DNA of 64,000 nucleotides from Melieria omissa (taxonomy: Eukaryota > Arthropoda > Insecta > Diptera > Ulidiidae): NCBI GenBank assembly GCA_963971225.1, contig OZ020270.1, forward strand, positions 68,330,932-68,394,931, read 5' to 3'. Shown here one piece after another: positions 1-64,000 of the stretch. Position numbers and translations under genes: made by a program. Under the pieces are notes generated by a model. The model was not told the DNA's origin, did not search any database, and was given only the letters and a program-made list of their open reading frames with translations. Each line of letters begins with the position of its first letter. The first letter of the stretch is position 1.

Positions 1-82
1 GTGCATCGTTGGGTCGCACCGTCGAGTTGGCCCGGGTCTGCGAGATGTCCAGCATCGCTGTTTCTTCCTCGTCGCTGGTCAT
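1..82 (-). CDS. gag N-terminus, array unit 1 (partial)
   Basis: The first 82 bases match the start of the Gag gene seen complete at 9107-10012 and 20556-21461, on the minus strand, with the ATG at 80-82. The rest lies left of the window, so the array continues beyond position 1. Gag is the structural polyprotein that packages the retrotransposon RNA. Nothing in the visible part is broken. Confidence 0.85.
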   Translation of the reverse strand, partial: MTSDEEETAMLDISQTRANSTVRPNDA

Positions 83-411
83 TGGAGCTATCGTGTGAAT
101 CGGTTCTCAGAAAAGGCGTTGTACTGACGTCAGGAGTTTGTTGATATCGGGTGCGTGTAGTCGTCGGTTCTTTGTTGTCGTCGGGATCACCACTCGTTGG
201 TGGCGTCGGTTCTTTATTGTCGTCGGGAGTTCGTTGCTATCGAGCGCGTGTAGTCGTCGGTTCGTTGTTGTCGTCGGGATCACCACTTTTTGGTGGCGTC
301 GGGTCCATGTTGTCGTCGGGGTCACCACACTTTGGTGGCGTCGGGCCCTTTTTGTCGTCGGGGTCACCACACTTTGGTGGCGTCGGGCCCTTTTTGTCGT
401 CGGGGTCACCA
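83..411 (-). repeat. gag leader with iterated tRNA-Trp primer-binding sites, unit 1
   Basis: In element orientation the LTR is followed at once by TGGTGACCCCGACGAC (396-411), which fits the 3' end of tRNA-Trp; this is the expected minus-strand primer site. The same motif is repeated perfectly at 354-369 and 312-327 in a 42-bp period. Two versions with one C-to-T change (TGGTGATCCC) lie near 270-285 and 175-190. Each repeat also includes the last bases of the LTR (CCACCAAAG). The period is a multiple of three, so all frames stay open and give spurious low-complexity reading frames; I do not call these genes. Confidence 0.8.
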
Positions 412-600
412 CTCTTTGGTGGATTTAGTATCCACCAGCACTTTTTAGTAAAACACTGCACTTCAAACAATAACAACTTTTTATTTCACAATTTAACATA
501 CACTATTTACTGCTGCCGGTGGCGCGTCCTGACTCTGACTGACTGATCGATTGACTGATGATTGCTGATGTCAGGACCGCTTCTTTTATAGCAGCGAGCC
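412..600 (-). repeat. LTR between units 1 and 2, with promoter and poly(A) signal
   Basis: This is a 189-bp copy of the LTR shared by neighbouring array units; five more copies have exactly this length. In element orientation it starts GGCTCGCTGC and has a TATA box TATAAAAG (583-590), an AATAAA signal (about 480) and an end at CCAAAGAG before the primer-binding site. The termini are not the usual TG...CA. U3 is about 10 bases, which is very short. The pol stop codon of the next unit (586-588) lies inside the TATA box. Edges are inferred from alignment of copies and from the array end at 30000. Confidence 0.7.
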
Positions 601-1014
601 TTCTTTTATAGCCTTCAGCGTGTAGAATTTAGGGCGTCGCTTTAGCACCGTAAATGGTCCGTCGTATGGCTGCTGCAAGCGCATATGTACGGCATCGTTT
701 CGGACGAAGACCTGCTTGCAGTGATGGAGCTCTTTTTGTAAAAATGGTTTCTTACCTCCATGGTGGGTCGGCAAAAATCCACTTAGTTTAACCCTCCTCG
801 CGGGTGCCGACCGGGCAATGGGCACCGCCGTGTCTATGCGCAGGTAAACTGGCAAGGCACGGCGATGTCTAGCTAAGAGTGAGGTGGGGCTCCACAAGTC
901 ATGCCTGAGGTCCAGCTTACATGCCGCCCGAGGGGTGGCGTGTGGAGTCCTACCTCAGTCACTCTAAGTGGTGCCTGGCGGGTAGGCATAAAACGCTAAG
1001 GGAGGAGTCCCTGA

Positions 1015-2688
1015 AATAAAAACCAGTCTGGAGTCGAAGAAGGGAAACAGCGGGTCAGGATATTGACCCAAACGTCGGTGGAAGAAGTGACTGCTACCAC
1101 CGGCGGGCACGGTGGGGAATTTGATTCCCCTCTGCGTGTCGCCGGTCACACCTCTGCTAGAGTGGTTGCAGGCTCTAGCAGTCGTCATGCGACTGCAAAT
1201 TTTACGAAACCAAGGTTAGCCACTAGAGGTACTGCAGTCGACACAGACTCAGACCTCGACAGCGTATGCAGCGTGGCAATTGCCAATACGATCGCTGAAG
1301 AGGAGCTGCTAAAGTCCCCAAAGGCTGTCGACCCGGGCATCGCATCCACTAGTAGGAGCGAGCAAAGGAAGAAGCCCAATAAGGAGGGCCTGAAAGCGCT
1401 CGCCCAGTACAAAGCGGCAATACGCATCAAGTTGCGCCTGGAGAATAAGGACACTCTTTCGCCCACGGAGCGAGAGGACCTACGATGGGCAACTGAGACG
1501 GTCACGAAAGGGAGGGAGCACTTCTCGCAAAACGAACGGTTTGCGACCACGCATCCCACCTTCGTGAACAAAATAGAAGAAAACGTAGCGACGGCTATGA
1601 AGGGAACGGAGGCGAAGAGACAGAGGTCCACGGAGGGAGAAAGACCTGCGGCCAAACGTCCTCGCACTCACACCACAGCTACTCCATCTGACCGGCCGAC
1701 CTCGTCCAAAAGAGTGGCGACGACCAGCGAAGTAGCCAAACGGCACTTGACCGTGGCGCTCGTTGACCGACGACACGAAAATGGCCAGATGACGGCGGAA
1801 CAGTGGAAGCTAGTGGACAGCAAAATTATCGAGGCCATTGTTGCACAGGCGATCGACGAACCTAACAAACCTTCGCCCTCCTTTGAAGGAGCGGGGTGGT
1901 ACAGGGGAGTCAAGATTCTAAAGTGCAATAACGACCTCACGCTTAAATGGGTCAAGGAGGTGGTCCCGAAACTACGAGGACTGTGGCCGGGCGCTAACCT
2001 GGTTATAGTGGATAGGGACGATATTCCCGGTCCACCGCGGGCTAAGGTACGTGTACCAAGCGCGGTGAAACCGGAAAACGCCCTACTGCTTTTCCAGCGG
2101 CAGAATCCCGATGTCCCGGCGACGGACTGGAAGATGATCCACGCGGGGAAACCCAACGCCGACGGTACACTTGATCTGATCCTCCAAATCAACAAAGAGG
2201 CAGAGGACAAGTTGTATCAACGGTTCGGAAAGATGTCTTGGGGGACGGGTAGTGTGTACCTGCGCCTCAAAAAACGTCATCCGAAAGACGGGAATGAAAA
2301 CACTCTGAAGCCAGGTGAAGCAGAAAAGGATCTTGGGCTGGAACCCATGACCGACGCTACTATCATGCTTCGGCTAGACGACGGGAAGATTGACGAGATG
2401 GAGGTTGAGACGGGTGGAGTGTCGGCGGTGACAGCCACACCCACCTTGAAGGACACTGTACCTTCTGAAGGGAAAGGTCCTACAAATCAACCTCAGGGTG
2501 AAGCTGAAAAGGATCTTGGGCTGGAACCCATGACCGACGCTACTTTCTTGCTTCGGCTTGATGACGGGAAGATTGACGAGATGGAGGTTGAGACGGGTGG
2601 AGTGTCGGCGGTGACAGCCACACCCACCCTGAAGGACACTGTACCTTCTGAAGGGAAAGGTCCTACAAATCAACCTCCACCACAGTAA
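1015..2688 (+). CDS. LINE ORF1 (Gag-like, DUF4780-like)
   Basis: An open frame from 1015 to the stop at 2686-2688 codes a basic N-terminal half and a folded C-terminal half resembling the DUF4780 type found with fly LINEs (my recollection of the family, not searched). No CCHC zinc knuckles are visible. ORF1 proteins coat the element RNA. There is no in-frame ATG until about 1597; candidate earlier starts are TTG at 1063 or a lost ATG, so the true start is unsettled. The last 122 codons are a tandem duplication of a 61-codon unit. The 3' end overlaps ORF2 in another frame. Confidence 0.7.
   Translation, partial: NKNQSGVEEGKQRVRILTQTSVEEVTATTGGHGGEFDSPLRVAGHTSARVVAGSSSRHATANFTKPRLATRGTAVDTDSDLDSVCSVAIANTIAEEELLKSPKAVDPGIASTSRSEQRKKPNKEGLKALAQYKAAIRIKLRLENKDTLSPTEREDLRWATETVTKGREHFSQNERFATTHPTFVNKIEENVATAMKGTEAKRQRSTEGERPAAKRPRTHTTATPSDRPTSSKRVATTSEVAKRHLTVALVDRRHENGQMTAEQWKLVDSKIIEAIVAQAIDEPNKPSPSFEGAGWYRGVKILKCNNDLTLKWVKEVVPKLRGLWPGANLVIVDRDDIPGPPRAKVRVPSAVKPENALLLFQRQNPDVPATDWKMIHAGKPNADGTLDLILQINKEAEDKLYQRFGKMSWGTGSVYLRLKKRHPKDGNENTLKPGEAEKDLGLEPMTDATIMLRLDDGKIDEMEVETGGVSAVTATPTLKDTVPSEGKGPTNQPQGEAEKDLGLEPMTDATFLLRLDDGKIDEMEVETGGVSAVTATPTLKDTVPSEGKGPTNQPPPQ
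2314..2679 (+). repeat. 183-bp tandem duplication in the C-terminus of LINE ORF1
   Basis: 2314-2496 and 2497-2679 are near-identical copies of a 183-bp (61-codon) unit, each starting with GGTGAAGC. The frame is kept. The duplicated stretch also covers most of the region where ORF2 overlaps ORF1, but only the second copy leads into the ORF2 frame. Confidence 0.92.
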
Positions 2689-5600
2689 GGTGGCTTCAGC
2701 TGAGCTCCTTCTCACACTAGAGGAGGGCAGCTACGACGTGGCCCTAATCCAGGAACCCTGGCTTTCCTCCGGAAATAAGGTTTCAGGGTAAGGGTCCACG
2801 AACTATAATCTTTTCCATGCAACAACGGTAGGTAAGATTCGATCTGCCATCCTTGTTAGGAAGGATATTAACGCATATCTTCTACCTAATTTCAGTTCTG
2901 ATGACCTGACGGTGGTCGCCATCGAAGGGGACGACAAGCTTAGACTTGTGGCCTCGTGCTATATGGCCCACGACGTCGAGGCACCCCCCACAGAACTACA
3001 GCACCTGACGGAAGAAGTCCTCAGACAAGGTTTCGACGCCGTGCTAGGTGCGGATGCCAATTCGCACCACCCTCAGTGGGGAAGCAAGGACACGAACGAA
3101 CGGGGTGAGTCCCTTTTTAACTTTATATTACAAAACAATGTAGATATAGCTAATAGAGGGAACATCCCAACTTTCAAGGGTCCGACGTCGGAAGACGTAT
3201 TGGACATTACTTTTTCTTACGGGGCAGATACCTGGATCTCGGATTGGAGGGTGCTGGAAAGACCCTCCTTCTCTGATCACAGCTACATACACTTTACGGT
3301 CAACTTTAAACCGATGCGTACAGAAAGGGTCTTCAGGAACCCCCGGAATACGGACTGGGATCTGTATGCAAATCGGTTAAAGACTCATCTGAGTAATGCC
3401 TCTCAGACCCTCTCCAGCTCGGACGTTGAGGCTAAGGCGAAACTCCTAACGTCAAAGATCCTACTTGCTTACCACGAATCCTGCCCGCCCTCAAGGCCGG
3501 TAGGACGAAAATCCTATCCGCCCTGGTGGAGCAAGGACATTGGTAGGCAAAGAAGAGAACTTAGAGAGTTTTTCAAACTGGCCAAACTTGCCGACTGTGC
3601 GGAGTGTTGGAGAGAGTACAAGACACTACTTCACTCCTACAAACAAGAAATACGGAGGGCCAAAAGAAGCTCCTGGCAGAATTTCTGTGGAAGTATGGAC
3701 AAGACCTCCGAGGCATCCAGACTTCGGAAGATACTCGCCAAATCCCCCCCTATACCATCACTCATCCGCAAAGAATCTGGAGAATGGACCAAGGATGGCA
3801 AGGAGACGCTTGAGGCACTTATGGAAGCCCACTTTCCTGGCTGTTCAGAGGTTCCCGACTCGGTCTCAACTGCACTCGGCACAGAGCAAGGGAATTGTGA
3901 GGGCCTAATCACCACATCCAGACTTCGATGGGCTTTGGGCTCTTTCGATCCCTTCAAATCCCCGGGTCCGGACGGCATTTTTCCCGCGCTTCTGCAAAAG
4001 GGAAGTGCTGTTCTGATACCGTGGCTCAAGGACGTTTTCAGGAGCTGTCTGAGACTGAACTATGTACCGATGGACTGGCGATTATCAAGGGTTGTATTTT
4101 TGCCGAAATCAAGTAAAAGCAGCCATTTGTATCCGAAGGACTATGGGCCCATCAGGCTCACCTCGTTTATACTGAAGACCTTTGAAAGACTGCTAGACTC
4201 GTTTATTAAGGAAAGGGTTCCACCTGGCCTGATATCAACGAACCAACACGCCTATATGAAAGGCAAGTCAACGGAGACAGCACTTCATCAGGTGGTTTTT
4301 CAGATAGAAAAAGCTTTTCACTACGGAGAATACGCGCTGGGAGCCTTCCTCGACATATCAGGGGCTTTCAACAATGTCTCCACAGAGGCATTGTTGGAAG
4401 GCCTTGCATCAATTGAGGTGCACCCACCCATACAGGACTGGATTGGTAATCTGTTGAATTGCCGTACAGTGGTAGCGGAGTGGGGCGCAACAACCATGAC
4501 GAGGAAGGCGAACAGGGGCACCCCCCAGGGGGGTGTGCTCTCTCCGTTACTATGGAATCTAGTCGTTAACAAGATCCTTTTAAAGTTGAGGGACGGGGGG
4601 CCAAGGCTAACCGCATATGCGGATGACCTCGCCGTTGTCGTCTCAGGCAGGTGTCTCACCTCAATGAGCCAAGTACTCGAGAGGACACTGAAAGTGATTA
4701 ACAACTGGGCAAAGACTGTGGGACTGGAAACAAACCCAGACAAGACGGACTTAGTTCTTTTTACAACAAAGTACAAGATCCCAACCTGGCTTCCTCCCAA
4801 ACTGAACAACACCACACTCACCCCCAAAACATCTACTAAGTACCTAGGAGTCATTTTGGACAGTAAACTGTCGTGGAAATTGAATGTGGAAGACAGGAAA
4901 AGGAAAGCCTTGAACGCCTTATACGCTTGCAGGAAAATGCTCGGTAAGACTTGGGGCTTATCCCCCCGTCTCACACATTGGATTTACACTGCAGTGATTA
5001 GACCCATTATGCTCTACGGGATCATAGTATGGTGGACTGCGGTGGATAAGAAGACCTATGCCAAAAGACTCGAGACTGTACAGAGAGCCGCTGGGTTGTG
5101 TATAACAGGCGCAATGCGCACCACTCCGACAGCGGCACTGGACAAAATCTTGGGATTTTATCCAATTGGTCTGACTGCGAAAAGCGTCGCTAAAAAGGCG
5201 GCGCTTAGACTTAAGGTAACTGGACAGCTCACGCTACGACATTACGGCCACAGCAGGTTACACGCAGGGGTGAGCGAAAGCTCAGACTACGCCGTACCTC
5301 AAGCCAATTTCAACTTCAAACCCCACGTGATCCTAGAACCGGAAGGGTGGCGACAGGGGCTCGAGCCCGGCCGTCAATCCTATAACCTGTTCACGGATGG
5401 ATCCAAGATGACAGAGGGAGTGGGATCTGCAGTTTTCTGTCCGGAACTTGACCTTCAACAGTCTTTCCGGCTCCCGGACTACTGCAGCATCTTCCAAGCA
5501 GAGGTACACGCTGCCACAAGAGCGGCGCAACTAGCAATGGGTCGCACCCCTCCAGACTCTCGAATAAACATCTATATCGACAGCCAAGCAGCCATAAAAG

Positions 5601-6229
5601 CAACAGCTGGGGTATTGTCAAACTCGATATGCGTACGGAACTGCAAAACCAAATTGGACGAACTCTGTCGCAACAGAGTAGTCACTATCTATTGGGTACC
5701 GGGTCACAAAGGAGTTGAGGGAAATGAGAAGGCTGATGCGCTCGCCAAAGCCGGGGCACGACTGCCTACGGTTAGCGAGCCAGACATCCATCCACCCCTC
5801 TCCACGCTCAAGACGGAAATAGAAGAGAATATGATTCGTGAAGCGGCGTCCATGTGGGAGAGATCTACATCTCACAGGACAGCAAAAATCATGCTTCGCG
5901 AACATAATGTCAACAACACAGAGTTTGTATTATCACTCCGAAGAGATGATTGCAAACTATTGACCGGGATACTCACGGGACACTGTCTCACACCGTCCCA
6001 CGCTGCCAAACTTGGCTTGGTACCAAGTGATGCATGCACAAGATGTGGTGAAGACAGTGCCAAGGGTACCCTGGAGCATTTGCTGTGCCACTGCCCTGCT
6101 CTCTACAGATCACGGGTCAGCTGCCTCGGATCCGCGTCGTTCCCTTCCTTGGAAAGAGTCGCGGAACAAAAAAGCAGCGACTTACTTAGATTTGGCAAAA
6201 CGTTTTTGACAAACTACATACAGGTCTGA
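2633..6229 (+). pseudogene. LINE ORF2: endonuclease-RT-RNase H, one in-frame stop
   Basis: The frame is open from 2633, overlapping ORF1 by about 55 bases in another frame with no ATG in the overlap, so translation would need frameshifting or re-initiation. It starts with the APE-type endonuclease (QEPW near 2755, GADANSHHPQWG near 3050, SDHS near 3275). RT follows (GTPQGG near 4520, YADD near 4620), then RNase H (TDGSK near 5395, DSQAA near 5580, PGHKG near 5700) and a C-terminal CCHC-like finger near 6030. One TAA at 2789-2791 splits the endonuclease; the frame continues intact from there to 6229. Apart from that stop the protein looks complete. Confidence 0.88.
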
Positions 6230-9106
6230 AGCTCCAGAACCTTTCTGGTACCACTATGGACCAACATGGTCTATGTGAGACCCCCCCGAGGGTCAGCCAG
6301 CCTAACCTACCTACCTACCTCCATGGTGTGCAGTCTGCGTAGGTCGTATTTTTGACATTATTTGCCGGAACTGTTGAGCGAATTCCGACTCGCTGCCGCG
6401 TGGTTTTTGTGCTATGAAAAACTCGGATGGCAACCGCAAACTTTTGCCATATACGAGTTCAGCTGGTGTGGCCTGGATATCTTCTTTGAATGCTGAGCGC
6501 AGTCCGAGCATGATCAGCGGTAACTCCTGCGTCCAGTGAATGCTGTCTTTGCATTTCAAAGCCGCTTTTAGGGTACGATGAAACCGTTCGATCAATCCAT
6601 TGGATTGCGCGTGATAAGCGGTGGTGCGTAGGTGACGAATGCCTAGCCGCTCGTTCAGTTCCCGGAAAAGCTGACTTTCAAATTGCCGTCCTTGATCTGT
6701 AGTGATTTTGCTTGGGACGCCAAAGCGCGAGATCCAGGTTTCGATGAGCGTCTTCGCGACGGTTTCTGCTGTGATGTCATAGATGGGTGTTGCTTCTGGC
6801 CATCTTGTAAACCTGTCGATTGCCGTGAGTAGATACCGGTAACCGTTCGACGGTGGCAGTGGCCCCACAATGTCGATGTTGATATGGTCGAATCGCGTTT
6901 CGTTGATGTCGTAGAACTGCAGCGGTGACTTGTTGTGTCGATGAATTTTCGATTTCTGACATGGTATGTAGCTCCTCGACCAAGCAGCGACATCTCTGTG
7001 GACATTCGGCCAAATGAATCTGTCCTTGATGAGTCGGCAAGTGGCTCGTATACCCGGATGCGAGATGTTGTGGACGGCGTCGAAGATTTTCTTTCGCATA
7101 GCTGCTGGTACAAACGGCTTACATCTGTTGTCAGTCACGTGGCAATAGAGCTGCTGCTTGGAGTTAACGATTGGCAGCTTTGTCAGCGTGAGATGGTAGC
7201 GGGGGTCGCCTTGCAAAATCGATTTCACCTCTTCGTCTTTCTCCTGTTCGAGTGCCAACGCGTCATAATTTATCGAGTCGTGCTGAATGGCGCTAATTCT
7301 GGAAAGAAAATCGGAGACAACGTTTTCCTTACCCTTCACGTGACGAATGTCGGTCGTGAACTGGCTGATGTAATGGAGTTGCCGCATATGCCGTGGATCT
7401 GCTTTTTCGGGCTTTTGCTTAAATGCAAAGGTGATGGGTTTGTGGTCGGTATAAATGATACATTCCCTGCCCTCGATCTGGTCTGCGAAGTGTTTTAGGC
7501 CTTTGTAGATTGCAAGCAGCTCCCGTGAGGAAGCGCTCCAGTTGCGTTGTGCTGTAGACAGTTTTTTTGAGAAAAACCCCAATGGTTCCTCTGTGTTGTT
7601 GCTGTGCACCTGATGTAGCACTCCTCCGATGCTTGTGTCTGATGCGTCGACAGAAAGTGTAAGCATAGTACCTTCTCGCGGGTAAGCTAACAGTGTTGCG
7701 CTTGCTAACTTAGTTTTGAAGTCGTTAAATGCCGTTCTTGCTTCAGCTGTCCACTGTATGATGCGTTTGTCGTTCTTGATGTTGCCTGGTATTAGCGCCT
7801 GTAACAGATCTTGCGCCTGCGCTGCCGCTGGAATGAAACGTCTGTAAAAATTTACCATGGTAACGAAACGTCGTAGGTCCTTCGCAACAATTGGCTCTTC
7901 GTAGGCTGTGATGACTGCAACTTTTTCGGGCAAGGGTAGGATACCGTTTGGTGTGACCAGATGACCGAGAAATTTTTTTTCTGTCTGGCCGAAGACGCAC
8001 TTGCTGCTGTTTATCGTCAAACCGTGTTGTTGGAGGCGTTCGAAAACGCTGCGCAAATGATGTTTGTGCTCTTCTTCGTCCTTCGATGCGATGCAAATAT
8101 CGTCGAGATAGGGGATCACGAAATCCAAACCGCGCAGTACGGTGTCTATATGCCGTTGGAATGTCTGTGCAGCATTGCATAACCCAAAGGCCATGTAGCG
8201 AAACTCGAACAACCCAAATAGCGTAATTATTGCCGTTTTGGGTATGTCCGCTGGATTCATCGGGATTTGGTGGTACGCTTTTTCCAGATCGATAGTAGAA
8301 ACAATTTTCTTACCCGCCAACACGTGATGAAATGTCTGGATGTTGGGTATGGGGTACATGTCCCTCTCGGTGATTGCGTTAAGAGCCCTGTAGTCTCCAC
8401 ACGGTCGCCAAGTTTTGTCCTTCTTGGGCGCCATGTGCAGTGGTGAAGCCCATTGGCTGTTTGAAGGTTGGCAAATACCTTTTTTTTAATAAAAACTCGA
8501 ATTCTGCTTTTGCTATTTTGAGCTTTTCGGGGTTTAATCGGCGTGGCTTTGCGTGAACTGGCGGACCTTTCGTTACGACGTGGTGGCATGTTTCCAAATT
8601 CGAAAGAGGTTTGTTGTCGCGCGATGTCAGGACCTCTTTGAACTCACCAATTAACGTTGCGTATTTGCTGCAGCTGGTGACGAGTTTGATGCTTACGATG
8701 CTTGCGGCTTCAACGGCGCCGAAAGTGTGCAAATTTGTTGTTTGGTCCACGAGTGAGGAGTTCGCCAAGTCCACCAAGAGTCGATAGTGTGTGAGGAAAT
8801 CCGCGCCGATGATAGGTGTATGGACATTGGCTATGCAGAATGTCCAGTCGAAATCACGGCGGAGTCCGAGGTTGAGTTTGACGTTTTTGCTGCCGAATGT
8901 TTTGATTGGCGTGTTGTTTGCTGCGTAAATTTGCTGTGCGTTTGGTTGTGGGTGCTGCATATCGGCTGTCGTAGCTGGCAGGACAGATATGTCAGCTCCC
9001 GTGTCTACTAAAAATTGCTGACCGGTAAGGCGGTTTTTGACGAAAAGGCGGAGGTTTTTGTTTGTGTCGAGCGCGCAAGTTTCTCCACCGGCCTGGGCCC
9101 GAACGC

Positions 9107-10012
9107 TTAGTTTTTTGAATTCGTTGATCCTGCGCGTTCGACATGGCCAAACTTACACGGCTGTCGGCACTTACGCGCGTCCGCTCCGAATTTGTAGTGA
9201 TACCAGCAGTTGTCGTATTGCTTCGGAGCTGGAGAGGCCGAACGTGCTGGTGTGAAACTGCGACTGCGAGTGTTGTGACGAGATGAACGCATGTCACGTA
9301 GTTGATGCGTTATTTCATCGATTTGGCGGCGTAGTTGATCGAAGTTGTCCGCGATGGAGCTAGGCGGTGCGGCTTCGGTTGCAGGGTTGCTGGGACCCGG
9401 CTGGATCGTGTTTACGTGGACAGAGTTGGTCCTGGTGGCCTCCATGATGCGATCGGCCATCGTTGCTACGTTGATAAGCGTGATGTGCTCGTCGGCAGAT
9501 AAAATCGCGCGAACTTGTCCAGGGTGATTGCGCAGCCATAGCTGCTTGAGTAGCTCCTCGGTCACCGGCGTCGCTGCTGCTTTGGAACGCATTTCGGCCA
9601 ACAACTGCGATGGTTTTCGGTCACCAAGCAATAATGCGCCAAGCAGTTTGGTGATTTTAGTTTGCGTGCTGTCAGCAAATTCGTTGATGATGCGTGTTTT
9701 GAGCGTGTCGTACATTTCGTTTTTTACCGGAGGCGTGGAGCGCAGGTCTGGCAGCTTATACATTACCCGTGTGGGCAGCTGTCCGATGATGGTGCAATAC
9801 TTTTTCTTATCGGATGTGATGCCCGCTGCTTCACATGCTGCCTCGACCTGCCAAAACCAGAGGTCGGTGTGCTCTTCCGCAAAGTCAGGTAACTTGACTT
9901 TGCCGTGCTCGATGGCATCCATGCGGGCTGGTGCATCGTTGGGTCGCACCGTCGAGTTGGCCCGGGTCTGCGAGATGTCCAGCATCGCTGTTTCTTCCTC
10001 GTCGCTGGTCAT
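9107..10012 (-). CDS. gag of unit 2, 301 aa
   Basis: Complete Gag frame of the array family, ATG at 10010-10012 and TAA at 9107-9109. The N-terminal two thirds are the capsid-like part found in CsRn1-type elements (an [12 protein letters not shown] stretch near residue 50). The C-terminal part has the cysteine motif CWYHYKFG...CRQPC, the CHCC type, rather than a normal CCHC knuckle. The last codons form an A AAA AAC slippery site just before the stop, which would let part of the ribosomes enter pol. The leader upstream contains the iterated primer-binding sites. Confidence 0.88.
   Translation of the reverse strand: MTSDEEETAMLDISQTRANSTVRPNDAPARMDAIEHGKVKLPDFAEEHTDLWFWQVEAACEAAGITSDKKKYCTIIGQLPTRVMYKLPDLRSTPPVKNEMYDTLKTRIINEFADSTQTKITKLLGALLLGDRKPSQLLAEMRSKAAATPVTEELLKQLWLRNHPGQVRAILSADEHITLINVATMADRIMEATRTNSVHVNTIQPGPSNPATEAAPPSSIADNFDQLRRQIDEITHQLRDMRSSRHNTRSRSFTPARSASPAPKQYDNCWYHYKFGADARKCRQPCKFGHVERAGSTNSKN
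9110..9116 (-). promoter_or_regulatory. -1 ribosomal frameshift site between gag and pol, unit 2
   Basis: In element orientation the sequence is TCA AAA AAC TAA. The heptamer A AAA AAC fits the canonical X XXY YYZ slippery pattern in the Gag frame, directly before the Gag stop. A -1 slip gives CTA AGC GTT, which is the pol frame leading into the protease DTGAD motif. A GC-rich stretch follows within about 10 bases and could pause the ribosome. The same heptamer is kept at 20559-20565, 24924-24930 and 28580-28586. Confidence 0.75.
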
Positions 10013-10515
10013 TGGAGCTATCGTGTGAATCGGTTCTCAGAAAAGGCGTTGTTTGTTGATATCGGGTGCGTGTAGTCGTCGGTTCTTTGTTGTCGTCGGG
10101 ATCACCACTCGTTGGTGGCGTCGGTTCTTTATTGTCGTCGGGAGTTCGTTGCTATCGAGTGCGTGTAGTCGTCGGTTCGTTGTTGTCGTCGGGATCACCA
10201 CTTTTTGGTGGCGTCGGGTCCATGTTGTCGTCGGGGTCACCACACTTTGGTGGCGTCGGGCCCTTTTTGTCGTCGGGGTCACCACACTTTGGTGGCGTCG
10301 GGCCCTTTTTGTCGTCGGGGTCACCACTCTTTGGTGGATTTAGTATCCACCAGCACTTTTTAGTAAAACACTGCACTTCAAACAATAACAACTTTTTATT
10401 TCACAATTTAACATACACTATTTACTGCTGCCGGTGGCGCGTCCTGACTCTGACTGACTGATCGATTGACTGATGATTGCTGATGTCAGGACCGCTTCTT
10501 TTATAGCAGCGAGCC
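10013..10515 (-). repeat. leader, repeated primer-binding sites and LTR, between units 2 and 3
   Basis: Same organisation as 83-600: a leader upstream of gag, five 42-bp-type repeats carrying tRNA-Trp primer-binding sequence (three exact, two with TGGTGATCCC), then the 189-bp LTR at 10327-10515 with TATAAAAG and AATAAA. This copy lacks 15 bases of leader present elsewhere (GTACTGACGTCAGGA just after the GGCGTT). The LTR serves as 5' LTR of unit 2 and 3' LTR of unit 3. Confidence 0.78.
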
Positions 10516-11189
10516 TTCTTTTATAGCCTTCAGCGTGTAGAATTTAGGGCGTCGCTTTAGCACCGTAAATGGTCCGTCGTATGGCTGCTGCAAGCGCATA
10601 TGTACGGCATCGTTTCGGACGAAGACCTGCTTGCAGTGATGGAGCTCTTTTTGTAAAAATGGTTTCTTACCTCCATGGTGTGCAGTCTGCGTAGGTCGTA
10701 TTTTTGACATTATTTGCCGGAACTGTTGAGCGAATTCCGGGTGGCAACCGCAAACTTTTGCCATATACGAGTTCAGCTGGTGTGGCCTGGATATCTTCTT
10801 TGAATGCTGAGCGCAGTCCGAGCATGACCAGCGGTAACTCCTGCGTCCAGTGAAGGCTGTCTTTGCATTTCAAAGCCGCTTTTAGGGTACGATGAAACCG
10901 TTCGATCAATCCATTGGATTGCGCGTGATAAGCGGTGGTGCGTAGGTGACGAATGCCTAGCCGCTCGTTCAGTTCCCGGAAAAGCTGACTTTCAAATTGC
11001 CGTCCTTGATCTGTAGTGATTTTGCTTGGGACGCCAAAGCGCGAGATCCAGGTTTCGATGAGCGTCTTCGCGACGGTTTCTGCTGTGATGTCATAGATGG
11101 GTGTTGCTTCTGGCCATCTTGTAAACCTGTCGATTGCCGTGAGTAACCGTTCGACGGTGGCAGTGGCCCCACAATGTCGATGTTGATAT
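10501..11189 (-). pseudogene. pol of unit 3, IN core and C-terminus (left of the insertion)
   Basis: Minus-strand remnant with the IN catalytic region (TTDQGRQF near 11015 and LIERFHRT near 10895) and the C-terminus ending at the TAA inside the LTR TATA box. A deletion of about 39 bases at 10738 removes 13-14 residues that the other units keep. A 10-base deletion near 11153 shifts the frame. The upstream part of pol continues at 14562 beyond the inserted element. Confidence 0.8.
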
Positions 11190-11692
11190 TGATACGATGA
11201 GAGATTCTGTGCCGCACTGTACAGGAATGCCTTTCTCCGCACGAATGTTTTCCAAGCATACTTTTAGGCATGCACTGTGAAGTACAGCAAAACTGTTATA
11301 AATTCGCTTGGTATAGTCCGATATGGCAAGGATGGTTCTCGAAATGGGCTGTGCGAGAATAGTCGAGCGTTTTCCAATTAGAAGTGCAAGAAACTTCGGC
11401 GCGATAAGAAAACTGGTATAAAAGCAGCAGTGGCAGCGCAAGGAGTCGAGTCGGTGTTGAGCAAGCAATGGGGAAACATGCAATAGTAGTAGTGTAAAGT
11501 AGAACAAGTGCAAATTTGTAAATAAAGCGATTGTTTGTTTTGACTACGTTGCGCTGGATAACTGAAGTTGTTTTATTTTCAAATACAATCAAAACGAACC
11601 GTCGATAACGAACTGGGGAATTTCGTAACATTTGGTGTCAGAAAGTCGGGATTGTATTACTGAAAGTAAAATAAAATTATAAAAACGCAGAC

Positions 11693-13744
11693 ATGGTTAA
11701 ACTGGAGCTGCTGAAAGTTGACCAGCTGAAGAAGGAGCTGGCTGCCTGGAATTTGCCGACTGCTGGCGGTAAGGTGGAGTTGCAACTGCGCTTGCGAGAG
11801 GCGTGTGAATCACGAGGCATCGATTGGGCTGCACACGAGTTCGGAACGCAGGAACAAGAGGCGTCGGCCAAAGTGGAGGAATCGCCTGCTGGTGCTGCGT
11901 CGATGCAAAGTGCGGCTGCAGCGGCTACGCCACCACAAGCAATGGACATGAGCCAGCTTATGGTCGCAATTAAAGGCATGTTTGAAGCTTCCAACCGGAA
12001 AATGGAAACTGCGAATCAGGGAATGTCGGCGCAAATGGCGATGGTGGAGGAAATTTCCGATAGACTGAACGGGAAAGTTGAGCATCTTGAGACGCGAATG
12101 GACAAGTGGGACAAACGAGTTGACAGTCTGGAGGATTCGGTAAACAGGAAAATCGATGAGCGGCTTAGAGAGGTACAGCTGCGAGCAAGAGTGCAGTCGG
12201 TTGAGGAAAGTTTTGCCATAGCAGTGCCTACTTATGATGGTACTACGTCGTTCGACACATTCAAACTACAATTCGATATGGCTGCTTTGGAGAGTCAGTG
12301 GACCGATGTTAGGAAAGGTCGGAGACTGATACTGGCTCTAAGAGGTCCGGCGGCTGAGGTAATAAAAACAGTTCCGGAAGGTTTGAGAGGTGATTACGAG
12401 ACCGTCATAAGGGCGCTGGCAGCCAGATACAGTGACGAGCACAACAAAATGCTGTATTATTGCGACCTGAAGAACCGCTGGCAAAGAGCAGACGAGGCGC
12501 TGCAGACGTATGCAGCAGACATTGAGCGGCTCGTACAGTTGTGCTACCCGGAATTCGGCGCTGATTATCTCGAGAGGATGAAGATTGAGGCGTTTATTGA
12601 AGGTCTTCATGACCCGGAGACACGACGCAGTGCATTGATGATGGGCAAGCCGACATTCCGTGAGACGGTGACAAGCGCATTGACGTATGAGGCGGCCTGG
12701 AGGGGAAGTTTTCGACATTCATCTGCGGAGATGCATGGAGTCCAATCTGGACGTGTCACGCAAAGCCAGACAGTGAGCTCGGAGGCACCAGCGGGGCTGC
12801 GGACAGTATCATCTCGAGTCAGTTGCTGGCGATGTGGCAAGCAAGGCCACATATCACGAGACTGCCATCTGCGGGAAAAGCGTTCCGGACAAAAGACGTC
12901 GCCAAGAAGGGATGACGCTCTGCCACATCATTCGTGCGAGACCGAACGCAGGCATAATTCGCAGGCCGAAAACGAGGGACAAATTGTGGATGTTCGGTCG
13001 GTAAGAGTTCTGCAAGAGAAAGATTGGCTTGCGGAAAGGCTACAGAAGGACCACCGCAAGGATACCGATCTCGCGAAGATCATCAAAGGCAAAGCGCAGA
13101 GATTACGGCCGGCCTGGCAGGAGATGGCTGATGAGAGCCCGATCACGAAGGCTTACTGGGCACAGTGGCAAAGTCTACGTCTGCAGGATGGCTGCCTATA
13201 CCGCGAGTGGGAGAGCAGGGATGGCAGGACCAGAAAATCCCTAATAGTGGTCCCGAGAGGCCGGATCGACGATGTCATCGAGGAAAACCATAACGACTCC
13301 AGTGGAGGGCACCTAGGCATCGCAAAAACTGTCGCCAAGATAAGAAGGCGGTTCTATTGGGTAGGATGCCAGGAGTCTGTCGCTGAGTGGATCAGAGGCT
13401 GTAATCGGTGTTCGGCTGCGAAAGGGCCGAGGAGAAGATCGCGGAGCCGCACTCAACTAGTTGAAAGCAGGTTGACAGCGAGCTATGGTCTACGGGCTAA
13501 CCCAGAGGGGTTCCAAGAAGGCAATCTGGTAATGCTTTACAACCCGCAGCGGAGGAAAGGTTTGTCTCCACAGCTTCAAACGTCATGGGAAGGACCGTAC
13601 AAGGTCGTGACCAGGATTAATGACGTGGTGTACAGGGTGCAACGCTGCGGCAACAGAAACGCCAGGTTGAAAGTAGTCCATTTGGAGCGCCTGGCGTCTT
13701 ACTCCGGCGGAGCCTCGGTACTTGTTCGGGACGAACAAGTCTAA
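11693..13744 (+). CDS. Gag-IN fusion of the deletion derivative, 683 aa
   Basis: One uninterrupted frame from ATG 11693. The N-terminus (residues about 1-45) looks like a SAP DNA-binding motif. A coiled-coil-rich part and a capsid-like part follow, then a CCHC knuckle CWRCGKQGHISRDC near 12826. Around 12950-13000 the frame passes straight into IN: the HHCC zinc finger (HNDSSGGH...CNRC near 13290-13410) and, after loss of the D-D-E core, the C-terminal IN part (NLVMLYNPQRRKG near 13525). PR, RT and RNase H are absent. It could act only as a structural protein; mobility would depend on enzymes from relatives. Confidence 0.85.
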   Translation: MVKLELLKVDQLKKELAAWNLPTAGGKVELQLRLREACESRGIDWAAHEFGTQEQEASAKVEESPAGAASMQSAAAAATPPQAMDMSQLMVAIKGMFEASNRKMETANQGMSAQMAMVEEISDRLNGKVEHLETRMDKWDKRVDSLEDSVNRKIDERLREVQLRARVQSVEESFAIAVPTYDGTTSFDTFKLQFDMAALESQWTDVRKGRRLILALRGPAAEVIKTVPEGLRGDYETVIRALAARYSDEHNKMLYYCDLKNRWQRADEALQTYAADIERLVQLCYPEFGADYLERMKIEAFIEGLHDPETRRSALMMGKPTFRETVTSALTYEAAWRGSFRHSSAEMHGVQSGRVTQSQTVSSEAPAGLRTVSSRVSCWRCGKQGHISRDCHLREKRSGQKTSPRRDDALPHHSCETERRHNSQAENEGQIVDVRSVRVLQEKDWLAERLQKDHRKDTDLAKIIKGKAQRLRPAWQEMADESPITKAYWAQWQSLRLQDGCLYREWESRDGRTRKSLIVVPRGRIDDVIEENHNDSSGGHLGIAKTVAKIRRRFYWVGCQESVAEWIRGCNRCSAAKGPRRRSRSRTQLVESRLTASYGLRANPEGFQEGNLVMLYNPQRRKGLSPQLQTSWEGPYKVVTRINDVVYRVQRCGNRNARLKVVHLERLASYSGGASVLVRDEQV

Positions 13745-13760
13745 GTGATGGGCAGTGATA

Positions 13761-14114
13761 ATAATAATAAAAAATTAATAATTGATTGGCACGACAGCCC
13801 GCTTACGCGAGACTAAGGCCTAGCTTCCCGCAACCACCCGTGTTGTGCGTGTGAATTTTGTACGCGGGTGGAAGGGACCTACAGTTTTATGCCGGTTCCG
13901 AACGGCAGGTTGGGAGCTTTTTCATAGGCAATTTTTGCTCTCAGAGGTTTGCCATTTCCAGCTGAGAGGACAGCCACCGAAAGAGAAAACGAGTTTCCCG
14001 TTATTTTTTTTTTAGGTGTTACTACATGCAGAATTCGATCTTGCGTCGCTCTGCATGCGACTCGTTGGACCGCGCACTAACCAACTGAGCCACGGCGGCT
14101 GCCGTGCAGCGGCT
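13761..14114 (-). mobile_element. tRNA-derived SINE, copy A
   Basis: A roughly 350-bp element flanked by an 11-bp target duplication GGGCAGTGATA (13750-13760 and 14115-14125). Read on the minus strand its 5' end is tRNA-like, with a perfect A-box-type motif TGGCTCAGTTGG near 14085 and a B-box-like motif near 14035. It ends in an AT-rich tail of ATT/AAT repeats (13761-13785). The insertion point straddles the first five bases of the 3' LTR of the host element. Two more copies are at 31837-33820 (split) and 37444-37782. Confidence 0.85.
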
Positions 14115-14561
14115 GGGCAGTGATACGATGAGAGATTCTGTGCCGCACTGTACAGGAATGCCTTTCTCCGCACGAATGTTTTCCAAGCATACTTTTAGGC
14201 ATGCACTGTGAAGTACAGCAAAACTGTTATAAATTCGCTTGGTATAGTCCGATATGGCAAGGATGGTTCTCGAAATGGGCTGTGCGAGAATAGTCGAGCG
14301 TTTTCCAATTAGAAGTGCAAGAAACTTCGGCGCGATAAGAAAACTGGTATAAAAGCAGCAGTGGCAGCGCAAGGAGTCGAGTCGGTGTTGAGCAAGCAAT
14401 GGGGAAACATGCAATAGTAGTAGTGTAAAGTAGAACAAGTGCAAATTTGTAAATAAAGCGATTGTTTGTTTTGACTACGTTGCGCTGGATAACTGAAGTT
14501 GTTTTATTTTCAAATACAATCAAAACGAACCGTCGATAACGAACTGGGGAATTTCGTAACA

Positions 14562-17095
14562 ATATGGTCGAATCGCGTTTCGTTGATGTCGTAGAACTGC
14601 AGCGGTGACTTGTTGTGTCGATGAATTTTCGATTTCTGACATGGTATGTAGCTCCTCGACCAAGCAGCGACATCTCTGTGGACATTCGGCCAAATGAATC
14701 TGTCCTTGATGAGTCGGCAAGTGGCTCGTATACCCGGATGCGAGATGTTGTGGACGGCGTCGAAGATTTTCTTTCGCATAGCTGCTGGTACAAACGGCTT
14801 ACATCTGTTGTCAGTCACGTGGCAATAGAGCTGCTGCTTGGAGTTAACGATTGGCAGCTTTGTCAGCGTGAGATGGTAGCGGGGGTCGCCTTGCAAAATC
14901 GATTTCACCTCTTCGTCTTTCTCCTGTTCGAGTGCCAACGCGTCATAATTTATCGAGTCGTGCTGAATGGCGCTAATTCTGGAAAGAAAATCGGAGACAA
15001 CGTTTTCCTTACCCTTCACGTGACGAATGTCGGTCGTGAACTGGCTGATGTAATGGAGTTGCCGCATATGCCGTGGATCTGCTTTTTCGGGCTTTTGCTT
15101 AAATGCAAAGGTGATGGGTTTGTGGTCGGTATAAATGATACATTCCCTGCCCTCGATCTGGTCTGCGAAGTGTTTTAGGCCTTTGTAGATTGCAAGCAGC
15201 TCCCGTGAGTAAGCGCTCCAGTTGCGTTGTGCTGTAGACAGTTTTTTTGAGAAAAACCCCAATGGTTCCTCTGTGTTGTTGCTGTGCACCTGATGTAGCA
15301 CTCCTCCGATGCTTGTGTCTGATGCGTCGACAGAAAGTGTAAGCATAGTACCTTCTCGCGGGTAAGCTAACAGTGTTGCGCTTGCTAACTTAGTTTTGAA
15401 GTCGTTAAATGCCGTTCTTGCTTCAGCTGTCCACTGTATGATGCGTTTGTCGTTCTTGATGTTGCCTGGTATTAGCGCCTGTAACAGATCTTGCGTCTGC
15501 GCTGCCGCTGGAATGAAACGTCTGTAAAAATTTACCATGGTAACGAAACGTCGTAGGTCCTTCGCAACAATTGGCTCTTCGTAGGCTGTGATGACTGCAA
15601 CTTTTTCGGACAAGGGTAGGATACCGTTTGGTGTGACCAGATGACCGAGAAATTTTACTTCTGTCTGGCCGAAGACGCACTTGCTGCTGTTTATCGTCAA
15701 ACCGTGTTGTTGGAGGCGTTCGAAAACGCTGCGCAAATGATGTTTGTGCTCTTCTTCGTCCTTCGATGCGATGCAAATATCGTCGAGATAGGGGATCACG
15801 AAATCCAAACCGCGCAGTACGGTGTCTATATGCCGTTGGAATGTCTGTGCAGCATTGCATAACCCAAAGGTCATGTAGCGAAACTCGAACAACCCAAATG
15901 GCGTAATTATTGCCGTTTTGGGTATGTCCGCTGGATTCATCGGGATTTGGTGGTACGCTTTTTCCAGATCGATAGTAGAAAAAATTTTCTTACCCGCCAA
16001 CACGTGATGAAATGTCTGGATGTTGGGTATGGGGTACATGTCCCTCTCGGTGATTGCGTTAAGAGCCCTGTAGTCTCCACACGGTCGCCAAGTTTTGTCC
16101 TTCTTGGGCGCCATGTGCAGTGGTGAAGCCCATTGGCTGTTTGAAGGTTGGCAAATAGCTTTTTTTAATAAAAACTCGAATTCTGCTTTTGCTATTTTGA
16201 GCTTTTCGGGGTTTAATCGGCGTGGCTTTGCGTGAACTGGCGGACCTTTCGTTACGACGTGGTGGCATGTTTCCAAATTCGGAAGAGGTTTGTTGTCGCG
16301 CGATGTCAGGACCTCTTTGAACTCACCAATTAACGTTGCGTATTTGCTGCAGCTGGTGGCGAGTTTGATGCTTACGATGCTTGCGGCTTCAACGGCGCCG
16401 AAAGTGTGCAAATTTGTTGTTTGGTCCACGAGTGAGGAGTTCGCCAAGTCCACCAAGAGTCGATAGTGTGTGAGGAAATCCGCGCCGATGATAGGTGTAT
16501 GGACAGAGCTGGTCCTGGTGGCCTCCATGATGCGATCGGCCATCGTTGCTGCGTTGATAAGCGTGATGTGCTCGTCGGCAGATAAAATCGCGCGAACTTG
16601 TCCAGGGTGATTGCGCAGCCATAGCTGCTTGAGAAGCTCCTCGGTCACCGGCGTCGCTGCTGCTTTGGAACGCATTTCGGCCAACAACTGCGATGGTTTT
16701 CGGTCATCAAGCAATAATGCGCCAAGCAGTTTGGTGATTTTAGTTTGCGTGCTGTCAGCAAATTCGTTGATGATGCGTGTTTTGAGCGTGTCGTACATTT
16801 CGTTTTTTACCGGAGGCGTGGAGCGCAGGTCTGGCAGCTTATACATTACCTGTGTGGGCAGCTGTCCGATGATGGTGCAATACTTTTTCTTATCGGATGT
16901 GATGCCCGCTGCTTCACATGCTGCCTCGACCTGCCAAAACCAGAGGTCGGTGTGCTCTTCCGCAAAGTCAGGTAACTTGACTTTGCCGTGCTCGATGGCA
17001 TCCATGCGGGCTGGTGCATCGTTGGGTCGCACCGTCGAGTTGGCCCGGGTCTGCGAGATGTCCAGCATCGCTGTTTCTTCCTCGTCGCTGGTCAT
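14562..17095 (-). pseudogene. in-frame gag-pol fusion of unit 3
   Basis: A minus-strand frame starts at the Gag ATG (17095). At about 16505 it jumps from Gag residue about 200 directly into pol just after the protease active site. The joint lies in a TGGACA hexamer present at both parental sites, so a microhomology deletion is likely. The cysteine motif, frameshift site and DTGAD are gone, and Gag and Pol are now one frame. RT (YLDD near 15790), RNase H and the IN zinc finger follow until the other element interrupts at 14561. It cannot make protease. Confidence 0.85.
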
Positions 17096-17613
17096 TGGAG
17101 CTATCGTGTGAATCGGTTCTCATAAAAGGCGTTGTACTGACGTCAGGAGTTTGTTGATATCGGGTGCGTGTAGTCGTCGGTTCTTTGTTGTCGTCGGGAT
17201 CACCACTCGTTGGTGGCGTCGGTTCTTTATTGTCGTCGGGAGTTCGTTGCTATCGAGTGCGTGTAGTCGTCGGTTCGTTGTTGTCGTCGAGATCACCACT
17301 CTTTGGTGGCGTCGGGTCCATGTTGTCGTCGGGGTCACCACACTTTGGTGGCGTCGGGCCCTTTTTGTCGTCGGGGTCACCACACTTTGGTGGCGTCGGG
17401 CCCTTTTTGTCGTCGGGGTCACCACTCTTTGGTGGATTTAGTGTCCACCAGCACTTTTTAGTAAAACACTGCACTTCAAACAATAACAACTTTTTATTTC
17501 ACAATTTAACATACACTATTTACTGCTGCCGGTGGCGCGTCCTGACTCTGACTGACTGATCGATTGACTGATGATTGCTGATGTCAGGACCGCTCCTTTT
17601 ATAGCAACGAGCC
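17096..17613 (-). repeat. leader, repeated primer-binding sites and LTR, between units 3 and 4
   Basis: Same arrangement as 83-600, with the LTR at 17425-17613 (189 bp). One of the two imperfect primer-site repeats has GAGATCACCA. The LTR differs from that at 412-600 at single bases (for example TTTAGTGTCC for TTTAGTATCC, AACGAGCC for AGCGAGCC), a variant shared with the next two LTRs. Confidence 0.78.
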
Positions 17614-20565
17614 TTCTTTTATAGCCTTCAGCGTGTAGAATTTAGGGCGTCGCTTTAGCACCGTAAATGGTCCGTCGTATGGCTGCTGCAAGGGCATATG
17701 TACGGCATCGTTTCGGACGAAGACCTGCTTGCAGTGATGGAGCTCTTTTTGTAAAAATGGTTTCTTACCTCCATGGTGTGCAGTCTGCGTAGGTCGTATT
17801 TTTGACATTATTTGCCGGAACTGTTGAGCGAATTCCGACTCGCTGCCGCGTGGTTTTTGTGCTATGAAAAACTCGGATGGCAACCGCAAACTTTTGCCAT
17901 ATACGAGTTCAGCTGGTGTGGCCTGGATATCTTCTTTGAATGCTGAGCGCAGTCCGAGCATAATCAGCGGTAACTCCTGCGTCCAGTGAAGGCTGTCTTT
18001 GCATTTCAAAGCCGCTTTTAGGGTACGATGAAACCGTTCGATCAATCCATTGGATTGCGCGTGATAAGCGGTGGTGCGTAGGTGACGAATGCCTAGCAGC
18101 TCGTTCAGTTCCCGGAAAAGCTGACTTTCAAATTGCCGTCCTTGATCTGTAGTGATTTTGCTTGGGACGCCAAAGCGCGAGATCCAGGTTTCGATGAGCG
18201 TCTTCGCGACGGTTTCTGCTGTGATGTCATAGATGGGTGTTGCTTCTGGCCATCTTGTAAACCTGTCGATTTCCGTGAGTAGATACCGGTAACCGTTCGA
18301 CGGTGGCAGTGGCCCCACAATGTCGATGTTGATATGGTCGAATCGCGTTTCGTTGATGTCGTAGAACTGCAGCGGTGACTTGTTGTGTCGATGAATTTTC
18401 GATTTCTGACATGGTATGTAGCTCCTCGACCAAGCAGCGACATCTCTGTGGACATTCGGCCAAATGAATCTGTCCTTGATGAGTCGGCAAGTGGCTCGTA
18501 TACCCGGATGCGAGATGTTGTGGACGGCGTCGAAGATTTTCTTTCGCATAGCTGCTGGTACAAACGGCTTACATCTGTTGTCAGTCACGTGGCAATAGAG
18601 CTGCTGCTTGGAGTTAACAATTAGCAGCTTTGTCAGCGTGAGATGGTAGCGGGGGTCGCCTTGCAAAATCGATTTCACCTCTTCGTCTTTCTCCTGTTCG
18701 AGTGCCAACGCGTCATAATTTATCGAGTCGTGCTGAATGGCGCTAATTCTGGAAAGAAAATCGGAGACAATGTTTTCCTTACCCTTCACGTGACGAATGT
18801 CGGTCGTGAACTGGCTGATGTAATGGAGTTGCCGCATATGCCGTGGATCTGCTTTTTCGGGCTTTTGCTTAAATGCAAAGGTGATGGGTTTGTGGTCGGT
18901 ATAAATGATACATTCCCTGCCCTCGATCTGGTCTGCGAAGTGTTTTAGGCCTTTGTAGATTGCAAGCAGCTCCCGTGAGTAAGCGCTCCAGTTGCGTTGT
19001 ACTGTAGACAGTTTTTTTGAGAAAAACCCCAATGGTTCCTCTGTGTTGTTGCTGTGCACCTGATGTAGCACTCCTCCGATGCTTGTGTCTGATGCGTCGA
19101 CAGAAAGTGTAAGCATAGTACCTTCTCGCGGGTAAGCTAACAGTGTTGCGCTTGCTAACTTAGTTTTGAAGTCGTTAAATGCCGTTCTTGCTTCAGCTGT
19201 CCACTGTATGATGCGTTTGTCGTTCTTGATGTTGCCTGGTATTAGCGCCTGTAACAGATCTTGCGTCTGCGCTGCCGCTGGAATGAAACGTCTGTAAAAA
19301 TTTACCATGGTAACGAAACGTCGTAGGTCCTTCGCAACAATTGGCTCTTCGTAGGCTGTGATGACTGCAACTTTTTCGGGCAAGGGTAGGATACCGTTTG
19401 GTGTGACCAGATGACCGAGAAATTTTACTTCTGTCTGGCCGAAGACGCACTTGCTGCTGTTTATCGTCAAACCGTGTTGTTGGAGGCGTTCGAAAACGCT
19501 GCGCAAATGATGTTTGTGCTCTTCTTCGTCCTTCGATGCGATGCAAATATCGTCGAGATAGGGGATCACGAAATCCAAACCGCGCAGTACGGTGTCTATA
19601 TGTCGTTGGAATGTCTGTGCAGCATTGCATAACCCAAAGGTCATGTAGCGAAACTCGAACAACCCAAATGGCGTAATTATTGCCGTTTTGGGTATGTCCG
19701 CTGGATTCATCGGGATTTGGTGGTACGCTTTTTCCAGATCGATAGTAGAAAAAATTTTCTTACCCGCCAACACGTGATGAAATGTCTGGATGTTGGGTAT
19801 GGGGTACATGTCCCTCTCGGTGATTGCGTTAAGAGCCCTGTAGTCTCCACACGGTCGCCAAGTTTTGTCCTTCTTGGGCGCCATGTGCAGTGGTGAAGCC
19901 CATTGGCTGTTTGAAGGTTGGCAAATACCTTTTTTTAATAAAAACTCGAATTCTGCTTTTGCAATTTTGAGCTTTTCGGGGTTTAATCGGCGTGGCTTTG
20001 CGTGAACTGGCGGACCTTTCGTTACGACGTGGTGGCATGTTTCCAAATTCGAAAGAGGTTTGTTGTCGGGCGATGTCAGGACCTCTTTGAACTCACCAAT
20101 TAACGTTGCGTATTTGCTGCAGCTGGTGACGAGTTTGATGCTTACGATGCTTGCGGCTTCAACGGCGCCGAAAGTGTGCAAATTTGTTGTTTGGTCCACG
20201 AGTGAGGAGTTCGCCAAGTCCACCAAGATTCGATAGTGTGTGAGGAAATCCGCGCCGATGATAGGTGTATGGACATTGGCTATGCAGAATGTCCAGTCGA
20301 AATCACGGCGGAGTCCGAGGTTGAGTTTGACGTTTTTGCTGCCGAATGTTTTGATTGGCGTGTTGTTTGCTGCGTAAATTTGCTGTGCGTTTGGTTGTGG
20401 GTGCTGCATATCGGCTGTCGTAGCTGGCAGGACAGATATGTCAGCTCCCGTGTCTACTAAAAATTGCTGACCGGTAAGGCGGTTTTTGACGAAAAGGCGG
20501 AGGTTTTTGTTTGTGTCGAGCGCGCAAGTTTCTCCACCGGCCTGGGCCCGAACGCTTAGTTTTTT
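17599..20565 (-). CDS. pol of unit 4: PR-RT-RNase H-IN, about 989 codons
   Basis: The frame is entered by -1 frameshifting at 20559-20565. Domains in order: aspartic protease ([13 protein letters not shown] near 20450), RT ([14 protein letters not shown] near 19730, YLDD near 19560), RNase H (LSVDASD near 19110), IN zinc finger HHCC near 18390-18530, then IN core with D in IDIVGPLP near 18320, D in TTDQGRQF near 18145 and E in GLIERFH near 18025. The C-terminus has no chromodomain that I can see. The stop TAA (17599-17601) is inside the TATA box of the following LTR, so the last codons are LTR-encoded. No lesion found. Confidence 0.9.
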
Positions 20566-21461
20566 GAATTCGTTGATCCTGCGCGTTCGACATGGCCAAA
20601 CTTACACGGCTGTCGGCACTTACGCGCGTCCGCTCCGAATTTGTAGTGATACCAGCAGTTGTCGTATTGCTTCGGAGCTGGAGAGGCTGAACGTACTGGT
20701 GTGGAACTGCGACTGCGAGTGTTGTGACGAGATGAACGCATGTCACGTAGTTGATGCGTTATTTCATCGATTTGGCGGCGTAGTTGATCGAAGTTGTCCA
20801 CGATGGAGCTAGGCGGTGCGGCTTCGGTTGCAGGGTTGCTGGGACCCGGCTGGATCGTGTTTACGTGGACAGAGCTGGTCCTGGTGGCCTCCATGATGCG
20901 ATCGGCCATCGTTGCTGCGTTGATAAGCGTGATGTGCTCGTCAGCAGATAAAATCGCGCGAACTTGTCCAGGGAGATTGCGCAGCCATAGCTGCTTGAGT
21001 AGCTCCTCGGTCACCGGCGTCGCTGCTGCTTTGGAACGCATTTCGGCCAACAACTGCGATGGTTTTCGGTCACCAAGCAATAATGCGCCAAGCAGTTTGG
21101 TGATTTTAGTTTGCGTGCTGTCAGCAAATTCGTTGATGATGCGTGTTTTGAGCGTGTCGTACATTTCGTTTTTTACCGGAGGCGTGGAGCGCAGGTCTGG
21201 CAGCTTATACATTACCCGTGTGGGCAGCTGTCCGATGATGGTGCAATACTTTTTCTTATCGGATGTGATGCCCGCTGCTTCACATGCTGCCTCGACCTGC
21301 CAAAACCAGAGGTCGGTGTGCTCTTCCGCAAAGTCAGGTAACTTGACTTTGCCGTGCTCGATGGCGTCCATGCGGGCTGGTGTATCGTTGGGTCGCACCG
21401 TCGAGTTGGCCCGGGTCTGCGAGATGTCCAGCATCGCTGTTTCTTCCTCGTCGCTGGTCAT
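20556..21461 (-). CDS. gag of unit 4, 301 aa
   Basis: Complete Gag, ATG at 21459-21461, stop at 20556-20558, almost identical to the copies at 9107-10012 and 28577-29482. It has the capsid-like N-terminal part, a Ser/Arg-rich stretch and the CHCC-type cysteine motif near residue 265-285. The A AAA AAC slippery heptamer precedes the stop. It has no frame lesion and pairs with the intact pol. Confidence 0.9.
20559..20565 (-). promoter_or_regulatory. -1 frameshift heptamer A AAA AAC, unit 4
   Basis: Directly upstream of the Gag stop codon in the intact unit. In the Gag frame it reads AAA AAC, and a one-base backward slip opens the protease-pol frame. Function is inferred from the exact match to the known slippery pattern and the frame relation. 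Confidence 0.78.
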
Positions 21462-21979
21462 TGGAGCTATCGTGTGAATCGGTTCTCAAAAAAGGCGTTG
21501 TACTGACGTCAGGAGTTTGTTGATATCGGGTGCGTGTAGTCGTCGGTTCTTTGTTGTCGTCGGGATCACCACTCGTTGGTGGCGTCGGTTCTTTATTGTC
21601 GTCGGGAGTTCGTTGCTATCGAGTGCGTGTAGTCGTCGGTTCGTTGTTGTCGTCGGGATCCCCACTCTTTGGTGGCGTCGGGTCCATGTTGTCGTCGGGG
21701 TCACCACACTTTGGTGGCGTCGGGCCCTTTTTGTCGTCGGGGTCACCACACTTTGGTGGCGTCGGGCCCTTTTTGTCGTCGGGGTCACCACTCTTTGGTG
21801 GATTTAGTGTCCACCAGCACTTTTTAGTAAAACACTGCACTTCAAACAATAACAACTTTTTATTTCACAATTTAACATACACTATTTACTGCTGCCGGTG
21901 GCGCGTCCTGACTCTGACTGACTGATCGATTGACTGATGATTGCTGATGTCAGGACCGCTCCTTTTATAGCAACGAGCC
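21462..21979 (-). repeat. leader, repeated primer-binding sites and LTR, between units 4 and 5
   Basis: Same arrangement as 83-600; LTR at 21791-21979. One imperfect primer-site repeat has drifted to GGGATCCCCA, whereas the three LTR-proximal repeats keep the exact tRNA-Trp match. This fits stronger constraint on, or more frequent homogenisation of, the proximal repeats. Confidence 0.78.
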
Positions 21980-24930
21980 TTCTTTTATAGCCTTCAGCGT
22001 GTAGAATTTAGGGCGTCGCTTTAGCACCGTAAATGGTCCGTCGTATGGCTGCTGCAAGGGCATATGTACGGCATCGTTTCGGACGAAGACCTGCTTGCAG
22101 TGATGGAGCTCTTTTTGTAAAAATGGTTTCTTACCTCCATGGTGTGCAGTCTGCGTAGGTCGTATTTTTGACATTATTTGCCGGAACTGTTGAGCGAATT
22201 CCGACTCGCTGCCGCGTGGTTTTTGTGCTATGAAAAACTCGGATGGCAACCGCAAACTTTTGCCATATACGAGTTCAGCTGGTGTGGCCCGGATATCTTC
22301 TTTGAATGCTGAGCGCAGTCCGAGCATGATCAGCGGTAACTCCTGCGTCCAGTGAAGGCTGTCTTTGCATTTCAAAGCCGCTTTTAGGGTACGATGAAAC
22401 CGTTCGATCAATCCATTGGATTGCGCGTGATAAGCGGTGGTGCGTAGGTGACGAATGCCTAGCCGCTCGTTCAGTTCCCGGAAAAGCTGACTTTCAAATT
22501 GCCGTCCTTGATCTGTAGTGATTTTGCTTGGGACGCCAAAGCGCGAGATCCAGGTTTCGATGAGCGTCTTCGCGACGGTTTCTGCTGTGATGTCATAGAT
22601 GGGTGTTGCTTCTGGCCATCTTGTAAACCTGTCGATTTCCGTGAGTAGATACCGGTAACCGTTCGACGGTGGCAGTGGCCCCACAATGTCGATGTTGATA
22701 TGGTCGAATCGCGTTTCGTTGATGTCGTAGAACTGCAGCGGTGACTTGTGTGTCGATGAATTTTCGATTTCTGACATGGTATTTAGCTCCTCGACCAAGC
22801 AGCGACATCTCTGTGGACATTCGGCCAAATGAATCTGTCCTTGATGAGTCGGCAAGTGGCTCGTATACCCGGATGCGAGATGTTGTGGACGGCGTCGAAG
22901 ATTTTCTTTCGCATAGCTGCTGGTACAAACGGCTTACATCTGTTGTCAGTCACGTGGCAATAGAGCTGCTGCTTGGAGTTAACGATTGGCAGCTTTGTCA
23001 GCGTGAGATGGTAGCGGGGGTCGCCTTGCAAAATCGATTTCACCTCTTCGTCTTTCTCCTGTTCGAGTGCCAACGCGTCATAATTTATCGAGTCGTGCTG
23101 AATGGCGCTAATTCTGGAAAGAAAATCGGAGACAACGTTTTCCTTACCCTTCACGTGACGAATGTCGGTCGTGAACTGGCTGATGTAATGGAGTTGCCGC
23201 ATATGCCGTGGATCTGCTTTTTCGGGCTTTTGCTTAAATGCAAAGTTGATGGGTTTGTGGTCGGTATAAATGATACATTCCCTGCCCTCGATCTGGTCTG
23301 CGAAGTGTTTTAGGCCTTTGTAGATTGCAAGCAGCTCCCGTGAGTAAGCGCTCCAGTTGCGTTGTGCTGTAGACAGTTTTTTTGAGAAAAACCCCAATGG
23401 TTCCTCTGTGTTGTTGCTGTGCACCTGATGTAGCACTCCTCCGATGCTTGTGTCTGATGCGTCGACAGAAAGTGTAAGCATAGTACCTTCTCGCGGGTAA
23501 GCTAAGAGTGTTGCGCTTGCTAACTTAGTTTTGAAGTCGTTAAATGCCGTTCTTGCTTCAGCTGTCCACTGTATGATGCGTTTGTCGTTCTTGATGTTGC
23601 CTGGTATTAGCGCCTGTAACAGATCTTGCGTCTGCGCTGCCGCTGGAATGAGACGTCTGTAAAAATTTACCATGGTAACGAAACGTCGTAGGTCCTTCGC
23701 AACAATTGGCTCTTCGTAGGCTGTGATGACTGCAACTTTTTCGGGCAAGGGTAGGATACCGTTTGGTGTGACCAGATGACCGAGAAATTTTTTTTCTGTC
23801 TGGCCGAAGACGCACTTGCTGCTGTTTATCGTCAAACCGTGTTGTTGGAGTCGTTCGAAAACGCTGCGCAAATAATGTTTGTGCTCTTCTTCGTCCTTCG
23901 ATGCGATGCAAATATCGTCGAGATAGGGGATCACGAAATCCAAACCGCGCAGTACGGTGTCTATATGCCGTTGGAATGTCTGTGCAGCATTGCATAACCC
24001 AAAGGTCATGTAGCGAAACTCGAACAACCCAAATGGCGTAATTATTGCCGTTTTGGGTATGTCCGCTGGATTCATCGGGATTTGGTGGTACGCTTTTTCC
24101 AGATCGATAGTAGAAAAAATTTTCTTACCCGCCAACACGTGATGAAATGTCTGGATGTTGGGTATGGGGTACATGTCCCTCTCGGTGAATGCGTTAAGAG
24201 CCCTGTAGTCTCCACACGGTCGCCAAGTTTTGTCCTTCTTGGGCGCCATGTGCAGTGGTGAAGCCCATTGGCTGTTTGAAGGTTGGCAAATACCTTTTTT
24301 TAATAAAAACTCGAATTCTGCTTTTGCTATTTTGAGCTTTTCGGGGTTTAATCGGCGTGGCTTTGCGTGAACTGGCGGACCTTTCGTTACGATGTGGTGG
24401 CATGTTTCCAAATTCGGAAGAGGTTTGTTGTCGGGCGATGTCAGGACCTCTTTGAACTCACCAATTAACGTTGCGTATTTGCTGCAGCTGGTGACGAGTT
24501 TGATGCTTACGATGCTTGCGGCTTCAACGGCGCCGAAAGTGTGCAAATTTGTTGTTTGGTCCACGAGTGAGGAGTTCGCCAAGTCCACCAAGATTCGATA
24601 GTGTGTGAGGAAATCCGCGCCGATGATAGGTGTATGGACATTGGCTATGCAGAATGTCCAGTCGAAATCACGGCGGAGTCCGAGGTTGAGTTTGACGTTT
24701 TTGCTGCCGAATGTTTTGATTGGCGTGTTGTTTGCTGCGTAAATTTGCTGTGCGTTTGGTTGTGGGTGCTGCATATCGGCTGTCGTAGCTGGCAGGACAG
24801 ATATGTCAGCTCCCGTGTCTACTAAAAATTGCTGACCGGTAAGGCGGTTTTTGACGAAAAGGCGGAGGTTTTTGTTTGTGTCGAGCGCGCAAGTTTCTCC
24901 ACCGGCCTGGGCCCGAACGCTTAGTTTTTT
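21965..24930 (-). pseudogene. pol of unit 5 with nonsense and frameshift lesions in IN
   Basis: PR, RT (YLDD near 23920) and RNase H are open. A TAC-to-TAA change at about 22780-22782 stops the frame inside the IN zinc finger. A one-base loss near 22748 (GACTTGTGTG for GACTTGTTGTG) then shifts the frame. The IN core and C-terminus resume in a second frame down to the TAA in the LTR TATA box. Reverse transcriptase could be made; integrase could not. Confidence 0.87.
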
Positions 24931-25630
24931 GAATTCGTTGATCCTGCGCGTTCGACATAGCCAAACTTACACGGCTGTCGGCACTTACGCGCGTCCGCTC
25001 CGAATTTGTAGTGATACCAGCAGTTGTCGTATTGCTTCGGAGCTGGAGAGGCTGAACGTACTGGTGTGGAACTGCGACTGCGAGTGTTGTGACGAGATGA
25101 ACGCATGTCACGTAGTTGATGCGTTATTTCATCGATTTGGCGAGACTGCGCAGCCATAGCTGCTTGAGTAGCTCCTCGGTCACCGGCGTCGCTGCTGCTT
25201 TGGAACGCATTTCGGCCAACAACTGCGATGGTTTTCGGTCACCAAGCAATAATGCGCCAAGCAGTTTGGTGATTTTAGTTTGCGTGCTGTCAGCAAATTC
25301 GTTGATGATGCGTGTTTTGAGCGTGTCGTACATTTCGTTTTTTACCGGAGGCGTGGAGCGCAGGTCTGGCAGCTTATACATTACCCGTGTGGGCAGCTGT
25401 CCGATGATGGTGCAATACTTTTTCTTATCGGATGTGATGCCCGCTGCTTCACATGCTGCCTCGACCTGCCAAAACCAGAGGTCGGTGTGCTCTTCCGCAA
25501 AGTCAGGTAACTTGACTTTGCCGTGCTCGATGGCGTCCATGCGGGCTGGTGCATCGTTGGGTCGCACCGTCGAGTTGGCCCGGGTCTGCGAGATGTCCAG
25601 CATCGCTGTTTCTTCCTCGTCGCTGGTCAT
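24921..25630 (-). pseudogene. gag of unit 5, internally deleted
   Basis: The ATG at 25628-25630 and first 160 or so residues match the other Gags. A deletion at about 25142 joins this part out of frame to the region before the cysteine motif and stops soon after. The CHCC motif and slippery heptamer (24924-24930) are still present downstream in the old frame. Compared with unit 4 about 200 bases are missing. Confidence 0.85.
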
Positions 25631-26148
25631 TGGAGCTATCGTGTGAATCGGTTCTCAAAAAAGGCGTTGTACTGACGTCAGGAGTTTGTTGATATCGGGT
25701 GCGTGTAGTCGTCGGTTCTTTGTTGTCGTCGGGATCACCACTCGTTGGTGGCGTCGGTTCTTTATTGTGGTCGGGAGTTCGTTGCTATCGAGTGCGTGTA
25801 GTCGTCGGTTCGTTGTTGTCGTCGGGATCACCACTCTTTGGTGGCGTAGGGTCCATGTTGTCGTCGGGGTCACCACACTTTGGTGGCGTCGGGCCCTTTT
25901 TGTCGTCGGGGTCACCACACTTTGGTGGCGTCGGGCCCTTTTTGTCGTCGGGGTCACCACTCTTTGGTGGATTTAGTGTCCACCAGCACTTTTTAGTAAA
26001 ACACTGCACTTCAAACAATAACAACTTTTTATTTCACAATTTAACATACACTATTTACTGCTGCCGGTGGCGCGTCCTGACTCTGACTGACTGATCGATT
26101 GACTGATGATTGCTGATGTCAGGACCGCTCCTTTTATAGCAACGAGCC
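25631..26148 (-). repeat. leader, repeated primer-binding sites and LTR, between units 5 and 6
   Basis: Same arrangement as 83-600; LTR at 25960-26148. The three LTR-proximal primer repeats match tRNA-Trp exactly. Confidence 0.78.
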
Positions 26149-28586
26149 TTCTTTTATAGCCTTCAGCGTGTAGAATTTAGGGCGTCGCTTTAGCACCGTA
26201 AATGGTCCGTCGTATGGCTGCTGCAAGGGCATATGTACGGCATCGTTTCGGACGAAGACCTGCTTGCAGTGATGGAGCTCTTTTTGTAAAAATGGTTTCT
26301 TACCTCCATGGTGTGCAGTCTGCGTAGGTCGTATTTTTGACATTATTTGCCGGAACTGTTGAGCGAATTCCGACTCGCTGCTGCGTGGTTTTTGTGCTAT
26401 GAAAAACTCGGATGGCAACCGCAAACTTTTGCCATATACGAGTTCAGCTGGTGTGGCCCGGATATCTTCTTTGAATGCTGAGCGCAGTCCGAGCATGATC
26501 AGCGGTAACTCCTGCGCCCAGTGAAGGCTGTCTTTGCATTTCAAAGCCGCTTTTAGGGTACGATGAAACCGTTCGATCAATCCATTGGATTGCGCGTGAT
26601 AAGCGGTGGTGCGTAGGTGACGAATGCCTAGCAGCTCGTTCAGTTCCCGGAAAAGCTGACTTTCAAATTGCCGTCCTTGATCTGTAGTGATTTTGCTTGG
26701 GACGCCAAAGCGCGAGATCCAGGTTTCGATGAGTCGAGGTTTATCGAGTCGTGCTGAATGGCGCTAATTCTGGAAAGAAAATCGGAGACAATGTTTTCCT
26801 TACCCTTCACGTGACGAATGTCGGTCGTGAACTGGCTGATGTAATGGAGTTGCCGCATATGCCGTGGATCTGCTTTTTCGGGCTTTTGCTTAAATGCAAA
26901 GGTGATGGGTTTGTGGTCGGTATAAATGATACATTCCCTGCCCTCGATCTGGTCTGCGAAGTGTTTTAGGCCTTTGTAGATTGCAAGCAGCTCCCGTGAG
27001 TAAGCGCTCCAGTTGCGTTGTGCTGTAGACAGTTTTTTTGAGAAAAACCCCAATGGTTCCTCTGTGTTGTTGCTGTGCACCTGATGTAGCACTCCTCCGA
27101 TGCTTGTGTCTGATGCGTCGACAGAAAGTGTAAGCATAGTACCTTCTCGCGGGTAAGCTAACAGTGTTGCGCTTGCTAACTTAGTTTTGAAGTCGTTAAA
27201 TGCCGTTCTTGCTTCAGCTGTCCACTGTATGATGCGTTTGTCGTTCTTGATGTTGCCTGGTATTAGCGCCTGTAACAGATCTTGCGTCTGCGCTGCCGCT
27301 GGAATGAGACGTCTGTAAAAATTTACCATGGTAACGAAACGTCGTAGGTCCTTCGCAACAATTGGCTCTTCGTAGGCTGTGATGACTGCAACTTTTTCGG
27401 GCAAGGGTAGGATACCGTTTGGTGTGACCAGATGACCGAGAAATTTTTTTTCTGTCTGGCCGAAGACGCACTTGCTGCTGTTTATCGTCAAACCGTGTTG
27501 TTGGAGTCGTTCGAAAACGCTGCGCAAATAATGTTTGTGCTCTTCTTCGTCCTTCGATGCGATGCAAATATCGTCGAGATAGGGGATCACGAAATCCAAA
27601 CCGCGCAGTACGGTGTCTATATGCCGTTGGAATGTCTGTGCAGCATTGCATAACCCAAAGGTCATGTAGCGAAACTCGAACAACCCAAATGGCGTAATTA
27701 TTGCCGTTTTGGGTATGTCCGCTGGATTCATCGGGATTTGGTGGTACGCTTTTTCCAGATCGATAGTAGAAAAAATTTTCTTACCCGCCAACACGTGATG
27801 AAATGTCTGGATGTTGGGTATGGGGTACATGTCCCTCTCGGTGATTGCGTTAAGAGCCCTGTAGTCTCCACACGGTCGCCAAGTTTTGTCCTTCTTGGGC
27901 GCCATGTGCAGTGGTGAAGCCCATTGGCTGTTTGAAGGTTGGCAAATACCTTTTTTTAATAAAAACTCGAATTCTGCTTTTGCTATTTTGAGCTTTTCGG
28001 GGTTTAATCGGCGTGGCTTTGCGTGAACTGGCGGACCTTTCGTTACGATGTGGTGGCATGTTTCCAAATTCGGAAGAGGTTTGTTGTCGGGCGATGTCAG
28101 GACCTCTTTGAACTCACCAATTAACGTTGCGTATTTGCTGCAGCTGGTGACGAGTTTGATGCTTACGATGCTTGCGGCTTCAACGGCGCCGAAAGTGTGC
28201 AAATTTGTTGTTTGGTCCACGAGTGAGGAGTTCGCCAAGTCCACCAAGATTCGATAGTGTGTGAGGAAATCCGCGCCGATGATAGGTGTATGGACATTGG
28301 CTATGCAGAATGTCCAGTCGAAATCACGGCGGAGTCCGAGGTTGAGTTTGACGTTTTTGCTGCCGAATGTTTTGATTGGCGTGTTGTTTGCTGCGTAAAT
28401 TTGCTGTGCGTTTGGTTGTGGGTGCTGCATATCGGCTGTCGTAGCTGGCAGGACAGATATGTCAGCTCCCGTGTCTACTAAAAATTGCTGACCGGTAAGG
28501 CGGTTTTTGACGAAAAGGCGGAGGTTTTTGTTTGTGTCGAGCGCGCAAGTTTCTCCACCGGCCTGGGCCCGAACGCTTAGTTTTTT
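26134..28586 (-). pseudogene. pol of unit 6 with deletion between RNase H and IN core
   Basis: Protease, RT and most of RNase H read open from the slippery site (28580-28586). Near 26740 the sequence jumps from the end of RNase H to a point inside the IN core, with a few extra bases (TCGAGG) at the joint, and the frame is lost. The IN C-terminal part continues at 26134-26580. The IN zinc finger and first catalytic Asp are gone. Confidence 0.86.
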
Positions 28587-29482
28587 GAATTCGTTGATCC
28601 TGCGCGTTCGACATGGCCAAACTTACACGGCTGTCGGCACTTACGCGCGTCCGCTCCGAATTTGTAGTGATACCAGCAGTTGTCGTATTGCTTCGGAGCT
28701 GGAGAGGCCGAACGTACTGGTGTGAAACTGCGACTGCGAGTGTTGTGACGAGATGAACGCATGTCACGTAGTTGATGCGTTATTTCATCGATTTGGCGGC
28801 GTAGTTGATCGAAGTTGTCCACGATGGAGCTAGGCGGTGCGGCTTCGGTTGCAGGGTTGCTGGGACCCGGCTGGATCGTGTTTACGTGGACAGAGCTGGT
28901 CCTGGTGGCCTCCATGATGCGATCGGCCATCGTTGCTGCGTTGATAAGCGTGATGTGCTCGTCGGCAGATAAAATCGCGCGAACTTGTCCAGGGTGATTG
29001 CGCAGCCATAGCTGCTTGAGTAGCTCCTCGGTCACCGGCGTCGCTGCTGCTTTGGAACGCATTTCGGCCAACAACTGCGATGGTTTTCGGTCACCAAGCA
29101 ATAATGCGCCAAGCAGTTTGGTGATTTTAGTTTGCGTGCTGTCAGCAAATTCGTTGATGATGCGTGTTTTGAGCGTGTCGTACATTTCGTTTTTTACCGG
29201 AGGCGTGGAGCGCAGGTCTGGCAGCTTATACATTACCTGTGTGGGCAGCTGTCCGATGATGGTGCAATACTTTTTCTTATCGGATGTGATGCCCGCTGCT
29301 TCACATGCTGCCTCGACCTGCCAAAACCAGAGGTCGGTGTGCTCTTCCGCAAAGTCAGGTAACTTGACTTTGCCGTGCTCGATGGCATCCATGCGGGCTG
29401 GTGCATCGTTGGGTCGCACCGTCGAGTTGGCCCGGGTCTGCGAGATGTCCAGCATCGCTGTTTCTTCCTCGTCGCTGGTCAT
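28577..29482 (-). CDS. gag of unit 6, 301 aa
   Basis: Complete Gag frame, ATG at 29480-29482, TAA at 28577-28579, with CHCC motif and the A AAA AAC heptamer before the stop. It differs from the unit 4 Gag by a few substitutions only. It could be made from this unit's own LTR promoter, although its pol is dead. Confidence 0.88.
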
Positions 29483-30000
29483 TGGAGCTATCGTGTGAAT
29501 CGGTTCTCAGAAAAGGCGTTGTACTGACGTCAGGAGTTTGTTGATATCGGGTGCGTGTAGTCGTCGGTTCTTTGTTGTCGTCGGGATCACCACTCGTTGG
29601 TGGCGTCGGTTCTTTATTGTCGTCGGGAGTTCGTTGCTATCGAGTGCGTGTAGTCGTCGGTTCGTTGTTGTCGTCGGGATCACTACTCTTTGGTGGCGTC
29701 GGGTCCATGTTGTCGTCGGGGTCACCACACTTTGGTGGCGTCGGGCCCTTTTTGTCGTCGGGGTCACCACACTTTGGTGGCGTCGGGCCCTTTTTGTCGT
29801 CAGGGTCACCACTCTTTGGTGGATTTAGTGTCCACCAGCACTTTTTAGTAAAACACTGCACTTCAAACAATAAAAACTTTTTATTTCACAATTTAACATA
29901 CACTATTTACTGCTGCCGGTGGTGCGTCCTGACTCTGACTGACTGATCGATTGACTGATGATTGCTGATGTCAGGACCGCTTCTTTTATAGCAGCGAGCC
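29483..30000 (-). repeat. leader, repeated primer-binding sites and terminal LTR of the array
   Basis: Same arrangement as 83-600; LTR at 29812-30000. Here the LTR-proximal primer site itself carries a change (CAGGGTCACCA), while the next two repeats inward are exact. This LTR is not followed by pol, so it shows the true outer edge of the family on this side. Confidence 0.78.
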
Positions 30001-30640
30001 GGCCGTGGTCCGTTCTGCCGGTCCGCTATGCCGTTGCTGTCGTCGTGGCACAGCTGCGGCCCGCTATGTCGTCGCTGCCGTAGACCGCTATGCTGTCGTC
30101 GTGGCACAGCTGCGGTCCGCTATGCTGTCGCTGCCGTGAACCGCTATGCTGTCGTCGTGGCACAGCTGCGGCCCGCTATGTCGTCGCTGCCGTAGACCGC
30201 TATGCTGTCGTCGTGGCACAGCTGCGGTCCGCTATGCTGTCGCTGCCGTGAACCGCTATGCTGTCGTCGTGGCACAGCTGCGGTCCGCTATGCTGTCGCT
30301 GCCGTGGACCGCTATGCTGTCGTCGTGGCACAGCTGCGGTCCGCTATGTCGTCGCTGCCGTAGACCGCTATGCTGTCGTCGTGGCACAGCTGCGGTCCGC
30401 TATGCTGTCGCTGCCGTGAACCGCTATGCTGTCGTCGTGGCACAGCTGCGGTCCGCTATGTCGTCGCTGCCGTAGACCGCTATGCTGTCGTCGTGGCACA
30501 GCTGCGGTCCGCTATGCTGTCGCTGCCGTGAACCGCTATGCTGTCGTCGTGGCACAGCTGCGGTCCGCTATGCTGTCGCTGCCGTAGACCGCTACGCTGT
30601 CGTCGTAGCACAGCTGCGGTCCGTTACGCCGTTGCATGCC
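30001..30640 (+). repeat. 56-bp GC-rich minisatellite with alternating variants
   Basis: About eleven tandem copies of a 56-bp unit of the form GCTATGCTGTCGTCGTGG...TGCCGTGAACC. Two variants (TGTCGTCGCTGCCGTAGACC and TGCTGTCGCTGCCGTGAACC) mostly alternate, giving a 112-bp higher-order period. Open frames across it follow from the repeat and are not evidence of a gene. It abuts the array LTR with no gap. Confidence 0.9.
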
Positions 30641-30710
30641 ACGCTGGCACCGATGCTGATATGTACGCTGGCACCGTCGATTGTTGAGCGGTACAGTATG
30701 TGCCGCCACA

Positions 30711-31224
30711 GGAGTAAATTGCCAAGGAACTACTTGAAATAATCCAGTAATATTTTTTTTATTTTATTGATACATGCTTTATCTTGTAAGGTAAAATTTT
30801 GGAAATTAAAAGTCATCACACTCGCGACTTTAGAACGACCTTGAGGTTGTGCTTTTTTCAAACTTGTTGGTAAGACTTCTTCAAGAAATATTAATCGAAT
30901 TCGATCAATTTTTTTTGCAGTTATTCAGGAGACATATGGCTATGTTTTCCCGAATACGATTTTGAAATTTTTATTTTGTTCCATTTTTACACTCACCAAT
31001 AGCCCAAAAAACATGGCCGAAAATCAAACTTTTTACAAAAAACCTCCTAGTTTTGAAAATTTTCAAAACAAAAAAAAACAAGTTTAAAAAAGCACAACCT
31101 CAAGGTCGTTCTAAAGTCGCGAGTGTGATGACTTTTCATTTCCAAAATGTTATCTTACAAGATAAAGCATGTATCAATAAAATAAAACTGCATTATCTCA
31201 AGTAGTTCCTTCGCAATTTACTCC
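30711..31224. mobile_element. foldback MITE with long inverted arms
   Basis: Two arms of about 160 bp, starting GGAGTAAATTGC at 30711 and ending GCAATTTACTCC at 31224, are inverted copies at roughly 93-95 percent identity by eye. A unique AT-rich centre of about 190 bp lies between them. There is no coding capacity. I could not identify a target duplication, so the superfamily is unknown. Confidence 0.8.
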
Positions 31225-31670
31225 GAAAAATAGACTTAAATTTTCAGCTCGTAACCAGAAGACCCCCTTAAGTGAAAATGTGCCAAAAAAAACTTATGTG
31301 GTAGCACTTACAGCACTTTGAAAGCAGTGCACTACAAATAGTTGACAGTTTGACAATTGTTTTAGCGGGAAGTGCAATTCAAATGGAAAAATTTCTAAAA
31401 GAGTTGAAGTTGAAGTTAATTTTTGCCTTTATTTTTAGTAACGTTTAGTATTTTAAAATATCGCATGGCGATGGCAATGCGCTTGGACGGGACGAAATTT
31501 TACCACGCGAAGTTGTGCCTGCTGCTGAAATTTGCGAGTCCGAGCTCCCAAAAAAGAAAAAAAAAATAGTCAACAATATAAAAAACAATGGGAAGAAACC
31601 CGGCACAGGTTCAAGTGCGTAGAAGAACTTAAAATACAATTAATGTACAAATACAATGAAATACAATAAC
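31225..31670. other. AT-rich spacer without recognised features
   Basis: About 450 bases of AT-rich DNA between the foldback element and the next TIR element. A stretch near 31290 (TTATGTGGTAG) recurs inverted near 34390, which might mark a very old outer element, but the match is too short to call. Confidence 0.4.
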
Positions 31671-31870
31671 AGCCTTATTCTGGCAACTGTAACAATAGTC
31701 ACCTCGGTAAAAATTGCATACTTGGTAACAATTGTCACTTTTTTGTATTCTGGAGCAAATTCAAAATCTCAAAAGGTGACATTTGTTTCGAAATTGGTTA
31801 CCTCCGTAGGAGCAGGTGACAAGCATACAAAAATTAATAATTTAATAATAATTAATTGATTGGCACGACA

Positions 31871-31898
31871 CACAGTGTTCCGAAGTGGGACAAAAATA
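31871..31898 (+). promoter_or_regulatory. 12-RSS-like transposon end
   Basis: Heptamer CACAGTG at 31871-31877, 12-base spacer TTCCGAAGTGGG at 31878-31889, nonamer-like ACAAAAATA at 31890-31898. The heptamer equals the consensus of vertebrate V(D)J signals; the nonamer matches 7 of 9 bases of ACAAAAACC. Confidence 0.7.
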
Positions 31899-33473
31899 GG
31901 AAAATTGTATGTCACCGATTTCAAAAAAATTGGTGTCATTTGAAAGATAATACTTTCATTAAGTAAGATCTAAAATTATTTTATAATCGGGTGAATTTTG
32001 AGAAAGTTATAGCATTTACAAGTTGATCAAATTCTAGAAAAATTGTTTTATGATAAAATGCAGTTTTGAGCGTCAACAATTGAAAACGTAACCAAAACAC
32101 TATTTTCGCTTCAATCGGAGAAAATGTTACTGCTATGCACTTATAAGAGTCCTTAACATCATTTCAGGAGCTATTTTGAAAAAAAAGTTAAATAAAAACG
32201 GGGTTGTACGTTATTTAAACAACACATTTTTTTTACTAAAAGCTATAAAAACTATATATTTTTGTAGATCGCAAATATCGAATTGCGCATTATTACACCT
32301 ACTTTTTTACGTAATCCTATAGAATGGACTTTCGTCTTTTGGATCATTAAAAAAATGTCTGCGATTTCCTGCGATCTTGGAAAATAATAGGAATTTGTGT
32401 AAACTACTCTAACTAAAAAAATTAAATTTTTGTACCCTACGTTGAGGTGCCCATCGGTACATTCACTTTGGTACGGAGCTTGTAACGCCCAGAAAGTGAT
32501 GTAACTGGAAAGAAAAAGTAAAGTAGCACAGTCGCTATCAAAAATGGGCATGGTCCGCCCACTAAAGGCAGAGTTGCCATACGGAAGTCTTTCATAAAAT
32601 ATGAAAATGTCTATATTAACAAATCCAATGTCTCAATTTATTAATGTTCTATATAAAAATGGGTTTGGCTTACCCGTTTAACCCGTTTAGAGCCATATTA
32701 TCCTATTTTTCCCATTGCTAAAAAATTTGTTGCTAAAGTGAGATTTAATGCTCATATTTTTTGGAGAATATGGAAAAGTTGAGGAAGGCAGTTTTGTTGA
32801 AATTACTTTGCATTATTTACACTTGTTTACAATAAAGAAGAAAACTATGGGAGAAAACTATTTGTATAATAGTTTTATTTCAATTGAACTGTTTGTGTGG
32901 GATTAAAAACATCATATTTGATGATAGTGAAACTGAATAAACTGAACGGTTTGAAAAATGGCAGTTATTTTCTTTCATCCTCGACATTTTATCAAAGCAT
33001 TGCATCTTCATAGCTGTGTCATCTCTATGTGAAGATCTGGAAATAAAACCAAAAATGGTTTCTTTCAAGCAACTTCATCACCCTCTTTCCGCCCTTTGAA
33101 GGTCGAATTTTGAAAAACGCTGAAATACGTATTTAGTTATTTTTGTTTGAGTATATATATACAAAATTTTAAAACAATCCGACCAAAACACAATGTCCGT
33201 CTATAAAAGCTTCACCACCCCGTTTGCGGCCTTTCAAGGTCGAATTTTTTAAAATCGTTCCTTTTTAAAGGTTGACTTTTTAAAATACAACTATTGACCA
33301 AATTTCATCATTATAGCTCCAGCGGTTTGGGCTCGGTGGTGATAGCATACTTGGTTATATATATTCGATTTTTTTTAAAGCTATATATTTTTTGGAAAAC
33401 AAACATAATTTTTTAAGTCAGTAGCCCCAAATAATTCAGATTGCAAATTTTCAGCGAATTTAGAGCACTCCTT

Positions 33474-33512
33474 TTTTTTTGTCCCAATTTTGTATGGAGT
33501 CGAAACACTGTG
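33474..33512 (-). promoter_or_regulatory. 23-RSS-like transposon end
   Basis: On the minus strand: heptamer CACAGTG (33506-33512), 23-base spacer (33483-33505), nonamer-like ACAAAAAAA (33474-33482), matching 7 of 9 bases of ACAAAAACC. Both ends share GTT-CGA after the heptamer and TGGGACAAAAA around the nonamer; the spacers differ by an 11-base block. Confidence 0.7.
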
Positions 33513-34212
33513 CGACAGCCCGCTTACGCGAGACTAAGGCCTAGCTTCCCGCAGCCACCCGTGTTGTGCGTGTGAATTTGTACGCGGGTGGAAGGGACCT
33601 ACAGTTTTATGCCGGTTCCGAACGGCAGGTTGGGAGCTTTTTCATAGGCAATTTTTTACTCTCAGAGGTTTGCCATTTCCAGCTGAGAGGACATCCACCG
33701 AAAGAGAAAACGAGTTTCCCGTTATTTTTGTTAGGTGTTACTACATGCAGTATTCGAACTTGCGTCGCTCTGCATTCGACTTGTTGGACCGCGCACTAAC
33801 CAACTGAGCCACGGCGGCTGCAAAAATTATAAAATTAAAATTTCGTGTTCAAATGCGCCTTGAAAAACTGCAAAAAAAATGCTTCAGCTGCTCCTGCGTC
33901 GCCTCGCGTCGTGCGCTTAAACTTAGGAACTCTAAAAAACAAAAGAATATATACATACATTTGGAAGAAACTCCAAAAAAATACTTACTTCGCCAGATTT
34001 TGTGCGTTTTCCATTTTTCGTTTGTTTATTTTTTTAAACTTTGATAGAAAAAATACAAAAAACAGCTGTTTTGACAGTAAAAAAGCTTTCACCTCGAGTG
34101 GTGAATTGTTTGAACTTTCTTCTTGTCACCATTTTTCCAGAATACGGAAACAATCAAATTCAATTCAATTGTTACGGGGGTAACAATTGTTACGGTAGTG
34201 CCAGAATAGGGC

Positions 34213-35375
34213 TGATTGAAAAACTTCTTCAGATCCAACCGATTTCGTTAAAAGCTTTGAATACCGTCATTTGACCGCTCGTGGTGATAGTAGGTATGAG
34301 CAAAACCCGGTACACCTAGTGTTAATGTACAATACAAAAAATCTACCACATTTCATTCAAATCTGCCACATTTTTTTCACTGCGTCTACCACATAAATGA
34401 AAATTTAAGTAAGCACACTGACGGCGTCGCATATTGCTCCTGAACTTATTGCAGACGGTAGTGTGCGCAAAATCATAGAAAAGAAAATATGGTTGGCATG
34501 ACGACTTATATGGTCGCTACAAACAAAGTTCCTAAAGAATTTATCAAAAAAAATACCTAATATTGGATTGCATGAATAGGGCAATCGGAAAATTGCTTTA
34601 GATCGGAGTCGTACAAATGTATAAAGATTTTTTCAATTATTTGAAAGATGTTAAATGTATGGATGATTAAAGTTTTATTTTTACAAGTCAAATCTTTTTT
34701 TTTAATCACTGATAAAATTAAGCAATAACCCACATAAATGTTTTAAAACAAACAAGTTTTTTAACCAAGATAAACTAGAAACTAGTTTTGCAATTTTGGG
34801 ACAAAATTCAAGTAGTACTCGGTCAAGTGTACCAACTAATTTCGAAGATACACAGGATTCTATGAATCAAATCCTACTACATGCTGAGACAGACGAAACT
34901 GTAATTTTTATTATTTTATTTCAGCAGTAATTACAACAATTATTACAACAAATTATTTTGTAGATAAAAACTTCGACAATCGAGTAAAAATTAACATAGA
35001 TTAGAATTGTGGCATATGTTTCCAAAAACTAAGAAATTATGACCTTTTCACTGCGCTAAGTGAAACATTTTCCATAAAAATTATCAATCGGTTACAGACT
35101 TTGGTACCTATTTGCTCGTTCAGATTTCCTGATGAATGGTGTGACAGTAAATTAAAAAAAGGAAGTTCCAAACGATGCAAAACATAAACAATAAAAAAAC
35201 AACAAAAGAAGAGCTGTTTACATTTTTCTCGAGCTATGTAGCAAAAGCAATCGTCAATACAAAAAAAGCATACACACAAAAACTACAACAACAAAAAACA
35301 ATAGCGTAGTTGAAACGACGATCATTGCGCTGGCTGGTGTCGCTATGAGAAATTTGCACAAAAAACTATTGAGTG
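34213..35375. other. AT-rich spacer without recognised genes
   Basis: About 1.16 kb of AT-rich sequence with no conserved reading frame, repeat family or RNA gene that I can recognise. It may be intergenic or intronic DNA. Confidence 0.4.
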
Positions 35376-35909
35376 ATAGTATAAACACAACCAAGTCGTC
35401 GTGCGATTTTTATGCAGCGAACGTACGCTGTCAAAATTAAAACACACAGCAGCAAATGTGATTGCCCACAACGACGACGACTGCGATATTCGACCGACGA
35501 CCGGTCGTCCGACGATAGAACAAATTCTAATTTGGTCGCAGTCGTCGTGCGAACCAATCAGCTGTGCAGCTGTCAGCGGTGAAAAACGAAAAAACAAACA
35601 CGAAAAATTGTGGTAAAATTTTGTAATTTGTGGTTTTTTGAGGTTGCAAAGTTGTAAGTGGTTCAAATTTTAATACAAAATTGTGCCAAATAATCTATTT
35701 TGTCTTTCCCTTTCGTATGTTTTAGAAAATGGACAAGACGGAGCTCCTAATTGACCGAGCAGCGAAAGAAATCGTGGCCGCACTGGCAGTTACGCTTCTG
35801 ATTAGAGTTGCAGGTGGAGCCGGTTTTGTGCTGCCGTGAAGGAATTTGGCTAATATTGCTGCCCCGAAAGTAGCAAAAGTCGTCGCCTGGACAAATCAAG
35901 TTTGCGCAT

Positions 35910-36519
35910 ATGACAATACGCCCGTTAGTGTTTGCCGTCGAGCGCCTGGCAGAGCGGGTGCGCTCCGAGGGACTGGAGGTGGTGTGCGTGCCCACTAGCT
36001 TTCAGGCGCATCAGCCGATTGTCGAGCATCAGCTGCAGCTGGGCGATCTGGACCGGCATCCAAAGCTGGCCGTGGCCATCGATGGCGCCGACGAGGTCGA
36101 TAGCGACATGGTACTGATCAAGGGCGGCGGCGGCTGTCTGCTTCAGGAGAAAATAGTGGCCGCCTGCGCGAAGCAGCTTATTGTCATAGCGGACTACACC
36201 AAGAACTCGCAGCGCCTGGGCGAACAGTACAAGAAGGGGATTCCGATCGAGGTGGTGCCCATGGCATATGTGCCAATAAGGCAGCGCATTGCGGCCATGC
36301 ATGGCGGTAGCCAAGGCGGGGCCGTGCGTCACGGACAATGGCAACTTCATACTTGACTGGCACTTTGAGCCGACAACGGTTTACGACTGGAAGGCGGTGA
36401 ATGAAGATTTGCTGCTCATACCGGGCGTGGTCGAGACAGGTTTGTTCGTGGACATGGCAACGAAGACGTATTTTGGTATCTGTGGTGGTCTGTATTCGAA
36501 TCTCATGTTTATTTTGTAA
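35910..36519 (+). pseudogene. Rpi: ribose-5-phosphate isomerase (RpiA type) gene copy, frame-broken
   Basis: RpiA interconverts ribose-5-phosphate and ribulose-5-phosphate in the pentose phosphate pathway. The copy is recognisable from [20 protein letters not shown] (about 35930) through [10 protein letters not shown] (36080) and [14 protein letters not shown] (36120) to [12 protein letters not shown] (36240). Then about 20-30 bases are lost near 36290, the frame shifts, and it resumes with [17 protein letters not shown] and PGVVETGLF to 36519. The N-terminal GSGST substrate loop is replaced by unrelated sequence, and the C-terminus ends early. It cannot code a working enzyme. Introns may or may not be present upstream. 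Confidence 0.85.
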
Positions 36520-36656
36520 ACACGCTGCTTATTACAAAAAAATAATAATAAATAAATCCTTAGCCAGGTATGTGTCTTAATACAAATTGCTTTTAATCGC
36601 GCGGTCCAATGAATCTCGCCAGCGGTTCTCGAGCGAGTAAGTGTTGCATTGCACCT

Positions 36657-36865
36657 TCAGAAGGACTTCTTGCTGCGGGTCGGCAGCAGACTTTCCTTGG
36701 CGTAATTGAATAATGACAGCAGACCCTGTTTCTTGCCGCACGAGAAATAGTTTGTGACCACATCGTGATTGTCTGTAACCTATATACACATTCAGATTAA
36801 CCGCCCTCAAAGGACAACAATAACGACGTACCCATATGCTCGTTTTCTCGACTTATCGAATTCAT
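36657..36865 (-). CDS. possible small two-exon gene or captured gene end
   Basis: Exon 36832-36865 starts with ATG and ends before a GTACGT donor. A 59-base intron (36773-36831) ends in TTACAG, and exon 36657-36772 continues to a TGA. The joined frame gives 49 residues ending in a basic SKKSF tail. I do not recognise it. It runs towards the Rpi copy and both 3' ends face each other, as in a captured genomic fragment. It may be the last exons of a longer gene. Confidence 0.35.
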
Positions 36866-37044
36866 GTTGATTTCATTCACTCAAAATAAAAGGCAATTGT
36901 GTGTTTGCCGTGTTTGCAGAAATAATAGCTGATGCGAATGTCGCATCATTCTGTTTTACTGTGCGTATTTCCACGACGACGACGCACTGCGTAACTTTTC
37001 GGTGCGTATAAATTCGCACGACGACTTGGTTGTGTTTATACTAT

Positions 37045-37433
37045 GACCAAAACAACAACCAACGCCTCAAAGTACACAGGAGAAGCGGTACTTTCACTTC
37101 ATGTGTGTTTGTTGTAGCGCGTGCTTCAGTTCACACAGTCAATGAGCGTAAACTGAAGCGCTTGCTCTCCTGCTGGCACCACTCTTTCCCTTTTGTGGCT
37201 TCCCCCGCTCTATGAAGCTCGCTAACAGAAATTTGAATTTTTGAGCTCAGATGCGCCTTCTATACATTTCATATTCTTTGTATGTATGCTACGTTACACT
37301 TTCGAGAAATTTGCGTTAGTGCTAAGTAGTGTCCTTTAAACTAAATATTTGCCAGCAATGAGCGGGTCTTGCTGAGTCGAGTTGCGGGTCTAGTTGAGTT
37401 TTGCGTGTTTAGCTGCTGCTTTAAATATATTTA
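37045..37433. other. spacer, nothing recognised
   Basis: About 390 bases between the TIR element and SINE copy C, with no recognisable gene or repeat. Confidence 0.4.
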
Positions 37434-37443
37434 TCCTTTTATA

Positions 37444-37782
37444 ATAATAATTAATTAAATAATTGATTGGCACGATAGCCCGCTTACGCGAGACTAAGGC
37501 CTAGCTTCCCGCAGCCACCCGTGTTGTGCGTGTGAATTTTGTACGCGGGTGGAAGGGACCTAAAGTTTTATGCCGGTTCCGAACGGCAGGTTGGGAGCTT
37601 TTTCATAGGCAATTTTTACTCTCAGAGGTTTGCCATTTCCAGCTGAGAGGACAGCCACCGAAAGAGAAAACGAGTTTCCCGTTATTTTTTTTAGGTGTTA
37701 CTACATGCAGTATTCGAACTTGCGTCGCTCTGCATTCGACTCGCTGGACCGCGCACTAACCAACTGAGCTACGGCGGCTGCC
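37444..37782 (-). mobile_element. tRNA-derived SINE, copy C
   Basis: Third copy of the SINE, 339 bp, with a 10-bp target duplication TCCTTTTATA (37434-37443 and 37783-37792). Tail of ATT/AAT repeats at the left, tRNA-like head at the right. The A-box reads TAGCTCAGTTGG here, the more canonical version, and the B-box region reads AAGTTCGAATAC. It is uninterrupted and so gives the full-length form of the family. Confidence 0.87.
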
Positions 37783-37961
37783 TCCTTTTATATATATATC
37801 CTTTTATAATAATATTAATATTACTTATATTTAGACTGTTGTTATAATAAGAATTTCATTAACATTTCACTAGATTTACAATTTGTATGCTTTTGTTTTA
37901 GGTTCTCTTAGGTCCAACCTGCTATGCTTCACCGTTTGCTTTGCTTTCTTGCTAATAAAAT

Positions 37962-38283
37962 CTAATCTATATTATGCCTATATCGACGTAAGCGAGCACT
38001 GTTTTCAAGTTTGGGCGCACCCGGCGGCGGTGTTATATCATTACGTAAAGTGTTATCCATAGAGTTCAAGTCTTTCGTCATGTTGCACAGGAGCTCCTCG
38101 TCGCTGTACTTGATGAATTGCTGCGGCGGCTCCGCATCCGCAGCCAGCTGCTTTGGCCGCTGACTGCTCACCCCAGTGCGCTCTTCGCCATTGTTCAGAC
38201 GCGGTGGCCGCAGCTGCTCGTCGCTGTTGTCCGATGACTGGTCGTCGAATTGGCCCAGCAACAAGGTCGGTATGCCACGTGTG
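37962..38283 (-). CDS. last exon of an unrecognised host gene
   Basis: On the minus strand an exon begins after a TTTGTTGCAG acceptor (CAG at 38284-38286) and runs 107 codons to TAG at 37962-37964. It reads on in frame from the exon at 39775-39868 (AGC CG joined to C ACA). The product is hydrophilic, rich in Ser, Asp, Gln and Arg, with no domain I can name (motifs such as GQFDDQSSD and SDEELLCN). Even codon use and matching splice phase argue for a real gene. Its 3' UTR is close to SINE copy C. Confidence 0.6.
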
Positions 38284-38819
38284 CTGCAACAAATTCGGTT
38301 ATCAATGTTTTGCTCTAAACAAGTTTTATGTACAATTATAGGAAAAAATACATAATTCGACTCACAATCAAAAAGGGCTCAACCGATTTTTGCACGTTGT
38401 TTAGTTTGCAGTTTTATGATTAAGAACTATAATAATAATATTAAAATATATTTTTGGACTCTAAACCGTGTTCTGGAATTTTATGAATAATATCAAGAAG
38501 ATTTCAGTTTGAAAAGTGCTTGTAAAAACTATAAATTTATATTTCAATTCTATATATTGTTTTGTTTACGACCTATAGCCATATTTTTACCAATGTCAAT
38601 TCAACAAACGAATGAGAATCGATCGAATTTGACTGCAGCAATTTCTAAATATAACATTAATATTACGAAATCTACTAATTTATCTAATTTGTAAAGCATA
38701 ACTGGATGGTGAATCGGGATATGTAGGTATAGAAATCCGCAAAACAGATGTGCCAATTTGAAAAGTTTTTGCTAAATATTTTTAGCAAAATCGCGCTACG
38801 GAAGTACATACACACACTA

Positions 38820-39732
38820 TGATCAATAAGTACCGGGACTGTGTATTTTAAATTTTCCGCCGTTGCCCGATGCAGGTTTTTTTTAGGTCGGTAAGACCTT
38901 AACTGACATCTGTGTCAAATTTTGAGCGGGATTGCATCATTAGTTTTTGTTTGGCAGCTGTTAGCGTCAGTCAACTTTTTGTACTTCGTCGCATTTTACA
39001 ATGGCGCACTTTTTTTGGTTTTGGCTCGCCTTCAGCACGCTATTCGGATGATTGCTGGCTAGTTCTCACGTCGAATTCATAGACCCATGTCTCATCACCA
39101 GTAATTATACGTTTCATGAACGTTGGGTCCTTCTTAGCCTCGGAAATCATGTCTTCAGCCACTTGCTTTCGATGATCTTTTTGGACGAAATTCAAGTCTT
39201 TCAAGTCAAGTTTCATGCGCAAAATATCGACAACAATGTGTTGTGCGCTTCATAAGAGATATTAAGATCGTTAGAAATCTCTCTGAGGCTCACATGACGA
39301 TTTTCAAGCACGATTTTCTTCACAATTTCAACATATTCGTCGGTATTCGATGTTGAAGGACGTCCAGAACGAGGAAAGTCTTCGACCACTTCACGAACAC
39401 TTTTGAACATTTTATACCACTCAAACGCTCTGGTTCTTGATAGAGCAGACTCCCCAAATGCTTTCAGCAACATTTTAAGCGCATTGGCACAAGAAATTTC
39501 GTTCTTAAGACAAAATTTCAAACAAATACGTTGATCAACAAAATTATCCATTGTAAAATGCGACGAAGTACAAAAAGTTGACTGACGCTAACAGCTGCCA
39601 AACAAAAACTAATGATGCAATCCCGCTCAAAATTTGACACAGATGTCAGTTAAGGTCTTACCGACCTAAAAAAAACCTGCATCGGGCAACGGCGGAAAAT
39701 TTAAAATACACAGTCCCGGTACTTATTGATCA
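38820..39732 (-). mobile_element. deleted mariner with 185-bp inverted arms
   Basis: TA target sites flank TGATCAATAAGTACCGGG ends at 38820 and 39732. The outer 185 bp of both sides (38820-39004 and 39548-39732) are almost perfect inverted copies and include the 5' UTR and start codon of the transposase. The 3' part of the element has thus been replaced by a second, inverted copy of its 5' end. It lies in the intron of the host gene above. Confidence 0.85.
39000..39551 (-). pseudogene. mariner transposase, N-terminal half
   Basis: Frame from ATG at 39549-39551 gives the helix-turn-helix region (LLKAFGESALSRTRAFEWY near residue 30) and later GDETWVYEFD, the first catalytic Asp of mariner transposases. 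A frame break near 39215, a TAG in place of Trp near 39045 and loss of the two remaining catalytic Asp make it inactive. Confidence 0.85.
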
Positions 39733-39774
39733 TAGTGTATGTACATATGAGCATTTGTGGCAATTGAAACTTAC

Positions 39775-39868
39775 CGGCTGGTGAGACGTGAGCGTGGCCG
39801 CATAAAACGTAAATTCGACTGTAAAGGATCCGTAACGTATTTGTCCGCTTCACGGCGTCGCCTTAACG
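39775..39868 (-). CDS. internal exon of the same unrecognised host gene
   Basis: A 94-bp exon on the minus strand between a TTTTTTATAG acceptor and a GTAAGT donor (39770-39774 on the plus strand reads CTTAC). It is Arg-rich (RRRREADKYV...RPRSRLTS) and joins in phase to the exon at 37962-38283 across a 1.49-kb intron that holds the mariner. Upstream exons were not found in the window. Confidence 0.55.
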
Positions 39869-40551
39869 CTATAAAAAACAAAATATATATATTTGATGTC
39901 CATTTTGTCTAATTTTTACTGGATGGTATTTGTGTATGCCCAAACTTCAGTAACAGGGAGGAAAATTAGAGCGTTACAGTTCCTTTTCCGATTATATGGA
40001 AGATTTCGCTGAAGAACTTTTTGCCACCAAGGCAACCATATGATTGGATACAAATAATTTGGACCAGAAAATAATTATGAGGCTACTGACCTGCAACTGC
40101 CTTGCTCAGGTTTACCTGCTGTAGCTGAGACTTTAATAGCCTATTTTCATCAGACCTTAAATGCATTCGCATATCGCATTTAAATGCTCAAATTCCCATG
40201 CAATTGTCTTTGTACCAAACTGCGTTAACTCACTTTCTAAACTGAGTTAACTCAGAAAACGTTATGTTTACAGCGGGAGCCTTCCCACAAATGTATGACA
40301 GCTTGCTTGAAGCCGCGGAAGAGCCGTATGTACACAAGCAAAAGAGGGGCTTTAAATTCTTTAAAGGAAGAATTTTGGCTAAAAAAATTAAATTTTCCTG
40401 AATTTTCCGCATAAATACATGTCGTCTGTCATAAACGGAGTGCATACTTTTATTATAACAAATAAAAAACGTAAATTTCCCATTAACCCTCTTGACATTA
40501 AATATGTAAACAGCTCTGGTGTCAACTGACAGCTTTGAATTTAAGGAAATA
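39869..40551. other. AT-rich stretch, probably intron, nothing recognised
   Basis: About 680 bases between the host exon and the BEL/Pao element. I see no domain or repeat. If the gene above continues upstream, this and the BEL element sit in its intron. Confidence 0.4.
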
Positions 40552-40556
40552 AATAT

Positions 40557-40798
40557 TGGCTAAATGAGTGCTGTCTCTAATGATCTGTCTTTCCCACCGC
40601 TAATCCCTTCCTTTTCTTTCCCTTTGTACTCATGTTTCCCCCTAATTTCTGCTCCCCGGCTTCGGCCGTTTGTCTCGTTCAATGTTTCATATATTCTTTG
40701 TTCACTTTTTATTCGACACCCGAAGAATAAAGACCGAAAACCCATAAACCCGAACCAATTCGGTCTTTTTTATTGAACCCGCTCCGCCGACGTAAACA
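40557..40798 (+). repeat. BEL/Pao 5' LTR
   Basis: 242 bp, closely matching 49572-49811 apart from a short divergent patch (CCAATTCGGTCTTTTTTATTG against CTACCGTGTTTTTTGTTCC). It includes an AATAAAGACC poly(A) signal context near 40726. Confidence 0.88.
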
Positions 40799-40812
40799 TG
40801 GTCCTTCGAGCC
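40799..40812 (+). promoter_or_regulatory. BEL/Pao primer-binding site
   Basis: TGGTCCTTCGAGCC directly follows the 5' LTR. The position and leading TGG fit a tRNA 3' end; the type of tRNA is not assigned here. Confidence 0.65.
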
Positions 40813-41784
40813 ATTCGCGAAAGAGCCGCGAATATTTTTGTAAACATTTAACATACAGAAAACATTTAAAAATCAAAACAATTAGTGAACAACAATTAAA
40901 ATTACACACACAGTGAACTAAAAAAGCGACAAAACGTAAGGAAAAACGCACAAAACAAAGACAGTGCAGTGCAGTGTTGTGCACAAATCCACATAGTGTT
41001 ACATATAAACACGTAACAATACCAAACATTAAGAGTGACAACTCAACAAACAGTGAAACAAACACGAAGGTGAAACACACAACAAAACTAAACAGTGCAC
41101 AAATTCCAAAAATCAGCAACAACGGCAAACAACATAGCAGCGCACAGTGCAGCGCAGGAGCGGTCACACTTAGCTGCAGAGGAGATCCCCATTCTCGGGC
41201 ATTGGGTCCACTAAGATAAGCCCAAAAATTTTTTATTAAAAATTAACAAATATAATCACATTCACTAACATAACACACAAAATATAATTTATAAAACGTA
41301 TATATTCCCATTCCCAAAATAAAAAACCCTTACAAAATCCAGTCAAGAATTATATACTGGTACCCCGCTCCTGTACACATACAGAGTAGTGCAGTGCAGT
41401 AAGCATTCCCGCTACTGCACATAATTTCGCGCGTTTTGTTTGCACATTCACCTTTATGCGACCTACGCAGGCAAAGCAGCGAAAACTCCCGCTGCAGCCT
41501 GCATCCCACCAATTTTCTAATCTGCACATTTCCCCTTCTCTTGCATTGTGCATATCGCAGATCAGCAGCAACACTCCAGCTGTTGATCGCGCTCTCCCAC
41601 TTGTGTACATTTTCGCGTTGCGCTTTGTGCGATATACGTACGCACAAGCAGCAAGCACTCCCGCTGCAGCCACCAAGTGCAATTACTTATATACTTATTA
41701 TTTATACTTCTGCCTAAGCATTTCCCCACTCTCGCTAGCAGAAGTATATAAACACAAGCACAGTGGGACGAGTTACTCCCTTTT

Positions 41785-41837
41785 TGCAGCATATTGAAAA
41801 ATTTTCTAGGACTTAGAAAATTTTCAATAGTGCTGCA
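41785..41837 (+). other. hairpin in the BEL/Pao leader
   Basis: TGCAGCATATTGAAAAATTTTC and the inverted GAAAATTTTCAATAGTGCTGCA flank a short loop and form an about 24-bp stem with two one-base bulges. It sits in the untranslated leader between the primer site and Gag, where packaging or dimerisation structures are found in retroelements. Function is inferred. Confidence 0.6.
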
Positions 41838-42105
41838 GATACTCATTCACTGCACATTCGCTGCCATCCCAAGTGCATACAGTGGGACAAATATCGCCCA
41901 CTCGCACACAAAACTTTTTGTACATACAATTATTTTTACACTTTTTTACGTTCACTGACACAATAACACAAATAATCACATACACATATACATATATATA
42001 CAAATATATATACATATATACACACAAATTTATACTCATACACATACATATTTATTTCCCAATTAACAAAAATAATCACATACACACACATAAATACTTA
42101 CTTAC

Positions 42106-45100
42106 TTAACTGGCCATAACAACCCGTTATCGGGTTACGGCCTGCCGCAAAACTTCTCTCCAGGCGCCTCTGCTTTGCGCGCGCCTTCTCCAGTTAGTAA
42201 CACCAAGAGATGACAGGGCCTCTTCAACTTGGTCCTTCCACCGGAGACACGGCCTCCCTCTTCGCCGTCGACTTCCAACCATCGCATCAAACACCTTTTT
42301 CGCCGGAGCTTCGTCGTCCATGCGGCAGACATGACCGAGCCAGCGTAGCCGCTGGATGTTTATTCGCTGCGCTACGTCCATGTCCTTATACAGCTCATAC
42401 AGCTCGTTATTGGTTCGTATACGATAGTCGTCACCAACACGAACAGGGCCGAAGATTTTGCGAAGTACCTTCCTCTCGAACACTCCAAGGGCCGCTATGT
42501 CGTTTCGTGTCATTGTCCATGCTTCAGCGCCATAGAGGAGCACGGGCAAGATAAGCGTCCTATAGAGTGCAAGTTTTGTCGGTCGAGAGAGGTCTCTGCT
42601 TCTCAATTGCCTACCGAGACCGTAGTAGCACCCGTTGGCAAGAGTTATCCTTCGCTTTATCTCCAGGCTGACATCATTGCTGCAGTTGATGGCGGTGCCA
42701 AGGTAGACGAATTCCTTGACAACTTCAAAAGTATACCTGTCGGCCTCGACGTGAGACCCTAGCCGCTGCGAGTCCCTGCATGTAGACAGCATATACTTCG
42801 TCTTGCCCTCATTTACCACCAGACCCATTTTGGCAGATTCTCTTCCGATAGCCGCAAAGGCAGCGGTGACATCTCGCTTGTTACGTCCGATGACATCAAT
42901 GTCATCAGCGTAGGCAAGGAACTGGACACTTTTGTTGAAAATTGTGCCATTACGATGTACATCGGCCTTGCGCAGAACACTCTCCATGGTGAAGTTGAAG
43001 AGGTCGCAGGACAAAGGATCACCCTGTCTGAAACCTCGAACGGTATCAAAGGGGTCGGAGAGGTCACTTCCAACCTTGACGGAGCTGCGCGTATTGCTCA
43101 ACGTCGCTCTGCAAAGTCTCACGAGCTTTGCAGGGATACCAAGTTCAGACAATGCGGCATATAGGCGATCCATTATCGGGCTATCGAATGCTGCCTTGTA
43201 ATCGATGAAGAGATGGTGTGTATCGATTTGATTCTCATGGGTCTTCTCCAGGATTTGGCGTAGAGTGAATATCTGGTCGATGGTGGACTTACCAGGTCTA
43301 AAGCCGCACTGATAAGGTCCAATCAGCGCCTTGGCGAGTGGCTTTAATCTTTCACATAGTACGCTCGTCAGGACCTTGTATGCAATGGGAAGTAGGCTTA
43401 TACCCCTGTAGTTGGCGCATATTGTTGGGTCGCCTTTCTTCAGCACAGGACAAAGGGCACTGAGGTTCCAATCGTTGGGCATTCGTTCCTCCAGCCATAT
43501 TTTGCAAATGAGCTGATGCATGCACCCAATCAGCTCACCGCCGCCGGCCTTGAACAATTCAGCTGGTAGCCTATCCGGCCCTGCAGCTTTATTGTTCCTG
43601 AGTCGCTGGATAGCAACCCGGACCTCGTCATGGCTGGGCGGTGGCACATCCACACCGTCGTCGTCGATTGGTGCCATCTGGACATCTTCCTCGCCTGCGA
43701 GCAGCTTGGTGAAGTGCTCCTTCCACAACCTCAGCACACCCTGCGCATCCGTAACCAGATCCCCGTTTTCGTCTCTGCAAGAAGATGCCCCAGGCTTAAA
43801 TCCTTCCGTGAGACGCTTAACTTTTTGGAAGAATTTTCGGGCGTCATTCCTGCTCCTGCACTCCTCGATTTCCTCACGCTCGCGCCTTTCTTGCTCCCGT
43901 TTCTTGCGTCTAAAAAGGCACCTCTCTTTCTTCCTCTCCTCCCGGTATTTTTCTGTCACGGCTCGCGTGGCAGCCGACTGCAGGGTCTTCTTGTAGGCAG
44001 CATTCTTCGCTGCAGTGGCTGCGCGACACTCTTCATCGTACCATTGGTTTTTTGGTGGTGGGCGTCGAAAACCAAGGACATTTTCTGCGGCGGCGCGCAT
44101 AGAGTGGGATAAGTGAGCCCATAATCCGCCGATGTCATCAGGTGGAGAGGGGGAGCGACCGAGCTGGTTGGAGAGTTGAGCGGAGTAGGCTTCGGCTACC
44201 CCTTGTGATCGCAGCTTGCTGATGTCCAGCTTTCTTCGCAAACTAGGTTGTGCGGTCTTCGCTGCGCAAAGACGCATGCGCACCTTGGCTGCAACAAGGT
44301 AATGGTCCGAGTCGATGTTGGGACCTCGGAACGTGCGCACATCTAGAATGCTAGAAGCATGCCTTCCATCAATCACAATGTGATCAATCTGGTTGCGGGT
44401 TGATTGATCGGGGGATAACCAGGTCGCCTTGTGGATATCGAGGTGCTGGAATCTGGTGCTACTAACTACCATGTTTCGTGCCGCGGCGAAATCGATCAGC
44501 CTCAGACCGTTGTTTGTAGTGGTCGTATAGAGGCTGCACCGCCCGATAGTGGGACCAAATATACCTTCTCGCCCGACCTTTGCATTGAAGTCCCCGAGGA
44601 CGATTTTGACGTCATGGGCCGGGCACCCGTCGTAGACGTCCTCGAGCTTCGCATAGAAGGCATCCTTGGCCGCATCGTCCTTCTCTTCCGTCGGGGCGTG
44701 CGCGCAAATTAGGCTGATGCTAAAGTATTTAGCCTTGATGCGGATCGAAGCCAGTCGTTCGTTCACCGGATTGAACCGAGAGACGTGGTGGCGAAGTCTC
44801 TTACTGACCACAAATCCGCAGTCAAATTCGCGCTTCTCCGCATGGCAGCTGTACTAGATGTCGCAGTCTGCTCGCTTGGAGCAACCTTGTCGTGTCCATC
44901 GCATTTCCTGGATGGCGGTGATGTCAACCTTGCACTTTGTGAGGGCTTCCGCCAGTTGGATAGAGGCACCTTCCCTATAGAGGGTCCGGACATTCCAGGT
45001 GCATATCCTCAAATCGTGGTCCTTAAATCGTTTGCTGTGGTCGTCAACATTGTGGGCTCCTTCCGAGGCTTGTTTGCTGGCTTTCATTGGTATTTGATTT

Positions 45101-45303
45101 TCCGTGGCGGGCACCAAACCCTGCGCACAACCCAAATTTTAAGTCCTGGGGATTGGACTCGCTGCACACATTAGTTCACTATTCAGCGGGTGCCAAATAG
45201 CTATCCAGAAGGGCCGCGCGGAGGCTGTGCATCAGCTTGGATTGGACAGGGACAAGGATCGTTCTGGCGTTCGCCAAGTTGAACGCAATCAGAGACTTTG
45301 CGG
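42106..45303 (-). mobile_element. RTE-type LINE inserted in the BEL leader
   Basis: Single long ORF with APE endonuclease and RT and no RNase H, as in the RTE group. The 3' end (left) closes with a TTAAGTAAGTAAGTA tail, short repeats instead of poly(A), typical of RTE. The 5' UTR extends to about 45303. A related 5' fragment and 3' fragment are at 58285-58470. I could not find the target duplication. Confidence 0.82.
42127..45135 (-). pseudogene. RTE ORF: endonuclease-reverse transcriptase, one in-frame stop
   Basis: The frame runs from about 45135 to 42127. The endonuclease has TWNVRTLY near 45020, QEMRW near 44910, GDFNAKVG near 44590 and SDHY near 44305. RT has FIDYKAAFD near 43215, FRQGDPLS near 43035 and YADDIDVIG near 42915. 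The C-terminal domain has WLGHVCRMDD near 42335. One TAG at 44851-44853 divides the endonuclease after residue 94; otherwise the frame is continuous for about 1000 codons. Similar proteins are often annotated as craniofacial development protein 2-like, a LINE misannotation. Confidence 0.88.
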
Positions 45304-45312
45304 AGAGAGGAC

Positions 45313-46235
45313 ATGCATTTATTTATTCAGCATGTCTTACGTTTTATGGAGGTGGCGCTATTTATTTGATCAAGAAAACGATGGATCGATGTGTATGTGT
45401 ACGAATCTTGCAGGAAATCGTGCTACCGTATGTTAAATAAATAGCGCCACCTCCATAAAACGTAAGACATGTATTTATTTATTGAGCATGTCTTACGTTT
45501 TATGGAGGTGGCGCTATTTATTTGATCAAGAAAACGATGGATCGATGTGTATGTGTACGAATCTTGCGGGAAATCGTGCTACCGTATGTCCGTGAAAAAA
45601 CGCCAATGCTTTGATCTTCCAACAGGATTATAACCGAAAGCATACAAGCAAGGTCGCATGAAAGGAGCTTCGCAAAAGCAGGATTAGGGTTATGGAATGG
45701 CTCGCACAATCACCAGACTTCAATATAATTAAAAATTTGTGGTGTGACGTGAAGAGAGCAGTTGCTCACAATAATCTTTTAAATAATAATCAACTTTGAG
45801 AAGCAGTAGACCACGCCCCTAGAGAAAGATATGAAAATTTGGTTATTTCAATGCATCGGCTCTGTGCTGCAGTAATAGCCAAACAACAGTCACGCAACTA
45901 AATATTAATTTGAAGAAACATTACGTTATTACTATTTAACCACTAAATCTTTTAAAATGAAACACAATTGTTGCTTAATTTTTATGAGAGTAAAGCGATT
46001 TTTTTCTATTTCTACTATTTTTTTGACCGTCCATATTTTGGAGCTTTTGACGCATTTAATTTAAATCAAACCAAACTGAGTTTAATTCTTAAGTTTTCTT
46101 TTATGATTGCATTGTTAACACTTATAACTTGTTAAAAAAAAATACAAAATAAATATTTGTAAAGAAAAGCATATTATTTTTTCTTAATTTTCTTTTCGTT
46201 GTACGCGTACTACTATTATTTTGACCGCAACTGTA
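45313..46235 (+). pseudogene. Tc1-like transposon relic with internal duplication and inversion
   Basis: Decayed DD34E-type transposase: TMDRCVCVRILQEIVLPYV near 45375, QQD-N-KHTSK near 45615 and EWLAQSPDFN near 45695, where the conserved Asn-Pro-Ile-Glu-Asn motif has become IIKN, so the catalytic Glu is lost. The stretch 45327-45433 is repeated at 45486-45590, with a short inverted copy (45433-45470) between. The right TIR reads (inverted) CAGTTGCGGTCAAAATAATA, ending near 46234 next to TA. The left end is missing, probably lost at the RTE insertion. Confidence 0.75.
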
Positions 46236-46628
46236 CATACTTTTATTCACACAGATTCACATTCACTTCCCATACAAAAAAATTCACTTTTTCACAAATA
46301 AAGACAAATTTTCACACACATTTGACTACACATTTATATTATTTTTGTATTCTAGTACATACAATTCCCATTATTTTACATACATTCCCTACTCACATTT
46401 ACAAAACATTTATTTGGTTCCCATACATACAAATTTCCATTCCCTATACGTTTACACACACAGTTGTAAACTTTTTTACTCGACAGAGATACAAATTCGT
46501 ATTAACGAATTCTTCCCATTCTCAATAATCGTTCGCGCGGACGCGGTTAGACTACACGTCTATATCCCAACACCCTACATTTATATTTACTCAAACTTTT
46601 TACCCTTTGTCGAGCTTTTTTATACAAA
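46236..46628. other. rest of BEL/Pao leader
   Basis: AT- and pyrimidine-rich untranslated leader between the Tc1 relic and Gag, with many ACACA and TTTCCCA motifs like those at 41225-42100. No coding signal seen. Confidence 0.5.
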
Positions 46629-47855
46629 ATGCCTGTTGAGCGATCCCCTAAACGCCAACTTATCACAATGGATACTCCTTCCTCCAGATCCCCAAAGTCA
46701 ACCAATGCACGTTTGACAGTTCCTGTCACTCGGGAGCCACCAAACACTCGCTCCAAACTCTCTAGTCTGAAAGCAACCGATCCCAGTGTTGCCAAATTTA
46801 CTTTCGAGTACGATAGATAGGATTTGACCAAATCCCTGGTCCAAATTAAGCAAAAAAATTTGCAAGCCCAATGGGAGAGGCTTATGTGCGCACATGAGGC
46901 AGTCTTCATTGCTGAAGACAACAGCCAGCCCAACGGTTTCAAAGAGTCGGCTAGGCAAAAAATCGACGCCTGCACAGACCAGTACGAGTTGTGCATGGCT
47001 CAGATGTCGGACATCATTGAGATGCTCCAAACTCAGTCCCCCCAGCCCGCTGCGCATATGGAACCGGTTCGACCCCTAGAACCAGCAAATACCCCTTACA
47101 TTTGCCTACAAGTTCCGCCTTGTGATACCGAAACCTTTTTCGGGGGCTATGAGCAGTGGCCGTCCTTTCGGGACATGTTTACGGCAGTTTACATTAACCA
47201 CCCCCAGCTCACTCCAGCCCAAAAATTGTATCACCTCCGATACAAGACGCAAGGTAAAGCCGGTGCTATTGTTAAGCAATATGCATTAACCGATGAGAAT
47301 TTCGGAATCGCGTGGGAAGCCCTAAGATCCCGCTTCGAAAATAAACGCATACTTGTTGACACTCAAATCAGATCCCTCCTAAATATCGCTCCTGCCCACA
47401 CTGAAGATAGTGAGGCACTTCAGCGGATCCAAAACACAATAAACAATTGTCTGTCTGTTCTCAATACTCAGGCCGTAGACACTGACAATTGGGATCCGCT
47501 ATTGGTTTACATATGTTGTACCAAATTGCCCCAAGAGACACTATGGGAGCAATCATTGACATCCCGGAAGGATCTGCCACCCTGGTCGCAAATGGATGAG
47601 TTCCTGACCGGCAGATATGAGGTACTTGAACGGCTGCAAAGCATTCGTCCTTCTAAGCCAAAACCGTCTCAACCTTCGACTTCCAATGTCCTCCCAAATC
47701 GGCCACACAAATCCCTAAATTATCACGTTCAAGTGAAAAGGGACTTCGCGTGCAAACTCTGCAACGCAAATCATCCCATACGGACTTGCCAGAACTTCAA
47801 AAGACTCACCCCCAGAGTCGATTTAAATAGGTTAAGAAGCACAATCTCTGCGTAA
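46629..47855 (+). pseudogene. BEL/Pao gag with one nonsense codon
   Basis: From ATG 46629 the frame codes a basic N-terminus, a TAG at 46818-46820, then a DUF1759-type Gag core (FFGGYEQWPSFRDMF near 47140, YHLRYKTQGKA near 47230) and the start of a zinc-knuckle region (CKLCNANHPIRTCQNF near 47755). It ends at 47853-47855, after a one-base shift near 47825 moved the second knuckle into another frame. Confidence 0.85.
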
Positions 47856-49275
47856 ATTGTCTTGCGACATCTCACCTTGTTGAGAATTGTACAAGCAATT
47901 TTACGTGCGTATATTGTCAAATGAAGCACCATTCCATGCTTCATTCCCCAAAGGCAATGCGCAACCCTCTCAATCGCCCAATCGGTCACATTCGTACCGA
48001 TCACAGGTCGCAACAGCTCCAAAACTCCAAAAGAACGCACAACAGTTCCGCTACTCATTCCCCCCTTTCGGATGCGCAACCCCGCACATCGTCCAGGCAA
48101 AGTACGCCCAAAGTACAAGCCCTACGCTCTAATAATGGCACCCAATCTCTTCTGCCTACGGCACTGGTGTCCATTGAACGCTCAGGAAAGTTGTTTAAGG
48201 TTCGAGCGTTGATCGACCAAGCCTCTCAGCGTACCTTCATCTCCGCGAAGGTCCAGAAACGCCTCAAATTGCCGATCGAGAAATCCCCCTTCCAAATCTC
48301 GGGCATGGGCGGTCAGATTGTGCAAAATGCCAATCATACATGCTTCTTGACCTTGGCAGTCCCCCAATCGAGCACGAAACTCCCCGTGCAAGCAATCGTA
48401 CTCCAAGAGCTTACGAAATTGCTCCCACCTCGTCACATACACATCCCTTCAAGTCACCGGAGATCGATATAGTGATTGGCAGTGATCTCATCCCGCAGAT
48501 CATGCTCGAAGGTATCCACCGGAATGTATGTGGCAGCTTACTTGCCCAGCATACAGTATTCGGTTGGGTATTAAGCGGTCCAGTACCCCCTTCGCATTTG
48601 ACATGTGCCACAGAGGTACCAAGTCGCCATATGCATACTGGACCCGCCCTTCAAAATAATCTTCCCGCACTAAAGAAAGCCGTTTCGCAAGTGATTGCCG
48701 CCCTCAATCCCGTAGGGTTTCCACCCCAGGAATTAATGGAAAATCGCTTTGAACCCACTACTCCTGCAAACTCATTCCCAAACTGGCAAATTCCCCCCTT
48801 TGTTGCCAACCGTTTTGGCCCCGCAGGATGGCTTTCGCCTCTAATGAGGTCTCCCAAAAGGGTTCGCCAAAATCGGCCCACATTCACAGCAACTAACGGA
48901 AATTGCAATCCCTCGCAGTTCCTCATTGCACCGACTCCATCCCGGGTCCGAAAAGAGGACAGTCGCCAATCCAGTGCGACATGCTCCAAGAGCTGCAAAT
49001 CCCGCAGACGTCGGACTGATCGGGTATAAACTCCAAGATCTACGCGATCTCCCTCTTGGGTGGAACGGCTCCAGCAATTCTTCAATGCTGGGCCAAATAG
49101 TCATGCTCACACAGTTCCAATCCCAGATCAAAGAGCGGTTGACTGCCACCACCCTCTCGAAGAGCAAACCGACATTCTCGGTCGGGTCTCCTGCTTCTCT
49201 CAAGCCCTGCGAATATATGCACCTAAAATTCTCCAAATTCACTCCAAAAATTCCCCACACTGTGAAAAAGTAAAT
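47830..49275 (+). pseudogene. BEL/Pao zinc knuckle, protease and scraps of pol
   Basis: The frame continuing Gag gives CVNC...CTSNFTCVYC near 47855-47910 and a DUF1758-type protease (ALIDQASQRTFIS near 48210, ISGMGG near 48295). Near 48440 the frame shifts again into IDIVIGSDLIP and FGWVLSGPVP. RT is absent. NPADVGLIGYKL near 48985 and LGWNGSSN near 49055 match the RNase H-IN junction of BEL elements, after which the frame degrades. Confidence 0.75.
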
Positions 49276-49571
49276 GGCAACTCGTCCAACTTTATATATT
49301 TCCATATTCCCCCGGCTTTAGCTTAAGCGAACCCCGCAGCTTAGCCGTTTTCCCATACCCATGATGTCAGCCTCAATATTGTTATGTCCAAATAACTGAC
49401 ATCTTAATCTATTTGCAGATCGGTGACTACGCCCCACCCGCTGCAACAGCACTCCCTCGAGGACGAGGCATCGATGGATGGCACACCCGCACCCGCAAAA
49501 GCTGCACCACGGAGTCCTCGCCCGTCTGGCCCGCGGGATCCATTGATTGCAATATGCAATGGCGGCCGCGA

Positions 49572-49811
49572 TGGCTAAATGAGTGCTGTCTCTAATGATC
49601 TGTCTTTCCCACCGCTAATCCCTTCCTTTTCTTTCTCTTTGTACTCATGTTTCCCCCTATTTTCTGCTCCCCGGCTTCGGCCGTTTGTCTCGTTCAATGT
49701 TTCATGTATTCTTTGTTCACTTTTTATTCGACACCCGAAGAATAAAGACCGAAAACCCATAAACCCGAACCTACCGTGTTTTTTGTTCCTACCGCTCCGC
49801 CGACGTCAACA
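49572..49811 (+). repeat. BEL/Pao 3' LTR
   Basis: Matches 40557-40798 and is followed by AATAT, the second copy of the 5-bp target duplication. Confidence 0.88.
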
Positions 49812-49918
49812 AATATCATATTGTAAGACCCCTGTATAGTAGTATGTCACATCATTCCGTATTCACATTATAAGTACCCTGTATTCATGTTCATAAAAAG
49901 AAGTTAAACATAACTGTA

Positions 49919-51776
49919 AGGGAATTCTTTGTAAGGTGCCACTTTTTGTAATGAGCCACTCCTGCTCGATTTTGGCGTTCCAGCGATCCAAGCAAAAAAA
50001 TTCCTACCGTCATTTAAGGTATATATGACAACATCAATTTTGATGTGGGTTTTGAGGAAACAGACATAATAACACGGTCTGGGTAAATAAAAGTATCAAA
50101 TTTGGTTAAGAAAAAACATAAAAATCAAAACTGAAGGTTTTTCTTGCGGTGAAAAAGAAATCAAATACGCGCAAAAAACTAAGGTAAGACATGGTACATT
50201 AAAAATTGCAAAAGTTTGCCACGTCACTGGGCGAGCGACATAATTTGAAAAGTTACCGTTGTAACAGAATCCACTTCACTGTTTCATCAATTTTGTGTTT
50301 TGAAAACATTTCTTTTCTAGCTTAATTAGTTTTCAGTATTCCGTCGAAACAAGAACAAGGGCGGAAACGAATTTTGCACGTTTACTTAAATAATAGAAAC
50401 GTGACATACAAAACGATTGCAAAAAAATGCGAATACAAGCTATGCGACCCTACGAAGAACAATCCTTCGATTTATTGAAAACGTGGATGTGTCTATAAAA
50501 CCAGGAACTGCCAAAAATAGTTCGAGAAGAAATAAAACATTGGGAAAGAAGGTGGTAGATGCGCTTAAACGCAAGCCAGATATGTCGCTCTGAGATTTAG
50601 CGAAAAAATGCAATACCAACCACGTAAACATTTTAAGAATAAAAGAAAGATACGGTGTGAAGTCTTATGCAAAATATTAGGCGTCAAGGAGAGAATACAA
50701 ACAGCAAAAAATTGCCATTAAGCGACTTAGCAACGTGCCACTACTTCACTGCTGTCACTGAGTGGTATCAAAGAAAAAAAATCAATTTTGTTGCAAAGGA
50801 TATCAACCCGCCGAGTTGTCCATAGCTTCGGCCGATTGAGCGCTATTGGCCAATTTTGAAGACAAAATTGCGAAATTATTGTAAACCACCTTCAACAATC
50901 AAAGATTTTAAAAAAATTTACCTTCAGGCCACCAAAATGGTACCTAGCAAAACTGTTCAAAAGTTGATGGGGGTCATTAAACACAAAGTTCGATTATTCC
51001 AACGTCAAAATTTAAAAAAATTAAAATTGTGATTTTTTCTATTTTTTCATATTATAAGTTCAAATAAAATAACTAGTGAACAGATTTTTTTTTTATTTTT
51101 CATTAAACAAATTTTAGTTTACTTTTTGCAATTTTTAATGTACCATGTCTTAAGTATCAGTGTTGGACTTAATTTTTAATGCTTTTTCATAATCCGAAAT
51201 GATATCCCAGCATATCATAAGAGGGGATCATTTATTCAATGATTTCCAGAATTCCGTGAAAATGTAAAGTGCCACCTTTTTTTCTTTGTAAAGTGCTACC
51301 TCTCTTTTTTTATTGTTTTGTGATCCTATATCGGTAAAATGACTTTTTGTTGCTCGAAATCGTCATTAAAATGAATTTAAATTGCTCTTAGTAAATTTTT
51401 CAGTAATCCTATCATAAGGAATAAATTAGTTCAGTTTTGTTTATTAATTCCCATAAAATTTTCGTTTTATTCGTTACCATTCAATTTGCATTTTGCTTTC
51501 GGTCATTTTTATAGGAGATTTTGTAGAGATTTGTACGTTTTTAGCGATTTTTTTAGAGGGTGGCACTTTACATTAAAAAATTTTAGGGTATCAATTTGTA
51601 ACACTTTGGGAAATTGGCTGTAAAATTAGTATTTACAAAAATTCAAATTAGGTGTTTCCTTTGATCATAGCTCTTTAAACCCTCTTTCCAATGGTATATT
51701 AACATTGGCGATAAATTAATTTTCTAACGAATTATACGCCAAAAGCCATAGGGTGGCATATTAAAAAGAATTCCCC
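49919..51776. mobile_element. TIR element with AGGGGAATTC ends and TGCCAC subterminal motifs
   Basis: AGGGAATTCTTT near 49919 and AAAGAATTCCCC ending near 51776 are inverted, each followed inward by TGCCAC. TA flanks both ends. Motifs of the form GTAAAGTGCCACC recur near 51264 and, inverted, near 51560. No transposase belongs to it. It holds a second element at 50187-51150. Confidence 0.6.
50187..51150 (+). mobile_element. rosa/Tc1-mariner-like element, decayed
   Basis: Inverted ends AGACATGGTACATTAAAAAT at both sides next to TA. Between them are broken pieces of an IS630-Tc1-mariner transposase: a helix-turn-helix-like region near 50340-50600 and FVAKDINPPSCP followed by LRPIERYW near 50790-50860, where a conserved catalytic acidic residue sits. 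Several stops. The family is inferred from the INPPNCPQLRPIE-like signature. Confidence 0.65.
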
Positions 51777-51824
51777 TAAATGTTTGGCTGATGCAATCGT
51801 AGCGTACGCATACATTCATGTATA

Positions 51825-54024
51825 CAGTGCACTCGCGAAAACGTGAACTAATAAAAACCAAGGCTGTTTACGTTTACGAGATTGTTCAAGTTTACGATTG
51901 TTGAAAGCTACTTTTTTTTTTTGTGTGAAACTTCTTATAAAAAAGATAATTGAATTTAGTTTTATAACAAAAATCAGTTTATTTGCAATCTTTAATTTTT
52001 AAAAACAAAACAGTTAAATGAAAACGTAACATAACATTTCATTCATTACATTCAACACATACATATGTATGTTGTTGTTGTTGTTTGTTGTTTCTTATTT
52101 CTTAGGAGGTAAAACAATCAGTTATTTTTCTTTGTTGTTTTTTTGATTGTGCAGTCTTCAATACGTCCATGTCTCTTATGCGCCTCAACACATTGATATC
52201 GTTCACATCAACAACCTCGCGTACAGCCCATTCCAGCGCTCTGTTTAACGATTGCACAGCGTCTTTTGTATTGACTATGTTCTGGGGCTAATCATCGCAG
52301 TTTTCGTCTTCAGAAGTTTCATTCGCGTTGACTTCATCAAGCTCAACAATTTGCTCTACGCAATCCTCATTCCAGTCAGCGATGTTTGAAGTTGTGAACT
52401 CGCACTGCAAAGAAGTACACAATTTCAAAAAACACTTTTCAAAAGTATAGTTTGTAACATGAACAAACCTCGGCAATCATTGAATTAAGAAGATGAGCTG
52501 CGTTTGCTTCCAGAAGCTGTATTGGTCTTTCCCAACTTTCTTTTAAAATGCTTAAGGGTGTATTTTCGTCAAGGTCATCTGTATCGGCAACCATTTTGAG
52601 TATAATTTTCCAGCATTTGGCCAATGTATCCGTACATACTTTGCTCCAGGCGAATTCCAGAATACTGATTGCTTCTCGAAATGTTAGCTGTTTCAGAGAT
52701 TCCAGCAACTCACATTTTTTTGTAGCCATTGAAGCTAGAAGACTGGTTCTGTAATGCAGTTTTGTGATTCTTATTGCATTCTGGTCCATTGGCTGAATGA
52801 GAGGTGTCACATTTGGTGGCATGAACATTGCAATTATAGATCCATCATCCGATATGAGTTCAGTTTCAGGTGGATGGCATGGAGCATTGTCGAGTAACAA
52901 AATGGCTTTAACTGGCAATCCCTGTTTGGTTAAAAACTGTCTTACCTAAATGTGAAAGGACTTTAAAATGTTGTTTTAAAGGATAAAAAATGCTTACCAC
53001 AGGTACAAAGCAGTTGTGGTATCAATCCTTAAAAATCGCAGAGGTCATCCAAGCTGATTTCGAGCTTTTGTAATGAACAGGGCACTAAAAATTTTTGAAG
53101 CTGCGAGGATTCTTAGACTTTCCTATGACAAGAAGCTTTAGTTTATGCGCCCCTGTCGCATTTGTACAACACAAAAAAGCTACGCGCTGTTTCTCTGTTT
53201 TAGCACCTGGTGCACTCTTTTCCAACGATGACACATACGTTTTTTGTGGTAAAATTTTCCAAAATAATCCCAACTCGTCAGCATTATAAAGTTGGTCCTT
53301 GCTGATGTCGAGTTCTTCCATTTTTTGTTTAAGCTTCAGCATAAATGGATCGACCAACTGCGGTTTAGTTTCTGATAGTTTCTCTCCACAAATTTTGAGC
53401 AGCCGAATGCCGTACCTTTTTTTAAACTTTTGCAGCCAACCATCACTGGCATTAAAGCCAGAGTCTGTTTCATGAAACTTGTTGTGCAACTCTTTGGCCT
53501 TTACTTTTAAGATTAGCCCGCTTACAGGAAAATTGTTATTCCTTGTCTTAATAAACCATCGGTACAGAGCTTTTTCCATTTTTGGTAGTACTGACGGCCG
53601 CAATGTTATGCGCTTCCCCGGCCCAACAAACGTGTTACTCATGCAAACCAAAATTTTGGTTTTATTTTTTTTTTAAGGAGCAAATTGTTGACTTGACGAC
53701 ATCGTATTGTTTTGCAACACTAGATCCACTTTCCAGCTTATTCAAAATTTCGGCTTTTTTTGCCAAAGTTAAAACTGTTGGTTTTTTAGACATTCTAAAA
53801 TGTAAATTCACGCAAGCAAACAAAAAAGCATTGGCGAAAATGTGACAAACCAAGTGTCAGTTTTGCACATTTGTATTGAAATAAGTTAAAAAGGGACGAG
53901 TGGGTGTTCACGTTTTAGAGCCTTCAAGCATTGTTCACGTTTTAGAGTATTCAATAGGAAAAAAAAGTGTTCACGTAATGGAGTATTCACGTAATCGAGT
54001 GTTCACGTTTTCGCGAGTGCACTG
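51825..54024 (-). mobile_element. pogo/Jerky-like transposon, 2.2 kb, decayed
   Basis: TA target sites (51823-51824, 54025-54026) flank CAGTGCACTCGCGAAAACGTG ends (first 20 bases match perfectly inverted). The ends continue as repeats of GTTCACGTTT and TTCACGTAAT motifs, likely transposase binding sites. It encodes a spliced transposase on the minus strand. Confidence 0.87.
52288..53793 (-). pseudogene. pogo/Jerky-like transposase with two introns
   Basis: Start ATG 53793. Exon 1 (53793-52998) has a psq-type N-terminal HTH, a CENP-B-type HTH (NASDGWLQKFKKRYGI near 53440) and the first Asp (YNADELGLFW near 53285). Intron 52946-52997 has GTAAGC and TTTAG. Exon 2 (52945-52469) has LLLDNAPCHPP (second Asp) and PPNVTPLIQPMDQ (third). 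Intron 52405-52468 has GTTTGT and TTGCAG. Exon 3 ends at TAG 52288. Lesions: a homopolymer frameshift near 53665, a TAG near 53085 and a TGA for Trp near 53030. Function lost. Confidence 0.82.
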
Positions 54025-54154
54025 TATTTGTAACTGCAAAGACATGTCATCGTTTCTTATGAATTGATACGCACAACATAGGTTTGTTGAAGGCGGAACG
54101 TTGCAGTGATCGTTATTTCGCCTATATAAGCTTTTCCAAAATAAATTCAGTAAT

Positions 54155-54474
54155 ATGGACGGGAAACGTAAAAAGTGGAGCCTGGAGGAGGAGCAGACCT
54201 TCCTGGAGTGCTGGGAAGGCAAAGCGGATAGTCTACGGGGTTGCAGGAAGAACACGCATATATAAAAGGAGATGGCGATGGGCATTTCTGTCTCTGGGTT
54301 GAAAGTAAAATTTAAAATGTAAAAATATGACTTCCAAGTACAAATACGTTACTAAGCAGTTATTATTTGTTGGTTTTCTTGTATATAGAAAGATGAAAGC
54401 AGAAATGGGGCCTTCCGAGGCATCGCCGTCAACCTCAAAAAATCACAAACATGAACAAAAATCACCTGGTAGAG
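54155..54474 (+). pseudogene. Myb/SANT-like (MADF-type) gene fragment
   Basis: ATG 54155 begins a basic KRKKWSLEEEQTFLECWEG motif, followed by LRGCRKNTHI and, after a TAA at 54263-54265, KEMA. This is the pattern of Myb/SANT-like DNA-binding domains found in fly regulators and Harbinger accessory proteins. A likely second exon begins after a TATATAG acceptor near 54390 (KMKAEMGPSEASPSTSK). A TATATAAG box lies about 30 bases upstream of the start. Probably a broken copy; the function is unknown. Confidence 0.55.
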
Positions 54475-54635
54475 TTTACTCGTTTTTGGTGTAAACGCTT
54501 GACAGTTCTTAAACTTAATAGAGCTCTTAAATGTATCTAAGCACTCTGTGGAAATACAACAGCGGTTCTCACTCTTTGTAGTATTTAACACGTTGAAGAC
54601 CGCATTAAAAAATCTTATTTCTCACATAGGGACAT

Positions 54636-55058
54636 TAAGGTGGGTCGCGAAAAAAAAATTAGTGTTGTCACCACCTAAAAATAAAATTCAGAGTGTTTAA
54701 TGACTATTTGGAAAATATTGCGATTCTGAGGTAAGCCAATTGTGAGCGGTTTTGCTTCAAAAATACCTCTAATTATCATGTTTTTTGGGTGTAACTTTTT
54801 TGTTGTTGGACATTTTCGAATAATTTTTTTTTGTTAGATAAACCTTCAGGAGTTCTTGGATTGCACAAAAATTATTCGAAAATGTCCAACAACAAAAAAG
54901 TTACACCCAAAAAACATGATAATTAGAGGTATTTTTGAAGCAAAACCGCTCACAATTGGCTTACCTCAGAATCGCAATATTTTCCAAATAGTCATTAAAC
55001 ACTCTGAATTTTATTTTTAGGTGGTGACAACACAAATTTTTTTTCGCGACCCACCTTA
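54636..55058. mobile_element. near-perfect palindromic MITE, 423 bp
   Basis: Arms of about 195 bp starting TAAGGTGGGTCGCG are inverted copies with only a few mismatches, separated by a spacer of about 35 bases. The 8-bp target duplication AGGGACAT lies at 54628-54635 and 55059-55066, suggesting a hAT- or P-type transposase acting in trans. There is no coding capacity. Confidence 0.88.
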
Positions 55059-55122
55059 AGGGACATAAGTCCGCTATATGCAGTATCTCTTCGAGGGACC
55101 GGTGAATGGACTACTGTACATA

Positions 55123-56355
55123 CAAGGTTTTTTATCATGAGCCGAAAAAGTAAATAAAGAAAAAAAAATCAATTAAATTTTGAATTTTGATGAAACTTTA
55201 TTATCAAAATAATATTTGGTTTGTGCCATTAGTAATGGAATATGACATCATTCAAATGATCGCCACGAGCAGCCTGGCACACCTCGATTCTTTTAGGTAA
55301 TTTTCGATGACTTTTTTACATAAAGCAGGCTGTAAGGCGCCAAGAACTGCACGTATTTTGTCCCTCAAATCTTCCAAAGTCTGCGGATTGTCTGCATAGA
55401 CTTGGTCTTTCGCGTAGCCCCAAAGAAAAAAGTCCAAAGGGTTCAGATCGCACGACCTTGACGGCCAATTGGCATCACCAAAACGCGAAATTATGCGTTC
55501 ATCGAACCTGGTTCGCAATTCTGTCATGTTCGGTCGTGTTGTGTGGCATGTATCATACGGCCATAACGTTCAGAATTGACGGTAACGGTCTGTCCTTCGT
55601 AATTTTCGAAGAAATATGGCCCTATGACACCACCGGACCATAATGCACACCAAACAGTGACTCTAGGTGGATGCATTGGGCGCTCGACAACCACGTGTAG
55701 ATTTTCTGAGCCCCACACATGGCAATTTTGACTATTAACGTAACCGCCGAGGTGAAAATGTGCTTCATCGCTGAAGAAAAATTTTGTGCGAAAAATTAGG
55801 ATTTTCGAACTGTTTTTTAAGCACCCATTCGGCGTAGTTACGACGTATTCTGTGATCTCTCGGCTCCAATTTCTGCACCAACTGAACTTTGTATGGATGA
55901 AGATGCAAATCCAAATGCAAAATACGCCAAATTGAGGTGATGGAGATGTCCAATTGTTGTGAACGCCGGGGAAGCGATAAATTCGGGTCATCTTCAACAC
56001 TGGCAGCTACAGCAGCAATATTTTCGGCCGAACGAGCAGGGCGAATACGAAGTGGCCTCTGTACATCTTGTACAGAACCAGTTCGTTCGAATTTCGCCAA
56101 TAAATCCGAAATTGTTGACAAAACAGACCTTCCGTGACGTCCGAAATCCTTCCTTAGTGCGCGAAAAGTGGTGCTCAAATTTTCACTATTTTTGTAGTGA
56201 ATTTTCACTATGTTTATACGTTGAGCGACGCTAAATCGGTCCATTATAAATGGCAAACACTAAACTACAATATTAACACAATGCAACGACAGATGACAGC
56301 TGCGGTTGTCGAACGCAGGGCTGCCAAAGTTTTCGGTTCGAAATGAAAAACCCTG
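55123..56355 (-). mobile_element. mariner-type transposon, 1.23 kb
   Basis: TA sites at 55121-55122 and 56356-56357. Inverted ends CARGGTTTTTYAT...CCGAAAA. It encodes one transposase on the minus strand with an internal deletion. It lies inside the piggyBac-like MITE, next to the palindromic MITE. Confidence 0.82.
55252..56244 (-). pseudogene. mariner-type transposase, internally deleted
   Basis: Start ATG 56244. Two HTH regions (RALRKDFGRHGRS near 56150, SRRSQQLDISITSIWRIL near 55950) are followed by FSDEAHFHLGGYVN (first catalytic Asp, near 55760), WCALWSGGVIGPYFFEN and, in another frame, CDLNPLDFFLWGY (third Asp, near 55430). The middle Asp segment (usually QQDGA before TCHT) has been lost near 55535, with a frame change. 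Inactive. Confidence 0.8.
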
Positions 56356-56629
56356 TAAATTGAATTTAAATCATGCCCACCGGTGTACAAGCGGTCCCCA
56401 GGTAAAACATGTCGTGTGGCCACCCGTGAGCATGCGGGCCGCTAATGTTGTTGCGGAGTGACCCACCGGTGGGCATGCGGTCTTTAACGTGTTAAGGTGT
56501 AACGTTGCTATCGCAGCAATTTTTGAGTTTTCGCAATGTTTTCGAAAGCGGTTGTAGCCACAGATTGCTACGATAGCTACTTTGCACCTAAAATGCTATG
56601 AAGAGCGAGCTCCACTAGTATAACCCTCT

Positions 56630-57197
56630 TGTTACATTCTGTAACAAGTCACACTGGTGAAAACAAGAGTTAAACCTGCAAATTCTTACAAATTTCTACT
56701 ATGCTAGATTCTAAATTTTAGATTTTTTGGCTGCATCGCAGAGGTCTCAAAAAGCTATGAGCCTAGAAAGCTCCCAAGAACCAACTGATGCAGCTATTAC
56801 TAGGCTTGGAACGCAATAGGCGAACAATAGTAATGTAGGCGCAGTGGAATTGGTGTGAAATGGTGATCGTCGTAAGGTCGGGCAGCAGCAGCCTCAGCAA
56901 AGATTATAAAGTGATAATATAGTAACGATGCATGCTTGCATGCTATGCATGAATGCTCTTACGGGCATTCTTTTAATGGAATGTGCGAGAACAATCGGCG
57001 CGACAGACAGACCAGTATAAAAGGCAGCCGGGTACAGCGCAGATAGACAGTATCATTTGAGCAAGTAAAGGTGAAACACGGAATAGTCCAATAAATAGGA
57101 GCAAGTGTAAAGACAGCAAAGTGTAAATTTGTAAATAAAGTGATTGTTGGTTTTGGACTGCGTTTTGTGAAGTGAATTGAAGTGGTTCTATTTAACA
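56630..57197 (+). mobile_element. solo or partial LTR, related to the LTRs at 11190 and 14121
   Basis: Starts TGTTACATTC and ends TTTAACA. Its right half resembles the 441-bp LTR in order: GTATAAAAGGCAGC, GAGCAAG, GTGTAAA, AAATTTGTAAATAAAG, GATTGTT. It is therefore a diverged member of the same Gypsy group. No internal region follows; host exon sequence starts at 57201. No target duplication found. Confidence 0.6.
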
Positions 57198-57200
57198 AAC

Positions 57201-57908
57201 CTGGCGTCAAATCCGTCATATCAGGGTTTTTATAAATATTAGCACCAACTCCGCTGCCAACATTTTCATCGCAATCATTGCAACCTCCACCGCCACCATT
57301 TTTAGTAGTGTTAGCGTCTATAAAAAACAAATTACTGGAAAATTTCTGTTGCTGTTGTTGCTGAGTCGCTGTTAGCATGACCATAGCGTCGCCGCCCGCC
57401 CACGAGGCACACTTTGACTGTCGCAGTGCAGTGGTGTTCAATATCGGGATTTTGCTCGCCGTTAAGGCGGCTGCAGTGCCGCTATTGCCGTTATCACTAG
57501 CAGTCGTTTTCACTGAGGCGCTGCAGGAAGTAATTGTTTCGGCCGTTGCCGCTGTTGCTTTCACGTTGATGGCCATCACATTATTAATGTTGACGCCGAT
57601 GCTGTCATTATGTGCCGGCATTGGCTGATCCACCGTATCGCCGCTGCAACTCGCGTAGCGGCAATCGCCCGCTGGGGTGCGTATTGGCTGGTTGGAAGTG
57701 CTGGCGACGGTACGCGTCACGGTGACCGCATTATAATGATGCGGCGGCGACACTGACTGCAACATTTCCGTTTCGGCCGCTTCACGTGCCAAGTTGTGCG
57801 AGTAATATTTGTCATTTTGTGGCGCCACATTGTTGATTGTTGAAGTGTTCGCTGTTGCCGGCAGTAAAGCATCAAAGTACATCGATGACTCATCGGCGTG
57901 TGATTGAT
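57201..57908 (-). CDS. host gene exon, Gln- and Gly-rich, unrecognised
   Basis: A 708-bp open exon on the minus strand between a GTTTTTGCAG acceptor (57909-57911 on the plus strand reads CTG) and a GTTTGT donor (57195-57200). It starts and ends in the same codon phase. The product has a Gln run (QQQQQQ), a Gly run, and much Thr, Ser and Ala, as in fly transcription or signalling regulators; no domain recognised. The donor overlaps the last bases of the LTR next to it. Confidence 0.6.
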
Positions 57909-58284
57909 CTGCAAAAACGATTATTATTACATTACAACCAAATAAAGGGAGTCAGCTGACCAGGTATCGATCTCTGGGTACGAATATTGTGTAACAAATT
58001 TGCAAAATTTTTACTGCATGTCGTTTGTTCAAACCTAATTTCTTGTAACGAGAGAGAAACAGTGCTTGAAGTGTATGAATAAATGCAAGTTTCCGTATAG
58101 CTTCAAACCTCTAATGAAGCTTTTGAACCAACTTGTTCTTTTTTAACCCTCTTGTTTAATCCTCTTTCCTGTGTATTATGAATGCCATAAGTAACACATG
58201 ACATATTTACTGGTAAATTTTTACTGGAAAAGTTCCCAAACAGACCTAAGCTCAGTGGAGGATGGGAATGTACATACAAGGTAA
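57909..58284. other. probable intron, nothing recognised
   Basis: AT-rich sequence upstream of the host exon. No gene or repeat recognised. Confidence 0.4.
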
Positions 58285-58470
58285 AGTTTCTGATTGCGTT
58301 CAACCTGGCGAACGCTAGAACGATCCTTGTCCATGTCCATGTCCACCTCCGCGTGGCCCTCCTGGATAGTTATTTGGCACATGCTGAAAAATGAATTAAT
58401 GTGTGAGCGCAGGGTTTGGTACTCGCCACGTAAAATCAACTTAACTGGCCATAAAAACCCGTTATACCCG
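58285..58470. repeat. two RTE fragments in opposite orientation
   Basis: 58285-58435 matches the 5' UTR of the RTE at 42106-45303 on the plus strand. 58440-58470 matches its 3' end (CTTAACTGGCCATAA, CCCGTTAT) in the other orientation. The two ends touch. This may be an internally deleted, rearranged copy. Confidence 0.65.
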
Positions 58471-58802
58471 TGACAGACATCTTGTACAAAAATCCTGCTA
58501 GTATAAATAACCAATGTCTGTCACTGGTTTTTTCAACTTTTGTTCGATTTTTGTACTTCAATCATAGTACAAAAATCTAGTAGAATACCACGAACAGGAA
58601 TGGGATTTTTCAGTTTACTACAAAGGGAATCGACTGAACATACTACAAAGCTTAAGCTCTTTGTCAAAGTCTTTCACTGAACAAACGCAATTTTGACAAG
58701 CAAACGAAACTTTGACATTGTCGTCAGTTTGAACGCGATATTCAATTTTGAAAAATTGGAAAAGAAAAATAAAAATATTTGGGAAGTAACATTAAAAGTA
58801 TT

Positions 58803-59583
58803 GTAGAAGTGTGGGCACAGCATCACCCAAAGTTGCGTGGCGTGCACAAAAATAGTCATGTGCGCACAACTGCGTAATGAACACAAATTGGACTTGAGCG
58901 CCACGGAGCTGCGTGTGCGCATAAACAATTTAACGGAAAAGTATAGGTAAATTATAGCAAAAGGATTATGTTTACACGTTCGGCGGAATGGTCGCGAAAA
59001 TTGGTGATTCGCTATTTTCGCGACTATTTTGTCAAACGGGCAAACAGAATGAGTGATTCAAATGTATTGAACTACATACATATGTATGTATTTCAGACAG
59101 GAACAGAGAAAAATAGGTCCAAGCGGTGGGTCTCCATCAGACTGGGAGCACTACAAGGGAATTCACTGCATTATTGGCGGTTTTAAATCAAACTGCATCC
59201 AAGAAATCACAGAAGAAAGCATCGAAATCGGTTGGTAGTAGAATTATGTATATTTATTTCATTCGGAATTTGAATAAAAGTAATTTAACGATTTACAGAA
59301 TCTCAAAGATTGGATTCCCCGGAATTGCCGGATTCTCCCATGCCGAATTCCCCGTCTTGCTCTACGAGTAGCTCTGGGTTGCACCTTCCGAGCACTCCTG
59401 CATCTTCATCATCTGCGAAAAAAAAAGAAGAGAAGCAACAGTGCTGAGTATCTAGATACAGCTAGAAAAGAGCAGACAATGATAGAAGACTACCTCACCA
59501 AGTCGCTGCAAAACGAGGACAGAGCCCTTACGCACTTGGAGCAAAATAATATCATACTTACTTCGATTTTAAACAAAAGATGA
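58803..59583 (+). pseudogene. MADF/Myb-SANT-like three-exon gene with two frame breaks
   Basis: Exon 1 (to 58946) codes VEVWAQHHPKLRGVHKNS, then after a two-base loss near 58860 CAQLRNEHKLDL and LRVRINNLTEKYR. It splices in phase (TAT AG / A CAG) to exon 2 (59097), QEQRKIGPSGGSPSDW and HYKG. Exon 3 (from 59299) is Ser/Pro-rich, then after nine A instead of eight near 59420 reads AEYLDTARKEQTMIEDYL and a Leu-rich helix to TGA near 59583. This is the layout of MADF-type regulators. Either a recent pseudogene or a true gene with assembly errors. Confidence 0.65.
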
Positions 59584-60483
59584 AAACTTACTTTGCAAAG
59601 AATGCTTCGCTATTGCCAGTCTTATTACGGCACCACTGTTGGTTGCAGGGACTTAATTATTATAAGTTTTTTAAGAAATTAAGGGGGTCGTCTACGTACA
59701 AAGTTTTAAAATTTTTTTGTTTTTTTACATAATTTTCATTTGGAAGACGTGAGGAATGTTATTTCCAAAGGATTACGAGGATTACAAGAAACGTGTTAAG
59801 CTTAATTTGTCTTCGGACAAATGTAATTTAAAGCATGGGAAGAAAATCCTAACACATGTAAAAGTTAATGACTTGTATACTAATGGAAAATTTGACTTCG
59901 GCACATTTTTTCCAAGGCTTGAAGAAGAGGCCGGTAAACAAGGCATTGACACATTACAAATGTCACCGAGTGAAAATATTTTTGAGTATATATGCATAAA
60001 TGAATTTAAAAAATTGGGCAACAAATATTTGAAAAATGTAGAAGTAGCGCTACTACTTTGGTTGACTATAGTGAATGGACGGGATAAAACTGGAATCAAA
60101 AAAATTTTAACAAAGTTTCATGATGATCCAATCACTGGTGGCCACAGTGGGACATCTAGAACAGTATCAAAAATTAAGAGATATTATTATTGGAAACACA
60201 TGACTAAAGATATCAACAAATATATCAAAGCATGTGAAAAATGTCAAAAATCAAAAACAATAAAACATAATAAACCACCTGCGATTCTAACCCCAACACC
60301 AGCAACAGCATTTGACATTGTTCTAATGGATACCATAGGTCCACTACCGAAAACAGAAACTGGTAACGAATACGCTGTTACAATCATTGGCGATCTAACA
60401 AAATACCTAGTTGCAATACCAATTCCAAACAAGAACGCAAAACCGGCTGCTAAAGCAATTGTTGATTATTTTATCTTGATTTA

Positions 60484-61748
60484 GGTAGGTAGGTAGCAGC
60501 GACTGCGTGCTCTCAGAGCACACTCAAGTAGCACTATGTGCCGTTTTGTTGTCGCCTCCTCGACTGGGTCTTCCGTGCGTGGGAGAAAATACTGGGCTCT
60601 AAAGCCAACCAGCATCGTCCAATAGGAGTTGATGCATTTTAGTCTTATTTCAGACAGATCAGCTAGAGAGCTAATCAGACTGTTCCCCAAGGAATTTAGT
60701 CTTTTAAATGCTAAGGCAGGGCAGCCGCAGAGGAAGTGCTCGAGTGTCTCACTCTCGTTGGTTTCTCTGCAGCTTCTGCAAAAGGGGTTGTGGGGGATTC
60801 CCAATCTCGCTGCATGTAGGCCAATCGGCCAGTGACCCGTGGTCACGGCCGTCAGCCTAGAAACATTCCTACGAGAATTTAGCAGCAGGTCGTTGGTTCT
60901 GTGGGAGTCGTAGCGTGGCCAGATCTGTCGAGCCACTCTGCAGCTGGAAAGATTTCTCCACCTACTATCCGACTTCCTAAGGAAATATTCCTTTATCTGT
61001 TGTAGCCTTGCACTTAAAGGGGGTGCCACCCTTTCGGGCTGTGAGTCCATGGCGGATCCCACCTTGGCCAACTCGTCGGCTGACTCGTTTCCGCTGATAC
61101 CCGCGTGACCGGGTATCCAACAGATGGTAAGATCCACCCGGCCACCCACCAACCCTAGCAATTCTTTACAGTCTCTGACCAGTTTAGATTTCACTATGGG
61201 CTTGGTGAGTGCCTTGATGGCTGCTTGGCTGTCTGAAAAGATGAAAACATCCCTACTCTGGATTCCTTGCTGTAGGAGAATCCTGCAGGCTTCTCTTATA
61301 GCAAAGACTTCCGCTTGAAAGACGCTGCAGAAATCCGGTAGGTGAAAAGCTTTTTCCACAACCAGATCCCTGGAGTAAACACCTGCCCCAACACCACAGT
61401 CCATCTTTGAACCGTCTGTGTATAGGGAAGTTTCTACGTTTGTAAAAACAGTTGCGTAACGGTCCCATTCCCTTCTGGAGGGAAAGAGCGTGGAAAACCT
61501 AACACCAAAGTCGGCACATTCTTTGGTGTAGTCCGTATCTCCCCTTAGGTCCGTCGGCACCTTCGTGAGGATGTTACTGTGTCCATAAGGTCTTTCCGCC
61601 CATTGAGATGATTCTCTCAGTCTCAATGCGCTAGAGGCGGCGGTCCGTCTAATAAAAGATTCAATCGGCAGCAGATGAACAAGCGTATTTAAAGCATCAG
61701 AAGGGCAGGACCTCAAGGCCCCCGTTATCCCGACATACGCCGCCCTTG
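60484..61748 (-). mobile_element. 5'-truncated LINE with RNase H (LOA/R1/I-type group)
   Basis: 1265 bp, 11-bp target duplication ATCTTGATTTA (60473-60483 and 61749-61759). The 3' end (left) is TACCTACCTACC, the same type as in the LINE at 766-6315. Only the C-terminal third of ORF2 is present. Confidence 0.9.
60535..61748 (-). CDS. LINE ORF2 C-terminal part: RNase H and zinc finger
   Basis: The open frame enters from the truncation point. It has RNase H motifs LYTDGSKM (near 61410), FQAEVFAI (61310), DSQAAIK (61230) and WIPGHAGISGNESAD (61110), then a finger CRSCRETNES...HFLCGC near 60770, the same order as in the first LINE. Sequence similarity between the two is only moderate, so they are different families. 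No stop interrupts the frame before the 3' UTR. Confidence 0.85.
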
Positions 61749-62246
61749 ATCTTGATTTACGGGCCGATAAATACATTGATTTCAGATATGGAAACGGAAT
61801 ATAAAAATCAACTTTTGAACGAAATTTGCGAATTGTTAAAAATTAAAAAACTATCATCAACAGCACACCATCACCAAACTCTAGGAACAATAGAACGTAA
61901 CCACCGCACCTTAAATGAATATTTGAGATCATACATCTCAATCGACAAAGATGATTGGGATGAATGGCTAAAATATTTCACTTATTGTTACAACACTACC
62001 CCTAAGGCAGTATATGACTACTGTCCTTTTGAGCTTGTATTTGGGAAAATAGCCAAAGAATTGGAAAATAACGACAAGATAGACTCACTGTACAATGTTG
62101 ACAATTACGCAAAAGAACTGAAATTCAAATTACAAGTAGCTCAAAAAAAAGCAAAACAACTGTTAGAGAGAAAAAGGTTATTTCTAAGCAATATACAGAC
62201 AGAAATATATCTGAAATAAAAATAAAAATTGGAGATAAAGTTTTAA

Positions 62247-63387
62247 CCTTAGGACCGTGACTTGGCTATACAACTTAATCTCGTGACTTGGGCACTCAGT
62301 GCCCAGTAGTGTAGTTTGTATGGAAATTTAAGCTTTTTATGAACTTTTTTGTCAAAAGGCCAATATTTCGCTTATTTATGTAAATAATTTATTGAAACAA
62401 GTATTTATTGTTAGAAACAAAGGTTTTTTAACTGAAAAATATAAAAAACATATAAAGTTTTGGTTTTGAACCGCTCAACTGAGTGAAATTATCCGCTGTC
62501 TTTTTGATGCGTTTTGATTTAATGTTGCCGTTGTTGGAGTATTGTTTGCATCTTTATTAATATCTAAGTCCGTATCAGCATCGGCATAATATTTTGTGAA
62601 AAAGAACTTTGCATATTTTGAGACCCCTAATTTTTTAAGGAAAATATATGAAAAGTGATGAAAATGACTATGGTACATTTTTGGTATTATTTCGATGAGA
62701 ATGGGAATTACATCAAATAATTTGGCTGTGTTGTATTTCTTGATGTTTCCGCTTTCGTGTTATACCTAACTCGATTATTGATTTACGAAAAATGTGCATG
62801 TTTTTCGACATCAAAGAAATCGCCTTGAAATTCCATATTTTCCAACTTTGACGTCCAATTGCCGCGGAATTGTAAAATTTACCAAAGAAAATTTCATTGG
62901 AAAAGAAGCCGTGAGGTGCTGTAAATGTCACAAAGTGAAAATCATGTCTACTGGTTTATTGGTTTAGAAATTACAATTGAATACATGAAAAAAGTCAAGG
63001 AAAATCCGAAAAAGTGACACACCCATTTTTTGCGAAAACGGAAACTAAGTTTTGAAAACGGTTTGCGGATTCGAAATCCACGGCCCCTAATTACCCTAGA
63101 ACTGATGTCAAAACTAGAAAAGCCGACAAAAAGTCGAAATTTGTTGCCCTGTGATATATGAGGAAATATTATGGGCACTGAGTGCCCCAAGTCACGTATA
63201 GCGTACTCATCTTGTAAAATTACATAACTTTCTTATTATAAGAGATATGCACCTGTAATTTTCAACTTATAAACAAAAGTACAATCTATCTGCCTACCAA
63301 AAAAAAACAAATTGGACTTCCCAAATCCCCGAAATTGAACATAAAAAATGAATATGGGCACTGAGTGCCCAACTCACGGTTCTAAGG
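62247..63387. mobile_element. piggyBac-like MITE with GGGCACTSAGTGCCC palindromes
   Basis: TTAA at 62243-62246 and 63388-63391 flank ends CCTTAGGACCGTGA and TCACGGTTCTAAGG. The CCYTAG-like start and TTAA site fit piggyBac. A 15-bp palindrome GGGCACTSAGTGCCC occurs near 62307, 63173 and 63356 beside GTGACTTGG motifs, as subterminal repeats. No transposase found; the short frames inside are not conserved. It splits the IN C-terminus of the Gypsy remnant. Confidence 0.75.
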
Positions 63388-63581
63388 TTAATAAGTAATA
63401 ACCAGGACACAAATTAGACACTATATATACCGGACCCTATACTGTAATACAAACAGACAATAACAATAACTGCTTACTTGTGCACGATTCAAATAATCAA
63501 TTCCGAGTCCACAAGGACAGACTAAAAATATACTATTAATATAAGTACTATATTACTTTAATTCAAATTTAAATATATGCT

Positions 63582-64000
63582 TTTTTTTTTTTTTTTTTAA
63601 ACGAGCCAACGCGCAGGGGATGACCCCTATAAATGCGAGGCATTGCGCTGGTTCAGGAAGGATATATAGGTTGGGAGAAGGGAAGTTGGGTGAAGAATTT
63701 ATGGACTCTTGCCTTGAATCCATCAAGATCATAGGTGCTGGGGAAAACATCTGCAGGGAGACCATTCCACAATCGCGCTGTACGGGCCAGAAACGAACTT
63801 TACCTGTAGTGCGTAGTGCGCTGGAACATCGTTTCGACGTGGAATGCATGGGAGCCAGTGTTTAAACGGGTTGCCCGTGGGAATACCCGGAGTGATGGCA
63901 TCAAGCTGCTCATCTCCATTGAGCAATTACCGAAAAAGTATCGGTAGAATAACACCACACATGCCACGCGCGAGGATACATATACAAAAAATATTAAATT
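63582..64000 (-). mobile_element. 3' end of a Jockey/CR1-type LINE with poly(A), runs off the window
   Basis: The minus strand codes the end of an RT ORF (FYRYFFGNCS near 63940, FLARTARLWNGLPADVF near 63780, YDLDGFKARVHKFF near 63730), a short 3' UTR and an A-run (T-run at 63582-63599 on the plus strand). LARTARLWN is characteristic of the RT C-terminus in such LINEs. A TAA just before that motif suggests a broken frame. Confidence 0.75.

Follow-up and report, generated by a model that had tools for sequence, protein, structure and literature searches.

Transib transposons are described in one part of PMC11844651 as elements without RAG2, and their families have mostly symmetric ends according to a passage of PMC8289069. 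Asymmetric spacers of 12 and 23 bp (+/-1) between a heptamer and a nonamer-like block are reported in a passage of PMC8355894 for Transib5 of Drosophila melanogaster and for Transib2, TransibN1, N2 and N3 of Anopheles gambiae. Furthermore, CGNCG is the entry for the Transib target site in a table of PMC5704228, and HzTransib from Helicoverpa zea generates a 5-bp target site duplication (TSD), as stated in a section of PMC1852546. The origin of the 12/23 rule is an open question. Here we compare these systems with an element of the ulidiid fly Melieria omissa, located in a stretch of 64,000 nucleotides (contig OZ020270.1, positions 68,330,932 to 68,394,931) which is called the window throughout and to which all positions without a contig label refer.

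The element in the window

We assign the feature at 31871-33512, with a probability of about 0.9, to the Transib group as a gene-less, non-autonomous family member with 12/23 ends (Table 1), and with equal confidence we regard it as one copy of a recent, multi-copy Transib family. A preliminary description, made from the window alone, had placed CACAGTG heptamers at both ends, followed by spacers of 12 (left) and 23 bp (right); the heptamers are exact on both strands, and the spacers are exact in the window and recur across the family copies. Also the A-rich nonamers it had named are present at both ends; the right one, however, turned out to be private to this copy, as the family carries ACAAAAATA at both ends. 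Judging by their sequence, left and right ends are related. Their alignment over the conserved part, inside which TGGGACAAAAATAGAA is common to both, needs a single gap of 11 bp, with one more small gap beyond that part; this agrees with the earlier view that mainly one 11-base block distinguishes two otherwise similar ends. The asymmetry likely originated when one end gained or lost one helical turn (11 bp).

Table 1. Positions of the element, its end signals and its target site in the window.
Feature	Position	Strand	Remarks
Non-autonomous Transib element	31871..33512	+	1,642 bp
TSD, left copy, CGACA	31866..31870	+	5 bp
Left (12-type) end, heptamer CACAGTG	31871..31877	+	exact in 35/36 left ends of the family
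Left spacer, TTCCGAAGTGGG	31878..31889	+	12 bp
Left A-rich nonamer-like block, ACAAAAATA	31890..31898	+	same in 35/36 left ends
Right nonamer-like block, ACAAAAAAA	33474..33482	-	private variant; family ACAAAAATA in 36/38 right ends
Right spacer, TTTCGACTCCATACAAAATTGGG	33483..33505	-	23 bp
Right (23-type) end, heptamer CACAGTG	33506..33512	-	exact in 37/38 right ends
TSD, right copy, CGACA	33513..33517	+	5 bp
Interrupted SINE-like repeat, left part	31835..31870	.	36 bp, matching 13762-13796 at 86%
Interrupted SINE-like repeat, right part	33513..33821	.	96-97% identity with 13792-14102 and with 37473-37781
Empty target site CGACA in uninterrupted SINE-like copy	13792..13796	+	

The element interrupts a SINE-like repeat which, judged by eye, includes a tRNA-like stretch, and of which a third copy is found in the window at about 37441-37782. 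The duplication of CGACA had been deduced from an uninterrupted copy of this repeat (approximately 13762-14102). CGACA is indeed present there only once; its position had to be corrected from 13791-13795 to the one given in Table 1. The same site of the repeat has been hit more than once, by the window copy and copy L012 in one orientation and by copies L020 and L044 in the opposite one.

Other parts of the window hold retroelements. Positions 6316-30000 are occupied by an array of copies of one LTR retrotransposon, about 91-99% identical to each other, mostly on the - strand and several of them truncated or nested, which we take from their frames to be gypsy-type. Tandem repeats of about 56 bp per unit (30035-30640) adjoin the end of this array, and the long reverse-transcriptase frames at 2912-6229 and 42127-44811 are presumably of the non-LTR type.

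Family copies and transposases in the host genome

Using the element as query against the host genome (490 Mb, 164 contigs) at least 46 matches were obtained, with 40 out of 703 candidates scored, and the copy counts from this search are lower bounds. The comparison set consists of 40 rows, the window copy and 39 copies fetched with their flanks. Recognisable left ends are present in 36 rows (absent from 4), right ends in 38 (absent from 2) and both ends in 34. Among the left ends, the heptamer is exact in 35/36 and ACAAAAATA lies exactly 12 bp from it in 35/36; among the right ends the heptamer is exact in 37/38 and ACAAAAATA lies exactly 23 bp away in 36/38, the two exceptions being the window copy (ACAAAAAAA) and one copy with TCAAAAATA, both still at 23. 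Thus, in the copies examined, alignment found the 12- and 23-bp spacers as well as the nonamers conserved, and neither the variable spacers nor the unconserved nonamers which the preliminary description had named as refuting its reading were seen; the duplication is 5 bp long, and an autonomous partner from an unrelated superfamily, which it had named as well, did not turn up among the loci read. Among the 34 two-ended copies the TSD repeats are identical 5-mers in 32 and differ by one base in the remaining two; the target consensus reads CGNCG (C 23, G 30, any base, C 32, G 26; n=32).

Because 32 of these 34 copies differ from the majority sequence by only 0.74 to 3.65%, the family looks recent; two copies bearing inserts differ by 7.7 and 11.9%. 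Two copies (L013 and L015) have common flanks and probably represent one insertion that was duplicated, so that the 34 copies comprise at most 33 independent insertions. The majority sequence is 1,645 bp long and its longest stop-to-stop frame has 84 codons, therefore the element is non-autonomous. That it encodes no transposase, as claimed before, is further supported by the lack of any Transib protein match inside the compared copies: when 120 listed Transib relatives were compared with copies L001-L047 and L076, the majority sequence and the window, matches were found only in the flank of L002.

Transib transposases are encoded elsewhere in the genome. The RAG1 profile gave at least 40 Transib-type matches (68/166 candidates scored), including some uninterrupted frames of up to 689 codons, and together with protein searches (66/3,222, 63/2,717 and 61/2,407 candidates scored) it reveals several Transib transposase lineages. 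The protein of family A, whose nearest named relative is from Eurosta solidaginis, matches the solved HzTransib chain 6PQN with E = 2.8e-98. Its residues D282, D390 and E594 are invariant in an alignment of 21 sequences and align, using an inferred numbering offset of 17, to the DDE triad residues of HzTransib as given in a passage of PMC6941560. In 11 of 20 fetched loci the A-type gene is framed by CACAGTG ends and an exact 5-bp repeat, spanning about 3.7 kb where not deleted, while family B is represented by one locus with the heptamer CACTATG at its ends. Both families show at both ends a spacing of 22 bp (counted by eye) to a GCAAAA-type block. Therefore the 12/23 ends do not descend directly from either of them, and both were rejected as autonomous partner. 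Divergent Transib lineages with open frames of at least 700 codons were also observed at C2:42236253-42238382, C1:88234044-88236167, C1:75711063-75713132 and C2:52209211-52211259.

It had been proposed to look for further copies and for a transposase with matching ends; this yielded many copies, several Transib lineages and one candidate for a matching autonomous partner. This candidate, at C3:54556363-54558270, combines a Transib frame of 714 codons with an inward 23-end 1.6 kb downstream (span to 54559933). Proposed by its position alone and with no 12-end seen, it is only a lead, and for its relatives at C4:63014157 and C3:2937554 no exact-pattern 23-end was found among the matches listed. 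Two other candidates were rejected: a Transib fragment situated about 0.8 kb away from copy L002 belongs to a family A copy that has suffered a deletion, and the 4.36-kb pair at C1:80324833-80329187 (L076) is a copy of the 12/23 element itself, enlarged by a nested piggyBac and by an insert of 415 bp. In L076 (C1:80324783-80329237) positions 1496-2887 hold a piggyBac-type transposase frame of 463 codons (PF13843).

End spacing, pairing and competing explanations

For a genome-wide view of the ends we used the spacing-neutral pattern CACAGTG-NTNCGA-(1 to 30 bases)-GGACAAAAA, which admits any spacer from 9 to 38 bp. It matches the host genome 404 times, the reversed pattern used as control 0 times. 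Among the 100 matches listed (of 404), the spacer is 12 bp in 74, 23 bp in 25 and 16 bp in one; in the viral collection there is 1 match and in the prokaryote genome collection there are 2, with spacers of 27, 26 and 25 bp. Several end classes whose spacer letters differ keep exactly 12 or 23 bp, as expected for the subgroup of Transibs with 12 +/-1 bp on one end and 23 +/-1 bp on the other. The commonest 12-spaced class, CACAGTG-CTTCGAGAGTGG-ACAAAAA, accounts for 52 of the 74 12-spaced rows among the 100 listed (e.g. C1:3421994, C1:6528487), and no 23-end of the same pattern was found alongside it among the matches listed.

The 23-spaced end form occurs 110 times in the host genome. We paired 91 listed 12-ends (0-1 mismatch) with 100 listed of the 110 23-ends by position, shortest distance first and under 12 kb; ends outside the listing could alter the totals. 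Among the listed ends this resulted in 60 convergent 12/23 pairs, of which 39 measure between 1,427 and 1,663 bp and others are longer (3.19, 3.27, 4.84, 5.45 kb and more), one divergent 12/23 pair, no convergent 12/12 pair, and one 23/23 pair which merely spans two facing elements; 31/91 12-ends and 40/100 23-ends stayed unpaired. As copies of one family inherit their ends, these counts prove neither a failure of 12/12 pairs nor a rule.

The assignment to Transib, which the preliminary description had offered as an inference, is supported by the CGNCG-type 5-bp TSDs, the short inverted ends, which open with an RSS-like CAC heptamer, and the Transib transposase genes of the genome. A RAG1-core-like transposase, expected for autonomous members only, is absent from the family, which is why it belongs to this group only as a non-autonomous member. 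CAC termini are common to several superfamilies, and one copy (L076) contains a piggyBac gene; membership in another DDE superfamily (CACTA, Chapaev, hAT, piggyBac) with ends that begin with CAC by coincidence is nevertheless very improbable, because these superfamilies have TSD lengths and motifs of their own and not the 5-bp CGNCG-like sites seen here in 32/34 copies, and because the insert that carries the piggyBac gene is bordered by a 4-bp overlap of element sequence, in the fashion of a nested insertion. Chance resemblance in an A/T-rich end is negligible as an explanation. A-rich blocks are frequent in such DNA, and in 100,000 simulated end pairs, in which the heptamers were fixed and all other letters followed the subterminal dinucleotide composition of the element, nonamers of at least 7/9 appeared on both ends at any spacing from 5 to 44 in 2%; but exact spacings of 12 and 23 at the two ends with such nonamers occurred in just 4e-5 of the pairs (3.4e-4 within one base of 12 and 23), the spacing is kept across copies and end classes, and the gapped pattern is nearly absent from the viral and prokaryote collections, where its spacers are different. 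Outside the genome, a search of plasmid DNA gave no match and no Transib relatives were confirmed in viral contigs. It is also hard to believe that we are dealing with a RAG-like (RAGL/ProtoRAG) transposon with RAG1L and RAG2L. Such transposons likewise have CAC heptamers and 5-bp TSDs, as described in part of PMC7204232, and a robber fly RAGL is mentioned in a passage of PMC8355894. However, the ends of RAGL transposons are described in the same paper as not obeying 12/23, and the RAG1 profile gave here only short C-terminal matches (best 30.9 bits) of the sort that Transib gives. These PF12940 matches all fall within model positions 524-636 (68/166 candidates scored), a search which intron-split, diverged or unscored RAG1L genes could escape.

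From the sequences we infer that a Transib transposase is the mover of the 12/23 family. Supplied in trans, it would recognise a bipartite end made up of the CAC heptamer at the cut site and the A-rich block, a putative binding site that lies inside of the heptamer, by 12 bp on the left and by 23 bp on the right. It would then pair one 12-end with one 23-end, presumably as a requirement, cut at the heptamers and paste the element into a 5-bp CGNCG site, which would thereby be duplicated; a once more symmetrical element would have lost or gained one helical turn at one end. There is about an even chance, though, that the mover is a Transib transposase and the 12/23 spacing is merely inherited, the transposase reading the heptamer and the next bases (GTT-CGA) and ignoring the A-rich block and its distance. 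All copies in one family descend from a common ancestor, and HzTransib has symmetric ends with a clear heptamer and little or no nonamer similarity according to a passage of PMC8289069; the solved HzTransib chains, which start at about residue 21, aligned to model residue 194, are without the N-terminal region. On the other hand TGGGACAAAAATAGAA is common to both ends and the 11-bp block is not, the different end classes keep exactly 12 or 23 bp in spite of different spacer letters, and host Transib A possesses about 180 residues in front of the HzTransib-like part, with a GRP motif that is invariant in alignments. This motif has a counterpart in RAG1. A true 12/23 rule in a RAG2-free insect Transib is conceivable, if doubtful: an N-terminal nonamer-binding-like domain would read the A-rich block and pair only a 12-end with a 23-end, and the 12-end would have arisen from a 22/23-type end by loss of one helical turn. 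A structure model and the GRP motif suggest that such a domain, absent from the HzTransib structure, may exist in these Transibs. In 7/50 rows (e.g. 5zdz, 6dbl) the model overlaps with the nonamer-binding part of RAG1, judging from the residues at which the alignments begin and end in loose superpositions of whole chains (rmsd 7.5-9.1); the superposed model is the whole chain of a wasp protein (P0056) and not the host transposase, and most other RAG1 structure rows align only from about model residue 194. A sequence-profile comparison of the Transib N-terminal part with PDB chains gave no match to RAG1.

Comparison with known Transib ends and V(D)J signals

If a true 12/23 rule operates in this RAG2-free Transib, the rule would be independent of RAG2 and of the vertebrate immune system. 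In a single genome, Transibs of the 22/22 type with open transposase frames occur together with a recent, multi-copy family whose ends agree with the RSS layout almost letter for letter. One animal thus offers natural substrates for asking if a Transib transposase that works without RAG2 is sensitive to an asymmetry of the spacers. The family is not named in the literature titles or abstract openings searched; Repbase lies outside that search.

Host Transibs A and B resemble the 12/23 element in their CAC-heptamer ends and in 5-bp repeats which are mostly CGNCG-like. Unlike the gene-less element they encode a RAG1-like transposase, and they differ from it in the 22-bp spacing at both ends, in the spacer letters and, for B, in the heptamer. 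HzTransib shares the 5-bp TSD with the element, and its transposase has a fold like that of host family A. It is unlike the element in its symmetric ends with little nonamer similarity (same passage of PMC8289069), and its solved chain is without the N-terminal region that the Transibs of the host and P0056 possess. By their description, the same end layout is present in Transib5 of D. melanogaster and Transib2/N1-N3 of A. gambiae. Since 12/23 ends have already been reported for these Transibs in the cited passage of PMC8355894, the layout is not new; the family described here is a further, unusually clean, many-copy case, with spacers of exactly 12 and 23 bp among the counted copies and with two heptamers that are identical to the RSS consensus. 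With the vertebrate 12RSS and 23RSS the element has in common the identical heptamer CACAGTG and the spacers of 12 and 23 bp, and its nonamer agrees in 7/9 positions (ACAAAAATA versus ACAAAAACC, the RSS consensus given in part of PMC8289069). Unlike the V(D)J RSS, which bound gene segments, the signals of this family bound a mobile element.
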